A stretch of 64,000 bases of DNA. Source: Bacteroidaceae bacterium. Lineage in GTDB: Bacteria; Bacteroidota; Bacteroidia; Bacteroidales; Bacteroidaceae. Location of the stretch: contig JAFSPM010000045.1 of the NCBI GenBank assembly GCA_017442855.1, forward strand, positions 248,001 to 312,000, read 5' to 3'. Numbering within the stretch: position 1 is the stretch's first letter; each line of letters begins with the position of its first letter. The notes under the pieces were generated by a model. It searched no databases. It saw only the letters and a program-made list of their open reading frames with translations, and was not told the DNA's origin. The position numbers and the translations under genes were made by a program. This document shows, one piece after another, positions 1 to 64,000 of the stretch.

Positions 1-29
1 ATATGCAGTAATTTTCCTCTTTCTGGATA

Positions 30-66
30 ACAATAATGGCAGGCCCAGAAGGTCTGCCATTATTGT
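30..66. terminator. Bidirectional hairpin terminator
   Basis: Positions 30-45 pair with 51-66 in a 16-bp stem with one G-T pair and a CAGAA loop. It lies just past the stop of the EamA gene on the minus strand and probably also ends a plus-strand gene to the left of the window. Confidence 0.8.
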
Positions 67-84
67 TTATGGGGAGATGATATG

Positions 85-987
85 TTATCCCTGGCCTTTC
101 TGTGTAACCAAATATGCTCCTACCAATACCAGTACTGCTGCTACTGGTTTATCCCAAGTAAATATGTCTTGTCCGATGACAATGGCGATTAGTGATGCCA
201 CAATAGGTTGCAGGTTGGTATAAATGCTGACCGTAGTAGCACGCAAGTACTTCATGGCGTAAGGAATCATGAAATAACCCATCACAGTGGCAAATACTAC
301 GATGAAGGCCATACCTCCAACACCCATCATCCCTTCGGTAAATCCATAATCACCACTGAACAGTTTGGTTTGTCCAAACTCGTTCCATGCAAAGGGCAAT
401 ACAGCAATAGTGGAAACGAGGAAGGTCCATTTCATCTGTGTGACAGCTGTATATTTCTGTGATACCTTACTGGTAATGATGAGGTAAATGACCCACGTAA
501 GCAGACTCAGCAAGGCAAAGAAAATACCCAACAAGTCGTTGCTACCTGCTTCTGTTTGCCATTTTACCAATACCAACAAAGCAGCACCGGCGATACCCAG
601 ACAAACGCCCATCAGTTTGACGCCTGTGATGCTTTCTTTCAAGAATAGCGCTGCCAGTAACATGGTACCAATGGGTACGAGGGTAGCGATGAGCGAGTAG
701 TAAACCGGACTGGTATAATTCAATGCCCAGGCTGTGAGGGTTTGTGAGATAACAAAACCTGTGAGACCACCCAGCATGATGACAATCAGGTCTTTCTTCT
801 CGACTTTTTCTTTGGGAAGAAAGGCTGCTATCAACCAGAATATCAAAGCTGCACCAATGCATCTGAGGGCCATATAGACCATCGGAGTGACCCAGTCTTC
901 CAACAGATACTTGGTAACAGGAACGCCTAAACCAAATATCACGTTTGCCAGTATAACGGCGGCATGTCCGTTTACTTTCTTATCCAT
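85..987 (-). CDS. EamA/DMT-family membrane transporter
   Basis: This 300-residue protein has about ten hydrophobic segments in two similar halves, as in the drug/metabolite transporter (EamA) family. The start MDKKVNGHAAVILANVIFGL and the second-half segment LATYIYTNLQP-like region (near residue 255) fit that family. Substrates of EamA proteins range from amino acids to metabolites and cannot be told from sequence. It begins 3 bp after the fabD stop codon on the same strand, so it is probably cotranscribed with fabD; I see no functional link. A strong hairpin follows its stop. Confidence 0.9.
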   Translation of the reverse strand: MDKKVNGHAAVILANVIFGLGVPVTKYLLEDWVTPMVYMALRCIGAALIFWLIAAFLPKEKVEKKDLIVIMLGGLTGFVISQTLTAWALNYTSPVYYSLIATLVPIGTMLLAALFLKESITGVKLMGVCLGIAGAALLVLVKWQTEAGSNDLLGIFFALLSLLTWVIYLIITSKVSQKYTAVTQMKWTFLVSTIAVLPFAWNEFGQTKLFSGDYGFTEGMMGVGGMAFIVVFATVMGYFMIPYAMKYLRATTVSIYTNLQPIVASLIAIVIGQDIFTWDKPVAAVLVLVGAYLVTQKGQG

Positions 988-990
988 TTA

Positions 991-1878
991 TTATTCTATT
1001 CCGTGTGCAGAAACATCCTTGTTTACGCGATGAATCAAACCTTGCAGAACAGCACCAGGACCACACTCTGTAAAGTCATCAGCTCCGTCGGCCAACATAT
1101 TCTCAACGATCTGTGTCCAACGTACAGGAGCAGTGAGCTGAGCTACAAGATTGGCTTTAATCTCAGCAGGATTGGTGTGAGGCTTTGCATCTACATTCTG
1201 ATATACAGGACACTTTGGAGTGCTAAAGTTAGTAGCGTTGATAGCTGCCTCCAATTCTTCTTTGGCTGGTTGCATCAGTGGAGAATGGAAGGCACCACCG
1301 ACTTTGAGCGGCAAAGCGCGCTTAGCTCCAGCAGCTTTCATCAGTTCGCAAGCTTTGTTGATGCCATCGATAGATCCAGAGATCACAATTTGTCCAGGGC
1401 AGTTGTAGTTAGCAGCTACCACCACGTTGCCTCCTTCAGAAACCAGGTGACAAATTTCTTCTACTTTATCATCCGACAGGTTGATGATAGCGGCCATAGT
1501 TGATGGCTGAGTCTCACAAGCCTTTTGCATCGCCATAGCACGAGCATAAACCAGCTTGAGTCCGTCCTCGAAACTAAGTGCACCAGCTGCTACTAAGGCA
1601 GAAAACTCACCCAATGAGTGTCCTGCAGTCATTTCTGGTTTGAACTTATCGCCCATGCAGAGAGCAGAAATTACTGAGTGCAGGAATACGGCAGGCTGTG
1701 TAACCTTGGTCTGCTTCAGTTCCTCGTCAGTACCATCAAACATGATGTCTGTGATGCGATAGCCCAGAATATCATTAGCTTTGTCAAATAACTCTTTTGC
1801 CAATGGATTGTTTTCATAGAGGTCTTTACCCATACCCACAAATTGAGCACCTTGCCCAGGGAAAACGAATGCTTTCAT
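991..1878 (-). CDS. fabD: Malonyl-CoA:ACP transacylase
   Basis: FabD moves malonyl groups from CoA to acyl carrier protein to supply fatty-acid elongation in the cytoplasm. The N-terminal FPGQGAQ motif, the nucleophile elbow GHSLGEFSAL (Ser88) and the catalytic histidine in GGAFHSPLM (His198) are all present. The length of 295 residues is normal. It is first in a two-gene unit with the EamA exporter, and a TATCTTTG -7 box lies about 35 bp upstream of its ATG. Other fatty-acid genes are not adjacent. Confidence 0.97.
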   Translation of the reverse strand: MKAFVFPGQGAQFVGMGKDLYENNPLAKELFDKANDILGYRITDIMFDGTDEELKQTKVTQPAVFLHSVISALCMGDKFKPEMTAGHSLGEFSALVAAGALSFEDGLKLVYARAMAMQKACETQPSTMAAIINLSDDKVEEICHLVSEGGNVVVAANYNCPGQIVISGSIDGINKACELMKAAGAKRALPLKVGGAFHSPLMQPAKEELEAAINATNFSTPKCPVYQNVDAKPHTNPAEIKANLVAQLTAPVRWTQIVENMLADGADDFTECGPGAVLQGLIHRVNKDVSAHGIE

Positions 1879-1910
1879 AATCTTTTAATCATATAAATTA
1901 TTTGTGGCTG

Positions 1911-1918
1911 CAAAGATA
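1911..1918 (-). promoter_or_regulatory. -7 box of the fabD promoter
   Basis: Reading on the minus strand gives TATCTTTG, an exact match to the Bacteroidetes -7 consensus, about 35 bp from the fabD start. No good TTTG -33 box sits at the usual spacing, so the call rests on the -7 element. Confidence 0.6.
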
Positions 1919-2019
1919 TAGGAAAAAAGAATAATAATGCCGACAATTATGTACATTTAACAAATTATAGTACATAAAGCATTGTAAATCTGCACAAAAT
2001 AATATATGTTGTGCAATAA

Positions 2020-2472
2020 TTACTCGTCAATCATCAAATCTTTCTTTAATTGCTTCTCCGATGGAACACAGAAGATGGAAGCGGTCAGTCCGATGCACGC
2101 ACAAAGGATGCATGATGTGCTTTGCATCAGATAATAACCAACAATGCCAGAAATAACAGGAATGGCCAATAATACAATTCTTACACTGCTCCACATTACA
2201 TACTGACGCAAAGCGGCATCGGTGCTGACATCGATATCAATCTTTTTCTTCTTTACCCATGCAAAGAACTTCAAGGTTGCTGGTACACAACAGGCGGTGA
2301 GTAGAATCACTATGGTTTCAGTGAAATACACCACTCTTACATTGTCAGCATAGATGCCTGTAAGGTTGAATCCGCCAGATTCTCCCATTATGATGATGAA
2401 CAAAGCAGCAAACCATAAATAGGCGAAATTTCGCTTCAAAGTAGCAACAGCTTGTCGGATATTCTCTTCCAT
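2020..2472 (-). CDS. Small membrane protein of unknown function
   Basis: I do not recognise this 150-residue protein. It has a short charged N-terminus, then four hydrophobic stretches (about residues 17-34, 48-66, 92-112 and 115-135), and a charged tail ending KKDLMIDE. A basic KKKK cluster between the second and third stretches suggests a cytoplasmic loop. It stands alone and is divergent from the HAD gene, with overlapping promoters between them. It is probably a conserved inner-membrane protein of Bacteroidales. Confidence 0.75.
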   Translation of the reverse strand: MEENIRQAVATLKRNFAYLWFAALFIIIMGESGGFNLTGIYADNVRVVYFTETIVILLTACCVPATLKFFAWVKKKKIDIDVSTDAALRQYVMWSSVRIVLLAIPVISGIVGYYLMQSTSCILCACIGLTASIFCVPSEKQLKKDLMIDE

Positions 2473-2497
2473 AAACGATACGGTTTTGATGATTTTA

Positions 2498-2529
2498 TTG
2501 CAAAGATAAGAAAAAACTTGTTAACTTTG
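2498..2529. promoter_or_regulatory. Divergent promoter pair
   Basis: On the plus strand a TTG at 2498-2500 and TAACTTTG at 2522-2529 are 21 bp apart and face the HAD gene. On the minus strand TATCTTTG (2501-2508) faces the membrane-protein gene. The two -7 boxes are about 15 bp apart, so the polymerases would compete. Confidence 0.55.
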
Positions 2530-2555
2530 CAGACGTTTGGATAACTATTGTTTTT

Positions 2556-3215
2556 ATGAATACAATAGAGAAAATTTCGGTATTGTTCGACTTCGATGGA
2601 GTTGTGATGGATACTGAGGCACAATATAGCGTATTTTGGCACCAGATAGGTGTTGAATATCTGCAACATGACTATTTGGAACAGATTATCAAAGGTCAGA
2701 CGTTGACTACTATCTTCAACACTTATTTTAAGGGATTGGAAGATCAGTGGGAAACGATTGACGGTAAGCTGAAGTATTTTGAACAGCACATGAACTATGA
2801 ATATATCGACGGATTTGAAGATTTTATGCACGACTTGAAGAAACATGGGGTAATGACGGCTGTGGTGACCAGCTCCGATGAAGGCAAGATGGCTGCTGTA
2901 TATGCCGCTCATCCTGAGATACCCCAACTGTTCGACCGCATTTTCACTGCTGAGATGTTTACTAAATCCAAGCCCGATCCTGACTGCTATCTGTTAGGGA
3001 TGAGAGAATTTGGTACTGATGCAGCACATACATTCGTATTCGAGGATTCCTTCAACGGACTGAAAGCTGGTTTAGCATCAGGGGCTACCGTAGTTGGTTT
3101 GGCTACCACCAATATGGCAGATGACATTGCTCCGTTGTGTCATCATATCTTATATGACTACAAGGATTTCTCTTTTGACAAACTGATTGAACTCAATGAA
3201 AGAAAGCACTCATAA
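2556..3215 (+). CDS. HAD-superfamily phosphatase (beta-phosphoglucomutase-like)
   Basis: This 219-residue protein carries all HAD motifs: FDFDGVVMD near residue 11 (nucleophile and acid-base Asp), VVTSSDE (motif II), a lysine in SKPDPDCY (motif III) and FEDSFNGLKAG (motif IV). The alpha-helical cap between motifs I and II places it with beta-phosphoglucomutases and sugar phosphatases. The substrate is not predictable. Its stop codon overlaps the start region of the next gene, so the two are probably translationally coupled. Confidence 0.88.
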   Translation: MNTIEKISVLFDFDGVVMDTEAQYSVFWHQIGVEYLQHDYLEQIIKGQTLTTIFNTYFKGLEDQWETIDGKLKYFEQHMNYEYIDGFEDFMHDLKKHGVMTAVVTSSDEGKMAAVYAAHPEIPQLFDRIFTAEMFTKSKPDPDCYLLGMREFGTDAAHTFVFEDSFNGLKAGLASGATVVGLATTNMADDIAPLCHHILYDYKDFSFDKLIELNERKHS

Positions 3216-4161
3216 ATTGATGACGTTGGATTTCTGGCGTATTTGCCTTTCCAATTTTATGTTCTACGCAGCAGTGTGGGCGTTGTTGCCTATATTGCCG
3301 GCACAGTGTTACTTGATGGGAATGAACCAAACAGAAATGGCATTTTCGTTTCTATTGTTTGTGGCAGCTATGATTGGAGTAGGGCCATTACATGCCTTTT
3401 TGGGTGATGCTTTTAAAAGAAAATATGTGTTGATGCTCTCCACTTTTACTATTGCCCTTTGTTATGGTGGATGGTTGCTGGCTACTGAAATATGGCATGC
3501 AAAACTGTTGATGCTGTTAGCGGGTGCCTCATTTGGGATAGCTACTACAGCTGGCATTACCATCGGTATAGATATCACACAGTCACACCGTCGTGGAATG
3601 GGTAACCGTATATATGCTTTTTCGGGAGCTTTAGGTATGCTGTTAGGTATTTGTTGTTTGTCGCCACTCTTTCTGACGATCGAATTCAGTACTCTGATAA
3701 TCATATCGTTGATATTGTTCTTTCTCTGTCTTATTGTGGAGGCAGGTGTCTATGTGGCGTTTAGGGCGCCCGTGGGAGTAGGGGTGTTCAACCTTGACCG
3801 TTTCTTCTTGCCATTAGCTTGGGTGCCAGCAGTGAATATCTGCATATTGTCGTTCGGCATTGGAATGTTGCATAATCTGCTTCCTCCGTATGCATGGATA
3901 GGTGTATTCATGATGGTGGGACTTACCATCATTACTGCTCCGCTGACCCGACTGTTTGTGAAACTGTCGCATCATTGTCAGCGAGGCACAGCAAATACAA
4001 CAATGCAGTTGGCCACACAAGCAGGTCTGATATTGGGGTTGGTTGAAGGAGAAAGAATTGCCAACAATCTGTTGTTTGGGAGCATCACTATTTTACTTTC
4101 AGTACTGATGTTCGGTACCGTCACTTGGTCGTATTTCAAACAGAAGCGTGTGAGACCTTGA
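3196..4161 (+). CDS. MFS-like membrane protein
   Basis: This protein of about 321 residues has roughly ten hydrophobic helices. The loop GDAFKRKYVL after the second or third helix resembles the MFS signature GxxxDRxGRR, so it looks like a short major-facilitator protein; MFS members usually have about 400 residues and 12 helices. Start sites are a TTG at 3187, ATG at 3196 and ATG at 3220. I chose 3196, which overlaps the HAD gene by 20 bp. The 3220 ATG, just past the HAD stop, is also plausible. The cargo is unknown. Confidence 0.7.
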   Translation: MKESTHKLMTLDFWRICLSNFMFYAAVWALLPILPAQCYLMGMNQTEMAFSFLLFVAAMIGVGPLHAFLGDAFKRKYVLMLSTFTIALCYGGWLLATEIWHAKLLMLLAGASFGIATTAGITIGIDITQSHRRGMGNRIYAFSGALGMLLGICCLSPLFLTIEFSTLIIISLILFFLCLIVEAGVYVAFRAPVGVGVFNLDRFFLPLAWVPAVNICILSFGIGMLHNLLPPYAWIGVFMMVGLTIITAPLTRLFVKLSHHCQRGTANTTMQLATQAGLILGLVEGERIANNLLFGSITILLSVLMFGTVTWSYFKQKRVRP

Positions 4162-4165
4162 TGTG

Positions 4166-4534
4166 TTAGAACAGTGCTAATACGTAAGGTAGAAAGACAA
4201 TAAGACCCACAATAGCTGCTGCGATGGCTGTCACCAAGACAGCACCAGCAGCTATATCTTTTACCTCTCCGGCAATTCTGTTCCGTTCGGGAGATACCAG
4301 ATCAACCAGTCGTTCGATAGCAGAGTTGAATAGCTCGGCAGCTATGACAGATCCTATACAAAGCATCACTACCATCCATTCAATATGTGTGATATGGAAG
4401 AAGAAACCTGCCACTATTACGGCTATCGCAGCCAACAGGTGGAACTTAATATTTTGCTCGTGTCCTGCACAAGTGAGGATACCATTCCATGCGAAGGTAA
4501 AGCTCTTCATTTGTTTCTTAAAACTATAACTCAT
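4166..4534 (-). CDS. dgkA: Diacylglycerol/undecaprenol kinase
   Basis: This small integral-membrane kinase of 122 residues phosphorylates diacylglycerol or undecaprenol with ATP. The family signature NSAIERLVD, with the Glu and Asn that hold the nucleotide, lies at about residues 66-75 (AAELFNSAIERLVDLV). Three hydrophobic helices are present, as expected. It overlaps the end of the RelA-type gene by 4 bp, so the two are translationally coupled. Bacteroidetes and Gram-positive members often act on undecaprenol; that substrate choice is inference. Confidence 0.93.
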   Translation of the reverse strand: MSYSFKKQMKSFTFAWNGILTCAGHEQNIKFHLLAAIAVIVAGFFFHITHIEWMVVMLCIGSVIAAELFNSAIERLVDLVSPERNRIAGEVKDIAAGAVLVTAIAAAIVGLIVFLPYVLALF

Positions 4535-6747
4535 AATCTGCTTACGTTTTTTACTCCCTTTACTGTTTTAAGTTTTTTTATCAAGGTGTTCAGCTTCGAT
4601 GTATCACTCACCATAACGGTAAGTTGACCACTGAACAAACCATCATTGGCTTCTATGCTTATGCTTCTAAGATTGATACCCACCTCTTTGTTGATGATAG
4701 AGGTGATGTTGGTTACAATGCCAATATCGTCATGACCTACCACCATCAAAGTGATAGGATATTGTGAGTCCACAGATTTTCCTGCCCAGCGGGCTTTAAC
4801 GATACGATAGCCATATCGCTCGCGCATATCATGGGCATTGGGACAATTGGTGCGATGAATCATGATGCCTCGCTTGATGCTTACGAACCCGAAGATATCG
4901 TCACCATAAATTGGATGGCAGCATTGTGCCAGTTGGTATTGTATGCCTTTGAGGTTTTGATCAATCACCAGCACATCCTCATGGCTATTGCTATCCTCGT
5001 TATCCATCTTCTGCAGGCTGAACCCTTCGGCCGTGCGTGCTTGTGACTCAGAATTATCCGTCTCACGTCTCAGTTGCTCGAGGTATTCCTCAATGATGGA
5101 GTTGGTGTCAATAATATTATTTGCCAAATTTTGATAGAAGTCGGTAATGATTTTATAACCCATACGTTTGATGACCTTCATCATTACAGACTCGTCGAAG
5201 TCGATCTTGCGATTCTTCAACTTGCGTTCTAATTCTTCCTTGGCAAAAGCACTTTGTCTGGCTTCCGTCTCTTTGAGCGCTTGTTTGATTTTTGTACGGG
5301 CTTTTGAGGTGACTACAATCTTGAGCCATCCTTGTTTAGGCGTTTGAGAAGCCGAAGACATAATCTCCACTTGGTCACCGCTTTTTAATTCCTGACGTAT
5401 AGGCACATTTTTGCCGTTCACCTTTGCGCCCGTGCAACTACAACCCAGTTTGGTATGAATCATAAAGGCGAAATCCAGCACAGTAGCCCCTTTAGGAAGT
5501 TTGTAGAGGTCGCCCTTAGGTGTAAACACAAATACCTCGTCTTCGTATAAATCCATCTTGAACTGGTCCATAGCCTCTAGACCTGTTCCGTCGGAACTCT
5601 CGAGTGCTTCACGCACAGACGAAAGCCAGTCATCCAGTCCTGTTTCTCCCTTTACACCTTTATAACGCCAGTGGGCAGCCAAACCTCTTTCGGCTACTTC
5701 GTCCATACGTTCTGTACGTATCTGCACTTCCACCCATTTGCCTTCGGGTCCCATCACGGTGATGTGCAACGACTCGTAGCCGTTGCTCTTGGGTACAGAC
5801 AACCAGTCGCGCAAACGTTTTGGGTTGGGTTGGTACATATCCGTCACGATGCTATATACTTGCCAGCATTGCATCTTTTCTTTCTCATAGGGCGAATCCA
5901 AAATAACTCGAATAGCAAACAGGTCGTACACACCTTCAAACGGACATTTTTGTTTCTTCATCTTCTGGTAAATGGAGTGGATGGATTTAGTACGCCCTTT
6001 GATATGGAACTTCAGTCCAGCATCTTCTAAGCTCTTTTGTAACGGACCAATAAAGCGGGCAATGTATGCATCGCGGCTCTTTTTGGTTTCATTGAGCTTG
6101 TCTTTTATATGGTAATAAGTATCGTGCTCGGTATATTTCAACGAGAGGTCTTCCAACTCAGATTTCAAAGCATAAAGGCCCAACTTGTGGGCGAGGGGAG
6201 CATACAGATAGGCCGCTTCGTTGGCTACTTGCAGACGAGCTTCTTCATTATCAACATCGCGTATCTGGCGCATGATGTTCACACGATCGGCTATGATGAT
6301 AAGAATCACTCGCATGTCTTCAGCAAACGTCAGTAGCAATTTGCGGAAGTTTTCTGATTCTATTGACGGACTTTTTATATACAGATCATGTACTCTGAGC
6401 AGTCCTTTAACAATACCAGCCACATCGGAACCGAAGTTGTCATTCACTTCTTCAATGGTGCAAGTGCCTGCACTCACGCACTCGTGTAGCATGACACCCA
6501 TGACGGAAGCTCGTTTCATGCCAATCTCATCGGCCACAATGATGGCTGTTTGCAAACTTTTCAGCAGAGGATTCAATCCGAAAATGTCACGCGTCATCTT
6601 GCCAGAACCAATGGATTTGACTAACTTTTCCTTGAGTTTACGTGTATCTGCTGGCAAGAAGGAATCTCCTGTCAGTCTGAGCAGTTTATGATATAACGCC
6701 AGGAAGAGTTTAAGCTCATCTGGGGAAAAGAAAGTCTGTTCTGTCAT
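4531..6747 (-). CDS. relA: RelA/SpoT-family (p)ppGpp synthetase with degenerate hydrolase domain
   Basis: The 738-residue protein has the full RSH order: HD-like region (about 60-180), synthetase (about 230-390), TGS (about 400-470) and a C-terminal ACT domain. Synthetase motifs are clear: GRTKSIHSIYQKM, VYDLFAIRVI, KSNGYESLH and VEVQIRTERMDEVAERG. In the HD region the usual LHDVVEDT is replaced by LHECVSAGT (His88 kept, the Asp and the ED pair lost) and the upstream HP motif is absent, while ADR is kept. I infer that it makes (p)ppGpp but does not hydrolyse it. Many Bacteroidetes carry a second, bifunctional Rel. Confidence 0.92.
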   Translation of the reverse strand: MTEQTFFSPDELKLFLALYHKLLRLTGDSFLPADTRKLKEKLVKSIGSGKMTRDIFGLNPLLKSLQTAIIVADEIGMKRASVMGVMLHECVSAGTCTIEEVNDNFGSDVAGIVKGLLRVHDLYIKSPSIESENFRKLLLTFAEDMRVILIIIADRVNIMRQIRDVDNEEARLQVANEAAYLYAPLAHKLGLYALKSELEDLSLKYTEHDTYYHIKDKLNETKKSRDAYIARFIGPLQKSLEDAGLKFHIKGRTKSIHSIYQKMKKQKCPFEGVYDLFAIRVILDSPYEKEKMQCWQVYSIVTDMYQPNPKRLRDWLSVPKSNGYESLHITVMGPEGKWVEVQIRTERMDEVAERGLAAHWRYKGVKGETGLDDWLSSVREALESSDGTGLEAMDQFKMDLYEDEVFVFTPKGDLYKLPKGATVLDFAFMIHTKLGCSCTGAKVNGKNVPIRQELKSGDQVEIMSSASQTPKQGWLKIVVTSKARTKIKQALKETEARQSAFAKEELERKLKNRKIDFDESVMMKVIKRMGYKIITDFYQNLANNIIDTNSIIEEYLEQLRRETDNSESQARTAEGFSLQKMDNEDSNSHEDVLVIDQNLKGIQYQLAQCCHPIYGDDIFGFVSIKRGIMIHRTNCPNAHDMRERYGYRIVKARWAGKSVDSQYPITLMVVGHDDIGIVTNITSIINKEVGINLRSISIEANDGLFSGQLTVMVSDTSKLNTLIKKLKTVKGVKNVSRL

Positions 6748-6868
6748 GATGCCTATACAAAATCGACTGCAAGTTAATGAAAAGTGTTTAAAAAAACCAA
6801 CTAAACTGTTTAAAAATGCATAAACATAGATTATTTCTTTAAAATATGCGTTTTTTCTTACATTTTAT

Positions 6869-6899
6869 TTTGTGGTTTCCGAAAGATTTCTTATCTTTA
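6869..6899 (+). promoter_or_regulatory. Promoter of the winged-helix gene
   Basis: TTTG at 6869-6872 and TATCTTTA at 6892-6899 are 19 bp apart, a near-consensus Bacteroidetes promoter. The start codon is 49 bp further on, preceded by AGAAAGGAGAT, an unusually strong Shine-Dalgarno sequence for this phylum. Confidence 0.75.
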
Positions 6900-6947
6900 G
6901 GGAGTAATCAAGAAAACACGATATTTTAACAGAAAGGAGATAATACC

Positions 6948-7151
6948 ATGAACGCTGATAGAATCGCAAAGAATGCAAGATTAGTGTGGAATATCTTGGA
7001 GAAGGCGGCAAGTCGAATGACATTTATCGACATGATTGTACAATCAAAGCTTCATGCTACTGATTTAGCATACGCTATTGGATGGCTTGCTCGTGAAGAT
7101 CGTATCGGAATGATAGAGGAAGACGGAAAGCAATATTTCATGGCGTATTGA
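6948..7151 (+). CDS. Winged helix-turn-helix protein (DUF2582-like)
   Basis: This 67-residue protein matches the small winged-helix family seen across Bacteroidetes (DUF2582 type). It has an N-terminal helix, a helix-turn-helix over about residues 29-50 (SKLHATDLAYAIGWLAREDR) and a wing ending GKQYFMAY. It is a single gene with its own promoter, a strong ribosome-binding site and its own terminator, so it is probably well expressed. DNA binding is inferred from the fold; no target can be named. Confidence 0.85.
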   Translation: MNADRIAKNARLVWNILEKAASRMTFIDMIVQSKLHATDLAYAIGWLAREDRIGMIEEDGKQYFMAY

Positions 7152-7156
7152 ACAAT

Positions 7157-7190
7157 AAAAGGATGTGTCCTTGCAGGCACATCCTTTTTT
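7157..7190 (+). terminator. Rho-independent terminator
   Basis: AAAAGGATGTG (7157-7167) pairs with CACATCCTTTT (7178-7188) and is followed by more T residues, 6 bp after the winged-helix stop codon. Confidence 0.9.
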
Positions 7191-7308
7191 ATTTCCTTGG
7201 ATGCAAAAAAATAGAGGGTAAAGTGTTTTTTACCTTCTATTGAATGATAATCTGCAGAAATCTTCTTATATTTGCTACTTATGAAGAAATATTTAAAAAC
7301 TTATTGAT

Positions 7309-8838
7309 ATGACTTTAACTCAACAAGACAAGGATTTGCTTAAGAAGAAAGGCATTTCTGAAGAAAAACTGGCTGAAGAGCTGGCGTGTTTCGAACATGG
7401 TTTTCCATTCCTGAAGTTGTATGCGGCAGCATCTGTAGAGAATGGTATCATGGAACTTTCTCCCATCAAACAAGATGCCTATCTCAAGGCATGGGATGTT
7501 TACACCTCCACCATGACCGACAAGCGAGTGGTGAAGTTTGTCCCTGCATCAGGCGCTGCAAGTCGCATGTTTAAGGATTTGTTTGGTTTCTTAGATGCCG
7601 ATTATGACGTGCCTACAAAGGCTTACGAGCAAACATTCTTTGCTGACATCCACAAGTTTGCTTTCTTTAATGACCTTGATGAGGCATGCCAAAAGATTTA
7701 TGGAAAGGGCATTGAGGCTTTGATAGCTGAAGGTGGCTATAAGAAAGTGGTGGCAGCTTTGCTGAAGGAAGAAGGACTGAACTATGGCAACCTGCCAAAG
7801 GGTTTGTTAAAGTTCCATAGTTACGAAGAGGGCAATCGTACACCATTGGAAGAACATCTGGTGGAAGGTGCACTTTATGCGGCCAACAAAAACAGAAAAG
7901 TAAATGTCCATTTTACTGTTTCCCCACAGCATCGTGCGCTTTTTGAAGCTAAGGTAGCTGAGAAGGCCAACTATTATGCAGAGAAGTATGGCGTTGAATA
8001 CGACATCACTTTCTCTGAGCAGAAAACCAGCACTGACACCATCGCTGTGGATATGAACAACCAGCCGTTCCGTGAAGACAATGGCGAACTGCTGTTCCGT
8101 CCGGGGGGTCATGGCGCATTGATAGAAAACCTGAACGATTTGGATGCCGACATTGTATTCATCAAGAATATCGACAATGTGGTGAGCGAAAAACAGAGAG
8201 GTGATACTGTGGTTTATAAGAAGATTCTTGCTGGCGTGCTGGTAACGCTGCAACAGCAGGCATTCAGCTATTTAGAACTGCTGGAGAGTGGTAAATATAC
8301 CCACGAACAGGTGCTTGGCATTTTGCAGTTTGTTCAAAAACAATTGTTCTGCAAGAATCCAGAAACCAAAAACCTGGAAGATGCTGAACTTGTGGTTTAT
8401 TTGAAGAATAAGCTCAACCGACCGATGCGTGTTTGTGGTATGGTGAAGAACTTGGGCGAGCCTGGTGGTGGTCCGTTCCTGGCCTACAACCCTGATGGCA
8501 CCATCTCTTCACAAATCCTTGAGAGCTCTCAGATCGACATGAACGACCCTGAGAAAAAAGCATTGTTTGAGAAAGGCACTCACTTTAACCCTGTGGATTT
8601 GGTTTGTGCCATCAAGGATTTCAATGGTAATAAGTTTGACTTGCCAAAATATGTGGACAAGGCGACTGGTTTTATCTCGCAGAAATCCAAGAATGGCCGA
8701 GAACTGAAGGCTCTTGAGTTACCAGGACTGTGGAACGGTGCCATGAGTGACTGGAACACTGTTTTCGTAGAGGTACCAGTATCAACTTTCAACCCCGTTA
8801 AAGTGGTAAACGACTTATTAAGAGAAGCTCATCAATGA
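7309..8838 (+). CDS. DUF4301-family protein
   Basis: This 509-residue protein belongs to the DUF4301 family of Bacteroidetes, which has no assigned function. It starts [20 protein letters not shown] and contains [14 protein letters not shown] near residue 68, which resembles a nucleotidyltransferase-like phosphate loop, and the conserved [17 protein letters not shown] near residue 378. Its stop overlaps the purT start in an ATGA quadruplet, so the two are translationally coupled; that may hint at a role near nucleotide metabolism. A TATATTTG box sits at 7267-7274. Confidence 0.85.
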
Positions 8839-10001
8839 AAAAGATATTGTTGTTAGGATCTGGTGAACTGGGTAAAGAGTTCACCATTGCGATGCAGCGT
8901 TTGGGGCAGCATGTGGTGGCTTGCGACGCATACGCTGGTGCCCCTGCCATGCAGGTGGCTGACGAATGTGAGGTGTTCAGTATGCTCGATGGCGATGCTT
9001 TGCAGAGGGTAGTTGAGAAGCACAAGCCCGACATTATCGTGCCTGAGATTGAGGCCATTCGTACCGAACGTCTTTTTGATTTCGAAAAGCAAGGCATACA
9101 GGTGGTACCCAGTGCACGTGCGGTCAACTATACTATGAACCGCAAAGCCATTCGTGATTTGGCAGCTAAAGAACTGGGCGTTAAGACTGCCAACTACCGT
9201 TATGCCAAGAATCTTGATGAATTGAAAGAGGCAACAACTGTCATTGGTTTTCCTTGTGTCATCAAACCATTGATGTCATCATCTGGTCATGGACAGTCGG
9301 TAGTAAAGAAAGCAGAAGACTTGGAGCAGGCATGGAAAGAGGCCAGCGAGGGAGCTCGAGGTGATATCAAGGAAGTGATTGTTGAACAGTTCATCCATTT
9401 TGATTATGAGATTACTTTGCTCACAGTCACCCAGAAGAATGCGCCAACATTGTTCTGCGCTCCTGTGGGGCATGTACAGATTAGTGGCGATTATCGTGAG
9501 AGCTTCCAGCCTATGCCAATGAAACCCGAACACCTGAAAGCGGCACAAGATATGGCAGCTAAGGTTACTGGTGCGCTGACAGGTGCTGGTATCTGGGGCG
9601 TTGAGTTCTTTATCAGCGAGAAAGATGGCGTTTATTTCTCAGAATTGTCACCACGTCCGCACGATACAGGTATGGTGACACTTAGTGGTTGCCAAAACTT
9701 CAGTGAGTTTGAGCTACATGCACGTGCGGTATTGGGTTTACCTATACCAGCTATCAAGCAGTTACGTTGTGGAGCAAGTGCGGTTATACTGTCTGAGATA
9801 GTGAAACAGTCACAGCCTGAATATACAGGATTGGAGGATGCATTGAAAGAAGACGATACCGATTTGCGCATTTTTGGCAAGCCAGTGGCAAGACTGCACA
9901 GAAGGATGGGAGTGATGCTTACATCTGCACCGCTTGGCAGCGATCTCAACCAACTGCGTGATAAGTGCAAGCGTCTGGCAGCTATGGTAAAAGTATGCTA
10001 A
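8835..10001 (+). CDS. purT: Formate-dependent phosphoribosylglycinamide formyltransferase (GAR transformylase 2)
   Basis: PurT uses ATP and formate to formylate GAR in purine synthesis. The 388-residue protein has the N-terminal nucleotide-fold motif [11 protein letters not shown], an ATP-grasp centre with [15 protein letters not shown] (about residues 147-161), [15 protein letters not shown], and the metal-binding [18 protein letters not shown]. Length and motifs match the family. It overlaps the DUF4301 gene by 4 bp. The DNA after it contains a terminator at 10116. Confidence 0.96.
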
Positions 10002-10115
10002 AACTAAAAAAAATAAAATTATTTGTCTAAATATTTGGTGTTTTGTAGATTTGTCACTAAATTAGAGGCGGTTAATTTAACTTTTAGTTGATTATAGTAA
10101 AGCAAGAAAATGTAG

Positions 10116-10152
10116 AACGGCAACAGTCTGGGAAGACAGTTGCCGTTGTTTT
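10116..10152 (+). terminator. Rho-independent terminator
   Basis: AACGGCAACAGTC (10116-10128) pairs with GACAGTTGCCGTT (10135-10147) with one mismatch, followed by a T-run. It ends the DUF4301-purT unit, though 115 bp past the stop. Confidence 0.8.
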
Positions 10153-10175
10153 TAACTTGAAAATCTTAGGAAATC

Positions 10176-10550
10176 ATGAAACTGATAGGCAATATAATTT
10201 GGCTTTTAGTAGGTGGCTTGGAAACCGCTTTTGAGTATTTTTTCGCTGGTGTTGTATTATGTATAACTATCATCGGCATACCCTTTGGACTACAGGCTTT
10301 CAAATTAGGCATACTTATGTTGTGGCCATTTGGGAGTAGGGTGGATTTGTTACCTGGACAGCCTGGTTGTTTGAGCACTATTATGAATATATTGTGGCTC
10401 TTTGCAGGTTTGCCCATTTGTATTACCCACCTAATATTTGGCATATTGCTCTGCATCACTATCATAGGCATTCCCTTTGGTCTACAACATTTCAAGTTTG
10501 CTGGCATAGCCTTGACTCCATTTGGCAGGACTGTAGTAAGTGATATTTGA
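10176..10550 (+). CDS. YccF-domain membrane protein
   Basis: The 124-residue protein consists of two similar halves, each containing a hydrophobic stretch followed by CITIIGIPFGLQxFK and a PFG motif (about residues 29-52 and 92-117). This is the YccF inner-membrane domain. Its biochemical role is not established. It lies between the purT terminator and the tRNA-Val promoter and appears monocistronic. Confidence 0.9.
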   Translation: MKLIGNIIWLLVGGLETAFEYFFAGVVLCITIIGIPFGLQAFKLGILMLWPFGSRVDLLPGQPGCLSTIMNILWLFAGLPICITHLIFGILLCITIIGIPFGLQHFKFAGIALTPFGRTVVSDI

Positions 10551-10578
10551 TGACGTCAAAAAAAAACTGCATTTAAAT

Positions 10579-10609
10579 TTTGTCAGATTCAGAAAAACCT
10601 GTATATTTG
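10579..10609 (+). promoter_or_regulatory. tRNA-Val promoter
   Basis: TTTG (10579-10582) and TATATTTG (10602-10609) are 19 bp apart; the mature tRNA begins 25 bp downstream. Confidence 0.8.
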
Positions 10610-10633
10610 CACGGTTTTAGTTCTATAAGTGTT

Positions 10634-10708
10634 AGGGGCGTAGCTCAGATGGTTTAGAGCGTTGCAGTCACATTGCAAAGGTCATCGGTTCGAGCCCGAT
10701 CGTCCCTA
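10634..10708 (+). tRNA. tRNA-Val (CAC)
   Basis: The 75-nt sequence folds as a standard cloverleaf: acceptor AGGGGCG with CGTCCCT, D-arm GCTC/GAGC, anticodon stem TTGCA/TGCAA around the loop GTCACAT (anticodon CAC), and T-arm ATCGG/CCGAT with TTCGAGC. A73 is followed by encoded CA. G at position 32 of the anticodon loop is uncommon. Confidence 0.93.
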
Positions 10709-10713
10709 CAGAA

Positions 10714-10741
10714 AACAGGCAGGAATAACATCCTGCCTGTT
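10714..10741 (+). terminator. tRNA-Val terminator
   Basis: AACAGGCAGGA (10714-10724) and TCCTGCCTGTT (10731-10741) form a perfect 11-bp stem just after the tRNA. The T-run is short. Confidence 0.75.
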
Positions 10742-11091
10742 ATTCTGATTGGAGAGTTCTGTTTTGCGTTGAAATAAGTTATCATAACAAAAATGGTTCA
10801 TAGCGAACGCAGCAATTTTTCATAGCGAGCGGTACATATATTTTTAGTGTCCGCCATGAATATTTTTGGCGGACGCTAAAAAATCGAGATATAGTGCCAA
10901 CGTCCCACACATCAATAGGTCTCCTCCCCATACATCTGCTGGTCTTCTCCCCACTCCTTAGCGCTTTGTCTTATTAATAGCAACGTCAAAACTTTGCTAT
11001 TAGTTTATTTCATCGTAACTTTTTTATTAGCTACTCTGTCTTTCGATAAGATAGGCTTCGCCTCAACAAAATAAAAAAAATCAAGCTTTTA
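10742..11091. other. Non-coding stretch with one strong hairpin
   Basis: No gene is supported here. The stretch is AT-rich with short CATAGCGARCG-type repeats near 10800-10831, one long hairpin at 10841-10882 and a CT-rich patch (10910-10965). It ends at the promoter of the leader RNA. Confidence 0.6.
10841..10882. repeat. Long inverted repeat (hairpin)
   Basis: TTTTTAGTGTCCGCCA (10841-10856) is complementary to TGGCGGACGCTAAAAA (10867-10882) over 16 bp with one G-T pair and a 10-nt loop. A/T tracts on both sides make it terminator-like in both directions, but no gene ends nearby. Confidence 0.75.
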
Positions 11092-11123
11092 TTTGCTTTT
11101 GTGTTCGGCTTGCACTATCTTTG
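11092..11123 (+). promoter_or_regulatory. Promoter of the leader RNA and envelope operon
   Basis: TTTG (11092-11095) and TATCTTTG (11116-11123) are 20 bp apart, an exact Bacteroidetes consensus. Transcription would start near 11130, about 375 bp before the first start codon, giving a long untranslated leader. Confidence 0.8.
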
Positions 11124-11355
11124 CCCTTGCAGTCGCCCACAAATCTTATTCTGTTAACGTTTAAGGTGAAGGGTGGGTGCAGACATAGTTGGAAAAGCGT
11201 TTATCATGCGCTTTGTCTTTGTACTTCTAAACTTCGCAACTTTAAAAGTCCATCAAAGATCAAAGCAACGATAGATGTTCATCAGGGGTATGTTTATCAT
11301 TCCTCAGCTATACCATAATATATATAAGTGTAGCAGGGAGGTATATTCATATTCG

Positions 11356-11454
11356 GCGTGGGCTTCTGCGTTGCTCGTTCTGGTGGACTGGGCAATGCGA
11401 AGGCCTTGAAGTACGGGACGAGTAACTGATACAGACTCCCGCGCTTTTTTTTTT
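11356..11454 (+). ncRNA. Structured RNA with terminator-like end in the 5' leader
   Basis: GCGTGGG (11356-11362) pairs with CCCGCGC (11438-11444), and ten T residues follow (11445-11454), like an intrinsic terminator closing a 90-nt domain. Inside, TTGCTCGT (11371-11378) pairs with ACGAGTAA (11418-11425). An alternative helix, 11363-11374 with 11392-11402, uses the same TTGC and excludes it. The element lies 50 bp before the first gene of the envelope operon. It could be an attenuator or riboswitch-like leader, or a separate small RNA. I cannot assign it to a named family. Confidence 0.6.
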
Positions 11455-11503
11455 CTAACCGCTGAATCAGGGGTAGTCTATAAGCACAACTTTAGTTATT
11501 ATT

Positions 11504-12112
11504 ATGGTTAAAGTAAAGACATTAGCTTTAAGCATTGTGTCGTTAGTAGTATTGGGTGCTTGTGGTGGTTCAAAGCAACTAACATCAAACTCTGGTATAG
11601 TTCAAGAGACCTATACAGAGTTGGACAAATGTGAAAAATATGCGATGCGCAAGCCAGAAACGCGTGCCGTAGGTGAGGCATACGATAGACGCGAGTCGTA
11701 TGCAAAGACATACGCAGAAGGACAAGCCCGCGCTGAATTGAGACGAAAGATTGAAGCAGCTATCAAGTCATCATCAAGTGAAGACGGGGGCTATTATGAG
11801 AAATTCGCATCAAGTGGAAATGAAGGCGCTGGAGTCAGAGATGAGGCAGCAAAAGGCAACATATATGCTGACCAGATAGCAGAAGGCATCGTGAGGAACA
11901 CCGCTATCGTGGAAATGTCGAAGTATCTGAGGAACGACGGCACGTACCACATCTACGTATGTGTAGAGTATCTGGATGGAATAGAAAAAATGTCAGAGAC
12001 TATCGCCAAGCAAGTGGAGCAACAGATTTCTGATGACGAACGCATGAAAATGAACTTCGAGTTTGAGAAGTACCGTAAGAGGATTGAAGAAGAAATGAAG
12101 AAACAAAGATAA
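11504..12112 (+). CDS. LPP20-like outer-membrane lipoprotein
   Basis: The 202-residue protein starts with a lipoprotein signal ending in the lipobox VLGAC (Cys20). The body (residues 50-170) resembles LPP20-family lipoproteins: an AKTYAEGQARAELRRKIEAAI helix region and a C-terminal TYHIYVCVEYL strand. The tail is a charged coiled coil (about 165-202). It opens a four-gene operon of exported proteins with 8-14 bp gaps. I infer a periplasm-facing envelope role; the biochemical function is unknown. Confidence 0.8.
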   Translation: MVKVKTLALSIVSLVVLGACGGSKQLTSNSGIVQETYTELDKCEKYAMRKPETRAVGEAYDRRESYAKTYAEGQARAELRRKIEAAIKSSSSEDGGYYEKFASSGNEGAGVRDEAAKGNIYADQIAEGIVRNTAIVEMSKYLRNDGTYHIYVCVEYLDGIEKMSETIAKQVEQQISDDERMKMNFEFEKYRKRIEEEMKKQR

Positions 12113-12121
12113 ATTTTCTTT

Positions 12122-14014
12122 ATGAGATTCCGTATCTTACATATAATATTGGTTATTCTGTCGGCATCAACCAGCTTAAAAGCTCAGGTTGATGTTGGCA
12201 GGATAAAAGAAGACCCCAATTACAAATGGGGTGAAGGTACAGGTATTACATTTGAAGACGCAGACAACGAGGCGTTAGCCGCATTGAGCAGAAGTATATG
12301 GACTGTTATAGTAAGCAGCTCATCGCAAACAGGCAGTTCAACTGTAGTTGATGGCGAAGTGACTTCAGAAAACAAGCAAAATATATTTTTGAAATCTTTT
12401 ACCCTGAACACGATTCCCAATGCTCATGTTGTAGAACTATCACCAGAGCCGGATTGCAAGGTTTTCCGCTATGTCCATATAGACGATATTAATGCCTTGA
12501 AGTCGGCAAAAGCGAAGCAAGTGTCAGATTACATTGAGACAGGTAAGAGAGCAGAAAAGCGATTGCAAATAGACGATGCCCTACGTTGCTATTATTGGGC
12601 ATTGATGCTGGCTAAAGCAAATATTGATCCAATAGAGATAGAGCATGAGGGGTCGAAAATCGACACAAAAGTCTATTTGCCTTCAAAAATCAAGTCTGTA
12701 ATCAGCAATATCAAGTGTGAGTTAGTGGATTGCCAGGAAAACGACCAAAGATATCATGCAAGACTGAGATTCACATACAATGGTTATGAGACCGCCTCAC
12801 TACAGGTCTGGTATAACGACGGCCAGCGTTATGTGGGTCCTGTCAGTGTACGCGATGGTATTGGTGAGTTTGACCTGGTATCGTTGCCTGCCAACAAGAA
12901 AATACCTCTACGCTATGAATACCGCTTCAAGGAGGAGGCGGTAAATCATGGAGCGGAATTGCAAGCTGTGTTTGATAATGTGAAGCCTCTGGCAGTGAAT
13001 GCCAACGTGGATGTGCCGGTAAAGGTGAATGAGAAGAACGGGACAATGGTAGCCGCTGGCACAGGAGCTGTCACTGCTGGGGCAGATAAGGATTTAAACA
13101 TAACACCCGAGGAAGTCAGAGTAAAGGAGCGAATGCAAATGAAGGTTGTGGCTGACGATGCGACCTATAAGTCGGCTCTTGATGTCATCGAGCAAGCCAT
13201 ATCCGCAGGAAACCCCACATTGGCGAAAGGATATTTTGATGAAAGCTCTGAGGGATATAACATGTTTGCCACTCTGCTTACAAAGACAGGAAAGGTGTCG
13301 TTGGTAGGCAAGAAGCAGAATTATGAGTTCATCGAGGGCAATGGTCTAGTGCTGGCCCGTTTTTGCAATGTCAAGATACAGTTCAACGGCAGGTCATTCA
13401 TGGAGAAGCTGGTGTTCAGATTCTTGCCGACTGGGAAAATAGAGTCTTTGGCTATGGCATTGACAAAGAAAGCCGAGGATGATATTTTCAATGCGGCGTT
13501 GATGTGGCCGGAGGTCTCAAAGTTCACCATCCAGCGGTTTATGGAGGACTACCAGACAGCTTATGCCTTGAAAAGACTTGACTTCATAGAAAGCATCTTC
13601 TCTGACAATGCCCTGATTATCACAGGCTCGGTGTTGGCACCTACCAAAGGACTGTATAATGAGGAGAACTTCAGCTTCGGCAAGGCCAGCAACGTCAGAT
13701 ATACCAAGCAGAACAAGCAACAATATCTGCAAAGGCTGAAGCAGCATTTCAACAGCAGGGAATACATTCACCTGTCGTTTGAGGATAACATTACAGGTAT
13801 GATAAACACCCAAGGAGTGCTGAAAGACGGATCGGCTTTTGGCATTCAGATAAAGCAGATATACACATCTCCCGTGTATTCTGACAGGGGCTACCTGTCC
13901 CTCTTCCTCAACATGCAGGGTCAATACCCGGTTATTGAGGTGCGCTTCTGGCAGCCTGAAGGTGAGGAAATGATAAGTTTTTCAGAATTTCAGAAAACAT
14001 TTCAAGTAAAATAG
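12122..14014 (+). CDS. Large exported protein, LPP20-like N-terminus
   Basis: This 630-residue protein has a signal peptide (cleavage near SLKAQ, residue 22). An N-terminal domain (KWGEGTGITFEDADNEALAA onward, about 35-130) looks related to the LPP20-like first gene. The C-terminal third has a segment around FMEDYQTAYALKRLDFIESI that resembles the start of an NTF2-like fold. I do not recognise a full-length family. It sits 9 bp after the lipoprotein gene and 7 bp before the PEGA gene, so it is part of the same transcript. Confidence 0.75.
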   Translation: MRFRILHIILVILSASTSLKAQVDVGRIKEDPNYKWGEGTGITFEDADNEALAALSRSIWTVIVSSSSQTGSSTVVDGEVTSENKQNIFLKSFTLNTIPNAHVVELSPEPDCKVFRYVHIDDINALKSAKAKQVSDYIETGKRAEKRLQIDDALRCYYWALMLAKANIDPIEIEHEGSKIDTKVYLPSKIKSVISNIKCELVDCQENDQRYHARLRFTYNGYETASLQVWYNDGQRYVGPVSVRDGIGEFDLVSLPANKKIPLRYEYRFKEEAVNHGAELQAVFDNVKPLAVNANVDVPVKVNEKNGTMVAAGTGAVTAGADKDLNITPEEVRVKERMQMKVVADDATYKSALDVIEQAISAGNPTLAKGYFDESSEGYNMFATLLTKTGKVSLVGKKQNYEFIEGNGLVLARFCNVKIQFNGRSFMEKLVFRFLPTGKIESLAMALTKKAEDDIFNAALMWPEVSKFTIQRFMEDYQTAYALKRLDFIESIFSDNALIITGSVLAPTKGLYNEENFSFGKASNVRYTKQNKQQYLQRLKQHFNSREYIHLSFEDNITGMINTQGVLKDGSAFGIQIKQIYTSPVYSDRGYLSLFLNMQGQYPVIEVRFWQPEGEEMISFSEFQKTFQVK

Positions 14015-14021
14015 CATCATT

Positions 14022-15725
14022 ATGAAAAGAATTATGTTTTTTATTATCTGTAGCATCTGCACAGTTAATTATTTGTATTCCCAAGAAACAGCGTTGAACT
14101 TTAAGGATTTCAAGCCATCGGACGAGAATGTCAACCTGACCTATAACATGGTCAACTCCAAGCCAGGAGAAAGTTGGCCAGACAACAATGTTGGTGATAA
14201 TCCCACCGCATTGATAAGGGTAAGTTTCGAGAACATTACCATTGAGGAGGCCGCAAGTATTGAGTTCAAGACCTCAAGTAATCTAAACATAGAGAGACAG
14301 GTCTTCTGGGAGGAGGATGTCTTCAACCGTAAATGGATATGGGTTGATTCTGGCGTAAGTGACGCTTTTATCGAGGCGACATGGCCAGGTGTTGGGAGTA
14401 GCAACAGGTTGCCTTTAAACAATTTAGCATCGAAAGGGATTTATGACATTACATTAATGAGCGAGAAATCACTGACTATCAATGTGAGAACTCTACCGTC
14501 TTCTGATGATGTGAGAGTGATGATAGATGGCAAAAGGTTTAATGCGAATGAGGACATTCCGAATATAAGGGTAGGTAAACATAACTTATCTATCAGCTAT
14601 AAGGGATTGGAAAGAGTTAACGAGGAAATTAACGTCGCTGAAAACAGCGTCTCGTTTGGCAATCCTTACGACTTTAGGGAAAAGAAGACTGTGACTTTCA
14701 CCAGTGACCCCAAAGGAGCGACACTCTTTGTGAACGGTGAGAATAAAGGCACAACCCCATTAAAGATGGAGTTGCCTTATGACAATTATAACATAGAAGC
14801 TAAACTTGGTCCTGGCGAAGAAGACCAATTGGCAATAATAGTTAATGAAATATCTCCAACAGAGATCAAACTTGAGCCCATCAAGAAAAAGACCTTTGAG
14901 GTTGTCGCCATGTATAATGGCAGCAAGGTGGATGCGGATTTCTATCTTGACGGCAAGGCACAAGAAGATAGAAGATTCTCATTGCCAATAGGTAAAACCT
15001 ATTCGATGAATATGACTTATTTGGGTAATAGCTCAAAAAAACGCCTGAAGATAACGAATGAGATGAGCGAGGAACAGATTTTCACCATATCCGCACGCAA
15101 CCAGATGGTTTGGCCTTGGCAAAGAGAATATGATGCCACACCTCTTGGATTCTCTATAGGATATGTGTCAAAGCAATTGGTTACAACAGGCGAGGGAGAG
15201 AAACTAAAGGAAAATGGTATATGGGATGACGGAGAAGGTAAGTCTCTGCATGGTATTCAAGTGGGTTTCCACGTCAACCCTTGCTTTTCTTACGGATTAG
15301 GTCTTTACACAGGCCTCTTCTATGAGTTCTATTTCTCATCAAAAGACAATTATGAATATAACAGATTCAAAGAGCACTGTCTGTATTTGCCGGCACATGT
15401 TTATTTCAGACTGCCGTTTGGCGAGAAAGTGGCATTGGCTATTCATGGTGGTTTAGGCTTTAATTATAGTATATATGGCGCATTCTCCGACAAAGATGAC
15501 TATTATGAGGATTGGACTGATTTCTATGGAGAGCCTGCTTTTGCCAAACGATTCAACATGGCAGCTGAGATAGGTGTAAGTTTCAGGGTTGGCTCTGTGC
15601 AGATTAACGCTCAATATGCCAAGGGAATCACAGATCATGGCTCTTATTCAAGCTTCGGAGATTTCACAACGAGACAGAACAAACTCTCGATAAGCGCATC
15701 GTGGGTGTTTAGCAGCAATATGTAA
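14022..15725 (+). CDS. PEGA-domain protein with C-terminal outer-membrane beta-barrel
   Basis: The 567-residue protein has a signal peptide (about 1-20), beta-rich domains, and at least one PEGA repeat (about 224-275; FTSDPKGATLFVNGENKGTT then PLKMELP). From about residue 375 it has alternating aromatic strands (GIQVGFHVNPCFSYGLGLYT, and a final strand ending SASWVFSSNM) like an eight-stranded outer-membrane barrel. PEGA domains occur in surface or cell-wall contact proteins. It probably anchors the products of this operon at the outer membrane; that is inference. Confidence 0.8.
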   Translation: MKRIMFFIICSICTVNYLYSQETALNFKDFKPSDENVNLTYNMVNSKPGESWPDNNVGDNPTALIRVSFENITIEEAASIEFKTSSNLNIERQVFWEEDVFNRKWIWVDSGVSDAFIEATWPGVGSSNRLPLNNLASKGIYDITLMSEKSLTINVRTLPSSDDVRVMIDGKRFNANEDIPNIRVGKHNLSISYKGLERVNEEINVAENSVSFGNPYDFREKKTVTFTSDPKGATLFVNGENKGTTPLKMELPYDNYNIEAKLGPGEEDQLAIIVNEISPTEIKLEPIKKKTFEVVAMYNGSKVDADFYLDGKAQEDRRFSLPIGKTYSMNMTYLGNSSKKRLKITNEMSEEQIFTISARNQMVWPWQREYDATPLGFSIGYVSKQLVTTGEGEKLKENGIWDDGEGKSLHGIQVGFHVNPCFSYGLGLYTGLFYEFYFSSKDNYEYNRFKEHCLYLPAHVYFRLPFGEKVALAIHGGLGFNYSIYGAFSDKDDYYEDWTDFYGEPAFAKRFNMAAEIGVSFRVGSVQINAQYAKGITDHGSYSSFGDFTTRQNKLSISASWVFSSNM

Positions 15726-15738
15726 TAAATTTACACTT

Positions 15739-17217
15739 ATGAAACAGGTAATAATATATATGGTACTCCTGTTAGCCTTGATACCGTCTGGGGTTGAGGC
15801 TCAGGATGCCTTTGACGAATTTAAAAGGAGAATTGACAGCGACTTCTCAAGATTCCAAAATGAGAAGAATAAAGAGTATGACGACTTTAGGAAAAAGATA
15901 AATGCGGAATACGCTGATTTCCTCAAGAAATCATGGGAGGAGTATAATAGCTTCAAAGGAATTCCAAAACCGAAAGATGAGCCTGTCCCTCCAGTGATAT
16001 ATGATGACAAAAAGCCTATAAAAGACAATCCAAAACCTTTTGATGAAATTATACCTGTTGTTGAGCCAGAGCCTCAGCCAACCCCTGTCGCTCCTATTGA
16101 AGACAGCCCGAAACCTGTTGTTGAATCACACGCTTTCTCTTTCTATCATACACCTATGTCTGTGAGGCTTGGCAACAGCCATCGCTTCACGTTAGCCAGC
16201 TGTAATGAGAAGTCTGTTGCTCAAGTTTGGAATGTCCTGTCAGGAAATAGATACAATGATGTTATTAATGATTGTTTGAAAATCAGGGTGCAATATCGTC
16301 TTTGCGACTGGGCGTATTTGGAAATGCTGAACGAGATGTCAACTTCTTTCTTCAAAGGGAGAAAGAATGAGGCAGTCTTGCTTGCAGCATTCATATACTG
16401 TCAGTCGGGTTACAAGATGAGATTAGCATACGCCGGTGAACGGTTATATATGCTATATGCGAGTAATTATGGCATTTATGATATGCCTTATTGGAACATT
16501 GGAGGCGTTGACTACTATGCGTATGATTGTAACAGTGAGCAACTTCATATTTGTAATGCCTCATTCCCTAATGAGAAGCCCTTGTCATTACAGATGACAT
16601 CAGAACAGCTCTTCAGCTCTAATATATCGGAGAGTCGTAATCTGCAGTCAACGCGCTACAAGGATGTCAAAACCTCTGTCAGTGTCAACAAAAACCTGAT
16701 AGATTTCTATAACAGCTATCCTACTGCTATGATAAACAATGATTTGGGCACGAGGTGGGCTATGTATGCCAACACACCATTGAGCAAGAATGCTCAGATG
16801 AGCTTGTATCCTTCACTGAAGAGTGCTGTCAGTAATAGTGGACAGTTAGATGCAGTAAACAAGTTGCTCAACTTTGTTCAGACAGCCTTTGAATACGAAT
16901 ATGATGATAAAGTGTGGGGGCACGACAGGGCTTTCTTTGCAGATGAGACATTGTTCTATCCCTATTGTGACTGTGAAGACCGGTCGATATTGTTTTCAAG
17001 GCTGGTTCGTGATTTATTAGGTCTTAAAGTTGTCTTGATGTATTATCCAGGACATTTGGCTGCGGCTGTCCATTTTACAGAAGAAGTGAAAGGTGACTAT
17101 ATTTTGCTGAATGGTGAAAAATATGTTGTATGTGACCCTACCTACATCGGTGCGCCAGTGGGGCGAACAATGCCAGATATGGACAATTCTTCTGCCACGG
17201 TAATATTACTGGATTAA
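15739..17217 (+). CDS. Exported transglutaminase-like protein
   Basis: The 492-residue protein has a signal peptide (cleavage near VEAQ, residue 22), a coiled-coil segment rich in Phe and Lys (about 25-75), a proline-rich linker (about 75-130), and a C-terminal transglutaminase-like domain. The triad is visible as Cys in CDCEDRS, His in YYPGHLAA and Asp in VVCDPTY. Bacterial members act as proteases or amidases rather than cross-linkers. As last gene of the operon it may process or attach the other envelope products. Confidence 0.8.
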   Translation: MKQVIIYMVLLLALIPSGVEAQDAFDEFKRRIDSDFSRFQNEKNKEYDDFRKKINAEYADFLKKSWEEYNSFKGIPKPKDEPVPPVIYDDKKPIKDNPKPFDEIIPVVEPEPQPTPVAPIEDSPKPVVESHAFSFYHTPMSVRLGNSHRFTLASCNEKSVAQVWNVLSGNRYNDVINDCLKIRVQYRLCDWAYLEMLNEMSTSFFKGRKNEAVLLAAFIYCQSGYKMRLAYAGERLYMLYASNYGIYDMPYWNIGGVDYYAYDCNSEQLHICNASFPNEKPLSLQMTSEQLFSSNISESRNLQSTRYKDVKTSVSVNKNLIDFYNSYPTAMINNDLGTRWAMYANTPLSKNAQMSLYPSLKSAVSNSGQLDAVNKLLNFVQTAFEYEYDDKVWGHDRAFFADETLFYPYCDCEDRSILFSRLVRDLLGLKVVLMYYPGHLAAAVHFTEEVKGDYILLNGEKYVVCDPTYIGAPVGRTMPDMDNSSATVILLD

Positions 17218-17314
17218 GTATAGAACCGGTAGCAAAGCAGTTTGTAAATCTAATAGATATAGAGCTGATTGTGTCAGTCTCAACTCTGCTACGGGCTAAT
17301 CTACAAAAAAATAG

Positions 17315-17351
17315 AAATGGAGACTCGAAAGCAAGCTTTCAGTCTCCATTT
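17315..17351 (-). terminator. tRNA-Arg terminator
   Basis: A 17-bp stem with one bulge (AAATGGAGACT, GAAAGC, loop AA, and complements) is followed on the minus strand by a T-run, 10 bp after the 3' end of the distal tRNA-Arg. Confidence 0.85.
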
Positions 17352-17360
17352 CCGTCCTCG

Positions 17361-17434
17361 TGATTCCGGCGGGATTCAAACCCACAACCTTTTGATCCGT
17401 AGTCAAATGCTCTATTCAGTTGAGCTACGGAACC
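17361..17434 (-). tRNA. tRNA-Arg (ACG), copy 2 of a tandem pair
   Basis: The 74-nt cloverleaf has acceptor GGTTCCG/CGGAATC, D-arm GCTC/GAGC, anticodon stem TTTGA/TCAAA with loop CTACGGA (anticodon ACG), and T-arm GTGGG/CCCGC with TTTGAAT. It is identical to the copy 23 bp upstream. Confidence 0.96.
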
Positions 17435-17457
17435 GAGCCATTGTAAACGTTTAGGAG

Positions 17458-17531
17458 TGATTCCGGCGGGATTCAAACCCACAACCTTTTGATCCGTAGT
17501 CAAATGCTCTATTCAGTTGAGCTACGGAACC
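17458..17531 (-). tRNA. tRNA-Arg (ACG), copy 1 of a tandem pair
   Basis: This has the same 74-nt sequence and fold as the copy at 17361-17434. It is the promoter-proximal gene of the pair. A single transcript ending at the hairpin at 17315 probably carries both. Confidence 0.96.
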
Positions 17532-17609
17532 ATTCCGTTTTGTTTAACGGCTGCAAATTTACATACTTTTTTTTAATTGGCAATGCTTATTCGCAGTTTT
17601 TTTAATCTT

Positions 17610-19658
17610 TTATTTCATCAATTCAATGCTACGCTTTATAAAAATACTCAATGCTTCACCCTTCAGCAAGCCGTTTTGCAACAGGGCTAGATCAATAAGC
17701 TGTTTCACTTGCTGGTTCTTGCTTGCATAGTCAGCATACACTGCATCTTTCTTTTTCTTCAGCTCGTCCCACTGCTTGTCAAGCTCTGAAACCTTATCTT
17801 TGTCGGTTTGTGGAATCTCATCACCTTTCTTTCCCTTTTGCTGGTCTTTCAGCTCGTTACGCTGCTTAGTCACCTCATCCATCTTTTGCTGGATAGGGGC
17901 AACATTGGCCTGACAGTTGGCTTCCTCGTCACTGATGATATCCTTCACCAACTTGTGGTCGCTGTTCAGTACTACATTATACATATCCGGCATCTCGCCA
18001 TAGAAGCTCATGCCAGTCTGTATGTTGGCCATCTCCTTCATACGGCGCATGTATTCGCTTTGCGTAATGATGATAGGGGTATTGTTTTCACCCATTGCCT
18101 GTGTCATTACCTCAAACTCGGTTTTAGCCAACTTAGGCATCTGCATCTTAAAGATGGTGTTAATGGCTTCCAGCTGACTGCCGCTCAATGTATTGGCTTT
18201 CTTGTCTTCCTTCACAATCAAGTTGTCAATCACATCACTATCCACACGGGTGAAGCGGCATTTCTCCAATTTCTGCTCTAACATGCTCACTACGGCAATA
18301 TCCAGCTGACCGTCCATCAACAGCACATTATAGCCCTTGCTGGCAGCAGCTTCAATAAAGCTGTACTGCTCGTCCTTATTGTTAGCATACAGATAGATCA
18401 GGTTGCCGTCCTTATCTGTTTGGTTGTCCTTGATTAAAGTCTTGTATTCATCGAATGTGTAGCTCTTTCCATCTGTATCGGTAAACAGGGCAAAGTCTTT
18501 CGCACGATCGTAGAAATCTTCCTGTGTCAGCATGCCATAATCAATGAAAATCTTCAGGTCATTCCATTTTTCCTCAAACTGTTTACGGTCTTTCTTGAAG
18601 ATATCCTGCAAGCGGTCTGACACCTTCTTAGTGATATAGGTAGAAATCTTCTTCACGTTCGCATCGCTCTGCAAATAAGAACGAGAAACATTCAATGGAA
18701 TGTCAGGCGAATCCAGTACGCCATGCAGTAAAGTCAAGAAATCGGGTACGATGCCTTCTACTGAATCTGTTACATACACCTGATTGCAATATAACTGGAT
18801 CTTGTTCTTGTTCAGTTCTAAATTGCTCTTTACCTTCGGGAAATATAAGATACCCGTAAGGTTGAACGGATAATCCACATTCAGGTGAATCCAAAACAAT
18901 GGCTCGTCGGACATAGGATAGAGTGACGAGTAGAACTTTTTATAATCCTCATCCTTCAACTCTGATGGGGTACGTGTCCAAAGAGGTGTGGTATCGTTGA
19001 TGATATTGTTTTCCTTTGTCTCCACCTGCTTTCCATCTTTCCATTCCTTCTTTTTCCCAAATGCCACAGGTACAGGTAAGAAGCGGCAATACTTCTTCAG
19101 TAATCCTTCAATACGGCTTTGCTCGAGAAACTCCTTACAGTCGTCATCGATATACAATACAATGTCAGTACCGCGCCCCGGCTTGTCAGTTTCTTCCAGT
19201 GTAAACTCAGGACTACCATCGCAAGTCCATTTCACTGCTTGAGCCCCTTCTTTGCATGACCTAGTGATGATTTCCACCTTCTTGGCCACCATAAAGGCAG
19301 AGTAGAATCCTAATCCAAAGTGACCGATAATGGCGTTGGCGTCGTTCTTATACTTCTCCAGGAAGTCATTAGCGCCAGAGAAAGCTATCTGGTTGATATA
19401 CTTATCAATTTCCTCAGCTGTCATACCAATACCACGATCAGAGACCGTAATGGTTTTCTTGTCCAACTTCACCTCCACGGTCAAGTCGCCCAACTCACCC
19501 TTGAAATCACCCATCGATGCCAGGGTCTTTATTTTCTGTGTTGCGTCAACTGCGTTAGAAACTAATTCGCGCAGGAAAATTTCATTCTCGCTATACAAAA
19601 ACTTCTTGATAACGGGGAAAATGTTCTCGGTAGTTACACCAATATTACCTTTTTGCAT
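17610..19658 (-). CDS. htpG: Hsp90-family chaperone HtpG
   Basis: HtpG is the cytoplasmic ATP-dependent Hsp90. The start MQKGNIGVTTENIFPVIKKF is chosen because the longer reading frame (to 19856) adds 66 residues with no family match that run through a repeat. GHKL ATPase motifs are present: ELVSNAVDA, SDRGIGM and IGHFGLGFYSAF. The resulting 682 residues fit Bacteroidetes HtpG proteins. It lies 246 bp downstream of clpC on the same strand, in a stretch rich in stress-response genes. Confidence 0.96.
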   Translation of the reverse strand: MQKGNIGVTTENIFPVIKKFLYSENEIFLRELVSNAVDATQKIKTLASMGDFKGELGDLTVEVKLDKKTITVSDRGIGMTAEEIDKYINQIAFSGANDFLEKYKNDANAIIGHFGLGFYSAFMVAKKVEIITRSCKEGAQAVKWTCDGSPEFTLEETDKPGRGTDIVLYIDDDCKEFLEQSRIEGLLKKYCRFLPVPVAFGKKKEWKDGKQVETKENNIINDTTPLWTRTPSELKDEDYKKFYSSLYPMSDEPLFWIHLNVDYPFNLTGILYFPKVKSNLELNKNKIQLYCNQVYVTDSVEGIVPDFLTLLHGVLDSPDIPLNVSRSYLQSDANVKKISTYITKKVSDRLQDIFKKDRKQFEEKWNDLKIFIDYGMLTQEDFYDRAKDFALFTDTDGKSYTFDEYKTLIKDNQTDKDGNLIYLYANNKDEQYSFIEAAASKGYNVLLMDGQLDIAVVSMLEQKLEKCRFTRVDSDVIDNLIVKEDKKANTLSGSQLEAINTIFKMQMPKLAKTEFEVMTQAMGENNTPIIITQSEYMRRMKEMANIQTGMSFYGEMPDMYNVVLNSDHKLVKDIISDEEANCQANVAPIQQKMDEVTKQRNELKDQQKGKKGDEIPQTDKDKVSELDKQWDELKKKKDAVYADYASKNQQVKQLIDLALLQNGLLKGEALSIFIKRSIELMK

Positions 19659-19820
19659 AATATTAAATTTTAAAATTATTTCTTTTTTCGTAGCACTCCC
19701 TTTAGCCTCTTCGAGGTATCTTCCCACAAGCGGGTGAGGAGTAGGGGCCTTACCATCTTTTATTGTCAAAAAAAATGCCAGCCCGGACGGACTGACATAA
19801 TGACAAACCTTTACAGGTTT

Positions 19821-19890
19821 TGTCCATTTTTTCACGACTCGCCAAAACTCAAGCAAGCTTGGTTTTGCCCTCGCTGCTCCAAAAAGTGTC
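19821..19890 (+). repeat. Palindromic intergenic repeat, copy A
   Basis: This ~70-bp imperfect palindrome lies between clpC and htpG. Its ends are related to two other copies in the window (51865-51934 in reverse, 58530-58597): a TCACGACTCG block and a CCCTCGCTGCTCC block. The middle is a copy-specific hairpin, here AAAAC-CAAGC/GCTTG-GTTTT. The remainder of 19659-19904 shows no gene. Confidence 0.7.
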
Positions 19891-19904
19891 GTAAAAAGAG
19901 GTAA

Positions 19905-22439
19905 TTACTTAGTGAAAGTAAGCTTATCAGCCTCCTTATCATACGTCACCGTAATCGTAGCGCCCTCGGGGATGTTATCGTTAATGATCAGTTCCGACAA
20001 CTCATCCTCCAAGTAGTTCTGGATGGCACGTTTCAGTGGTCGTGCGCCAAACTGCACATCATAGCCTTTCTTACTTAAGTATTGCTTCACTTGATTATCA
20101 ATAACCAACTTATAACCAATACTCTCTATACGCTTCTCCAAAGCCTCTAATTCCAGGTCCACAATCTGTAGGATAGCCTCTTCATTCAGCTGGTCGAAGG
20201 TGATAATCTCATCGATGCGGTTTAGGAACTCCGGTGCAAATTGCTTGTTCAGTGCCTTCTGGATCACATTGCGAGAATACTCTTTGTCATTAGCACGCTG
20301 ACTTGCATTGAAGCCGATACCGCCACCGAACTCCTTCAGCTGACGGGTACCAATGTTCGAAGTCATAATCACTACCGTATTCTTAAAATCTACAGTTCTG
20401 CCAAAACTGTCAGTCAGTCTGCCTTCATCGAGCAACTGCAACAGGATGTTGAACACCTTTGGATGAGCTTTTTCTATCTCATCCAACAATACGATAGAGT
20501 AGGGCTTACGGCGTACTTTCTCAGTCAGTTGTCCACCCTCTTCATAGACTACATAGCCCGGAGGCGCACCTATCAGACGTGATACATTGAACTGATCGGT
20601 ATATTCGCTCATATCTACACGGATCAAAGCATCGGTCGAGCCAAACATAAACTGCGCCAGTTGCTGTGCCAGATAGGTTTTACCCACACCTGTAGGACCT
20701 AAGAACAAGAAGGTGCCGATAGGGTGGTTAGGTTCTTTCAGTCCGATGCGGCTACGTAAGATAGCTTTCGTAATCTTGTTGATGGCATCGTCCTGTGCAA
20801 TCACATGATGCTTCAGCTCCTCCTTCATGCCAGCCAGTCGAATGCCCTCCGACTGAGCCAGTTTTTGCACAGGAATTCCAGACATCATGGATACCACGTC
20901 AGCAATCATTTCTGCATCCACCTCTTTTCGGTTGCCCTTCATGCTCTTTTCCCATTCCACCTTCATGGCTTCCAGCTCTACAGACAACTCTTTCACCTTG
21001 TCACGGAAACTGGCAGCCAATTCGTAGTTCTGTTCTTTTACTGCCTCAGATTTCTGCTCAATGGCAGCAGCTATTTCTTTTTCCTTGTCCTCTATTTCAA
21101 CCGGCACACTTACATTGGTTAGGTGTACACGAGAACCAGCTTCGTCCATAGCATCAATGGCCTTGTCAGGGAACTGACGGTCAGTGATATAACGATCGGT
21201 GAGCTTCACACAAGCCAACAATGCATCTTCGGTGTATGTCACGTTATGATGGTCCTCATATTTCACCTTGATATTCTGCAAGATCTGCAGCGTTTCTTCG
21301 GGGGTGGTAGGTTCTACTATTACTTTCTGGAAGCGGCGGTCAAGTGCCCCGTCTTTCTCGATGGTTTTCTTGAATTCGTCCACCGTTGTGGCACCGATGC
21401 ACTGAATCTCACCCCTCGACAATGCAGGCTTCAGCATGTTGGCAGCATCCATCGAGCCCGATGCAGCACCAGCACCAATAATTGTATGGATTTCATCGAT
21501 AAACAAGATGATGTCAGGATTGCTCTGCAGCTCCTTCATAATAGTACGCAGGCGTTCCTCAAACTGTCCGCGATACTTCGTGCCGGCCACCACAGCCGCC
21601 ATGTCGAGCATCATCACACGCTTGTTGAACAGCATGCGCGACACCTTCTGTTGTACGATACGTATGGCCAATCCTTCCACAATGGCCGATTTACCCACAC
21701 CAGGCTCACCTATTAGGATAGGATTGTTCTTCTTGCGGCGACTTAGGATCTGTGCCACACGCTCAATCTCCTTCTCTCTACCCACCACAGGATCCAGTTT
21801 GCCCTCAGCGGCAGCCTTGGTAATGTCGGTACCAAAATTGTTCAAAGCAGGTGTGTCTTTCTGTGTATGAGGAAATGATGCTGCTTGTTGTGTATATTTC
21901 TGATTGCCAGATGGGTTACTTGAGCTTTTCTTGAAGGTGTCTTCCTCTTCTTCGTCATCCAGGTCGTCATCTTCTGTGTAGCCCATACCATCTTGTGTGT
22001 TTGTCTGCTTCTTTTCCACCAGATTCAACGTCTTGCGGTAATCCAGTCCACAGTCAGCTAGCGTACTGGCAGCATCGGTGTTATTATCTTTCAGAATAGC
22101 CAGTAGCAGGTGTTCGCTATCCACCTGTTCGTTTTTCAGTAAGCGTGCCTCCAATAAACTGATGCGCATGATGCGCCCAGCCTCTGCATTCAATGGCAAG
22201 TCGGCGATAGCAGGTAGCCCCTCTACAGCACTTAGTTTCAGCGTTTCTTCCAAATGAATCTTCAGTTCCAGTAGGTCAACGTTTTGAATCTTTAGTAGCT
22301 CTATCGCTTTTCCATTCCTTTCACGCAAGATGCCCAGCAATAAATGCTCAGGAGCTATACTGCTGTTCTTTAGTCTGTTGGCTTCTTCCTTGCTGAAGTG
22401 TACAATGTTTGTTATTCTCTTAGAAAATCTGTTTTCCAT
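19905..22439 (-). CDS. clpC: ATP-dependent Clp protease ATPase ClpC
   Basis: The 844-residue Hsp100 unfoldase feeds substrates to ClpP. It has the two-repeat Clp N-domain (1-145), an acidic linker with [11 protein letters not shown] (about 160), AAA1 with GEPGVGKSA, a UVR-type motif ([18 protein letters not shown]) and AAA2 with GPTGVGKTY. The UVR motif and short middle region separate it from ClpB. The promoter region is upstream of 22440, back to back with gyrA. No clpP is in the window. Confidence 0.95.
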
Positions 22440-22639
22440 TTATCTATAAATCTCTTCTCGGTTAAATCTTAATCCATTGCCTTGCAAAGATACGAAATTG
22501 TTTCATATCCCCACATGAATCTTACAAATAATGTGCCAAATTATTTTTTTGCCCCAAACGCTTTCGTATGTCACAAAAAAGTAGTAATTTTACACGGTTT
22601 TTTGTATAAAGCCTCAAAATAGACAATTAATAAAACAAA

Positions 22640-25183
22640 ATGATCAATCAAGACAGAATTATAAAAGTCAACATCGAGGAGGAGATGAAGTCCTCATACA
22701 TAGACTATTCCATGTCTGTGATAGTAGCTCGTGCCCTCCCGGATGTAAGAGACGGCTTCAAGCCTGTACATCGTAGAATCCTTTATGGTATGAAACAAGT
22801 TGGTAACACTTCCGACAAGGCGTATAAGAAATGCGCTCGTGTTGTAGGTGAGGTGCTTGGTAAATACCACCCACATGGCGACTCGTCCGTATATGGTGCT
22901 TTAGTGCGTATGGCACAGCCTTGGGCATTGCGCTACATGCTGGTTGACGGACAGGGTAACTTTGGCTCTGTTGACGGTGACGGACCGGCTGCTATGCGAT
23001 ATACCGAATGCCGTTTGCGTAAGTTGGGCGAGGAGATGATGCAGGACCTCGATAAGGATACCGTTGACATGCAGCCCAACTTCGACAACGAGGAGTTTGA
23101 GCCTACAGTCATGCCAACTCGCATACCTAACCTGTTGGTAAATGGCGCATCAGGTATTGCTGTAGGTATGGCCACTAATATGCCTACCCATAATTTGAGC
23201 GAGGTGATTGATGCTTGTGTGGCATACGTAGATAATAACGACATCACCGTCGATGAACTCATGCAGTATGTCAAGGGCCCCGACTTCCCTACAGGAGGTA
23301 TCATCCTGGGTACCCAGGGCATCCGCGAGTCATACGAAACGGGTAGGGGTCGCATTGTTGTACGCGGCAAGGCAGATATTGAGACCGGCGCTACTCACGA
23401 CAAGATCGTTATCAGCGAAATTCCTTACGGCGTCAACAAGGCCGAACTCATTAAATACATTGCTGACCTAGCGAACGACAAGAAGATTGAGGGCATTGCC
23501 AATGCTAACGATGAGAGCGATCGCGAGGGTATGCGAATCGTAATAGATGTTAAAAGGGATGCCAATGCCAATGTTTTGTTGAATAAATTATACAAGCTGA
23601 CGCAGTTGCAGACCTCCTTCAGCGTTAACAATGTAGCATTGGTACACGGAAGGCCACGCCTGCTGACCCTGCGCGACATGATTAAATACTTCATCGAGCA
23701 TCGTCACGAAGTGGTGATACGTCGTACTAAATTCGACCTGGCTAAGGCAAAAGAGAGGGCACATATCCTCGAAGGCCTGATTATTGCCAGCGACAATATC
23801 GATGAAGTGGTACATATCATCCGAGCAGCTAAGTCTCCTAACGATGCCATTGAAGGACTGATGAAGCGTTTCGAGTTGGATGAGGTTCAGGCAAAGGCCA
23901 TTGTAGAGATGCGCTTACGCCAACTTACAGGTCTGATGCAGGATCAATTGCATGCTGAATATAAAGAGATTGAAGAAAAGATAGCGTTCTATGAATTGAT
24001 TCTTTCTGACGAAGAGGTTTGCCGCAAGGTCATCAAGGATGAGTTGATAGAGGTTAAAGATAAATATGGTGATGAGCGCAAGACGGAGATCAGTATGATG
24101 GATGGTGACATCAATCCTGAGGACTACTATCCTGATGATGAAGTGGTGATTACTATCTCTCATCTGGGCTACATCAAGTGCACACCACTGCATGAGTTCC
24201 GTACACAGAACCGTGGCGGTGTTGGTTCAAAGGGCTCTAATACGCGCACCGAGGACTTCGTGGAGCATATTTACCCGGCTACGATGCATAACACCATGAT
24301 GTTCTTTACCCAGAAAGGCCGTTGTTACTGGCTCAAGGTTTATCAGATTCCTATGGAGGGCAAGACCTCTAAGGGCCGTGCCATCCAGAACCTGCTGAAC
24401 ATCGAACCAGATGACAAGGTAACAGCATACCTGCGCGTGAAGAATCTGGCAGACGCTGAGTTCAACAACAGTCACTACGTGGTGTTCTGTACCAAGAATG
24501 GTATTATCAAGAAGACCAGTCTGACTGAGTACTCTCGTCCACGACAGAATGGCGTCAACGCCATCAATATTTTGGAAGGTGATAAGGTGATTGAGGTACG
24601 CCTTACTGACGGTGATAACGAGATCATCATGGCCAACAAGAACGGTCGTGCCATCCGATTCAACGAGACGCTGGTTCGTGCTATGGGCCGTACAGCTACT
24701 GGTGTGAAGGGTATGACGTTAGATGAAGACGGTCAGGACGAAGTAGTAGGTATGGTATGCGTGAAGGATTCTGAGAACGAAACCATCATGGTGGTATCAG
24801 AGCAGGGCTTCGGCAAGCGCTCAGATATTGAAGATTACCGCAAGACCAACCGTGGTGCCAAGGGTGTGAAGACCCTCAACATCACCGAGAAGACCGGTAA
24901 GCTGGTAACCATCAAGACGGTAACGGAAGAAAATGACCTGATGATCATCAACAAGTCGGGCATCACCATCCGCCTGAAGGTGGCTGATGTGAGAATCATG
25001 GGGCGAGCTACTCAGGGTGTAAAGCTCATCAACCTCGAGAAACGCAACGACGAGATAGGTTCTGTATGCAAGGTCATGTCAGAGTCAGAAGAAGAGGAGA
25101 TTGAGCAGAGCGCTAATCAAATGGAAGATATCCAGCCTGAAAATCCTATGCAGGAAGACGAAGGAACTCAGACTGAATTATAA
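22640..25183 (+). CDS. gyrA: DNA gyrase subunit A
   Basis: GyrA is the DNA cleavage and rejoining subunit of gyrase. The 847-residue protein has the catalytic Tyr121 in AAMRYTE, the quinolone-determining region GKYHPHGDSSVYGALVRMAQ (76-95) and a GyrA box in the C-terminal wheel (QNRGGVGSKG), which separates it from ParC. The equivalent of E. coli Ser83 is Ser82; the equivalent of Asp87 is Gly86. The acidic C-terminal tail is usual. It is divergent from clpC. Confidence 0.97.
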   Translation: MINQDRIIKVNIEEEMKSSYIDYSMSVIVARALPDVRDGFKPVHRRILYGMKQVGNTSDKAYKKCARVVGEVLGKYHPHGDSSVYGALVRMAQPWALRYMLVDGQGNFGSVDGDGPAAMRYTECRLRKLGEEMMQDLDKDTVDMQPNFDNEEFEPTVMPTRIPNLLVNGASGIAVGMATNMPTHNLSEVIDACVAYVDNNDITVDELMQYVKGPDFPTGGIILGTQGIRESYETGRGRIVVRGKADIETGATHDKIVISEIPYGVNKAELIKYIADLANDKKIEGIANANDESDREGMRIVIDVKRDANANVLLNKLYKLTQLQTSFSVNNVALVHGRPRLLTLRDMIKYFIEHRHEVVIRRTKFDLAKAKERAHILEGLIIASDNIDEVVHIIRAAKSPNDAIEGLMKRFELDEVQAKAIVEMRLRQLTGLMQDQLHAEYKEIEEKIAFYELILSDEEVCRKVIKDELIEVKDKYGDERKTEISMMDGDINPEDYYPDDEVVITISHLGYIKCTPLHEFRTQNRGGVGSKGSNTRTEDFVEHIYPATMHNTMMFFTQKGRCYWLKVYQIPMEGKTSKGRAIQNLLNIEPDDKVTAYLRVKNLADAEFNNSHYVVFCTKNGIIKKTSLTEYSRPRQNGVNAINILEGDKVIEVRLTDGDNEIIMANKNGRAIRFNETLVRAMGRTATGVKGMTLDEDGQDEVVGMVCVKDSENETIMVVSEQGFGKRSDIEDYRKTNRGAKGVKTLNITEKTGKLVTIKTVTEENDLMIINKSGITIRLKVADVRIMGRATQGVKLINLEKRNDEIGSVCKVMSESEEEEIEQSANQMEDIQPENPMQEDEGTQTEL

Positions 25184-25226
25184 ATAATGAATGAAAGTAA
25201 TAATTAATTTAATTTATTTTTTGTCT

Positions 25227-26429
25227 ATGAAGAAGTTATTTTTATCTATGGCTTTTGTTTTGGTAGCCGGCGGTGCTTTCGCACAGATGGACGCCGTTAA
25301 AAATGCTACCAAAGCAGGTAACAAGGGTGATTTTGCTACTGCAGAATCATTGATCCAACAGGCTCTGAACAATCCAGAGACTGCTAATCTGGCTGACACA
25401 TGGTATGCAGCTGGTCAGATTCAACAGAAGAAAGGTGCTAAGCAGCTGGAAAACCAGATCAAGCGCCAAGGTTTTGACGAAGCAGCTATGTATGATGCAG
25501 CTCTGCAGATGACAAAGTACTTCCTGAAGGCAGACCAGTTGCCAGATCAGAAAGGCAAGATGAATGCTTTCACTTCTAAGATGGCTTCTGCTATCATGGC
25601 CGATAGAGGTAACCTCGTAAATGGTGGTGTGTCAGCTTATCGTTCTAATGAAGAGGCTGGTTATGCTAAGGCTTTAGACTTCTTTGGCACCTATGTTGAC
25701 TTGGCAAATGCTCCTATGTTTAAGAACCAGGCTGCTGTCGTTAACGATACCTTGGTTCCCACCATTGCATACTATGCAACTTTGGTAGCAAACGAAGCTA
25801 AGAACTACGCTGCTGTTGAGAAATATGCTACTATTGCACAGGGCGATAAGGAGAATGGAGCTACTGCTGCTCAGCTGCTTGTAGAGGCTCTGAAGAAGCA
25901 GGAGAAAACCGATCAGATGCTGAACGTATTGAAGGAAGCCCTCAACAAATACCCAACCAACCAGGGTCTGTTCGCTAATATGATTGACTACTATAGCTCA
26001 CAGGAGAAGTACGACGAGGCTTTGGCATTTGCTGACCAGCAGATTGCTAAGGATCCTAGCAACTATTTCTTCTACTATGTAAAAGGCTTTGTTTATTCTC
26101 TGACTAAGGATTATGACAATGCCATTGAACAGTACAAGAATTGCATCAGCAAGAAAGAAGACTATGCAGAGGCTTATCACGACTTAGGCAACTTGTATGA
26201 GATCAAGGCTCAGGAGTTCTCTGAGACAGCTTCAGCTAATCCTAACGATCCTAAGTTTGAGGAAGATGCTAAGACTCTGCGTGGTTTCTACGAGCAGGCA
26301 CGTCCTTACTACGAGAAGGCTCGTCAGCTGGCTCCTGATAATGTAAGTCTGTGGAAGCAGGGCTTGGGCCGTGTTTACTACAACCTGCAGATGGAGAAAG
26401 AGTATGAGGAAGTAATGCAGGCTTATTAA
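25227..26429 (+). CDS. Exported TPR protein
   Basis: The chosen ATG gives a clear signal peptide (MKKLFLSMAFVLVAGGAFAQ); an upstream start at 25191 would place a hydrophobic extension before it. The roughly 400-residue mature protein is made of tetratricopeptide repeats, clearest at 265-340 (KYDEALAFADQQIAKDPSNY, then DYDNAIEQYKNCISKKEDYA). TPR proteins are scaffolds, here in the periplasm. It is the first of two adjacent paralogues and follows gyrA by 43 bp; the first hairpin after it suggests its own 3' end. Confidence 0.85.
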   Translation: MKKLFLSMAFVLVAGGAFAQMDAVKNATKAGNKGDFATAESLIQQALNNPETANLADTWYAAGQIQQKKGAKQLENQIKRQGFDEAAMYDAALQMTKYFLKADQLPDQKGKMNAFTSKMASAIMADRGNLVNGGVSAYRSNEEAGYAKALDFFGTYVDLANAPMFKNQAAVVNDTLVPTIAYYATLVANEAKNYAAVEKYATIAQGDKENGATAAQLLVEALKKQEKTDQMLNVLKEALNKYPTNQGLFANMIDYYSSQEKYDEALAFADQQIAKDPSNYFFYYVKGFVYSLTKDYDNAIEQYKNCISKKEDYAEAYHDLGNLYEIKAQEFSETASANPNDPKFEEDAKTLRGFYEQARPYYEKARQLAPDNVSLWKQGLGRVYYNLQMEKEYEEVMQAY

Positions 26430-26439
26430 TAGCCGAATC

Positions 26440-26508
26440 ACCGCAATATTGCGGTCAAACAATAATATGGGAACCCTGGAAGCACACACTTTTGGGGTTC
26501 CCATATTA
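26440..26508 (+). terminator. Two hairpins between the TPR paralogues
   Basis: ACCGCAATATTGCGGT (26440-26455) is a perfect palindrome. TAATATGGGAACCC (26463-26476) pairs perfectly with 26495-26508. The second has no strong T-run, so it may stabilise or attenuate the transcript rather than end it. Confidence 0.6.
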
Positions 26509-26533
26509 ATAATGAAGAATTCTTATTTTTAAT

Positions 26534-27769
26534 ATGGTACGGAAACTACTTATTTTATTTTTGCTGTTAGCCATCCCGTTTAGCTTTATCTTTTCACAGA
26601 ACGACGTTTTGAAACAAGCCAAGGCCACATTCAAGAAAGGCGATGTGAAAGAGTTGCAGAAGATGGTGGACAAGATCATTGTTGATCCATCTACCAAGAA
26701 CGACCCAGACACCTGGTATGTATCGGGCAGGGTACAGCAAAGAAAAGCCGAACAGCAGATGGAGAAAGCCTATCTGCGCAAGCCCTACGACACACTCACT
26801 ATTTACAACAGCGTGCTCAATATGACGCAATATTTTCTGCGTTGCGACTCGCTGGCACAACTCGAAACAAAACCAGGCAAAATTAATAAATACCGTAAAG
26901 ACATGCAGCAATCCATTTTAGCAGACAAAGGCAACCTGCTGAATGGAGGTATCTATTATTACAACCATGCCACGGAGGGTGACACTGTGAACTTGTCCAA
27001 GGCACGTGATTTCTTTGGCACCTATGTCGATGCTACCATGAGCGATATGTTCGCCCTCGACAACCTTTTGCCACGTGATTCTGTATTCTCACAGGTGGCC
27101 TATTATGCTAGTTTGGCAGCAGTGCGTATCGGCGACTATCCCAGTGTGCTGAAATATGCGCCTTATGCTGAAGATGATGCTACAGTTGGGCAGTACGCTA
27201 TGGAGTTTTTGGCACAGGCCTATAAGCAAAACGGAAACACTACGGCTTGGATTGAAACCCTAAAGCGTGCTATAGAGAAACATCCGCAAGATGACTATTT
27301 CTTTGCCAACCTTATAGACTATTATGGTAGTCAGGACAAATACGACGAGGCTTTGGAGTTCGCTAACGGGATGTTGGCGAAAGCCCCTGGTAATTATTAT
27401 TACCTTTTCGTCAAGGGTTTCCTTTATCACAGCATGAAACGCTACAACGATGCTTTGGCCTACTATAAGCGTTCCATCAAGGCCAATCCAGATTATGCCG
27501 AGGCCTACAGCAATGTCGGACTGGTATATTGTCTGCAAGCGCAGGATTTCTCTCAGGAAGCGGTGACCGATATTAAAGACCCTCGCTATCCCGTTGATCA
27601 GGCACAACTCAAGTCATACTACGAAAATGCCCTGCCATACTACGAGAAGGCGCGCGAGCTCAAGCCCAATGACCGTACCCTTTGGCTTAACGGCCTTCAT
27701 CGTGTGTATTACAATCTCAGTATGGGGGATAAGTTTAACGAGATTGATGCATTAATCAACAACCAGTAA
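26534..27769 (+). CDS. Exported TPR protein, paralogue of the upstream gene
   Basis: The 411-residue protein has a signal peptide (MVRKLLILFLLLAIPFSFIF, cleavage near SQ) and the same domain plan as the gene before it. Shared landmarks include DPDTWYVSGRVQQRK against LADTWYAAGQIQQKK, ARDFFGTYVD against ALDFFGTYVD, and DNAL/DNAI-type repeat helices. It arose by tandem duplication. Function is unknown; the pair may form a periplasmic scaffold. Confidence 0.85.
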   Translation: MVRKLLILFLLLAIPFSFIFSQNDVLKQAKATFKKGDVKELQKMVDKIIVDPSTKNDPDTWYVSGRVQQRKAEQQMEKAYLRKPYDTLTIYNSVLNMTQYFLRCDSLAQLETKPGKINKYRKDMQQSILADKGNLLNGGIYYYNHATEGDTVNLSKARDFFGTYVDATMSDMFALDNLLPRDSVFSQVAYYASLAAVRIGDYPSVLKYAPYAEDDATVGQYAMEFLAQAYKQNGNTTAWIETLKRAIEKHPQDDYFFANLIDYYGSQDKYDEALEFANGMLAKAPGNYYYLFVKGFLYHSMKRYNDALAYYKRSIKANPDYAEAYSNVGLVYCLQAQDFSQEAVTDIKDPRYPVDQAQLKSYYENALPYYEKARELKPNDRTLWLNGLHRVYYNLSMGDKFNEIDALINNQ

Positions 27770-27799
27770 TTCTTTAGAAGACAATACCTGTTTTTTTTC

Positions 27800-30049
27800 T
27801 CAGAACTCAAATCCTAGATTCAAATAGAAATAGGTTTTCTTGGTGTGGTTGCTATAACCCAGTGTGGCTCCAACAGGACCAAACATGGTGTTATAGTAAT
27901 AAGCTATCTGCGCGCCAAAAAGCGTCTTGTTGTCAAACAGGTTCTTCAGCTTATCAGCTTGCTGGCCTCCAGCCACACGCAGCAAAAAGTAGTGGTGGTT
28001 GCCAATACGCTCTTGCGCCTGCAACTGTGCCGCCATAAAATGACGGTTCAGATACTCCAAATGTCCTATTCCAGCAAAAGGCATCTGCTGCTCCACATAA
28101 TGACCGAACCATTCGCCACCGACAGTGTTGCCAAACACAGCAGGCACCACATCGCCGAAAAGCAGTCGTCCATAGAGCATCGGCTGCAAGGTGAAACGCT
28201 TCGTCAAAGCAAACGATATACGCCAATTGGCATTCACTTCATTCATACCTGGTTTCCGACCCAGCTTGTTGCCGTCAGCATCACGCACGTTCAGTTTGGC
28301 AAAGTCGTTGGTCACATAGGCATATTCAGCCTTGAAGCGGGCACCACGAGTAGGGAAGTACCAATTGTCCTCACTGTTGTAGGTTATACGGGCACGGTAA
28401 CTGAAGAAGTGCTCGTTCTTGAGTGTTATCTGCTTTGATTGGTCAGAACCTAACTTGCTGCGATAGTGCATATAGTCCCAACGCAAACCCATCTGGATGT
28501 TAAAGTTGCGCAGGTCGAAGTTGAGGGGCAGAAACTCAGCCTGCATCTGGTTGTATTGGATGTTGTAATCCCTTTTGCCTTGCATATACACGTCCACATC
28601 CTTGCGATAGAAAGTATAGCTCAGGGCGGGGCGGGTGAAACTGCGTGGATGCACAGTAATCTCGGCACGGGTCATGATGTTCTTGCCCAATCGTACAGTA
28701 ACATCCGTATTGACAGGCATGGAAGTGTTCAATGGGATATCAAGCCCCAACTGCAATGCAGCATATTCCTCGGTGTCAAAGCGAATACCAGCATGCAGTT
28801 GCAAAGTCTTTCGGTTGCCCGCAGAAAGCACCACACGCATCCCATCGCCATCAGGCTCCATCCTGCACTCGGCGGTTTGGTAAAACAGATCCACACGCAT
28901 GGTGGTAGTCAGTTGCTGCTCCAGTTCGGCATCAATGCTGTCTGTTTTGTTCAGGTGGAACTTCTGACGCAGGTAACGCTCAGCTTGAGGTGTCATATTC
29001 TCGAAGGTAAAGCCTGTCACATAACGCTTTTCGGTCAGTACCTGCGGGCGCAGCGGATAGTATTTTTTTGGACGGAATGAATCGTCAATGCCGATGCGTT
29101 TCTTCAGGGCCATGATGTCATCCCAGTGTTGTCTTGCAATCTCCTCGCCACGCATGATAAGCGTATCAATGGCGGTAGCCGAGAAACTGGCCGTGCTATA
29201 ACCCCTTGTATCTACTTGTAGGTGCAGGTCGGTTATCTCGAGGTTCTCTTCTACCTTGTTCTTACAGTTGATGTCGATAATTTGGTTGAGGATGCTCATC
29301 GTACCTTCCAGGTCGTCAGCCACTTTCGGGTCGGTTTGTACAGTCACGCCAATGATGATGTCAGCCCCCATCTCACGAGCCAAATCGGCAGGATAGTTGT
29401 TCTTCAAACCGCCATCCACCAGCACCATATCGCCTAATCTCACAGGCGAGAAAGCTGCAGGAATGGACATAGAGGCACGCATGGCCTGCGGCAAACGTCC
29501 GCTGTGGAAATCCACCTCGCTATTGTCGATGATATTGGTAGCCACACAAGCAAAAGGAATGCGCAAGTCTTTTGAAAAATCAAGTGAGTCAGTATAGCCT
29601 GTACAGAGCCTTTGGAACAGCTCCGCTAAGTTCTTGCCCTTGATCAGTCCGCCGGCATTCTCAGCACGCTTGCCAATGGCCATGCCAGTAGAAATGATAT
29701 ATGTATTCTGCTTCTTGCGGTCGTCAATGCTCTGGTTACGCATATTTTCCTTATCGGTAATGACATAGCTCCAGTCCTGCATCCTTACAATTGAGTCGAG
29801 CGAGTTGGCATTATAGCCTATGGCATATAGTCCGCCTACGATGCTACCCATAGACGTACCCGTGATGACATCAACAGGAATGCCGGCTTCCTCCAGTACC
29901 TTCAATACGCCGATATGAGCCATGCCCTTGGCACCACCGCCACTCAGCACAACGCCTACTTTTTTTCGTTCACTCCGTGTCTGTTCGTTTTCTGCATTCA
30001 GGGTGCCACACATCAGTACAGCCACCAGTATCAACCATAGTTTTTTCAT
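27800..30049 (-). CDS. Patatin-like phospholipase with outer-membrane barrel
   Basis: The 749-residue protein has a signal peptide (1-19) and an N-terminal patatin domain: oxyanion loop SGGGAKG (36-42), nucleophile GTSMG (Ser66) and catalytic Asp212 in VDGGLKNNYP. A POTRA-like segment (about 330-400) and a BamA-type C-terminal barrel ending in YFYLNLGFEF follow. This is the type V-like patatin arrangement (PlpD/RssA-BamA type), with the lipase tethered to or exported by its own barrel. It follows the PqqD-like gene by 23 bp. Confidence 0.92.
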   Translation of the reverse strand: MKKLWLILVAVLMCGTLNAENEQTRSERKKVGVVLSGGGAKGMAHIGVLKVLEEAGIPVDVITGTSMGSIVGGLYAIGYNANSLDSIVRMQDWSYVITDKENMRNQSIDDRKKQNTYIISTGMAIGKRAENAGGLIKGKNLAELFQRLCTGYTDSLDFSKDLRIPFACVATNIIDNSEVDFHSGRLPQAMRASMSIPAAFSPVRLGDMVLVDGGLKNNYPADLAREMGADIIIGVTVQTDPKVADDLEGTMSILNQIIDINCKNKVEENLEITDLHLQVDTRGYSTASFSATAIDTLIMRGEEIARQHWDDIMALKKRIGIDDSFRPKKYYPLRPQVLTEKRYVTGFTFENMTPQAERYLRQKFHLNKTDSIDAELEQQLTTTMRVDLFYQTAECRMEPDGDGMRVVLSAGNRKTLQLHAGIRFDTEEYAALQLGLDIPLNTSMPVNTDVTVRLGKNIMTRAEITVHPRSFTRPALSYTFYRKDVDVYMQGKRDYNIQYNQMQAEFLPLNFDLRNFNIQMGLRWDYMHYRSKLGSDQSKQITLKNEHFFSYRARITYNSEDNWYFPTRGARFKAEYAYVTNDFAKLNVRDADGNKLGRKPGMNEVNANWRISFALTKRFTLQPMLYGRLLFGDVVPAVFGNTVGGEWFGHYVEQQMPFAGIGHLEYLNRHFMAAQLQAQERIGNHHYFLLRVAGGQQADKLKNLFDNKTLFGAQIAYYYNTMFGPVGATLGYSNHTKKTYFYLNLGFEF

Positions 30050-30072
30050 TGTTTAGCGGTATTGTTGATAAT

Positions 30073-30318
30073 TTAGTATGCTGCCAGTTCACTGTAGAAA
30101 TTGCTTACTTGCTCTTTCATTTCATCATGGGTAGTATCATAGCATTCTGCAAGTAGGGGCACCAGTTCATCCTGTGTTTTGCCCTCCATATAAGCCCTTA
30201 GTATATCAGTGCCTAGCTTGTTCAGCGACATCACCTTCTTCACCTTGAGTGTATCTTTCTCCTTGAATACCACCACAAAATGGTCAGCTAATTCAGCAAT
30301 CTCAACTTTATATTTCAT
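30073..30318 (-). CDS. PqqD-like small protein
   Basis: This 81-residue protein resembles PqqD/RRE-type domains: two or three strands (HFVVVFKEKDTLKVKKVMSLN) then helices with the pattern LNKLGTDILRAYMEGKTQDEL. PqqD domains bind leader peptides of ribosomal natural products, but stand-alone relatives also occur outside such clusters. No radical-SAM or peptide gene is adjacent; it precedes the patatin gene on one transcript. The assignment is by pattern and moderate. Confidence 0.6.
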   Translation of the reverse strand: MKYKVEIAELADHFVVVFKEKDTLKVKKVMSLNKLGTDILRAYMEGKTQDELVPLLAECYDTTHDEMKEQVSNFYSELAAY

Positions 30319-30341
30319 ATCTTTATAATTATTATTCTCCG

Positions 30342-30372
30342 CTAAGGTACTACAATTCGTGTATTCTGCAAA
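30342..30372 (-). promoter_or_regulatory. Promoter of the PqqD-like/patatin unit
   Basis: On the minus strand TTTG (30372-30369) and TACCTTAG (30349-30342) are 19 bp apart, just upstream of the PqqD-like start. Confidence 0.55.
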
Positions 30373-30435
30373 AAATGATGTTTTATTTTTATAATAATGC
30401 CTCTTTTCCGCCCATTTTTAAAGGAATGCCTTCCA

Positions 30436-30640
30436 CAGATTGTCGCAGTATCTGTTACGTGTCGTTCCAAAGCCTCCTATGAGTCATCGCAGTATCTCCT
30501 ATGGGGGTATGGCAGATACTGCGACGGGTGATAGCAGATACTGCGGCGAGTGGTAGGAAGCTTTCCGTCACCTGATAGCAAGCTTTACTGTCACTCATAG
30601 CTAGTTTTCCGACGACTGAAAGCAGGCATTATACACTTTA
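30436..30640. repeat. Cluster of inverted and direct short repeats
   Basis: The core CGCAGTATCT occurs twice forward (30445, 30489) and twice reversed as GCAGATACTGCG (30512-30523, 30534-30545), so the pairs can fold on each other. Beyond it GAAGCTTTCC, AGCAAGCTTTACT and two GTCAC words form a second imperfect set. No reading frame fits. It fills most of the 446-bp gap between the PqqD-like gene and the thioesterase. Confidence 0.65.
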
Positions 30641-30697
30641 TCGATGAAAAATGGGTATGGTTTAATAAAGTGAGGGTATATAAATGATACTATTTTT

Positions 30698-30729
30698 TTT
30701 GTAATGCCAATTTTAATTCATTATCTTTG
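30698..30729 (+). promoter_or_regulatory. Thioesterase promoter
   Basis: TTTG (30698-30701) and TATCTTTG (30722-30729) with a 20-bp gap match the consensus; the start codon is 39 bp downstream. Confidence 0.8.
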
Positions 30730-30767
30730 CCAGAAGAATAAACTATAGGATTCATATAAATATTGTG

Positions 30768-31154
30768 ATGGACGTAATAGAGTTAATGAATCGTGATAAG
30801 TTTGCAGCGAATGCGGGTTGCAAGATAACCGATGTGGATGAACGACATGCAGTGGCTGAGATGACGGTGACGTCTGAGCACCTGAATGGCGGTGGTGTTT
30901 GTCAGGGTGGAGCGCTTTTTACACTGGGTGATCTGGCCATTGCTGCCTTGGTGAATAGTGGCGGGCGACTAACTTTTGGCATCAGTAATAACATTACATT
31001 TGTTTCAAGTGCCAATGTGGGTGATCATCTTCGAGCTGAAGCGGTATGGGTGGCTGACCATCATAAAATTCCTTCTGCAGAGGCAAGGGTGACGAATCAA
31101 GAAGGGCGCCTAATCTGTCATATTACTGGAATGGGGTATAGAAAGACAACATGA
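30768..31154 (+). CDS. PaaI-type hotdog thioesterase
   Basis: The protein of 128 residues is a single hotdog fold. The family motif HLNGGGVCQGGALFTLGDLA (about 44-63) contains the conserved HxNxxG...HGG-like loop, here with Gln in place of the second His, and the catalytic Asp of GD. Such enzymes hydrolyse acyl-CoA, often phenylacetyl- or hydroxybenzoyl-CoA. A GTG three bases upstream is an alternative start. No phenylacetate genes are near, so the substrate is open. Confidence 0.88.
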   Translation: MDVIELMNRDKFAANAGCKITDVDERHAVAEMTVTSEHLNGGGVCQGGALFTLGDLAIAALVNSGGRLTFGISNNITFVSSANVGDHLRAEAVWVADHHKIPSAEARVTNQEGRLICHITGMGYRKTT

Positions 31155-31168
31155 AAAGCGCATTTTTA

Positions 31169-31200
31169 TTTGCTTTTGTCTTTGACATCCCTTATCTTTG
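31169..31200 (+). promoter_or_regulatory. tRNA-Gly promoter
   Basis: TTTG (31169-31172), 20 bp, TATCTTTG (31193-31200); the tRNA starts 19 bp later. Confidence 0.8.
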
Positions 31201-31218
31201 CATCCGCTTAACTTGATT

Positions 31219-31291
31219 GCGGCAGTAGCTCAGTTGGCAGAGCGTTGGCTTCCCAAGCCGAAGGTCGCGGGTTCGAACCCCGTTTGCCGCT
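31219..31291 (+). tRNA. tRNA-Gly (CCC)
   Basis: The 73-nt cloverleaf has acceptor GCGGCAG/TTGCCGC, D-arm GCTC/GAGC, anticodon stem TTGGC/GCCGA with loop TTCCCAA (anticodon CCC), and T-arm GCGGG/CCCGT with TTCGAAC. CCA is not encoded. Confidence 0.96.
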
Positions 31292-31298
31292 CCTATGT

Positions 31299-31336
31299 GA
31301 TGCACTTCTTTATGAAAAGGAGTGCATCTTTTTTTT
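31299..31336 (+). terminator. tRNA-Gly terminator
   Basis: GATGCACT (31299-31306) pairs with AGTGCATC (31321-31328), followed by eight T residues. The T-run overlaps the -33 box of the next promoter. Confidence 0.85.
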
Positions 31337-31364
31337 GTGATTTCATAAATAGATTGTATCTTTA
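31334..31364 (+). promoter_or_regulatory. Promoter of the GH88 gene
   Basis: TTTG (31334-31337), 19 bp, TATCTTTA (31357-31364). It is placed directly on the tRNA terminator. Confidence 0.7.
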
Positions 31365-31398
31365 CGCAGAAATCTACCTATAAAGAATAGTGATTAGG

Positions 31399-32622
31399 AT
31401 GAATATCAAACGACTGATGGTGATAGCTGCCCTGTGTGTGACGCAGATGATGAGTGCACAAACGGTGGGGAATAACGAGCAGAATACGGACGGCATTTTC
31501 GCTCAGGTAGAGATGAGGATGCGCTATTTGTTGCAGCAGACGGAACAACTGCGGAAGGTTACTCCTGACAAGGGGAAACTGATGCCTCGTAGTGTGGAGA
31601 AGGACGGGAGCCTGAGGTTGGTGAACATTGGCGACTGGTGTTCAGGATTCTTCGCTGGTGAGCTATGGATGATGTACCGCTATACGAATGATGCTTTCTG
31701 GCGCGAACGGGCGGTGTCGAACACATGGAAGTTGGAGGACAATAAATGGAACGCCAGCAGTCATGACCTGGGCTTTATGATGTATAACGCTTTCGGTAAG
31801 GCGTGGGAGGTGACTAACGAACAGTCATATAGAGATGTAGTGGTACAGGCGGCCAAGACATTGGCAACTCGTTTTGACGAGAAGGTGGGATGCATCCGTT
31901 CGTGGAGCTGGGGCACACCTGAGCGATGGCAATATGCTGTGATCATTGATAATATGATGAATCTGGAGCTGCTGTTTGAGGCTTCGCGACTGACGGGTGA
32001 TGAGCAATACCGTAACATAGCCGTGAGTCATGCAAATGTGACGATGCGTAATCATTTCCGTGAGGATGGGGCGTCGTATCATGTAGTGGATTATAACCCA
32101 CAGGCCGGCAGTGTAATTAAACGTATCACCCATCAAGGACTGTTCGACGAGTCGGTGTGGAGCAGGGGACAGGCGTGGGGCTTGTATGGCTACACGATGT
32201 GCTACAGATATACACAGGACAAGGCTTATCTGGAACAGGCGTGCAAGATTGCGAAGTTCTGGTTCTCCCAAAGACTGTTGCCTGATGACCTGATACCTTA
32301 TTGGGATATGCGAGATCCTGCTATTCCGAATGCTCCTCGTGATGCATCAGCTGCTGCTATCATTGCCTCGGCACTGTATGAGTTGGCGGATTATGTGGAA
32401 AGTCCGGAAGCGGCCGAATACCACCGTTTGGCTGATAAGATCGTGGATTCGTTGAGTAATGACTATCTGACTGAGCCCCAGGATAAACAAGGATTCTTGT
32501 TGCTGCATTCTACGGGCAACTATCCTGCAAACGATGAGATAGATGTGCCTATCATCTATGCTGATTACTATTATTTGGAAGCGCTGTTGAGAAGGGCTGG
32601 AATAAAAATGAATAAACAATAA
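31399..32622 (+). CDS. GH88 unsaturated glucuronyl hydrolase, exported
   Basis: GH88 enzymes remove the unsaturated uronic acid left by polysaccharide lyases. The ATG at 31399 gives a signal peptide (cleavage after MMSAQ); a GTG at 31390 is the alternative. The 407-residue protein has the two family Asp motifs: SSHDLGFMMY (Asp123) and IIDNMMNLELLF (Asp184). The alpha/alpha-barrel aromatic motifs WSRGQAWGLYG and DASAAAIIASALYEL are also present. It is probably periplasmic, and is followed 11 bp later by an exported oxidoreductase. Confidence 0.92.
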   Translation: MNIKRLMVIAALCVTQMMSAQTVGNNEQNTDGIFAQVEMRMRYLLQQTEQLRKVTPDKGKLMPRSVEKDGSLRLVNIGDWCSGFFAGELWMMYRYTNDAFWRERAVSNTWKLEDNKWNASSHDLGFMMYNAFGKAWEVTNEQSYRDVVVQAAKTLATRFDEKVGCIRSWSWGTPERWQYAVIIDNMMNLELLFEASRLTGDEQYRNIAVSHANVTMRNHFREDGASYHVVDYNPQAGSVIKRITHQGLFDESVWSRGQAWGLYGYTMCYRYTQDKAYLEQACKIAKFWFSQRLLPDDLIPYWDMRDPAIPNAPRDASAAAIIASALYELADYVESPEAAEYHRLADKIVDSLSNDYLTEPQDKQGFLLLHSTGNYPANDEIDVPIIYADYYYLEALLRRAGIKMNKQ

Positions 32623-32633
32623 AACATATAACA

Positions 32634-34046
32634 ATGGAAAACAAGGAAAAGAAAGCTATTAGCCGACGCCGATTCTTAGGCTTAATGGGAGCTGGGGCAG
32701 CAGCCGCTGGTGCTATGACAATGACGGGGTGCGGCAACAAACAGAATGCGATGTATGATCCTGCGGGACATCACTCTACTCCTGTGCCTGGAGCCGACCA
32801 GATGACGTATCGTTCATGGCCTAATCTGGACAACGACCGCATTTCGTTGTTGGGCTACGGATGTATGCGTTGGCCAATGATCAATGATGCTGACGGTAGA
32901 CCACAAGCCGTTGATCAGGAGCGTGTGAATGAGCTGATTGACTATGCTATGGCTCATGGTGTTAATTATTACGATACATCACCTGCGTATTGCATGGGTC
33001 TTTCGGAAAAGGCCACTGGTGATGCACTGAAGAAATATCCGCGTGAGTCATATTACATCGCTACGAAGTTGTCGAACTTTGACCCAAGAACGCATAGTTA
33101 TGAAGGGTCTAAGTTGATGTATGAGAACTCTTTCAAGGAACTCTCGACCGACTATATAGACTACTACTTGTTGCATGTGATGGGACAAGGTGGTTTGGCT
33201 ATGTCAAAGCGTCGTTTCTTTGAGAATGGCATGTATGATTTTCTGCTCAAAGAGAAGGAGGCGGGTAGAATTCGTCATCTGGGCTATTCTTTCCATGGTG
33301 ATCAGGAGACGTTTGACTGGACAATGGAGGAACATGACAAGGGTAATTTCCATTGGGACTTTGTGCAGATTCAGATGAATTACCTGGATTGGCATCATGC
33401 TGTTGGGGCATCGATGACAGCAGAGTATATGTATACTGAACTAACCAAACGCGACATTCCTGTGGTGATTATGGAGCCGTTGCTGGGTGGTCGTTTGGCG
33501 AATATACCTAATCATTTGGTGGCACGACTGAAACAGGCTGAGCCTGAGAATAGTGTGGCATCGTGGGCTTTCCGTTTCTGTGGCTCACATACCAATGTGT
33601 ATTGTGCTTTGAGTGGTATGACGTATATGGAGAACCTACAGGATAATATCCGTAGTTTTGCTCCGTTGAAGGAGTTGACGGATGAGGAGAAGGAGTTCCT
33701 GTATGTGACGGCTGACTTGATGCAGGACTATCCTACAGTGCCTTGCAACCAGTGCAACTATTGCATGCCTTGTCCTTATGGATTAGATATTCCAGGTATC
33801 TTGACACACTACAACAAGTGTGTGAATCAGGGATATCTGCCAGAATCTCAGCAGGACGCTAACTATCGTGAGGCGCGTCAGGCGTTCCTCGTGGGGTATG
33901 ATCGTACGGTGCCAAGAATGCGACAGGCTTCGCATTGTACAAATTGCAATCAGTGCTCGCCGCATTGTCCGCAAATGATTAACATTCCTGACTGGATGAA
34001 TAGGATAGACGATTTTGTTGAGAAACTCAAGCAAAATACATTGTAA
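32634..34046 (+). CDS. Tat-exported aldo/keto reductase with C-terminal ferredoxin domain
   Basis: The N-terminus has a twin-arginine motif SRRRFLGL and a hydrophobic stretch ending in a lipobox-like MTGC. Residues 55-350 form an aldo/keto reductase barrel (LGYGCMRWP, YDTSPAYCMGLSE with the catalytic Tyr). The C-terminus has two clusters of cysteines, CNQCNYCMPCPYG and CTNCNQCSPHCPQ, for 4Fe-4S clusters. This fusion is common in anaerobes. With the GH88 gene upstream it may act on freed sugars or uronates; that is inference. Confidence 0.92.
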   Translation: MENKEKKAISRRRFLGLMGAGAAAAGAMTMTGCGNKQNAMYDPAGHHSTPVPGADQMTYRSWPNLDNDRISLLGYGCMRWPMINDADGRPQAVDQERVNELIDYAMAHGVNYYDTSPAYCMGLSEKATGDALKKYPRESYYIATKLSNFDPRTHSYEGSKLMYENSFKELSTDYIDYYLLHVMGQGGLAMSKRRFFENGMYDFLLKEKEAGRIRHLGYSFHGDQETFDWTMEEHDKGNFHWDFVQIQMNYLDWHHAVGASMTAEYMYTELTKRDIPVVIMEPLLGGRLANIPNHLVARLKQAEPENSVASWAFRFCGSHTNVYCALSGMTYMENLQDNIRSFAPLKELTDEEKEFLYVTADLMQDYPTVPCNQCNYCMPCPYGLDIPGILTHYNKCVNQGYLPESQQDANYREARQAFLVGYDRTVPRMRQASHCTNCNQCSPHCPQMINIPDWMNRIDDFVEKLKQNTL

Positions 34047-34130
34047 CAGCAATTCCCCCGCGGCACGGGGGAATTTGCATGAATATGCATAGACGATTTT
34101 GTTGAAAAACTCAAGCAAAATACATTGTAA
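34005..34130 (+). repeat. Duplicated gene 3' end around a hairpin
   Basis: The last 42 bp of the aldo/keto reductase gene (34005-34046, encoding IDDFVEKLKQNTL and stop) recur at 34089-34130 with one change, GAG to GAA, which is synonymous. Between them is a perfect 9-bp hairpin, AATTCCCCC/GGGGGAATT (34051-34075). The second copy has no start codon and is not a gene. Confidence 0.9.
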
Positions 34131-34135
34131 AAGAA

Positions 34136-34164
34136 AAAGGCTGCAGAAATGCAGCCTTTGTTTT
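34136..34164. terminator. Convergent terminator
   Basis: AAAGGCTGCA (34136-34145) pairs perfectly with TGCAGCCTTT (34150-34159), followed by T residues on the plus strand and, on the minus strand, by a T-rich run; it serves both convergent genes. Confidence 0.88.
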
Positions 34165-36751
34165 AATTGCGGAATACTAAGCCTTCGCCAAACGAATCGA
34201 CTATGATTGGCTTAGTGCGATCAATTTCTTCGCCAAGAAGCTTGCGAGAGAGTTCGTTGAGCATGTAGTCCTGGATGGCACGTTTCACAGGACGAGCTCC
34301 GAACTCAGGATCGTAGCCTACATCAGCTAAGTAGTTGAGCGCATCGTCGGTAACCTCGAGCTCTACGCCATTGTCATGCAGCATACGCTTGACATTGTTC
34401 AACTGCAGGTTGACAATCTGTCGTATCTCGCTCTCGTTGAGCGGGGTAAACATGATGGTGTCGTCGATACGGTTGAGGAACTCAGGACGTATCTGCTTCT
34501 TCAGCATCTCCATGACGTTACGTTTGGTCTCGGCCAGCAGCTGTTGTTTATTGCTTTCGTTGAGTTGCGCCATCTGACTTTGGATATAGCTACTACCCAT
34601 GTTGGAAGTCATGATGATGATGGTGTTCTTGAAGTTGACCGTACGACCTTTGTTATCGGTCAGGCGTCCATCGTCCAATACCTGTAACAGGATGTTGAAC
34701 ACATCTGGATGCGCTTTCTCAATCTCGTCGAACAACACAACAGAGTAGGGCTTGTGGCGAACGGCCTCGGTAAGCTGACCACCTTCTTCATATCCTACGT
34801 AGCCCGGAGGCGCTCCGACAAGGCGAGATACAGTGAATTTCTCCTGATACTCACTCATATCAATACGCGTCATCATGCTCTCGTCGTCAAACAGGAACTC
34901 TGCCAACGCCTTTGCCAACTCGGTTTTACCGACACCTGTGGTTCCCAAGAACAGGAACGAGCCAATAGGTCGCTTCGGATCTTGTAAGCCTGCACGACTA
35001 CGACGCACAGCATCGGAGATGGCCTTGATGGCTTCGTCCTGACCGATGACACGCTTATGCAGTTCTTCTTCGAGATGTAGCAGTTTCTCACGCTCGCTCT
35101 GCATCATCTTGCTTACAGGAATGCCTGTCCAACGAGCCACCACCTCGGCTATATCTTCATCATCCACTTCCTCCTTAATCATAGCCTTATCGCCCTGTAA
35201 CTCGTGTAGTTTGCGCTGGGTATCTTCAATTTCCTGATTTAGGTTCTGTAACTTGCCATAACGAATCTCAGCCACCTTGCCATAGTCGCCTTCACGTTCT
35301 GCACGCTCGGCCTCAAACTTAAGACTTTCGATTTCCACCTTATTTTGCTGGATCTTATTGACCAACGTCTTCTCGTTTTGCCACTTAGCCTTGTACTGAC
35401 TTTCCTGTTCCTTGAGCTCCGCCAATTCTTTGCCAATCTGCTCAAGTTTAGGTTCATCGTTTTCACGCTTGATGGCCTCACGCTCAATCTCTAACTGTTT
35501 GATTTTACGGGTTATTTCATCCAGCTCTTCAGGCACTGAGTCAATCTCCATACGCAACTTAGCTGCTGCTTCGTCCATCAGATCGATAGCCTTATCAGGT
35601 AAGAAACGATCGGTGATATAACGGTTGCTCAGCTCTACGGCCGCAATGATGGCATCATCCTTGATTCGCACATGATGATGGTTTTCGTAACGCTCCTTCA
35701 AGCCTCTTAATATAGATATGGTGTCGAGCGTGCTTGGTTCGTCCACCATCACTACCTGGAAACGTCGTTCCAGTGCTTTGTCTTTCTCGAAATACTTCTG
35801 GTATTCGTCAAGGGTAGTGGCACCGATGCTACGCAACTCACCACGGGCCAATGCAGGCTTCAGGATATTGGCTGCATCCATAGCGCCTTCGCTCTTGCCG
35901 GCACCCACCAATGTATGTATCTCATCGATGAACAAGATAATGTTGCCTCCCGACTTCGTCACTTCGTTGATGACTGCTTTCAGTCGTTCCTCAAACTCGC
36001 CCTTGTACTTGGCTCCAGCAATCAATGCACCCATGTCGAGTGAATATACCTGCTTGTTTTTCAGATTTTCTGGTACGTCGCCTCTCAAGATACGATGTGC
36101 CAAACCCTCTACGATGGCCGTCTTACCAGTACCAGGTTCGCCAATCAGGATAGGGTTGTTCTTGGTGCGTCGGCTCAAGATCTGCAGTACACGACGAATC
36201 TCATCATCTCGTCCAATCACAGGGTCGAGCTTGCCGCTTCGAGCAGCCTCGTTCAGATTGATAGCATATTTGTCTAGGGCCTGGTAGGTGTCTTCAGACG
36301 ATTGTGAGTTGACTTTCTGTCCCTTACGCAGTTCGTCGATGGCGCTGGCCAGTTCTTTCTCAGTCATGCCATTATCCTTCAGTATGGTAGAAGCAGTGCT
36401 GTTCACCTTGAGCAAAGCCATCAAGATCGGTTCGATGGAAACAAACTCATCGCCCATCTTCTTGGAAATGTCCTCGGCCTGTTGCAACACACTATTGGCC
36501 TCACGGCTCAAGTAAGGTTCGCCTCCCTGTACCTTAGGCAGCTTGCTGATTTCCTGATCAAGACGCATGGAAACCTGATGCTCGTTCATGCCCAACTTCT
36601 GAAAGACGAACTTCATGATATTCTCTCCAGTTTGCATCACACCTTTGAGTAGATGCACTGGCTCGATGGTCTGCTGTCCCTGGCGTTCTACCAGATTCAC
36701 AGCCTCTTGCACAGCCTCCTGTGCTTTAATTGTATAATTCTTGAAATTCAT
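34163..36751 (-). CDS. clpB: Disaggregase ClpB
   Basis: ClpB (Hsp104 family) rescues aggregated proteins with DnaK. The 862-residue protein has a Clp N-domain, AAA1 with GEPGTGKTA, the long coiled-coil middle domain (about 405-525, many Glu/Lys heptads) that marks ClpB, and AAA2 with GTTGVGKTE. There is a strong AAAGGAG ribosome-binding site 8 bp before the start. The upstream DNA holds palindromes suited to heat-shock control. Confidence 0.97.
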
Positions 36752-36900
36752 ATCTGATTCTCCTTTCTTCGTTAGTTTATTCGTGTTAGTTTTTCACCCT
36801 TAGCGGCGCAAATTGCTTGCCAACTGACACGTTCAGCCAAAATGACTGAACTGGCTGTTGTGAGAGCGACAAATTGTCGGTGTTGACCTTACTGTTTATC
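36752..36900 (-). promoter_or_regulatory. clpB upstream region with palindromes
   Basis: GTTCAG (36831-36836) and CTGAAC (36846-36851) form an inverted repeat within a wider CAGCC/GGCTG arrangement, and CGACAAATTGTCG (36867-36879) is a second palindrome. On the minus strand a possible promoter, TTTG then GCAATTTG 21 bp later, overlaps the first. It is not a CIRCE sequence. Heat-shock control is inferred from the gene. Confidence 0.5.
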
Positions 36901-36944
36901 GGCAAAAAAAAGAGGTTGTCATTAAAGATATTTAAGGAAATTGT

Positions 36945-36976
36945 TTTGACCTAATGATAGATTATCACTATTTTTG
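36945..36976 (+). promoter_or_regulatory. Glutathione peroxidase promoter
   Basis: TTTG (36945-36948), 20 bp, TATTTTTG (36969-36976). The start codon is 62 bp downstream. Confidence 0.75.
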
Positions 36977-37038
36977 TACTGATAAATTAATTTATTAGTT
37001 TCTATTAGAAGAAAGGATTTTAAATTTAATACAAAAGA

Positions 37039-37587
37039 ATGAAAACTATTTATGATTACACCGTGAAGGACAGGAAAGGCCGTGATGTTTCTTTAAAGGA
37101 ATATGCTGGCGAAGTGATTCTGATTGTGAATACCGCTACTCGTTGCGGGTTTACGCCTCAATATACCGAGTTGGAACAGATTTACGAAAAATACCGCAGT
37201 CAGGGTTTTAATATCCTCGACTTCCCCTGCAACCAATTTGGTCAGCAAGCTCCCGGTACCGCTGAAGAAATTCACGAATTCTGCCAGTTGAACTATGCTA
37301 CCAAGTTCCCACAATTTAAGAAAGTGGATGTGAATGGCGACAGGGCATCTCCCTTGTTTACTTTCCTGAAAAGTCAGAAACCTTTCGGTGGTTTTGACAT
37401 GAATCATCCCATTGCGAAAATTCTCGATGAGATGTTGTCAAAAGCTGATCCTGAATATAAAAACTCTCCTGACATAAAGTGGAACTTTACCAAGTTTTTG
37501 ATTGATAAGAAGGGAATGGTAAAGTCTCGCTTTGAACCTACCGACAGTATGGAGGAGGTAGCAAAACAGATTGAAGCAATACTCTAA
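37039..37587 (+). CDS. Glutathione peroxidase-family thiol peroxidase
   Basis: The 182-residue protein has the three family motifs: NTATRCGFTPQY with a peroxidatic Cys in place of selenocysteine, FPCNQFGQQAPG with the resolving Cys and conserved Gln, and WNFTKFLID. Non-animal Cys members usually take electrons from thioredoxin rather than glutathione. It is cytoplasmic (no signal) and monocistronic, with a terminator overlapping its stop. Confidence 0.94.
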   Translation: MKTIYDYTVKDRKGRDVSLKEYAGEVILIVNTATRCGFTPQYTELEQIYEKYRSQGFNILDFPCNQFGQQAPGTAEEIHEFCQLNYATKFPQFKKVDVNGDRASPLFTFLKSQKPFGGFDMNHPIAKILDEMLSKADPEYKNSPDIKWNFTKFLIDKKGMVKSRFEPTDSMEEVAKQIEAIL

Positions 37588-37615
37588 TAGCTGCATTTTT
37601 GCAGCTATTTTTTTT
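37586..37615 (+). terminator. Rho-independent terminator
   Basis: AATAGCTGCA (37586-37595) and TGCAGCTATT (37600-37609) form a perfect stem followed by eight T residues. The stem starts inside the stop codon of the peroxidase gene. Confidence 0.92.
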
Positions 37616-37732
37616 CTTAACAGCCGTTCCGCCTTTTAGTAAACCCGAGTTGGGAATAGGGTATTTCTTAGGTTTAAGCCGGGCTGTGTCGACAAAATAA
37701 ATGAACTTGGAATTTTGATTAACGAAAGGACT

Positions 37733-38830
37733 ATGAAAAAAGTAAGTTGGATAGTGGGCGCTTGTTTGCTGATGGTGCTGGGTTGCTCGGCAGGAAAGCA
37801 GACGGCTACAGAGACACATGTACCTGCATCGGATGCAAGGATTCAGTATGTAGGCAGGGTGAACAAACAACAGCCGGATGTGATAAAGTTTACGTATCCT
37901 GGCGTGCAGATTATTGCTGGCTTTGAGGGAACCTCTGTACGAATGGTAGCCAAACCAAAGAGTGCTTTCTATGTGGCGCAGATTGATGACCAAGAGCCGT
38001 TTAAGGTGGATTTCTTCAATCAGGAAGACAGTGTTTTGTTGTTGGCTGAAGGATTGTCTGAGGGCAAGCATACGGTGAAGCTGATGCATATTACGGAGGG
38101 GTATGACCTGAAGCCCGAGTTCTATGGCTTTATCCTCGACCCTGGGAAAGACCTGACGGAAGCGCCTGTTTTGCCCCAACGCAAAATAGAGTTTATAGGC
38201 AACTCAATTACCTGTGGCTATGGGGTAGAGGCCACCGAAGCAACAGATCCTTTCAATTACTACACTGAGAACCATTACCTAAGCTTTGCAGCGCTGACAG
38301 CAAAGGCTTTAGAGGCTCAACACTTGGTGGTAGCAAGAAGTGGCATAGGTATCTTCCGTAATTATAACGGTCCGTATGACGGCAAGCCTGAAACGGCGAT
38401 GCCTGCTTTGTACAAATACACCAACTACAACGACACCACCGAGGTATGGGACTATCGTCAATATACGCCTGATGTGGTTTGTATCAATCTGGGTACCAAT
38501 GATACATCAGCGGGAAAATATAACAAGATCAAGTTGCGTGAGGCATATATTGCTTTCTTGCAGACTTTACGAAACCGTTATCCGCAGGCCAAGATAGTGC
38601 TGATGAGTGGCTGTATGCTGACAGGTCAACGTATGCAGGATGTAGAGGATGCGCAAAATGCTGCGGTAGCCGAGCTCAATAAGAAAGGCGACAAAGAGGT
38701 ATATCGATTTACCTTCCCAGCACAGGACGGCAGTTTGGGCTATGGAGCTAATTATCACCCCTCCATACAGCAACAAGCGAAGATGGCCAGCGAGCTGACG
38801 CCTTTCCTGCGAGAGTTGATGGGGTGGTGA
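37733..38830 (+). CDS. SGNH esterase lipoprotein, CE2-like
   Basis: The ATG at 37733, after GAAAGGA, gives a lipoprotein signal with lipobox VLGC. The N-terminal beta-sandwich (about 35-145) and the C-terminal SGNH domain resemble carbohydrate esterase family 2. Motifs are IEFIGNSITCGYG (Ser nucleophile), INLGTNDTSAG (Asn) and YHPSIQQQ (catalytic His). CE2 enzymes remove acetyl groups from plant glycans. The 365-residue product probably sits on the cell surface or in the periplasm. Confidence 0.88.
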   Translation: MKKVSWIVGACLLMVLGCSAGKQTATETHVPASDARIQYVGRVNKQQPDVIKFTYPGVQIIAGFEGTSVRMVAKPKSAFYVAQIDDQEPFKVDFFNQEDSVLLLAEGLSEGKHTVKLMHITEGYDLKPEFYGFILDPGKDLTEAPVLPQRKIEFIGNSITCGYGVEATEATDPFNYYTENHYLSFAALTAKALEAQHLVVARSGIGIFRNYNGPYDGKPETAMPALYKYTNYNDTTEVWDYRQYTPDVVCINLGTNDTSAGKYNKIKLREAYIAFLQTLRNRYPQAKIVLMSGCMLTGQRMQDVEDAQNAAVAELNKKGDKEVYRFTFPAQDGSLGYGANYHPSIQQQAKMASELTPFLRELMGW

Positions 38831-38861
38831 TAATTAGCTGTTTCTTGGTCTGAATGTTTCG

Positions 38862-40109
38862 TTAAACCAGTTTGTGGATGATAAGACCCGAACGCAGTTT
38901 GGGCTCAAACCAAGTAGTCTTTGGAGGCATGATGTTGCCGCTGTCGGCAATGTCCATCAGTTGTTTCATGCTTACAGGATAAAGCGCCAGAGCCACCTTC
39001 ATCTCACCACTGTCAACACGACGCTTCAGTTCGCCGAGACCACGGATGCCACCTACGAAATCGATGCGCTTGTCGGAACGAAGGTCTTTGATGCCCAGTA
39101 TCTTATCCAATATCAGATTAGAGGAGATAGTTACATCCAACACACCAATAGGATCGTTGTCGTTATAGGTACCTGGCTTGGCCGTGAGACTATACCATTT
39201 ACCTCCTAAATAGAGTGAGAAGTTGTGCAAGCGAGCAGGCTTGTAGATTTCTGTACCTACTTCCTGAATATCGAAATTCTCCTTCAAGGCATTAAGAAAC
39301 TCAGCTTCAGTCAAACCATTCAAGTCCTTCACCACACGGTTGTAGTCGATGATGGTTAGTTGTGATGCAGGGAAAGCTACCGCCATAAAGTAGTTGTATT
39401 CCTCATCACCCTTGTGATGTGGGTTCTGCTTGGCCTTCTCGGCACCTACGAGGGCAGCTGCCGCACTGCGATGATGACCATCGGCAATGTAGAGATATGG
39501 AATCTGCGCAAAAGCCTTGGTAATGGCATCGATGTCGGCACGCTGGTCAATGATCCAAAACTTATGTCCGAAACCATCGCCAGGAGCGATAAAGTCATAT
39601 ACAGGCTTGTTGGTTGTATATTTTGCTACGATGGCATCCAGTTGCGCATTATCAGGATAAGCGAAGAACACAGGCTCAATGTTGGCATTGTTCACACGCA
39701 CATGTTTCATACGGTCTTCCTCTTTATCGCGGCGAGTCAGCTCATGCTTCTTGATGATGCCGTTCATATAGTCAGGCACGTAAGCACCTATCACCAATCC
39801 ATATTGTGTCTTGCCGTTCATGGTCTGGGCATAGATGTAGTAGTTCTCTTGCTCATCCTGCACCAGCCAACCTTTGTCCTGGAACTTTTGGAAATTCTCA
39901 GCTGCCTTCTGGTAAACGCGAGGGTCGTGCTCATCAGTGCCAGGCTCGAAGTCAATCTCCGGTTTGATGATGTGATACAGTGATTTCTCGTTGCCTTCAG
40001 CCTCCTTACGTGCTTCTTCGGAGTTCAATACGTCGTAAGGTCTTGATGCAACCTGCTCTACAAGAGCCTGTGGTGGGCGGATGCCCTTAAATGGTTTTAC
40101 TGTTGCCAT
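38862..40109 (-). CDS. DUF1015-family protein
   Basis: The start MATVKPFKGIRPPQALVEQV is the family's usual beginning; an upstream in-frame start adds 24 residues with no match. The 415-residue protein has the DUF1015 landmarks ASRPYDVLNSEEARKEA, LYIADGHHRSAAAAL (about 230) and FVGGIRGLGEL. In Bacteroidetes the gene often neighbours serine biosynthesis genes, but none is here. Its function is not established; the GHHR motif suggests a nucleotide-hydrolase-like site. Confidence 0.9.
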   Translation of the reverse strand: MATVKPFKGIRPPQALVEQVASRPYDVLNSEEARKEAEGNEKSLYHIIKPEIDFEPGTDEHDPRVYQKAAENFQKFQDKGWLVQDEQENYYIYAQTMNGKTQYGLVIGAYVPDYMNGIIKKHELTRRDKEEDRMKHVRVNNANIEPVFFAYPDNAQLDAIVAKYTTNKPVYDFIAPGDGFGHKFWIIDQRADIDAITKAFAQIPYLYIADGHHRSAAAALVGAEKAKQNPHHKGDEEYNYFMAVAFPASQLTIIDYNRVVKDLNGLTEAEFLNALKENFDIQEVGTEIYKPARLHNFSLYLGGKWYSLTAKPGTYNDNDPIGVLDVTISSNLILDKILGIKDLRSDKRIDFVGGIRGLGELKRRVDSGEMKVALALYPVSMKQLMDIADSGNIMPPKTTWFEPKLRSGLIIHKLV

Positions 40110-40227
40110 AATTACATTCAGATTATTATTCAGAACTGCAAATTTACAAAACCCTTTTCGGATTAGAAAGGATATTGGCAATATATTTTCTAAATCAAGG
40201 TGGATGGAAACTTTTCAACGTGTATTC

Positions 40228-40258
40228 TTTGTTATTAAAGAAATAAGGTGTATCTTTG
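40228..40258 (+). promoter_or_regulatory. ileS promoter
   Basis: TTTG (40228-40231), 19 bp, TATCTTTG (40251-40258), 39 bp before the ileS start. Confidence 0.8.
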
Positions 40259-40297
40259 CGCCTTGTTAATAAAGTAAACTGCTAAAATAAGGATATA

Positions 40298-43200
40298 ATG
40301 AGTAAGAATTTTGCTGAATATACAGGCTTCAACTTGTCGGAAATCAACAAGGAAGTGTTGGCTCAGTGGGAGAAAAACCACATCTTCGAGAAGAGCATGA
40401 CGGAACGTGAAGGTTGTCCTTCATACGTGTTCTACGAGGGTCCTCCATCAGCTAACGGTATGCCTGGTATCCATCACGTGATGGCACGCTCCATCAAGGA
40501 TGTGTTCTGCCGTTTCAAGACGATGAAGGGTTACCAAGTGAAACGTAAGGCAGGATGGGATACACACGGACTACCTGTAGAGCTGGGTGTGGAGAAAGCA
40601 CTGGGCATCACCAAGGAAGATATTGGCAAAACCATTACCGTAAAGGAGTATAATGCTGCCTGTAGGAAGGATGTGATGAAGTTTACCAAGGAGTGGACCG
40701 ATCTGACACACAAGATGGGCTACTGGGTAGATACCGACAATCCTTATATCACTTACGACAATCGCTATATCGAGACCCTTTGGTGGCTGTTGGCACAGTT
40801 GCATAAGAAAGGTCTGCTCTATAAAGGTTATACTATTCAACCTTATTCCCCAGCTGCTGGTACTGGTTTGAGCTCACACGAGTTGAACCTACCGGGTTGC
40901 TATCGCGATGTGAAAGATACCACCGTAGTGGCCCAGTTTAAGATGCTGGATCCTAAGCCTGAAATGGCGGAGTGGGGTACTCCTGTATTCATCGCATGGA
41001 CAACTACTCCATGGACATTGCCTTCAAATACTGCTCTCTGCGTGGGTCCAAAGATCGACTATGTGGCTGTGCAGAGCTATAACAGTTATACTGGAGAACC
41101 TATCACGGCCGTTTTGGCTAAGGCGCTGCTCTATACCCACTTCAATCAGAAAGGTGAGAATATGCCGCTGAAGGACTATCAGAAGGGCGACAAAGTGGTG
41201 CCTTTCAAAGTAGTGGGCGAGTATAAGGGTACTGACTTGCTGGGCATGAAGTACGAGCAGTTGCTCAAGTTTGTGAAGCCTGTGGAGGTGGATACTGAGG
41301 GCAAGTGGCACGAGGCCGCTGATAAGGCTTTCAGAGTGATTCCTGGCGACTATGTGACTACCGAAGATGGTACTGGTATCGTTCATATCGCTCCTACCTT
41401 TGGTGCCGATGATGCTTTTGTGGCTCGCAATGCTGGCATTCCTCCTATCTTCATGTACACCAAGAAAGGCGAATATCGTCCAATGGTGGATCTGACGGGT
41501 AAGTTCTTCGATACGGCTGATTTGGACGATGATTTCGTTAAGCAGTGCGTAAACTATGATATCTACAAGGAATACGAGGCTCGCTGGGTGAAGAATGCTT
41601 ACGATCCTCAGTTTACCGTTAACGGCAAGTATGATGACAAAGCAGCAGCTGCCGCTGAGAGCTTGGATATCTATATCTGCATGAAGATGAAAGCCGACAA
41701 TCTGGCATTCAAGATTGAGAAGCATGTACATAATTACCCACATTGCTGGCGTACAGACAAGCCTGTGCTTTATTACCCATTGGATAGTTGGTTCATTCGT
41801 TCTACTGCTTGTAAAGAGCGTATGATGGAGCTGAACAAGCAAATTAACTGGAAACCTGAGAGTACTGGTACTGGTCGCTTCGGCAAATGGTTGGAGAACC
41901 TGAACGACTGGAACCTGAGTCGTTCGCGCTACTGGGGTACTCCATTGCCTATTTGGCGCACAGAAGATAATACCGAAGAAATTTGCATCGAAAGCGTTGA
42001 GCAGCTTTATAATGAAATAGAGAAGGCTGTAGCTGCTGGTGTGATGAAAGCAAATCCTTATAAGGAAACAGGTTTCGTACCAGGTGTTTATACCCAGGAA
42101 AACTACGATAAGATTGACCTGCATCGTCCGTTCGTGGATGATATCGTGCTGGTGTCAGCATCAGGCAAGCCTATGAAGCGTGAGACCGACCTGATTGATG
42201 TATGGTTCGATTCTGGCTCTATGCCTTATGCTCAGATTCATTACCCATTTGAGAACAAGGAACTGCTCGATAGCGGTAAGGTGTTCCCAGCCGACTTCAT
42301 TGCTGAGGGTGTTGACCAGACTCGTGGTTGGTTCTTTACACTGCATGCTATCGCTACGATGGTGTTCGATAGTGTTTCGTTTAAAAACGTAATTTCTAAT
42401 GGTCTGGTGCTCGATAAGAATGGCGAGAAGATGTCGAAGCGCTTGGGCAATGCTGTTGATCCGTTTGGTGTGATTGAGCAGTATGGCTCCGACCCAGTAC
42501 GTTGGTACATGCTCACCAACTCATCTCCTTGGGATAACCTGAAGTTTGATGTGGATGGTGTAGAGGAAGTACGTCGCAAGTTCTTCGGCACCTTGTATAA
42601 CACCTACTCATTCTTGGCGCTCTATGCCAATGTAGATGGATTCAAGTATGCAGAAGCAGAAGTGCCTGTTCAGGAGCGTCCAGAGATCGACCGCTGGATT
42701 CTTTCTGAATTGAATACGCTGATCAAGAATGTGGATGCCAATCTCAACGACTACGAGCCTACGAAAGCTGGCCGACTGATTCAGGATTTTGTAAACGACA
42801 ACCTGAGCAACTGGTATGTACGTCTGAACCGTAAGCGTTTCTGGGGTGGAGGCATGACACAGGATAAGTTGGCTGCTTACCAAACACTCTATGTGTGCTT
42901 GGAGACAGTAGCTAAGTTGATGGCTCCGTTCTCACCGTTCTATGCTGACAAGCTGTATATGGATCTCATTGCCGTAACAGGCAGAGACAATGTAGAGTCA
43001 GTACACCTCGCTCAGTTCCCTGTTTGCGATGAAAGTTTGATAGACAAGGAACTGGAGGCTCGCATGGAGTTGGCGCAGCAAATCACCTCTATGGTATTGG
43101 CGTTGCGTCGTAAGGTGAACATCAAGGTACGCCAGCCGCTGCAGAGCGTGATGGTGCCTGTAAACGATGAAGCACAGCGTGCTCATATCGAGGCTGTGAA

Positions 43201-43789
43201 GGATCTCATCAAGAACGAGGTGAATGTGAAGGAACTGAACTTTGTGGATAACGCTACTGGCATTCTGGTGAAGAAGGTGAAGTGTGATTTCAAGAAGTTA
43301 GGGCCTAAGTTTGGCAAGCAGATGAAGGCTGTAGCCGCTGCTGTTACGGCTATGAGTCAGGAAGATATCAACCGTATGGAGCTGGAGGGCAAGTTTACCT
43401 TCGTACTCGATGGCGTAGAGGCTGTGGTAGAAGCAGCTGATGTGGAGATCTTCAGCGAAGATATCCCAGGATGGTTGGTGGCCAACGAAGGAAAAGTGAC
43501 TGTAGCTCTCGAAGTAACTATCACCGAAGAGTTGCGTCAGGAAGGTATCGCCCGTGAGTTAGTGAACCGTATCCAGAACCTGCGAAAGCAGAGCGGTTTG
43601 GAGATTACCGACAAGATCAACATCACGCTGTCTAAGAACGAGAAGACCGACGATGCTGTAGCAGCCTACAAGGATTATATCTGCAACCAGGTGTTGGGTA
43701 ATACCCTGACCTTAGTGGATAATGTTCAGGATGGCGTGAAGCTCGATATGGAAGAGTACGAACTGGAAGTAAAAATTGAAAAATTATAA
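40298..43789 (+). CDS. ileS: Isoleucyl-tRNA synthetase, type 2
   Basis: IleRS charges tRNA-Ile. At 1163 residues it is the long, eukaryote-like type 2 enzyme. The catalytic region has YEGPPSANGMPGIHH (the HIGH motif as G57-I58-H59-H60), the CP1 editing domain (about 200-400, FIAWTTTPWTLPSNTAL), the WDTHGLPVE block and the KMSKS loop as GEKMSKRLGN. The tail (about 700-1163) is the anticodon-binding and C-terminal domain. It is followed by dksA, lspA and a lipoprotein gene on the same strand. Confidence 0.96.
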   Translation: MSKNFAEYTGFNLSEINKEVLAQWEKNHIFEKSMTEREGCPSYVFYEGPPSANGMPGIHHVMARSIKDVFCRFKTMKGYQVKRKAGWDTHGLPVELGVEKALGITKEDIGKTITVKEYNAACRKDVMKFTKEWTDLTHKMGYWVDTDNPYITYDNRYIETLWWLLAQLHKKGLLYKGYTIQPYSPAAGTGLSSHELNLPGCYRDVKDTTVVAQFKMLDPKPEMAEWGTPVFIAWTTTPWTLPSNTALCVGPKIDYVAVQSYNSYTGEPITAVLAKALLYTHFNQKGENMPLKDYQKGDKVVPFKVVGEYKGTDLLGMKYEQLLKFVKPVEVDTEGKWHEAADKAFRVIPGDYVTTEDGTGIVHIAPTFGADDAFVARNAGIPPIFMYTKKGEYRPMVDLTGKFFDTADLDDDFVKQCVNYDIYKEYEARWVKNAYDPQFTVNGKYDDKAAAAAESLDIYICMKMKADNLAFKIEKHVHNYPHCWRTDKPVLYYPLDSWFIRSTACKERMMELNKQINWKPESTGTGRFGKWLENLNDWNLSRSRYWGTPLPIWRTEDNTEEICIESVEQLYNEIEKAVAAGVMKANPYKETGFVPGVYTQENYDKIDLHRPFVDDIVLVSASGKPMKRETDLIDVWFDSGSMPYAQIHYPFENKELLDSGKVFPADFIAEGVDQTRGWFFTLHAIATMVFDSVSFKNVISNGLVLDKNGEKMSKRLGNAVDPFGVIEQYGSDPVRWYMLTNSSPWDNLKFDVDGVEEVRRKFFGTLYNTYSFLALYANVDGFKYAEAEVPVQERPEIDRWILSELNTLIKNVDANLNDYEPTKAGRLIQDFVNDNLSNWYVRLNRKRFWGGGMTQDKLAAYQTLYVCLETVAKLMAPFSPFYADKLYMDLIAVTGRDNVESVHLAQFPVCDESLIDKELEARMELAQQITSMVLALRRKVNIKVRQPLQSVMVPVNDEAQRAHIEAVKDLIKNEVNVKELNFVDNATGILVKKVKCDFKKLGPKFGKQMKAVAAAVTAMSQEDINRMELEGKFTFVLDGVEAVVEAADVEIFSEDIPGWLVANEGKVTVALEVTITEELRQEGIARELVNRIQNLRKQSGLEITDKINITLSKNEKTDDAVAAYKDYICNQVLGNTLTLVDNVQDGVKLDMEEYELEVKIEKL

Positions 43790-43820
43790 AATTTACCTTA
43801 ATCTATAAAAACTATTGGTT

Positions 43821-44195
43821 ATGGCAGAGAAAACAAGATACTCCGACGCCGAATTAGAGGAGTTCAAGCAGATTATTCTGGAAAAGTTAGAAGTGGCTCA
43901 AAAAGATTATAACCAGATGATGGCCAGTTTAAACGGTTCAGACAGCAATGGTATCGAAGACACTTCTCCTACTTATAAAGTAATTGAGGATGATGCCTAT
44001 GCACTGAGTAAGGATGAGACCATTCGTTTGGCACAGCGCCAGCAGAAATTCATACAGAGTCTGCAGGCAGCATTGGTACGTATCCAAAACAAGACCTATG
44101 GCATTTGCCGCGAGACAGGTAAGCTGATTCCTGCTGAACGTCTGCGTGCCGTTCCTCATGCTACACTGAGTATTGAGGCAAAGAGAAACCGTTAA
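43821..44195 (+). CDS. DksA/TraR-family RNA polymerase-binding factor
   Basis: This 124-residue protein has the DksA coiled coil (about 8-85) with DDAYALSKDETIRLAQRQQK at its second helix. The C-terminal region is IYG-type: YGICRETGKLIPAERLRAVPHAT. Only the first of the four zinc-binding Cys is kept, so the zinc finger is lost, as in other Bacteroidetes members. DksA-type factors modulate rRNA and stringent promoters with ppGpp. The ATG at 43821 is preferred to a TTG at 43815. Confidence 0.9.
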   Translation: MAEKTRYSDAELEEFKQIILEKLEVAQKDYNQMMASLNGSDSNGIEDTSPTYKVIEDDAYALSKDETIRLAQRQQKFIQSLQAALVRIQNKTYGICRETGKLIPAERLRAVPHATLSIEAKRNR

Positions 44196-44225
44196 AGAAG
44201 AAGCGTCGAACGCTTAAATAAGAAG

Positions 44226-44861
44226 ATGAGCAAAACTATTAAAAAGGGCAGTATGTCAGTTGCTTTGATATTACTGCTACTGCTGATAGACCAGTGTCTC
44301 AAGATCTACATCAAGACACACATGTACTTGCATGAAAGCATACGTGTGACCGACTGGTTTTACATCTTCTTTACCGAAAACAACGGTATGGCATTTGGCA
44401 TGCAAATCTTTGGAAAACTGTTCCTCACTTCGTTCCGTATCATTGCTGTAGCTGTCATCATTTGGTGTCTCTATAGGTTTGTGAAGGCTCACTTAAAGAC
44501 AGGATTCTTGGTGTGTGTGAGCCTCATTCTCACGGGGGCACTGGGTAACATCATTGACAGCGTGTTCTATGGTGTGTTCTTCAGTGAGAGCACCTTCTCC
44601 CATATAGCTCACTTCTTGCCCAACGGAGGCGGCTATGCTCCGCTGCTCTACGGCAAGGTGGTAGATATGTTCTATTTCCCTCTTATTGAGACCGAATGGC
44701 CCACCTGGATGCCTTTCGTAGGTGGGCAACATTTCGTATTTTTCAGTCCTATCTTTAATTTCGCCGACTCATGTATCTCGGTAGGCATCGTGGCGTTGCT
44801 CATCTTCTACGGAAGATATGTGAACCATGCCTTTGATGTACTGAAATCCAAGAAGTCATGA
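44226..44861 (+). CDS. lspA: Lipoprotein signal peptidase
   Basis: LspA cleaves prolipoprotein signal peptides in the inner membrane. The 211-residue protein has four hydrophobic helices and the family boxes: DQCLKIYIK, NNGMAFGM, TGALGNIIDSVFYG (first catalytic Asp) and FNFADSCISVG (second Asp). It is longer than E. coli LspA because of an insert before GKVVDMFYFPL, usual in Bacteroidetes. It overlaps the next lipoprotein gene by 4 bp. Confidence 0.96.
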   Translation: MSKTIKKGSMSVALILLLLLIDQCLKIYIKTHMYLHESIRVTDWFYIFFTENNGMAFGMQIFGKLFLTSFRIIAVAVIIWCLYRFVKAHLKTGFLVCVSLILTGALGNIIDSVFYGVFFSESTFSHIAHFLPNGGGYAPLLYGKVVDMFYFPLIETEWPTWMPFVGGQHFVFFSPIFNFADSCISVGIVALLIFYGRYVNHAFDVLKSKKS

Positions 44862-45640
44862 AATTCATGCGTACCATACCGTTATGCATCATGGTGCTGT
44901 TTCTGATGGCATGCATCGCAGCATGTGGCCCTAGTCGGCCTGATGGTGTGCTAAGTGACAGCAAAATGGAGGAGGTATTGTACGACTATCACAAGGCAAA
45001 GGCACTGGGTGAATTGGAGTCTCCTTCCAACAAGTACAAGGCTACGCTTTATTATCTCAATGTTTTTGAAAAGCACCATACCACCGAACAGGAATTCGAC
45101 TCATCTTTATCGTGGTATTCACGCAATCCAGAAGCATTTGACAGGGTTTATCAGCGCGTCATCAGGCGCATTGAAGGAGAAAAGAAGGTGTTAGAACGTT
45201 CTATTTCCATTAGCGGACAAGGTAGCAGCGTTACGCAAAGTGGTGATAGTGTGAATATCTGGACAGGCATGCCGATGTTCAGTCTTACTAACCGTCCTTA
45301 TGACAACAGAATAGCTTTTGACTATGAGAACGATGCCAATTATGAAGAGTACGATACCCTTCATTTCAATGCACGTTTCCGCTATCTGCACGTCAATCAA
45401 CCCATCAATTCTAAAGAATATGCCGTAATGGCGCTCTCCATCCGTTATCGCAACGACAGCATTATAAGTCAGATGCATTATATCTATGGTGACGGAAAAC
45501 ACAAGTTGACGCTGCAGAGCGACAAAAATGGAAGAATACGCGAAGTATATGGCTTTATCTACCTGCCTGAGCAAAGCGAAGACCGCATGCTGCTGGTAGA
45601 TAGCGTCTCACTCATCCGCATGCACGCCAAGCAGCGTTAA
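44858..45640 (+). CDS. DUF4296-domain lipoprotein
   Basis: The 260-residue protein has a lipoprotein signal (lipobox AAC at about residue 22) and then the DUF4296 start VLSDSKMEEVLYDYHKAKAL (about 31-50) and FDSSLSWYSRNPEAF. The C-terminal half is beta-rich. DUF4296 lipoproteins next to lspA are a common Bacteroidetes arrangement. The 4-bp overlap with lspA indicates translational coupling. Function is unknown. Confidence 0.9.
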   Translation: MKFMRTIPLCIMVLFLMACIAACGPSRPDGVLSDSKMEEVLYDYHKAKALGELESPSNKYKATLYYLNVFEKHHTTEQEFDSSLSWYSRNPEAFDRVYQRVIRRIEGEKKVLERSISISGQGSSVTQSGDSVNIWTGMPMFSLTNRPYDNRIAFDYENDANYEEYDTLHFNARFRYLHVNQPINSKEYAVMALSIRYRNDSIISQMHYIYGDGKHKLTLQSDKNGRIREVYGFIYLPEQSEDRMLLVDSVSLIRMHAKQR

Positions 45641-45642
45641 AT

Positions 45643-46398
45643 CTATCCTCTTCTACGAAATTCCGCACAGGTGATGGCTGTAGCTACTGCTACATTCAAC
45701 GATTCTGATGTGTCGCGACCTGCAGGATAATTGGGAATAAACAGCTTCTTGTTGATCAACTTTCTTACCTCTGCCGTGATGCCGTTGCCCTCGTTGCCCA
45801 TAACAATCAAGCCAGAAGTACTCAGCGTTTGCGTATAGATATTGGTGCCATCAAGGAAGGTACCATAAACAGGTACATCTTCTTTCAACTGACCAATCAT
45901 CGCTGGCAGATCAACATAGTGCAGATGCACACGAGCCAATGCCCCCATAGTGGCTTGTACCACCTTAGGACTATATACATCCACAGTGCCTTGCGAACAA
46001 AATATATGCTCAATACCAAACCAGTCGGCGATACGGATGATGGTACCCAAATTGCCTGGATCCTGTACATCATCGAGCGCCAGACACAGCTGGTGGGCTA
46101 TCACAGAAGGATCGGTTTGCTCTTGGCGTTGCTCGAAGACAGCAATCACATTCTGAGGCGTTTTCAGCAAACTGGTACGTGCTATCTCGTCCGTTGTGGC
46201 GGTATCTATTTCATCCGCATGCAGGGTGGGGTGATCAGCTATCCAATCGGCAGTAGCAGCTACATAGCGACAATGGAAATGCCCCAGTAAATCGCCCGTC
46301 AGCTTGGGACCTTCGGCCACAAACACCTGCTCCTCACGTCGTACTTTCTTCTGCTCCAACGAACGTATCCACTTTATTTTGTTCTTCGATATTGCCAT
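45643..46398 (-). CDS. TrmH/SpoU-family RNA 2'-O-methyltransferase
   Basis: The start MAISKNKIKWIRSLEQKKVR fits the family's substrate-binding N-terminus (R...EQVFVAEGPKL); a start at 46419 adds seven residues. Of 251 residues, the C-terminal half is the SPOUT knot: LALDDVQDPGNLGTIIRIAD (motif 1), LIVMGNEGNGI (motif 2) and IPNYPAGRDTSESLNVAVAT (motif 3). The target (rRNA or tRNA ribose) is not predictable. The gene is divergent from tamL. Confidence 0.93.
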   Translation of the reverse strand: MAISKNKIKWIRSLEQKKVRREEQVFVAEGPKLTGDLLGHFHCRYVAATADWIADHPTLHADEIDTATTDEIARTSLLKTPQNVIAVFEQRQEQTDPSVIAHQLCLALDDVQDPGNLGTIIRIADWFGIEHIFCSQGTVDVYSPKVVQATMGALARVHLHYVDLPAMIGQLKEDVPVYGTFLDGTNIYTQTLSTSGLIVMGNEGNGITAEVRKLINKKLFIPNYPAGRDTSESLNVAVATAITCAEFRRRG

Positions 46399-46499
46399 AA
46401 GTAGCTTTTTTCTATGCAAATATACTGCTTTTCTGATAAAAAACCGCTAAATTTACAACCGAAAATAAACTTGACAAAGGCTCATGACTCTGAGCGACG

Positions 46500-48821
46500 A
46501 TGGGTAAACAGTTAAAACATAGAATCTTGTTGGGACTATGGGCAATGACCTTGCTCATGATAACAGGCTGTTCATCCACCAAATATGTACCCGAGGGTGC
46601 CTATCTGCTCGACGAACTCAATGTACACAGCGACAATAAAGAAGTGAAGCCTTCCGACCTCAGCATGTTCATTCGTCAGCAGCCTAATACCAAGTGGTTC
46701 AACTTGATAAAGACACAGCTCTATATCTACAACATGTCTGGACGCGACACCACCAAATGGGTGAATAGGGCACTTCGGAGAATGGGCGATGAGCCTGTCA
46801 TCTTCGACTCCTACGAGACAGAACGTTCGCGCCAGGAAGTGGAGAAAGCTGTTCGCAACCTGGGCTATTTGGGCGCCTCAGTCGATGCTGGAACCCAGTT
46901 GAGAGGAACCAAGAAAATAGCGCTTTCCTACGATATCAAGACGGGTAGGCCCTATAAAGTACGCTCCATCCATTATGATATTCCTGATACCACCATCTGG
47001 AACTATATGCGTCAAGACTCAGCCGCCACTTTGCTGAGCGAAGGCATGAATATGGACATCAATGTGCTGGATAGCGAGCGCGAACGCATCACCAGTTTGT
47101 TACAGAAAAACGGCTACTATCGCTTCAACAAGGAATACCTTACTTATTCGGCTGATACCACCCGCAATACTTATCTCATCGACCTTACCATGCACCTCGA
47201 GCCTTATCGTGTGAATGCCGACAGTGTGACGGTCGTTCATCCGCAATACTATGTCAACCAGGTGCATTTCCTTACCGAATATAATGCTTTGGAGAACAGT
47301 GACGATGAGCAGAGCGGCGATTCTATGATGTATAAAGGCTATCCTGTGTACTATCGGGGCAAACCATTTATCCGTCCTCGTGTGCTGGTGGGCAACCAAC
47401 GCCTCCAGAAAGGAGAATTGTACAATGGCAACGATGTTCAGCAAACCTATCAGAACCTCAACCGCTTATCTGTGTTGCGCTATACCAACATCCGCTTTGA
47501 GGAGTTGCTACGCAACGACTCTTCGCTGGTAGATGCCTATATCCAACTCACTAAGAATAAGTTGCGCTCAGTGTCGTTTGAGATAGAAGGCACCAATTCT
47601 GCTGGCGATTTGGGCGCTGCGGCAGCTGTGTCGCTTAGCAACCGCAACCTGTTTCGTGGTTCCGAAACGCTCACCCTTCGCCTTAGAGGGGCCTACGAGG
47701 CCGTCTCGGGCTTGCAGGGCGACTACCGCAATGAGAGCTATACCGAACTTAGTGCCGAGGCATCGCTCAACTTCCCTCGTATCTTGTTCCCGTTCCTGAA
47801 TCATAGCTTTGTTAATCGCATCCGTGCCAACACGTTGCTCGATATGCGCTATAACTTCCAATTACGCCCTGAGTTTACGCGCATCATCGCCTCTGCAGGA
47901 TGGAGCTATCAGTGGAGTTTCAAACAACAACGTGTTCGTCATCGCATCGACTTGGAGGATGTCAACTATCTCTACATGCCTTGGATACATCCAGATTTCA
48001 AGAAGAAATATCTCGACGACCAGCAAAACTATATTGTACGCTACAACTATGAAGACCGACTCATTGTACGCACTGGCTATACCTTTATCTATAATAGTCG
48101 AGGTACGAGTATGGCGTCCAATATTTTCAATGGCACTTCCTATACTTTGCGTGCCAGCATCGAGGCGGCGGGCAACTGGCTTTATGCTTTGGCGAAAGTT
48201 ACTAACATGAAGCAGAACAAAGACGGTGAATATACTATCTTGAACATCCCATTCGCCCAGTACATCAAGGCCGACTTCGATTTTGCGAAAAATATTGCCA
48301 TCGATAATCGCAACTCCATTGCCTATCATGTTGCTTTTGGCATAGCCTATCCTTATGGCAATGCGAAGATGATTCCGTTCGAGAAGCGTTATTTCGCAGG
48401 TGGTGCCAACAGTGTGCGAGGATGGTCAGTACGCAGCTTGGGTCCTGGTAAGTTTCCTGGCGACGGCAACTTCATGAATCAGACAGGTGACTTGAAGATG
48501 GAGGGTAGCATAGAGTATCGCTCCAACCTGTTCTGGAAATTGGCTGGTGCCATCTTTATCGATGCGGGTAATGTGTGGACGCTTCGTGACTACGAGAGCC
48601 AATCTGGTGGCCAGTTCCGTTTCAACAAATTCTACAAGCAGATTGCTGTTGCCTATGGCATCGGACTTCGCATCGACTTAGGCTTCTTCATCCTCCGCTT
48701 CGATGGTGGTATGAAGGCCATCAATCCTGTTTACGAGAGTGGGCGCGATCGTTACCCCATCATTCATCCTCGCTTTAGCCGCGACTTTGCCTTCCACTTT
48801 GCTGTAGGCTACCCATTCTAA
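46500..48821 (+). CDS. tamL: TamL-type outer-membrane assembly lipoprotein
   Basis: The 773-residue protein has a lipoprotein signal (lipobox ITGC near residue 24) followed by STKYVPEGAYLLDELNV, a POTRA region (to about 390), and a BamA/Omp85 barrel with the conserved RYFAGGANSVRGWSVRSLGPG (loop 6 VRGW motif) and the final strand FAFHFAVGYPF. TamA-like proteins with a lipid anchor (TamL) are typical of Bacteroidetes and work with TamB. No tamB is in the window. Confidence 0.9.
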   Translation: MGKQLKHRILLGLWAMTLLMITGCSSTKYVPEGAYLLDELNVHSDNKEVKPSDLSMFIRQQPNTKWFNLIKTQLYIYNMSGRDTTKWVNRALRRMGDEPVIFDSYETERSRQEVEKAVRNLGYLGASVDAGTQLRGTKKIALSYDIKTGRPYKVRSIHYDIPDTTIWNYMRQDSAATLLSEGMNMDINVLDSERERITSLLQKNGYYRFNKEYLTYSADTTRNTYLIDLTMHLEPYRVNADSVTVVHPQYYVNQVHFLTEYNALENSDDEQSGDSMMYKGYPVYYRGKPFIRPRVLVGNQRLQKGELYNGNDVQQTYQNLNRLSVLRYTNIRFEELLRNDSSLVDAYIQLTKNKLRSVSFEIEGTNSAGDLGAAAAVSLSNRNLFRGSETLTLRLRGAYEAVSGLQGDYRNESYTELSAEASLNFPRILFPFLNHSFVNRIRANTLLDMRYNFQLRPEFTRIIASAGWSYQWSFKQQRVRHRIDLEDVNYLYMPWIHPDFKKKYLDDQQNYIVRYNYEDRLIVRTGYTFIYNSRGTSMASNIFNGTSYTLRASIEAAGNWLYALAKVTNMKQNKDGEYTILNIPFAQYIKADFDFAKNIAIDNRNSIAYHVAFGIAYPYGNAKMIPFEKRYFAGGANSVRGWSVRSLGPGKFPGDGNFMNQTGDLKMEGSIEYRSNLFWKLAGAIFIDAGNVWTLRDYESQSGGQFRFNKFYKQIAVAYGIGLRIDLGFFILRFDGGMKAINPVYESGRDRYPIIHPRFSRDFAFHFAVGYPF

Positions 48822-48852
48822 ACTCTCTGCAGAGCTTTCTTTAATTATCTAG

Positions 48853-49086
48853 TTATTATGATGGATAAAACTGACATACGTTTCTGTAGCGTATAAAAAA
48901 ATCGTAAAAGTTTTTCGTATAAAAACGCAAACAGGGCAGAGCGCTATGTTTTTTTTACGTTTTAGAAAACTTGTGCAAACCGAACGCAATGAAGCTTGCT
49001 TTAATTGCTGAGGTGCAGCCAAGCTTATGCAAAACGTGAGCGATTTATAGTGGAAGAAACTCAGACAGTTTTACCATCAATAATAA
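48853..49086 (+). repeat. Inverted-repeat-ended intergenic element, copy L
   Basis: This 234-bp element ends in complementary arms: 48853-48873 and 49066-49086 (both reading TTATTAT, GATGG, TAAAACTG with one-base indels). Its body matches the reverse complement of copy R (50861-51022) in the CTGACATACGTTTCTG-side half and almost perfectly over AAAACGTGAGCGATTT and the following 25 bp. It has about 70 extra bp in the middle. It lies between the convergent tamL and MFS genes. Confidence 0.8.
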
Positions 49087-49100
49087 ATTATAAAACAAAT

Positions 49101-49124
49101 AAAGGCTGCATTTCTGCAACCTTT
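49101..49124 (-). terminator. Terminator of the MFS gene
   Basis: AAAGGCTGCA (49101-49110) pairs with TGCAACCTTT (49115-49124) with one mismatch; T-rich DNA follows on the minus strand. Confidence 0.75.
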
Positions 49125-49129
49125 ATCTT

Positions 49130-50590
49130 TTATTTCACTGGTTTGTAAGTTGGAACCAGCAGCTTCATGCAAATCCAGCCAATGAGGTAGGCAACAGAGC
49201 AATAGCAGAAAATGATGAAGTAACCAGCAGGCTTACCTTGGAACCCCATAAACACCATCTGCGTACTATCAGCATAGTCGAACAATTTGCCAGAACCATA
49301 GTTGATGAGGAATGAACTCAAGCCGCCAGCAGCACTGTTCAAACTTGTGATCGTAGCAATGGCACGATGTGGAAACAGATCGCTACCCACAGAATACAGA
49401 TTAGCTGACCACGATTGATGCGCTGCCCCCACCAAACCTATCAAAATGATAGGGAACCAGTAAGAAAAGTTGCCCAAATGTTGTGCAAACAAACCCAACA
49501 ACGGGAACAAGGCAAATATCAACATCGCCCTCATACGCGACTTATAAGCGTTCCAACCCGTACGATTGATGATGATGGTAGGCAGCTTACCGCCATAGAG
49601 CGACAACATAGTAATGGCGTACAGCACGAAAATCAGCATCTGAGCGGTGGGATTGTCAGAAGCCAACCCATAGACATCCGACAGATAGGCAGGTGTCCAG
49701 AACAAGAAGAACCACCACACACAATCCGTAGTAAACTTACCCAGGAGAATCGCCCATGTCTGGCGCAATTTCAAACATTGCAAGACGGTATATTTTGGCA
49801 AGCCATCTTCTTCGTTTGGCTCCGCTTTCTCTTCAACGACATCTTGCTGGATGTAAGCCAGTTCAGCTGCATTTACACCCTTATGCTCCGTAGGTTTGTC
49901 GTAGATAAACACCCAGAACGCCATCCAGATAAAGCCCAAGGCACCAATGATGACAAACGCCATTTCCCAGCCGTTTCCCACACCTATATTCTTGAAATAT
50001 CGAGCCAGCAAAGGAATGCTCAGCGGTGCCACCAGTGCACCTACCGTAGAGCCGGCATTGAAGATAGAGGTAGCAAACGCACGGTCTTTCTGTGGGAAAT
50101 ACTCAGCTGTCACTTTCACAGCCGATGGGAAGTTACCCGCTTCACCACAAGCCAGTACGATGCGAGCGGCTATGAAGAAATACACACTCACCATAGCCAC
50201 CAAAGAAGCTGTTTCACCTACAGCACCCACCATGCCCGCAGCATCATCCAGTCCTACCACCTGTTCGGTAGCCCATCCACAAACTGCATGCAGACAGGCA
50301 CCAGCCGACCAGATACCTATGGCCCACAGGTATCCTCGTTTTGTACCAAGCCAGTCGATGATGCGACCCGAGAAAATGTTAGCAAAAGCATATACAATAG
50401 AAAACACCGCTGCTACATTGCCATAATCTGAATCGCTCCAATGAAACTCGGGTGCTATAAAGTCCTTCCATGTGAGTGATAAAACCTGACGATCAAGATA
50501 ATTCACGGTAGTAGCAATAAACAGCATGATGCAGATAATCCATCGCACATTGCTCATTTTCTTTTGTAGGTCGTTAGTGCTATTCGTCAT
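49130..50590 (-). CDS. MFS transporter, hexuronate/anion symporter type
   Basis: The protein has 12 hydrophobic helices and the motifs of the anion:cation symporter (ExuT-like) branch: TVNYLDRQVLS in helix 1, GRIIDWLGTKRGYL after helix 2, and ACGEAGNFPSAVKVTAEYFP in helix 4-5. Hexuronates are the usual cargo. The ATG at 50590 gives 486 residues; a TTG at 50620 lies at the promoter -7 box and is rejected. The gene stands alone between two inverted copies of a repeat. Confidence 0.9.
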   Translation of the reverse strand: MTNSTNDLQKKMSNVRWIICIMLFIATTVNYLDRQVLSLTWKDFIAPEFHWSDSDYGNVAAVFSIVYAFANIFSGRIIDWLGTKRGYLWAIGIWSAGACLHAVCGWATEQVVGLDDAAGMVGAVGETASLVAMVSVYFFIAARIVLACGEAGNFPSAVKVTAEYFPQKDRAFATSIFNAGSTVGALVAPLSIPLLARYFKNIGVGNGWEMAFVIIGALGFIWMAFWVFIYDKPTEHKGVNAAELAYIQQDVVEEKAEPNEEDGLPKYTVLQCLKLRQTWAILLGKFTTDCVWWFFLFWTPAYLSDVYGLASDNPTAQMLIFVLYAITMLSLYGGKLPTIIINRTGWNAYKSRMRAMLIFALFPLLGLFAQHLGNFSYWFPIILIGLVGAAHQSWSANLYSVGSDLFPHRAIATITSLNSAAGGLSSFLINYGSGKLFDYADSTQMVFMGFQGKPAGYFIIFCYCSVAYLIGWICMKLLVPTYKPVK

Positions 50591-50617
50591 AATGATAATT
50601 TTAAGCTTGGTTTCTGA

Positions 50618-50648
50618 CAAAAATACTCTTTTTAATCACTCTTTGCAA
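50618..50648 (-). promoter_or_regulatory. MFS gene promoter
   Basis: On the minus strand TTG (50648-50646), 20 bp, TATTTTTG (50625-50618). Its position supports the ATG at 50590 as start. Confidence 0.65.
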
Positions 50649-50860
50649 CAAATTGCATATTTATTTTCAATTTTGCTTGCAAGATTAAAAAATATCCTTT
50701 AACTTTGCAGCGTTGAATAAAGGTTAATAGTTCTAAGTGCAAAGTTTTTTAATTGCAGAATTAGTTTTTAGGTAAAAAAGCATAGGTTAGTTTTATTAGG
50801 TTAAAGTTGATTAAAGTAAGGGAGTACGTGATGTATTTCCTTTCTTTTTTTATCCTAGCT

Positions 50861-51022
50861 TTAGTGTTGTTAAAACTGTCTGAGTTTCTTCCACTAAAAA
50901 TCGCTCACGTTTTCCTAAACCGCAAAAACTCGCTACGCTCAAACAGGTTTGCGCTTTCACACGGAAAACTTTCCCGATTTTCTTAACGCTTCAGAAACAC
51001 ATGCCAGTTTTAGCAGCACTAA
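50861..51022 (-). repeat. Inverted-repeat-ended intergenic element, copy R
   Basis: This 162-bp element has arms TTAGTGTTGTTAAAACTG (50861-50878) and its complement (51005-51022), with two G-T pairs. The body is the reverse complement of copy L without L's central insert. The arm sequences differ from those of L except for TAAAACTG. The arm at 51019-51022 runs into the stop codon of an old copy of the SIMPL gene end. The rest of 50621-51099 shows no gene. Confidence 0.8.
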
Positions 51023-51144
51023 TCTTTCAAAGAATAAGTCACAGTTGTAACTACGCGAAGTTTTATGACTATTATTTCCCCGCAGCGCGGGGAAATATGC
51101 TAATCCTTCAGCGAGTACGTTACTGTTGTAACTACGCGCAGCTT
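51019..51144 (-). repeat. Duplicated 3' end of the SIMPL gene around a hairpin
   Basis: The final 15 codons of the gene (51100-51144, KLRVVTTVTYSLKD and stop) recur at 51019-51063. The two copies encode the same 14 residues and stop, but differ at nine codons, all synonymously. Between them is a perfect 11-bp hairpin, TATTTCCCCGC/GCGGGGAAATA (51073-51097). The outer copy has no start and is a remnant. Confidence 0.9.
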
Positions 51145-51795
51145 CTTGATATAAGGCGTAGTGTCATCACGGTCTTCGATAGAGAAAGTGCCCTGAGTAG
51201 CCTGCATAATGCCACCAAGACGACTATTGCTATTCTCGGCAAACTGCAAAGCAGCCTGTTCAGCATTCTTGATAGCCTCCTGCATCATCTTCAGCTTCAT
51301 CTCCTGGAAGTCGGTGAAATCATAATTGATGTACCCCTCGTCGATGGCGATGCCCTGATTCAGTAGGTCACCAATCTGGCCCGATGCTTTCCTTACCTCA
51401 TCCACTTTCTTGGTTTTCACGGTAATACCCGCCGTCATCTGATAGCGGTAAGGCGACTTGTTCTCGTTCCACATATTGCTCGTTCTGTCATACACTGATG
51501 GCGAGTTGAAGGAAATCTCATCCTCACTCAATCCGTTGTCCTTGATGAAACGCACAATGATGTCGCGTGTCCTGTTCACACTCTGGTAGAGTGAGGGTAG
51601 GTCGTTGCCCTGTTGTGAGAATGTCAGCGGCCATGTCACCGTGTTGGCAGGTACCTCATTCTCAGAAAGTCCTTTCACTGTTACCTGTCTGTCTTTGTTC
51701 ACAAAATTGTCGATGCCTGCCTTCAGGCAGTAACCCATAATCACGAGGCCCAGCGCAATAATTGCCGCCTCAATAATTCTGTTTCCCTTTTCCAT
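51100..51795 (-). CDS. SIMPL-domain (DUF541) protein
   Basis: The start MEKGNRIIEAAIIALGLVIM is chosen over one 36 bp upstream; it gives a 231-residue protein with an N-terminal membrane anchor (about 7-27). The rest is a SIMPL/DUF541 domain (RQVTVKGLSENEVPANTVTW at about 38, and the closing KKLRVVTTVTYSL strand). Such proteins are periplasmic, form large oligomers in some cases, and have no settled function. The gene's 3' end is duplicated downstream. Confidence 0.88.
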   Translation of the reverse strand: MEKGNRIIEAAIIALGLVIMGYCLKAGIDNFVNKDRQVTVKGLSENEVPANTVTWPLTFSQQGNDLPSLYQSVNRTRDIIVRFIKDNGLSEDEISFNSPSVYDRTSNMWNENKSPYRYQMTAGITVKTKKVDEVRKASGQIGDLLNQGIAIDEGYINYDFTDFQEMKLKMMQEAIKNAEQAALQFAENSNSRLGGIMQATQGTFSIEDRDDTTPYIKKLRVVTTVTYSLKD

Positions 51796-51864
51796 ATTTA
51801 TTAATTTTAAAATTATCAATCCTACACACATCCATTGCGTCTCTTCGAGCTTTAACGTTCAACG

Positions 51865-51934
51865 GTCACTTTTCGGAGCAGCGAGGGCAGAGTCAAACTT
51901 GTTTGAACTATGCCGAGTCGTGACGAAATAGGAC
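51865..51934 (-). repeat. Palindromic intergenic repeat, copy B
   Basis: Read on the minus strand this matches copy A (19821-19890) and copy C (58530-58597). It has GTCCTATTTCGTCACGACTCGG at one end, CCCTCGCTGCTCCGAAAAGTG at the other, and a central copy-specific hairpin (AGTTCAAAC/GTTTGACT). It starts 4 bp after the MurU-like stop codon. Confidence 0.75.
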
Positions 51935-51938
51935 GTAG

Positions 51939-52676
51939 TCAACGGTAGTACTCGTTCGCCTTTTGCAGCGTCTCAGGTTTTCCGATATCAAACCACGTAA
52001 TGTCCTTCAGCTCGTAACCCCGTAAATGTAACTGCTTGCAAACCGACAGATAGAACGGGATGATAGAGAACTTGCCTTGCCACTGCGTGCCTTCGCCCAT
52101 ATATTTAAATAAGGTAGGGGATATCACATGGATCCCCTCGAAAGCCAGTTCGCGATGCTGCTCGGGCATCCACACAAAGTCTTCTGGCAGTACCTCACCG
52201 GTGGAGTGGTTCAGCCATCCTTGCATCCGCATCTCCTTGTCGAATAGCAATTTGCGCGTAGTAGTGCGGTCGCTCACCAGCAAGGTAGCATCGGCACCGC
52301 TCTGCACATGACCATCATACACCTGCCTCAAGTCAATATTGCTTAAAATATCCACATTGTGTACCAAGAACGGTTCGTCGCCCTCCAAGAAAGGCCTTGC
52401 CTTCAGGATGCCGCCACCTGTATCCAGCAACTCATCCCGCTCGTCGCTGATGTGGATATCCAAACCAAAGTTATCGTTCTGCTGCAGGAAGTCAATGATC
52501 TGCTGACCAAAATGGTGAATATTGATAGTTACATCCGTAAAGCCAGCCTCCTTCAGTCGCAATAGTGTCCGTTGCAACATCGGTACGCCCCCCACAGGCA
52601 CCAATGCCTTTGGCATCGTGTCGGTAATGGGTTTCAGTCGCGACCCAATGCCCGCTGCAAATATCATTGCTTTCAT
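51939..52676 (-). CDS. MurU-like sugar-1-phosphate nucleotidyltransferase
   Basis: The 245-residue protein is a GT-A type nucleotidyltransferase: N-terminal MIFAAGIGSRLKPITDTMPK (nucleotide loop), ALVPVGGVPMLQ, and VHNVDIL with the metal-binding Asp. Size and motifs resemble MurU, which makes UDP-MurNAc from MurNAc-1-phosphate. The gene directly follows an AmgK-like kinase (4-bp gap), the same pairing as in the anomeric-sugar-kinase recycling route. The assignment depends on that context. Confidence 0.85.
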   Translation of the reverse strand: MKAMIFAAGIGSRLKPITDTMPKALVPVGGVPMLQRTLLRLKEAGFTDVTINIHHFGQQIIDFLQQNDNFGLDIHISDERDELLDTGGGILKARPFLEGDEPFLVHNVDILSNIDLRQVYDGHVQSGADATLLVSDRTTTRKLLFDKEMRMQGWLNHSTGEVLPEDFVWMPEQHRELAFEGIHVISPTLFKYMGEGTQWQGKFSIIPFYLSVCKQLHLRGYELKDITWFDIGKPETLQKANEYYR

Positions 52677-52679
52677 ATC

Positions 52680-54107
52680 TTACCCTTTTGCTGGTAAAGT
52701 TTGTTGTATATTCTGTTCACGATGAATCAGATTCACCTCCACGCCAAACTTATCGTTCAGGTGTTCCGCCAGATGTTGCGCCGCATAAACCGAACGGTGC
52801 TGACCGCCTGTACATCCAAAGCACACCGACAGGTTAGTGAATCCACGCTCCATATAGCGCTTCACCGATGCATCCACCAAGGCATACACGTGATTCAGGA
52901 ATGTCAGAATCTCACCGTCCTCCTCCAAAAATTGAATCACCGGCTCATCCAATCCGATAAACGGCTTATAGCGGTCGTACTTACCAGGGTTGTTCACCGC
53001 ACGGCAGTCGAACACGAAGCCACCACCATTGCCTGTCGTATCATCAGGAATACCTTTCTTATAAGCAAAGCTCATCACCTTCACCACCAGCGGCTTCTTC
53101 TCCTGCTCCTTAAACTGTTTCAGTTCGGTAAGCTGTTGCAGCACCTCGCACAAGTAAGGATACTCAGGGTAGGGGTGTTTCAGCAGCTGACGCAGGTTCT
53201 CCATCGCAAACGGAATGCTCTGCATAAAGTGAGGCTTCTTCTCGAAATAGCCCCTGAAACCGTATGCCCCCAGCACCTGCATCGTACGGAACAGCACGAA
53301 GTGGCGCAATTGCGTGTAAAACTCCGAGTCTTCCATCTTGCGATACACACGCAAGGCATCAAGGTATTCTTGCAGCAATTCCTGACGCAGACTCTCAGGA
53401 TAGTTGGCTTTTGCCTGCCACAAGAACGAAGCCACATCATAGTAGAAAGGACCTTTCCTACCACCTTGGAAGTCAATCAGCCATGGCTCACCGTCCTTCA
53501 CCATCACGTTCCTGCTCTGGAAATCGCGATACATAAAGGTATCTGACGAGCTTTGCAGCAGCACCTCCGCCATACGCTGGAAATCATCCTCCAGACGGTT
53601 TTCCTGGAACGGCAGTCCTGTAGCCTTCAGGAAGCAATATTTAAAGTAGTTCAAGTCCCATAAGATACTGCGCTCGTTGAACTCAGCTTGCGGATAGCAC
53701 ACGCTGAAGTCCAGTCCTTCAGCCCCCCTAAACTGCACCTTCGCCAGCAGATGCATGGTCTTCTTCAGCAGCGTTTTCTCTTCATCGCTGAACTGATGCG
53801 TCAGTCGTCCTTTCTCTATGGCCTTGAACAACAGCAAGTCGCCCAAGTCCTGTTGCAGGTAGAACATTTGGTCATCGCTTTCCGCCACCACCTCAGGCAC
53901 AGGTAGCCTCTTTCTTCTGAAATGCTTCGCCATGCTCAGAAACGCACGGTTCTCCTCCTGCGACTCGCCCTTCACCCCAATCAGTGTAGGCTGACCTTTT
54001 AGGCGGAAATACAGACGATTAGAGCCAGACGACGGCATCTCTTCAATCGCCTCTGGCTCATGTCCTGTATAGGCAACATACAGTTTTATTAGTTCATCGT
54101 TTATCAT
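52680..54107 (-). CDS. AmgK-like sugar kinase fused to RapZ C-terminal domain
   Basis: Residues 1 to about 330 form an aminoglycoside-phosphotransferase-fold kinase like AmgK (anomeric MurNAc/GlcNAc kinase): FMYRDFQSRNVMV (191-203, catalytic Asp195 and Asn200) and the metal-binding LIDFQGG (210-216). Residues 337-465 match the C-terminal domain of RapZ: VMSFAYKKGIPDDTTGNGGG, VFDCRAVNNPG and CFGCTGGQHRSV. The RapZ N-terminal P-loop domain is absent. RapZ-C senses glucosamine-6-phosphate in E. coli. The fusion beside MurU suggests sugar-regulated cell-wall recycling. Confidence 0.88.
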   Translation of the reverse strand: MINDELIKLYVAYTGHEPEAIEEMPSSGSNRLYFRLKGQPTLIGVKGESQEENRAFLSMAKHFRRKRLPVPEVVAESDDQMFYLQQDLGDLLLFKAIEKGRLTHQFSDEEKTLLKKTMHLLAKVQFRGAEGLDFSVCYPQAEFNERSILWDLNYFKYCFLKATGLPFQENRLEDDFQRMAEVLLQSSSDTFMYRDFQSRNVMVKDGEPWLIDFQGGRKGPFYYDVASFLWQAKANYPESLRQELLQEYLDALRVYRKMEDSEFYTQLRHFVLFRTMQVLGAYGFRGYFEKKPHFMQSIPFAMENLRQLLKHPYPEYPYLCEVLQQLTELKQFKEQEKKPLVVKVMSFAYKKGIPDDTTGNGGGFVFDCRAVNNPGKYDRYKPFIGLDEPVIQFLEEDGEILTFLNHVYALVDASVKRYMERGFTNLSVCFGCTGGQHRSVYAAQHLAEHLNDKFGVEVNLIHREQNIQQTLPAKG

Positions 54108-54409
54108 TATTTCTGCTCATTTTTAATCATTTCAAACAAACGTTGCATCAGTACGCGCTGATCCACCAGCAAGTTCCAGATGCCGTCCTCGCTCAATACG
54201 CCACGACGCAGGTTATCAGGCAATAATCCAGCTTCATCAGCCTTCATGTCGGCCTTCCAATCCTCGCTGCCCAAGTATTTGTTCAGTGCTTTCAGGTCAG
54301 AGTTCATCATGTCCCACTCGTCGAGGGCATACTCCATCGACTTCAACACTTTATCGGCCCTGCGCATCCGTTTTTCCATTCCCTTGATGCGATTTATTGT
54401 TTCTTTCAT
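54107..54409 (-). CDS. DUF4298-family protein
   Basis: This is a 100-residue, largely helical protein that starts MKETINRIKGMEKRMRRADK and contains EWDMMNSDLKALNKYLGSEDW, the DUF4298 core. No function is known. It shares one base with the kinase-RapZ gene and probably heads the three-gene transcript with it and the MurU-like gene. Confidence 0.88.
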   Translation of the reverse strand: MKETINRIKGMEKRMRRADKVLKSMEYALDEWDMMNSDLKALNKYLGSEDWKADMKADEAGLLPDNLRRGVLSEDGIWNLLVDQRVLMQRLFEMIKNEQK

Positions 54410-54572
54410 TTTTTATCCTCCAAGACTAGATGGTAATTCTGGGTAAAGGTAACTATTTTTTTCTGTTTCGACTATTGTTTTCAGGTTTATTTTCTAAAAA
54501 TCATTTTTCTCTTGCTTAGTTGTTTGTTAAATAATATCTTTGTACCTGAAATAAACTCACGTAAAACTATTA

Positions 54573-55289
54573 ATGACAACAAAAATGAAAGCAGCATTAA
54601 TTACAGGCGCTAACAAGGGCATAGGTTTTGGTCTTGCCAAACACCTTGGCCTTAGTGGTTGGCAAATCATTATCGGTGCACGAAACCAACATCGTGCAGA
54701 GAAAGCCATTGATGAATTAACATCATTAGGAATCAAAGTGTTAGGGTGGGTGAGTATCGAACTTTCCGACCAAGCAGGCTTGGCACAGGCGGCGAAGGAA
54801 ATCAGCGAGAAATACCCCGAACTGACCTTGCTGGTCAATAATGCCGGCATCCCGGGCGATATGAGTGTCGATGGCCTTCACACCCAGATGAAAGATATCC
54901 ATCAAACCATTGATGTCAATTTTATAGGCACGTTTTACTTTACCCAGCAGATGATTCCTTTGTTGACAAAGAATAATGGCAGGATTGTCAATATCACCGT
55001 GCCTTCAGAGATTAGTCCTTATTGGCATCCGTTGGCATACGTAGCCAGCAAGGCGGCACAGAATGCCATGATGGGGGTACTGGCGATGGAGTTCCAGCAG
55101 CAAGGCACTCCGTTGGAGATATTCTCCGTACACCCAGGACCCACTACCACCGACCTCAATGGCAACATGTCGCTCCCTGGGTTCCACGACATCGATACTG
55201 TTGGTGCCAAGTTGTCCGAGCTTATCAACGACGGACAAAACCATCAGGGAGAGTTTATTGAGCTCTATCCAATTGTAAAGGAAGATTAA
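54573..55289 (+). CDS. Short-chain dehydrogenase/reductase
   Basis: The 238-residue Rossmann enzyme has the nucleotide motif TGANKGIGFGLA (residues 11-22), NNAG near 92 and the catalytic YVASK (Tyr about 154, Lys158). It is a classical SDR and uses NAD(P)H. The second Met, at 54585, would also serve as a start. A TATCTTTG box lies at 54535-54542. The substrate is unknown. It is followed 17 bp later by an esterase gene. Confidence 0.92.
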   Translation: MTTKMKAALITGANKGIGFGLAKHLGLSGWQIIIGARNQHRAEKAIDELTSLGIKVLGWVSIELSDQAGLAQAAKEISEKYPELTLLVNNAGIPGDMSVDGLHTQMKDIHQTIDVNFIGTFYFTQQMIPLLTKNNGRIVNITVPSEISPYWHPLAYVASKAAQNAMMGVLAMEFQQQGTPLEIFSVHPGPTTTDLNGNMSLPGFHDIDTVGAKLSELINDGQNHQGEFIELYPIVKED

Positions 55290-55306
55290 TACCTTACTAT
55301 ATTATT

Positions 55307-56854
55307 ATGAAAAAAGTTCTGTTATTCTGTATGGTTGCACTGACCATGATGGCTTGCAACTCTCAGCCAAAGACCCCAGGCATGGTGGCTGTCACTGGCG
55401 GTTTAGTACAAGGTGTGGTAGAAGACGGCATGATGATCTTCAAAGGCATACCGTTTGCCGCTCCTCCTGTGGGCGACCTGCGCTGGAAAGCACCTCAGCC
55501 CGTTATCCCTTGGGAGGGTGTGCGCGATGCCAGCGAATTTGGTCCCAGTCCTTTGTCCAGCATGGGCTTCCCCAAAGATGCCAGCGAAGACTGTCTCTAT
55601 CTGAACGTCTGGACACCAGCCAAATCTACGAAAGACAAACTGCCTGTAATGGTGTGGATTTACGGCGGTGGTTTCTCAATGGGCACCTCATCGTTCTATG
55701 ACGGAGCACCTATTGCCCGCGAGGGTGTAGTGCTGGTTACCATCAACTACCGCGTTGGCAGACTGGGTTATTTTGCTCATCCAGCGCTGAGTGCCGAGAA
55801 TCCTCAGCACGTTTCAGGCAACTATGGCATCCTCGATCAGATTGCTGCCCTGCAATGGGTACAGGACAATATCGCAGCCTTTGGCGGTGATCCAGCAAAG
55901 GTCACTATCTTTGGCGAATCAGCAGGTGGTATCTCTGTCAGCATGCTGTGCGCCTCACCGTTGGCAAAAGGTCTGTTCCGTGGAGCCATCTCACAGAGTG
56001 GCAGTTCGTTTGGTCCTATCCGTCCTAAGTCCTATCCAGGTGAAAACATGAAGTCGTTGGCACAGGTTGAGCAGGAAGGTGTAGCGTATGGCGAGTCAGT
56101 TGGCGCCACTACAGCCGAAGCCCTCCGTGCCCTTGATCCTGCAGAGTTGAGTCGTCAGACGGTAGTCACTGGTGGTGCTTGGCCTTGTGTAGATGGTTAT
56201 GTCATTCCCGACGACCAATATAAGATGTATGAGGCAGGCAACTATAACGATGTGGCACTGCTCATTGGCTATAATGCTGACGAGGGCGATAGCTTCGGCT
56301 TTACTGAAGACCCCAAGGAACATGTGGCAGCTACTCGTGAGCGTTACGAGGACTTTGCCGACCGTCTGCTGGCTGTCTATCCGTTAGTGGATGGCAAGGT
56401 AGAGAAAGCCACTCGTGACCTTGGCCGTGATGCTGCCTTTGGTTGGGGCACCTGGTCATGGGGACGCCTGCAGAACCAAACAGGCAAGCAGCCCGTCTAT
56501 ATGTATTACTTCGATCAAGACCCGATGTATCCAGAGGGCGACCGTCGCTACGGTCATCGTTCACCACACGGACAGGATGTCAACTTCGTGTTCCAGAGCT
56601 TGCAGCCAGGCAACAATCCTACCGACCAGGTTTTGGCACAGTACATGCTGAAGTATTGGACCAACTTTGCCAAGTATTGCAACCCCAATGGCGAAAAGGC
56701 AGACCCATCATTGCCCGAATGGCCGTTGTTCAAGAACGACAACTCCCAGGTGATGGTACTTACCGGCGAAGGTCCGCATCCTGCACCAGTAGCTTCCGAA
56801 GCAGCCATGTGTGTGCTCGACGAGTACTTCGCATGGCGCAGATCGCAAGAGTAA
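55307..56854 (+). CDS. Type B carboxylesterase, exported
   Basis: This 515-residue alpha/beta-hydrolase of the carboxylesterase/p-nitrobenzyl esterase family has a lipoprotein-like signal (lipobox MMAC). Motifs are EDCLYLNVWTP, YGGGFSMGTSS (oxyanion hole), GESAGGISVSM (Ser nucleophile), a Glu in YNADEGDSFGF and the His in SPHGQDVNFVF. Substrates could be plant esters or feruloyl-type groups. It is probably cotranscribed with the SDR. Confidence 0.92.
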   Translation: MKKVLLFCMVALTMMACNSQPKTPGMVAVTGGLVQGVVEDGMMIFKGIPFAAPPVGDLRWKAPQPVIPWEGVRDASEFGPSPLSSMGFPKDASEDCLYLNVWTPAKSTKDKLPVMVWIYGGGFSMGTSSFYDGAPIAREGVVLVTINYRVGRLGYFAHPALSAENPQHVSGNYGILDQIAALQWVQDNIAAFGGDPAKVTIFGESAGGISVSMLCASPLAKGLFRGAISQSGSSFGPIRPKSYPGENMKSLAQVEQEGVAYGESVGATTAEALRALDPAELSRQTVVTGGAWPCVDGYVIPDDQYKMYEAGNYNDVALLIGYNADEGDSFGFTEDPKEHVAATRERYEDFADRLLAVYPLVDGKVEKATRDLGRDAAFGWGTWSWGRLQNQTGKQPVYMYYFDQDPMYPEGDRRYGHRSPHGQDVNFVFQSLQPGNNPTDQVLAQYMLKYWTNFAKYCNPNGEKADPSLPEWPLFKNDNSQVMVLTGEGPHPAPVASEAAMCVLDEYFAWRRSQE

Positions 56855-57003
56855 CTTTAACTATGGGCTTACTCGCGATTTTAGAGAGCTGTCACGTAGT
56901 GACTGTGGAGTATGACTGTACAATAAGTTTTTTGTTAATTGCTTGGATATTTCTTAGAAATGCTGTTACTTTACGGGTTGAATAGATAAAGACTATACTA
57001 ACT

Positions 57004-57192
57004 ATGGATGAGAAAGACGAAAAGAAGGTGGTGAAACAGGAGCTGGACAAGCAGGAACTGGAGGAGAAAGACCTGGAACAGGCTGCTGGTGGTGATTTAT
57101 GCTCATTCCATCGGGATTATGTTGTTTCTTGCATGCTTGTTAATGATGGTGTTTGTCAACACGTCGTTTCGGCTCCATATCATAACCCTTAA
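57004..57192 (+). CDS. Double-glycine leader peptide 1
   Basis: This 62-residue peptide has a charged leader ending LEEKDLEQAAGG (Gly29-Gly30), the form cut by C39-type peptidases, and a 32-residue core with Cys33, Cys43 and Cys51. It resembles ribosomal natural-product or class II bacteriocin precursors. No modification enzyme, immunity gene or exporter is adjacent. The second peptide follows 6 bp later. A partial promoter (TTG then TACTTTAC) lies near 56944-56974. Confidence 0.65.
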   Translation: MDEKDEKKVVKQELDKQELEEKDLEQAAGGDLCSFHRDYVVSCMLVNDGVCQHVVSAPYHNP

Positions 57193-57198
57193 ATCTTT

Positions 57199-57420
57199 AT
57201 GGAAGAGCAGAAAAACAACAAGCGCGTGCTGAGCATCGAGCTCGACAACGAAGTAAAAAAGGTTTCTATCACTGGCAAGGACAGTGATGAGAAGGTAGTG
57301 ATGCGTCAGGAACTCTCTGAAGACGACCTGGATGTAGTAGCAGGGGGTGAATGTCGTAGTTATTATGTTACACCTGTAGTTACAAAACCCTTGTCCCCGT
57401 CTTGTAAAAGACATGAATGA
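57199..57420 (+). CDS. Double-glycine leader peptide 2
   Basis: This 73-residue peptide has a longer leader with VLSIELDNEVKKVSITGKD (10-28), then RQELSEDDLDVVAGG (36-50) and a 23-residue core with Cys52 and Cys69. The EL..DDL...AGG ending is shared with peptide 1, and the VELDN-VKKVSITG block is shared with the truncated third copy at 59172. A terminator follows 18 bp after the stop. Product and target are unknown. Confidence 0.68.
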   Translation: MEEQKNNKRVLSIELDNEVKKVSITGKDSDEKVVMRQELSEDDLDVVAGGECRSYYVTPVVTKPLSPSCKRHE

Positions 57421-57438
57421 AAAGTGTACCAACAAGAA

Positions 57439-57470
57439 AAAGCTCTCGCAATAGCGGGAGCTTTTCTTCT
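57439..57470 (+). terminator. Terminator of the peptide pair
   Basis: AAAAGCTCTCGC (57439-57450) pairs with GCGGGAGCTTTT (57455-57466) over 12 bp with one G-T pair, followed by TCTTCTTTT. Confidence 0.9.
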
Positions 57471-57544
57471 TTTATATGCCCAGGGCTCAAAATATAGGTC
57501 CATACCCCATAGCTCGAAATATTTTCTCTAAAATATATCTTTTT

Positions 57545-57661
57545 TTAGAAAAATATGGGACCTTGTCCCATACACGAAGTTGTGCTCATGGCAGTCAGTG
57601 CTGCTGTCAGTATCGAGATGGCGAACTGAATCACCGTCTTCCAAAGGTCCTTGTTTTTCAT
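57545..57661 (-). CDS. Smalltalk-type peptide
   Basis: This 38-residue reading frame encodes MKNKDLWKTVIQFAISILTA then ALTAMSTTSCMGQGPIFF. It has the pattern of the Bacteroidales 'smalltalk protein' family: a Lys-rich start, one hydrophobic helix and a Cys in a TTSCMG-like end. It lies downstream of the HU-like gene on the same strand, which is the family's usual place. In many relatives an amidase gene follows; none is here. The function is unknown. Confidence 0.82.
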   Translation of the reverse strand: MKNKDLWKTVIQFAISILTAALTAMSTTSCMGQGPIFF

Positions 57662-57699
57662 AATACTTTAGTTTAGGTCTAGGTTAATACTTTACTTTT

Positions 57700-57814
57700 A
57701 CCCCTCTGGCTCTCCGAGCCACCTCCCCTTTGCAGGGGGAGGAGCTTTGAGAATTGTCCCCTTGGCTGCTCCCCTGATTTATTAGGGGAGCTGTCAGCTT
57801 GCTGACTGAGGGGT
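57700..57814. repeat. Palindromic intergenic repeat with CCCCTC/GAGGGG ends
   Basis: The element begins ACCCCTC and ends GAGGGGT. Inside are hairpins CTCCCC/GGGGGAG (about 57723-57742) and CTCCCC/GGGGAG (57769-57790), and the CTGTCAGCTTGCTGAC stem (57791-57806). A fragment with the same GAGCTGTCA-N-TGACTG form lies at 56886-56906. It separates the HU-like and smalltalk genes. Confidence 0.65.
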
Positions 57815-57816
57815 TC

Positions 57817-57847
57817 ATTATCCATTATGCATTATCCATTATGCATT
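57817..57847. repeat. 14-bp tandem repeat
   Basis: ATTATCCATTATGC occurs twice in tandem (57817-57830, 57831-57844), then ATT. It abuts the stop of the HU-like gene. Confidence 0.8.
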
Positions 57848-57849
57848 GC

Positions 57850-58503
57850 TTAGATCTGCATGCCGTCGTCGCCGCCACCGCCACCGTTGTCACCACCGTC
57901 ATTGCCTCCGGTATTGCCACCAGTGTTACCGCCAGTATTGGTGCCAGAACCAGAGCCGCTGTTGCTGCTGCCACCAGCACGTGTCTGCGCTACTGCCGTA
58001 GCGATAGGGGTGAGTGTCTGCACCACGCGTACCTTGTCGTTGATGGTCACCTTCTGGGTATCCACGATGTTGCGCAGTTCCAGAGAGCATGATTCCTTGA
58101 ATACCTTACCGCTGATGTTGTCCAGCTTCGAGGTGTCCGGCAGGAAACGGATGTGGATAGCCTCCACGATGTCGTTAGGGTTCAGACCATCCATCGCCTC
58201 GATGCTTGCCACGCCCGCATCCTTCTTCACCTGAGCGGTGGGATAGAAGGTGCCAAGTCCGTCGAGCTGCACAGGAACGCCCTGTGAAACCAGTTCGGGA
58301 AGACACTCGGTGATCTTGATCAGCACAGCTTCGAGGATGTCACGACCGAACATGCTACCATGATCCGTCATGTGCTTTGCGAAGCCTCGCAGTGAAAGGG
58401 TTTTCTGTACATCTACCTCAGGGTAGTACTTACCGTAACCGGAGTTACCAGTGATTTTGTTTTGGCGCAGGTTGATACCCAGCGCAATCTTTTCTTTTGC
58501 CAT
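57850..58503 (-). CDS. HU-like DNA-binding protein with Gly-rich tail
   Basis: Residues 1-125 form an HU/IHF-like domain of the Bacteroidetes type (YYPEVDVQKTLSLRGFAKHM, and GLGTFYPTAQVKKDAG in place of the usual beta-arm core). Residues 126-175 are a beta-rich second part. The last 43 residues are low-complexity Gly/Asn/Ser ending in Asp residues (GGNDGGDNGGGGGDDGMQI). Such proteins precede smalltalk and amidase genes. The disordered acidic tail is unlike canonical HU. Confidence 0.88.
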   Translation of the reverse strand: MAKEKIALGINLRQNKITGNSGYGKYYPEVDVQKTLSLRGFAKHMTDHGSMFGRDILEAVLIKITECLPELVSQGVPVQLDGLGTFYPTAQVKKDAGVASIEAMDGLNPNDIVEAIHIRFLPDTSKLDNISGKVFKESCSLELRNIVDTQKVTINDKVRVVQTLTPIATAVAQTRAGGSSNSGSGSGTNTGGNTGGNTGGNDGGDNGGGGGDDGMQI

Positions 58504-58529
58504 GTTTTGTGTGTTTTATTTTGACTTGC

Positions 58530-58597
58530 GTCCTATTTCGTCGCGACTCGGCATAACCCATGCTAGCCTGGTTCTGCGCTCGCTGCTCCGAAATGTG
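58530..58597 (+). repeat. Palindromic intergenic repeat, copy C
   Basis: GTCCTATTTCGTCGCGACTCGG and CGCTCGCTGCTCCGAAATGTG match copies A and B. The middle is again a copy-specific palindrome around GCTAGC with AACC/GGTT outside it. It lies in the 5' leader of the HU-like gene, in the antisense direction. Confidence 0.75.
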
Positions 58598-58714
58598 TTG
58601 TTTTTTTTACTACAGGCTACTCCGGGCTGTAGCTCCCGCTCGTGCCATCAAGATTCTTCGCCGCCACCGCCGTGGCCTTTGGCTGGTTGTCAGCTCTGTT
58701 TCTCAATTGCACTA

Positions 58715-58745
58715 CAAAGATAATAAATATATTTTATACTACAAA
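58715..58745 (-). promoter_or_regulatory. Promoter of the HU-like gene
   Basis: On the minus strand TTTG (58745-58742), 19 bp, TATCTTTG (58722-58715). The start codon is about 210 bp away, so the leader is long and contains repeat C. The stretch 58746-59031 is G-rich, with no gene seen. Confidence 0.75.
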
Positions 58746-59031
58746 ATAATATAATAAAATATTTACCAAAAAAGCGTTTTTTTATGATGATAGGGCTAGT
58801 AAGAAAAGAAGTCCCATTAGAAGTAAGGGAGGGTGGATGTGTGACCCCCAAAAAGGGAGAGAGGGGCGGGTAGGATTCCCATTAAAGGGGTAAACTGGCG
58901 AATAAATGATGTGGGGAGTGTGTGGAGAGAAGACGGTGGGGTGTAGTGGCTATCTCGTTAAGTGAGGCAAACGCTTATAAATATACAACATCGCAGAAGC
59001 CTGTTTTAAGCCCCTGGAAGCCCTTATTTAA

Positions 59032-59089
59032 TTTACTAGTAGTAAAAGGAGGGTTTACTAGTAGTAAGCCGCCCGTTTACTAGAACTAA
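59032..59089. repeat. Three 22-bp iterons
   Basis: TTTACTAGTAGTAA starts at 59032 and 59054, and TTTACTAGAACTAA at 59076: three direct repeats of a 14-bp word at an exact 22-bp period with unrelated 8-bp spacers. The word has dyad symmetry around ACTAGT. They lie on one face of the helix, as for a cooperatively bound regulator or replication initiator. Confidence 0.8.
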
Positions 59090-59171
59090 GCGCCAGGCTT
59101 GCTACCGGGCGTGTTTTGGGGTATGTTTATCTGTCGGCTGTATATACGGTATATTTTCATTCTATATAGCT

Positions 59172-59282
59172 ATGGAAGAAAATAAAGAAAAGCGGGTGTT
59201 GCGAGTGGAGCTCGACAACGACGTGAAGAAGGTTTCCATCACTGGCACAAACGGTGAGGAAAAGGTAGATGCCATAAGATAA
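59172..59282 (+). pseudogene. Truncated double-glycine leader peptide 3
   Basis: The 36-residue frame encodes MEENKEKRVLRVELDNDVKK then VSITGTNGEEKVDAIR and stops. It matches the first 32 residues of peptide 2 closely (VELDN-VKKVSITG) but ends before the ELSEDDL-GG cleavage region and has no core. A mutation or deletion after the EEKV point removed the product-encoding part. Confidence 0.75.
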
Positions 59283-59357
59283 GCTATCTAATTGAAGACT
59301 CTTTTGAATAATTAGAGAAAAAAGAGAAGAAAAATGCCGTTGGTTCAAGAAAAAAAG

Positions 59358-59401
59358 TAAATTTGCACCATTAAAGGTAGTAGTTTACCACCTTTAATGG
59401 T
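59358..59401 (+). promoter_or_regulatory. Fic gene promoter and operator
   Basis: TAAATTTG (59358-59365) is a consensus -7 box. Two bases later begins a perfect 12-bp inverted repeat, ACCATTAAAGGT (59367-59378) and ACCTTTAATGGT (59390-59401), over the likely start of transcription and 38 bp before the Fic ATG. Confidence 0.7.
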
Positions 59402-59438
59402 AATATTTTGAGTTTTTGAACTAAAATAATGATATAAA

Positions 59439-60515
59439 ATGGCACGAGAAAAGTTAAACGAGTTATTTGAAAGATGGACGGCATTACAGCCGCTCACAGA
59501 CATTCAGCAGTATTGCTTGAGTCGGCGTTTCACGGTGGAGTATAACTACAATAGTAACCACATTGAAGGAAACACTCTGACCTACGGACAGACAGAACTT
59601 CTGCTGATGTTTGGTTCGGTTAGCGGTGAAGGACATTTACGGGATTTTTCAGAGATGAAAGCCAGCCAGGTGGGACTTGAGATGATGAGCCAGTTGGTGA
59701 AAGAGGGAAACTTGCCGCTTACACAGACGTTTATCCGTCAGCTTCACAAAACGCTCTTACGCGAGGACTACACCGTTTATCGAACCCTTCCCGGAGGCGT
59801 TCAGACGTGTTATGTCATTCATGCAGGGCAGTATAAGACACGCCCCAACAGCGTGATAACTCGCTATGGTGACTGCTTTGAATACGCATCACCAGAAGAG
59901 ACTCCTGCTTTGATGACAGACCTGGTGAATTGGTACAACGATGTTGAGGCATCAGGCAAGTATTCTGTGGTGGAACTGGCTGCACTGTTTCATTACCGCT
60001 ACATTCGTATCCACCCGTTTGAGGATGGTAATGGGCGTATAGCCCGACTGATGGTAAACTATATTCTGGCCCGGCATGGATGGCCAATGATAGTGGTGCG
60101 AAGCAGGAAGAAGCAAGAATACTTAGAGGCTCTGCACAAGGCAGACCTCGTCGTAGGACTTGTGCCGTCAGAAGGTGCTCATGCAAGCCTTACCAAAATC
60201 AGGAAATTTGTGGCTTATTTCACGAAACTTGTGGAGAACGAATTGGCATATAACATTGCTTATATAGAAAACAAAGATGATAATGTATGGTGGTACGATG
60301 GTGAGAAACTTACTTTCCGTTCCCCTAATTCCTCCAAGTTACTTGGTATCCTGAAAGAAGACCCATATATAACCTATTCTAAACTATCAGAAGAGCTTGG
60401 CATTAATGTTTCTGCTACTCAAAAACTCATTGAAGGTATGGTCGAAAAAGGATATATTCAGCGACGTGATTCGGATAAGTCGTGGCACGTCTTAGCATCC
60501 TCTGTCATTAAATAA
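59439..60515 (+). CDS. Fic-family protein with C-terminal winged helix
   Basis: Fic enzymes usually transfer AMP to target proteins. The 358-residue protein has the active motif HPFEDGNGRIAR (His192 to Arg203), and an N-terminal inhibitory motif S39-N-H-I-E43-G44 that makes it a class II, self-inhibited Fic. The C-terminal 70 residues (YSKLSEELGINVSATQKLIE) are a winged helix, so it may repress its own gene through the inverted repeat upstream. No antitoxin gene is adjacent. Confidence 0.93.
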   Translation: MAREKLNELFERWTALQPLTDIQQYCLSRRFTVEYNYNSNHIEGNTLTYGQTELLLMFGSVSGEGHLRDFSEMKASQVGLEMMSQLVKEGNLPLTQTFIRQLHKTLLREDYTVYRTLPGGVQTCYVIHAGQYKTRPNSVITRYGDCFEYASPEETPALMTDLVNWYNDVEASGKYSVVELAALFHYRYIRIHPFEDGNGRIARLMVNYILARHGWPMIVVRSRKKQEYLEALHKADLVVGLVPSEGAHASLTKIRKFVAYFTKLVENELAYNIAYIENKDDNVWWYDGEKLTFRSPNSSKLLGILKEDPYITYSKLSEELGINVSATQKLIEGMVEKGYIQRRDSDKSWHVLASSVIK

Positions 60516-60550
60516 TTATCAATTGCCATTTATATCATTATGAAATTTAT

Positions 60551-60601
60551 ATGGATTTGCGCTTCGACCCACAAGGCAACTTCATAGAAGAAGTTGACTG
60601 A
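60551..60601 (+). pseudogene. Possible gene remnant, 16 codons
   Basis: ATG GAT... to TGA encodes MDLRFDPQGNFIEEVD, which reads like the tail of a longer protein rather than random DNA. It is too short to assign and may be the remainder of a gene that followed fic. Confidence 0.25.
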
Positions 60602-60612
60602 GAGGTATAAAT

Positions 60613-60638
60613 AAAGGCTGCCCGATTGAGCAGCCTTT
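60613..60638. terminator. Convergent terminator
   Basis: AAAGGCTGC (60613-60621) and GCAGCCTTT (60630-60638) form a perfect stem between fic and the convergent sugar-isomerase-like gene. Confidence 0.85.
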
Positions 60639-60645
60639 AATATCG

Positions 60646-61530
60646 TTATTCTTTATTTAAGAAAGAATGGGTGTTGCGATAGGCGGTTTCTAATTCGGTG
60701 AGCATTTGCTTGGAACCGAAAATCTCGATGGTGTACCAACCATCATAGCCTGAGTCTTGCATTTTTTGCAGCACAGTTTGTATTTTTGAACATCCCAAAC
60801 CTGCAGGAACAGGTGTCATATCGTCAAGACTGGCACGGTCTTTAATATGTACGTGACGAACCCTGTCTTTCAGTGTCTCATAGGCCTCTACAGGATCTTC
60901 TTTGGCGAAGGTAAAATTGCCTATATCAAAGGCTACACCCAGCGTCTTCGACCTGCTCAACAGGGCTTGGAGGCGCTCGGTGCCATAGCATAATGATGCC
61001 TCATTATCAAAACTTTCTACCACCAGGTCGATACCTTCGGCCACGCATCGGTCAGCAAATGCTGCCACATGTTTCCGTACATTTTCAGCGTCTTCTGGCG
61101 TGGCTTCTTTAGGCAACACATTTGGCACCAGCATGAGGTGAGGGTAGTGGTGTTTCTTGACAAAATTGATGGCAACAGCTTCCAGATCGCCCCATCCAGC
61201 ACGGAAGAAACCGCGTGGGGTAGTGGCGTCTATGCTGTCAACATGCTCTTCACCCAGGTAATTGATGTGGACAATGGCGCATGAGTGACCATAGCCAAGG
61301 CTGTCGAGCACGGGGATAATATCTTCCTGATAGGGGTAAACGTCTGCGCCGGCATAGCCTATCTGTCTTAACTTTGCGGCTGCTTCTGTGAAAGAGATAT
61401 TCTCTTGTTGGGCAATGGTGTTGATGTGTACAGCAAAGACGGAAATCTTTGTTTCTTCTTGCTTCTTCTGGCCTGTGCATGAGAGCAGCAGCATCAGAAA
61501 AACGGCTAAAAATAATGGGGTAGTTTTCAT
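60646..61530 (-). CDS. Exported sugar isomerase/epimerase-like lipoprotein
   Basis: The 294-residue protein has a lipoprotein signal (lipobox LLSC near residue 18) and a TIM-barrel of the xylose isomerase-like (AP endonuclease 2) family. Metal-site segments are ESFDNEASLC (Glu), LGVAFDIGNFTF (Asp), VRHVHIKDRA (His) and WYTIEIFGSK (Glu). Export is common for Bacteroidetes members. The substrate is unknown. Confidence 0.88.
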   Translation of the reverse strand: MKTTPLFLAVFLMLLLSCTGQKKQEETKISVFAVHINTIAQQENISFTEAAAKLRQIGYAGADVYPYQEDIIPVLDSLGYGHSCAIVHINYLGEEHVDSIDATTPRGFFRAGWGDLEAVAINFVKKHHYPHLMLVPNVLPKEATPEDAENVRKHVAAFADRCVAEGIDLVVESFDNEASLCYGTERLQALLSRSKTLGVAFDIGNFTFAKEDPVEAYETLKDRVRHVHIKDRASLDDMTPVPAGLGCSKIQTVLQKMQDSGYDGWYTIEIFGSKQMLTELETAYRNTHSFLNKE

Positions 61531-61569
61531 AACTTCGTGGGTTGAATTGGTTAATAAAATATATGATTA

Positions 61570-62250
61570 TTAATCATTTTTAAGCAAATCGGGACGAAGG
61601 CGCCTGGTGCGTTCGAGCGATTGCTCCATTTCCCATTCCTTGATCTTGGCTTCGTTGCCAGATAACAGAATATCAGGCACTTTCCAGCCGTTGTATTCTG
61701 CCGGTCGGGTATAGACAGGGGCGGCTAAAAGGTTGTCCTGGAAGGAATCGGATAGGGCTGATTGCTCGTCGCTGATGACGCCTGGAATGATGCGTACAAT
61801 GGCATCGGACATAACGGCAGCTGCCAGTTCGCCACCAGTAAGGACATAGTCGCCAATGCTGACTTCCTTGGTGATGAAATGCTCTCGAATACGGTAGTCG
61901 ATGCCTTTGAAATGACCACAGAGAATGATGATATTCTGCATGAGTGACAGCGTGTTGGCCATGGGCTGAGAGAACTGCTCACCATCTGGAGTGACAAAGA
62001 TTATTTCGTCGTACTCACGTTCGGCCTTCAGGGCATTGATGCAACGTTCTACAGGCTCAATCTTCATGACCATGCCTGCAAAACCGCCAAAGGGATAGTC
62101 GTCAACACGACGGTATTTGTCGAGGGTGTAATCTCTCAAATTATGGATGTGAATCTCTGCCAAACCTTTGTCTTGGGCTCGTTTTAAAATGGAACAATTG
62201 AAGAAGCCTTCAATCATTTCCGGATATACTGTGATAATGTCGATTCGCAT
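61570..62250 (-). CDS. trmD: tRNA (guanine-N1)-methyltransferase
   Basis: TrmD methylates G37 of tRNAs reading CNN/GNN codons and uses SAM. The 226-residue protein has [17 protein letters not shown] at the start, [15 protein letters not shown], and the trefoil-knot SAM loop with [16 protein letters not shown] and [20 protein letters not shown]-like sequence (about 130-150). It lacks the usual rpsP/rimM/rplS neighbours, as in other Bacteroidetes. Confidence 0.97.
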
Positions 62251-62431
62251 GTTTGAACATTTTTTGCAAAAATACAGAATGTAGGCTAAATAAGCAAGAA
62301 AACGGGTAAAAACGAATTTGAACGCTTTTCAGTCATAATCACAATTATGTTTAATATAATTTGAGAAAATATCACCTATTCCTGTATTTTGTTGGAGATA
62401 ATAAGAAAATTAGAGGGTTTAAGGACGTGGA

Positions 62432-62463
62432 TAAAAAAAGTCTCCTCAAAAACTGAGGAGACT
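62432..62463 (-). terminator. Rho-independent terminator
   Basis: AGTCTCCTCA (62439-62448) and TGAGGAGACT (62454-62463) form a perfect 10-bp stem with a seven-T run on the minus strand. It ends the small DNA-binding-protein gene. The rest of 62251-62491 shows no gene. Confidence 0.92.
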
Positions 62464-62491
62464 CCAATCAAAACTTTAGAACTGGTTTGAT

Positions 62492-62746
62492 TTATTGTTG
62501 TGTACAGTCAGCAAGAATCTGCAATGCTCTGTCAAGAACGGTTGTGTCATCAATCTCAACAATGCCGCCATCAGGACCTGGTTCAACATGAATGCCTACA
62601 GCTTGGCCAACCTTGTAGTTGTCACCACCAAAAAAATTTCTTACTGTTTCGACGTCCATGCCCAGTTCGTCGGCAATGCGATGCATGCTACCATCTGGCA
62701 AAGAATCTTTGATTCTGCGAAGCTCATTAAATGTCATTTTCTTCAT
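62492..62746 (-). CDS. Small helix-turn-helix-like DNA-binding protein
   Basis: The start MKKMTFNELRRIKDSLPDGS is chosen over one 42 bp upstream, giving 84 residues. Residues 18-38 (PDGSMHRIADELGMDVETVR) look like a helix-turn-helix, and the rest has GPDGGIVEIDDTTVLDRAL. It resembles a small conserved Bacteroidales DNA-binding protein. It has its own terminator. Targets are unknown. Confidence 0.75.
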   Translation of the reverse strand: MKKMTFNELRRIKDSLPDGSMHRIADELGMDVETVRNFFGGDNYKVGQAVGIHVEPGPDGGIVEIDDTTVLDRALQILADCTQQ

Positions 62747-62831
62747 GATCGTATTCTTTTTTATTAATTTGTATGCGAAATTACTCAATTAAAAACTATC
62801 TGCAAAACTTTCGTACTGATTTTAGCTTTTC

Positions 62832-63578
62832 TTAAATGATTTCTATAGCACTGACAGGAATCCAGCCCACTTTTCCGTCTTCCAACGTGATTTCTTTCCA
62901 TTCTTTCATACTGTTGTCCTTTATGCTGACTTTTCGGCCTTCGTGGATGACAAACAAGCTGGTGCCTTCGTCGCTTGGCGTACTTCTTACAGTGACACTT
63001 GGCGACAGTACGATGGCATCGGTACGATGGTCGATTTTACCTTTTTGTTCGAATGCAAAAAGATTTGTAACTATACACAAAATCAAAGAGATAAGTGCTA
63101 CAAAGAAGCCTATCTTACGCCATCTGACACCTTTGGTAAAGAAATAGATGGCCAATGCTGCTAACGTGCAGAAAAAGAAGCCAATGCCCCATGCGCCCCA
63201 AGTATCTACAGGCAGCATATTGATGAGTGCGCGTGTCCAAGCCACAAAGAATACCTCTGGATTGGGGTTGATCTTATCGACTGTCTTGGCACGGGCAATA
63301 TCGAGATTGGCGCTCACATCGGCATTTCCGGGCTGCAAGAGTAAGGCACGCTCGTAGTTGAGGATGGCCCTACCCAACTCGTCTTGCTTGAAATAGGCAT
63401 TGCCCAGGTTGTAATAGATCTCACCCGACTCGCCCTGTTGCAACAACGACTCATAGATCTCTATGGCTTGGGCATACTCCTTATTTATATAGGCACTGTC
63501 GGCCTGCGCTTTAGTTTGCGCAAATGCTGACGTGACTGCAAATAATAATGCGAATAATATGCTAATATGTTGTTTCAT
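62832..63578 (-). CDS. batE: BatE, TPR and SH3-domain protein
   Basis: The 248-residue protein has a signal peptide (cleavage near AFAQ), two TPR units (about 27-90; EIYYNLGNAYFKQDELGRAI), two hydrophobic helices (about 128-170) and a C-terminal SH3-like domain (VLSPSVTVRSTPSDEGTSLF). This is the BatE layout of the Bat aerotolerance operon. The BatD end lies just upstream, which supports the name. Confidence 0.9.
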   Translation of the reverse strand: MKQHISILFALLFAVTSAFAQTKAQADSAYINKEYAQAIEIYESLLQQGESGEIYYNLGNAYFKQDELGRAILNYERALLLQPGNADVSANLDIARAKTVDKINPNPEVFFVAWTRALINMLPVDTWGAWGIGFFFCTLAALAIYFFTKGVRWRKIGFFVALISLILCIVTNLFAFEQKGKIDHRTDAIVLSPSVTVRSTPSDEGTSLFVIHEGRKVSIKDNSMKEWKEITLEDGKVGWIPVSAIEII

Positions 63579-63585
63579 AACTGCT

Positions 63586-64000
63586 TTAGTGTTTGATAGT
63601 GTTCTCCATTTTACCTATTGTGTCGAGCGCAGATGCATAGACTTTGTCCATGTTCTGATGCTTTTCCTCGCCTGGTGCAAAGCGTGCAAACTCGCATGTG
63701 TCGAGGATTTCAATAAACTCGTTGATGACTTCCTGCGACACTTGGTGTTCTTTCAGCTGTCCCTCGATATTGTCTTTCGACAGCATGGATGAAGGAATGT
63801 TGAGCTTGTCGCTGGTATAGCCCCACAAGGCCTTGAGTACCTCATCGTAGAACTGGTCGCCATTGCCATCGGCTAACAGCTTACCTGCTTCTTTCATGCG
63901 TTTGAGGGCTACCTTATTGGCTTTCTTGTTCTTCATCTTGGTGACATTGGCATTCTCAGCTATCTGACGACGATAGATGATGAAGATAATGATGAAAAAG
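63586..64000 (-). CDS. batD: BatD, C-terminal part (cut by window edge)
   Basis: The frame is open to the window edge. The visible part encodes a hydrophobic helix (FFIIIFIIYRR), then a cytoplasmic helical tail (ALKRMKEAGKLLADGNGDQF and LWGYTSDKLNIPSS), as at the C-terminus of BatD. It ends 7 bp before batE. The internal Met at 63936 is not the start. Confidence 0.85.
   Translation of the reverse strand, partial: FFIIIFIIYRRQIAENANVTKMKNKKANKVALKRMKEAGKLLADGNGDQFYDEVLKALWGYTSDKLNIPSSMLSKDNIEGQLKEHQVSQEVINEFIEILDTCEFARFAPGEEKHQNMDKVYASALDTIGKMENTIKH

Follow-up and report, generated by a model that had tools for sequence, protein, structure and literature searches.

Why should the last codons of an ordinary chromosomal gene be encoded a second time, just past its stop codon and on the far side of a hairpin, with many base changes and no change of residue? 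The question is raised by a SIMPL (DUF541) gene in the 64,000-nucleotide stretch of Bacteroidaceae DNA analysed here (the window).

The SIMPL gene end and its second copy

The features at this locus are as follows.

49130..50620, minus strand: MFS transporter gene, the downstream neighbour of SIMPL (ORF call; PF07690)
50608..50835, minus strand: intergenic DNA upstream of the MFS gene; in relatives its homologue lies behind EFR1
about 50861..51018, no strand: palindromic interspersed repeat abutting the outer SIMPL stop codon, with more copies in the same genome
51019..51063, minus strand: outer copy, a second gene end with 9 synonymous codon differences, beyond the reach of translation past the inner stop
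51073..51097, no strand: perfect hairpin between the copies, 11-bp stem and 3-nt loop, of the CCCC/GGGG type
51100..51144, minus strand: inner copy, the functional gene end, KLRVVTTVTYSLKD plus stop (from the sequence)
51100..51831, minus strand: SIMPL (DUF541) gene (ORF call; PF04402, E 9.5e-22)

The original prediction, that the last 14 residues and the stop codon are encoded twice around an 11-bp hairpin and that 9 of the 15 codons differ, all of them synonymously, proved exact. The copies lie within a direct repeat (51019-51068 and 51100-51149) that is 78% identical over 50 nt, and the longest identical block common to them is 14 nt. Read in the frame of the gene, the 45-nt ends (KLRVVTTVTYSLKD and stop) differ by 9 nt, one in each of the 9 of 15 codons affected; eight of the changes are at third positions, one is at a first position (CTG/TTG), and none alters a residue. 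Synonymous changes make up 37 of the 135 single changes possible in this block, and nine of nine would be expected by chance with a probability of ~2e-5. One codon further upstream, towards the hairpin, the residue differs (AAG versus ATA), indicating that the register ends near the hairpin and that the copy is ragged there.

We compared the surroundings of SIMPL with those in related genomes. The gene order in three relatives (L023, L024 and L029) is SIMPL, EFR1 family ferredoxin and MFS transporter, the ferredoxin being named by search for L023 and by sequence likeness for L024 and L029. EFR1 is absent between SIMPL and the MFS gene here, and the genome, estimated to be 80% complete, has only ~30% identical matches to it. 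Its place is taken by the hairpin, the outer copy and the palindromic repeat. A second SIMPL end was found at 0 of 57 other loci, for which 0.3-2.5 kb of downstream DNA was examined (some loci are counted twice, and 8 distinct close relatives are included). The pattern that would speak against the prediction, relatives all carrying both copies with random nonsynonymous drift in the outer one, was thus absent. A weak match to the SIMPL end in L048 failed the peptide test and was rejected.

By eye, three of the four EFR1-linked relatives show a CCC/GGG inverted repeat directly behind the stop of their SIMPL gene, so the hairpin found here may be the one that normally stands behind a SIMPL stop. 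The inner end is closer in its codons, by 2 sites, to all four EFR1-linked relatives, and the affinities are mixed in four others. This would weakly fit import from an EFR1-linked lineage into a lineage that had lost EFR1; the codon affinities are weak and do not tell the native end from the donor end.

The palindromic repeat is about 155-158 bp long and has terminal inverted repeats, with further copies at L063-L071. Some copies have variable ends, in which the two arms tend to vary in step. The repeat also occurs in relatives, at no more than 92% identity.

Gene-end copies elsewhere in the genome

We scanned 1.23 Mb of this genome (the window plus 1.17 Mb more) on nucleotides alone and obtained 13 matches at 927 gene 3' ends. 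From these we picked seven genes, on the rule that the copy must hold the gene end in register: SIMPL, an aldo/keto reductase gene, guaA (L120), an S9 peptidase gene (L131), two amidase genes (L182 and L216) and an acetyl-CoA hydrolase gene (L176). The two amidase genes are of one type, the Amidase_2 profile having been tested for L182. Six of the 13 matches were dropped: C15:128852 as an overlapping repeat, C15:47076 as an interspersed repeat, and four more. C12:27574 and C12:189372 were dropped as short or distant, and C37:332077 and C15:43449 as near-end copies whose C-termini differ. At the latter two sites (G000:C37:332077 and G000:C15:43449) the near-end sequence recurs downstream and is then followed by a different C-terminus, as if a new end had been pasted before an old one. 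We also dropped a stop-anchored match in L127, which we read as a pair of permease-like paralogues.

The mirror scan of the 927 gene 5' ends gave 5 matches, by eye repeats or chance, and none was read as a displaced start (7 versus 0 of 927 for 3' and 5' ends; Fisher p 0.015). Counted without inspection, raw repeat matches numbered 13/1667 at ORF ends against 8/1665 at random points within ORFs, and 4/793 against 1/790. This excess is only modest, so it is register, synonymy and empty sites, and not the number of matches, that carry the case. The stretches scanned in relatives held 3 gene-end copies among 903 genes, namely aldo/keto reductase in G027 and G100 and an esterase (BD-FAE) in G100. 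Those of G013, G062 (100 kb, a single-contig genome) and G108 held no in-register gene-end copy with a stop, only chance-like matches of 12-13 nt. At G027:C3, ~18206 (minus-strand scan coordinate), a gene 5' end (ATGAACTACGGATATGTG) is copied upstream with residue changes, possibly a displaced start.

The aldo/keto reductase case lies within the window and surfaced in a control scan of the window's ORF ends, the last 42 nt of the gene being repeated past a hairpin.

32634..34046, plus strand: aldo/keto reductase gene with a 4Fe-4S region (PF00248)
34005..34046, plus strand: inner copy, the last 14 codons including the stop
34051..34075, no strand: hairpin between the copies, 10-bp stem
34088..34129, plus strand: outer copy with 1 synonymous difference, ahead of the native terminator at 34136-34159

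This scar is found at the same place in three species genomes (copies in relatives: L141 and L142). Its two copies are 1-2 nt apart within a species and 3-9 nt apart between species; each species has codons of its own in both copies, as though the pair had been homogenised.

Over eight loci, the seven genes and the G100 esterase, 28 of the 30 differing codons are synonymous, where drift would be expected to give a synonymous share of 22-25% (p ~5e-13 even at 30%); the two amidase genes are alike and perhaps not independent in this count. Residue changes are confined to two codons, one at the ragged edge of the SIMPL copy and the other in the copy of the acetyl-CoA hydrolase end. The scan relied on nucleotide likeness, which does not bias it towards synonymous changes but does cause old, decayed scars to be missed. 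The duplicated lengths range from 21 to about 50 nt. Decay is visible in two outer copies: that of one amidase gene has lost a base before the stop, and that of an M23 peptidase (envC-like) gene in the relative G008 has accumulated residue changes. The latter indicates that outer copies are without lasting selection.

Comparison with relatives places the outer copy in its native context at all five small-insert loci tested. The outer copy of the aldo/keto reductase gene is followed by a terminator as in G013 and others, that of guaA by a downstream gene that shows the native context, and that of the S9 peptidase gene by a terminator matching G008. For acetyl-CoA hydrolase, the single end is contiguous with the same downstream DNA in G008, G135, G027 and G100, and the native context of the G100 esterase copy is seen in G013 and G135. 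These five contexts indicate that the outer copy is normally the old end. The empty sites in relatives lack the inserted hairpin or gene DNA, and the junction falls inside the old gene end. Affinities of the ends themselves vary. All 3 differing sites of guaA place the outer end, and none the inner, with the nearest relative, G008; of seven other relatives six lean to the inner end and one ties. For the S9 peptidase gene, the outer end is favoured by 3 of 9 relatives and the inner by 6 of 9.

Two more scars, which enclose larger inserts, came from a search of these 1.23 Mb for orphan gene ends with no limit on their distance from the gene; they were found by peptide match and are left out of the synonymy count. 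In one (L186:9640-10301), the end of the envC-like gene is followed by xpt (TIGR01744) and then by the displaced end, 661 bp on. Over 15 codons the two envC ends show six synonymous changes and one other. This scar is common to G008. The inner end sides with G008 and G013, in both of which xpt is beside envC. Of six relatives that lack this arrangement, five side with the outer end; the exception is G135. In the other (L222:4290-13245), the end of a metallophosphatase gene and its copy lie about 8.95 kb apart with ordinary genes between them, encoding APH-family, TPR, thioredoxin-like and outer membrane proteins, a histidine kinase and a response regulator. Among the scanned proteins of this 9-kb cargo there was no match to an integrase or transposase family, and the xpt insert holds xpt only. 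None of the small inserts could accommodate an ORF.

A perfect hairpin (stem of at least 7) lies by the stop of all seven genes with gene-end copies and of 101 of the 920 others, and a hairpin of the CCCC/GGGG type is present at five of the seven against 24 of the 920. The acetyl-CoA hydrolase hairpin takes in part of the gene end. When the two excluded near-end cases are added, 8 of 9 have a hairpin between their copies, the exception being one near-end case. The converse fails: of the 36 CCCC/GGGG hairpins sampled, 27 are not flanked by a repeat. Within the literature searched, the link of hairpins to displaced gene ends appears new.

Two other roles for the hairpins and copies were considered and rejected. 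An intrinsic terminator would be followed by a T run, and none follows the SIMPL or aldo/keto reductase hairpins. Readthrough or ribosome bypass into the outer copy does not fit copy spacings that are not consistently in frame (81, 84, 57 and 62 nt, and 87 and 79 nt for the aldo/keto reductase copies of G027 and G100), and it would leave the peptide unchanged. The sole Rfam match, to the L20 leader, was below its gathering score. Hairpins of the form CTCCCCTNNNNAGGGGAG recur many times (in this genome on C37, C12, C15, C17 and C20), and the 1.23 Mb hold 36 CCCC/GGGG against 5 GGGG/CCCC hairpins.

Origin of the repeated ends

We consider it rather probable that the repeats are scars of displaced gene ends, left when the gene end and hairpin of a related lineage were imported and the old end was pushed downstream. 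Donor DNA carrying a diverged but functional gene end with a hairpin behind it would have recombined with the resident gene. The upstream side would have been joined by homology within the gene, as we infer, and the downstream side, where homology was lacking, would have been joined illegitimately at a point ~20-60 nt before the resident stop codon. The resulting order would be new end, hairpin, old end and old downstream DNA, and the outer copy would from then on be free to decay. Larger donor DNA would produce the same scar around whole genes. The near-exclusive synonymy would follow from both copies having served, until a short time ago, as the end of a working gene. Where the import stops is probably determined by the hairpin, which would block trimming or strand exchange; this step, suggested by the association of hairpins with the copies, is the weakest of the scheme.

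A donor having the inner end together with the same hairpin was found for no locus. The gene bodies are continuous and homologous, and no left crossover was found in guaA, the one gene examined for it: its identity to G008 in 100-nt windows is 0.80-0.89, with no clear left edge and with the last window lowest. The claim that a diverged, functional end displaced the old one, as opposed to a local duplication, draws its support mainly from the other members of the class. The aldo/keto reductase copies, alike within each species, fit import poorly and require gene conversion, or else more than one event at that site. Beyond the individual scars, we tentatively entertain a recurrent, 3'-end-biased process in gut Bacteroidales, in which a hairpin behind the stop would bound the import of alleles, gene ends would be overwritten again and again from other lineages, and old ends would be left as datable scars.

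The near identity of the aldo/keto reductase copies is what would be expected of a mobile hairpin element that inserts at gene ends with a long target-site duplication, its copies being identical at birth and diverging later in place. Such an element would also explain why each insert amounts to a hairpin plus one gene-end copy, and why five of seven hairpins share one broad type. It is nevertheless unlikely: noncoding drift should be ~75% nonsynonymous, against the 28 of 30 changed codons that are synonymous, 27 of 36 CCCC/GGGG hairpins stand without a flanking repeat, and the duplicated lengths are not constant (21 to about 50 nt). The Y1 (REP-associated type) transposase PF01797 has 0 matches in the genome, which is ~80% complete. 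The anatomy at the gene end is equally that of an integrase-borne element, a prophage or island whose integration rebuilt the 3' end of the target gene and whose body was lost afterwards. guaA, a site of island integration, is among the genes affected, and orphan 59-nt guaA 3' ends lie away from guaA in two members of the genus (G175:C84:184396-184454 and G065:C10:226728-226786), as islands at guaA would give. Even so, a separate attachment site would be required for each of nine different genes or gene families, and we regard this origin as improbable. The prophage comparison made in the original prediction gained no support either, as no viral contig in IMG/VR matches a degenerate pattern of the SIMPL end, no integrase or transposase family occurs among the scanned proteins of the 9-kb insert, and the xpt insert is xpt only.

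Template switching at a quasi-palindrome could make hairpin and duplication in one step, which would explain their occurring together, and selection or gene conversion keeping the peptide of the outer copy would explain the within-species likeness at the aldo/keto reductase gene. We think this quite improbable, since the nine differences at SIMPL and the six at one amidase gene exceed what conversion would leave, and the decay of the envC-xpt outer copy in G008 and the base lost before the stop of the amidase copy speak against lasting selection. That the repeats are chimeras of co-occurring strains assembled into one metagenome bin might be suggested by the state of the genome (estimated to be 80% complete and 3.3% contaminated, in 49 contigs) and by the close relatives, which are labelled as metagenome bins. 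This explanation is very improbable, because separate genomes of three species carry the aldo/keto reductase scar at one and the same place, and two genomes share the envC-xpt scar; the 14-nt longest identical block of the SIMPL copies would, moreover, be short for k-mer joining.

Relation to known gene-end displacements

We class the displaced gene ends as a variant of one-sided recombination scars and not as a member of a mobile-element family, because they have no endonuclease or integrase, though they work like homology-facilitated illegitimate recombination and fungal C-terminal displacement. Prophages and islands are known to restore the 3' end of their target gene on integration, as at icd and guaA. 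Such restoration resembles the present case in providing a functional replacement end with synonymous changes next to a displaced original end, whereas here there is no integrase and no element body, and several unrelated genes are the targets.

Each displaced gene end records, to the base, the point at which imported DNA ceased to match the chromosome. They would allow imports of genes to be counted and roughly dated without knowledge of the donor, and would allow a test of whether hairpins steer where imported DNA is cut off. The xpt and 9-kb inserts suggest that a gut lineage has acquired whole genes by one-sided recombination, with no mobile element involved.

Homology-facilitated illegitimate recombination has been applied to immunity-gene arrays of V. 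cholerae and their stranded immunity genes, in an account that also mentions orphaned Rhs 3' regions (PMC5361080). As described there, one side is homologous and the other illegitimate, and new 3' material comes to stand ahead of old material left behind, as in the present case. What is stranded here, in contrast, amounts to no more than 7-18 codons from an ordinary housekeeping gene; the junction bears a hairpin, and both ends encode the same peptide. Rhs C-terminal displacement likewise orphans old 3' regions behind a new one; the Rhs tips are different toxin domains, while here the peptide of the two ends is the same.

Fungal mitochondrial genes have been described with a foreign C-terminus, a mobile ORF and a displaced native C-terminus, and with divergence that is largely synonymous (PMC3630166). 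The likeness lies in the foreign end fused to the gene, the native end displaced and the mostly synonymous divergence. In the fungal case, on that account, an endonuclease ORF between the ends drives mobility; here there is only a hairpin or ordinary genes, and no endonuclease ORF was found between new and old C-terminus in the inserts examined. The recurrent overwriting considered above could conceivably be a bacterial counterpart of the mitochondrial displacement that needs no endonuclease, a parallel we draw with considerable doubt. A displaced end closer to relatives, a trait of the fungal type, is seen at guaA for the nearest relative only and at envC for most relatives, and the S9 peptidase gene is split.
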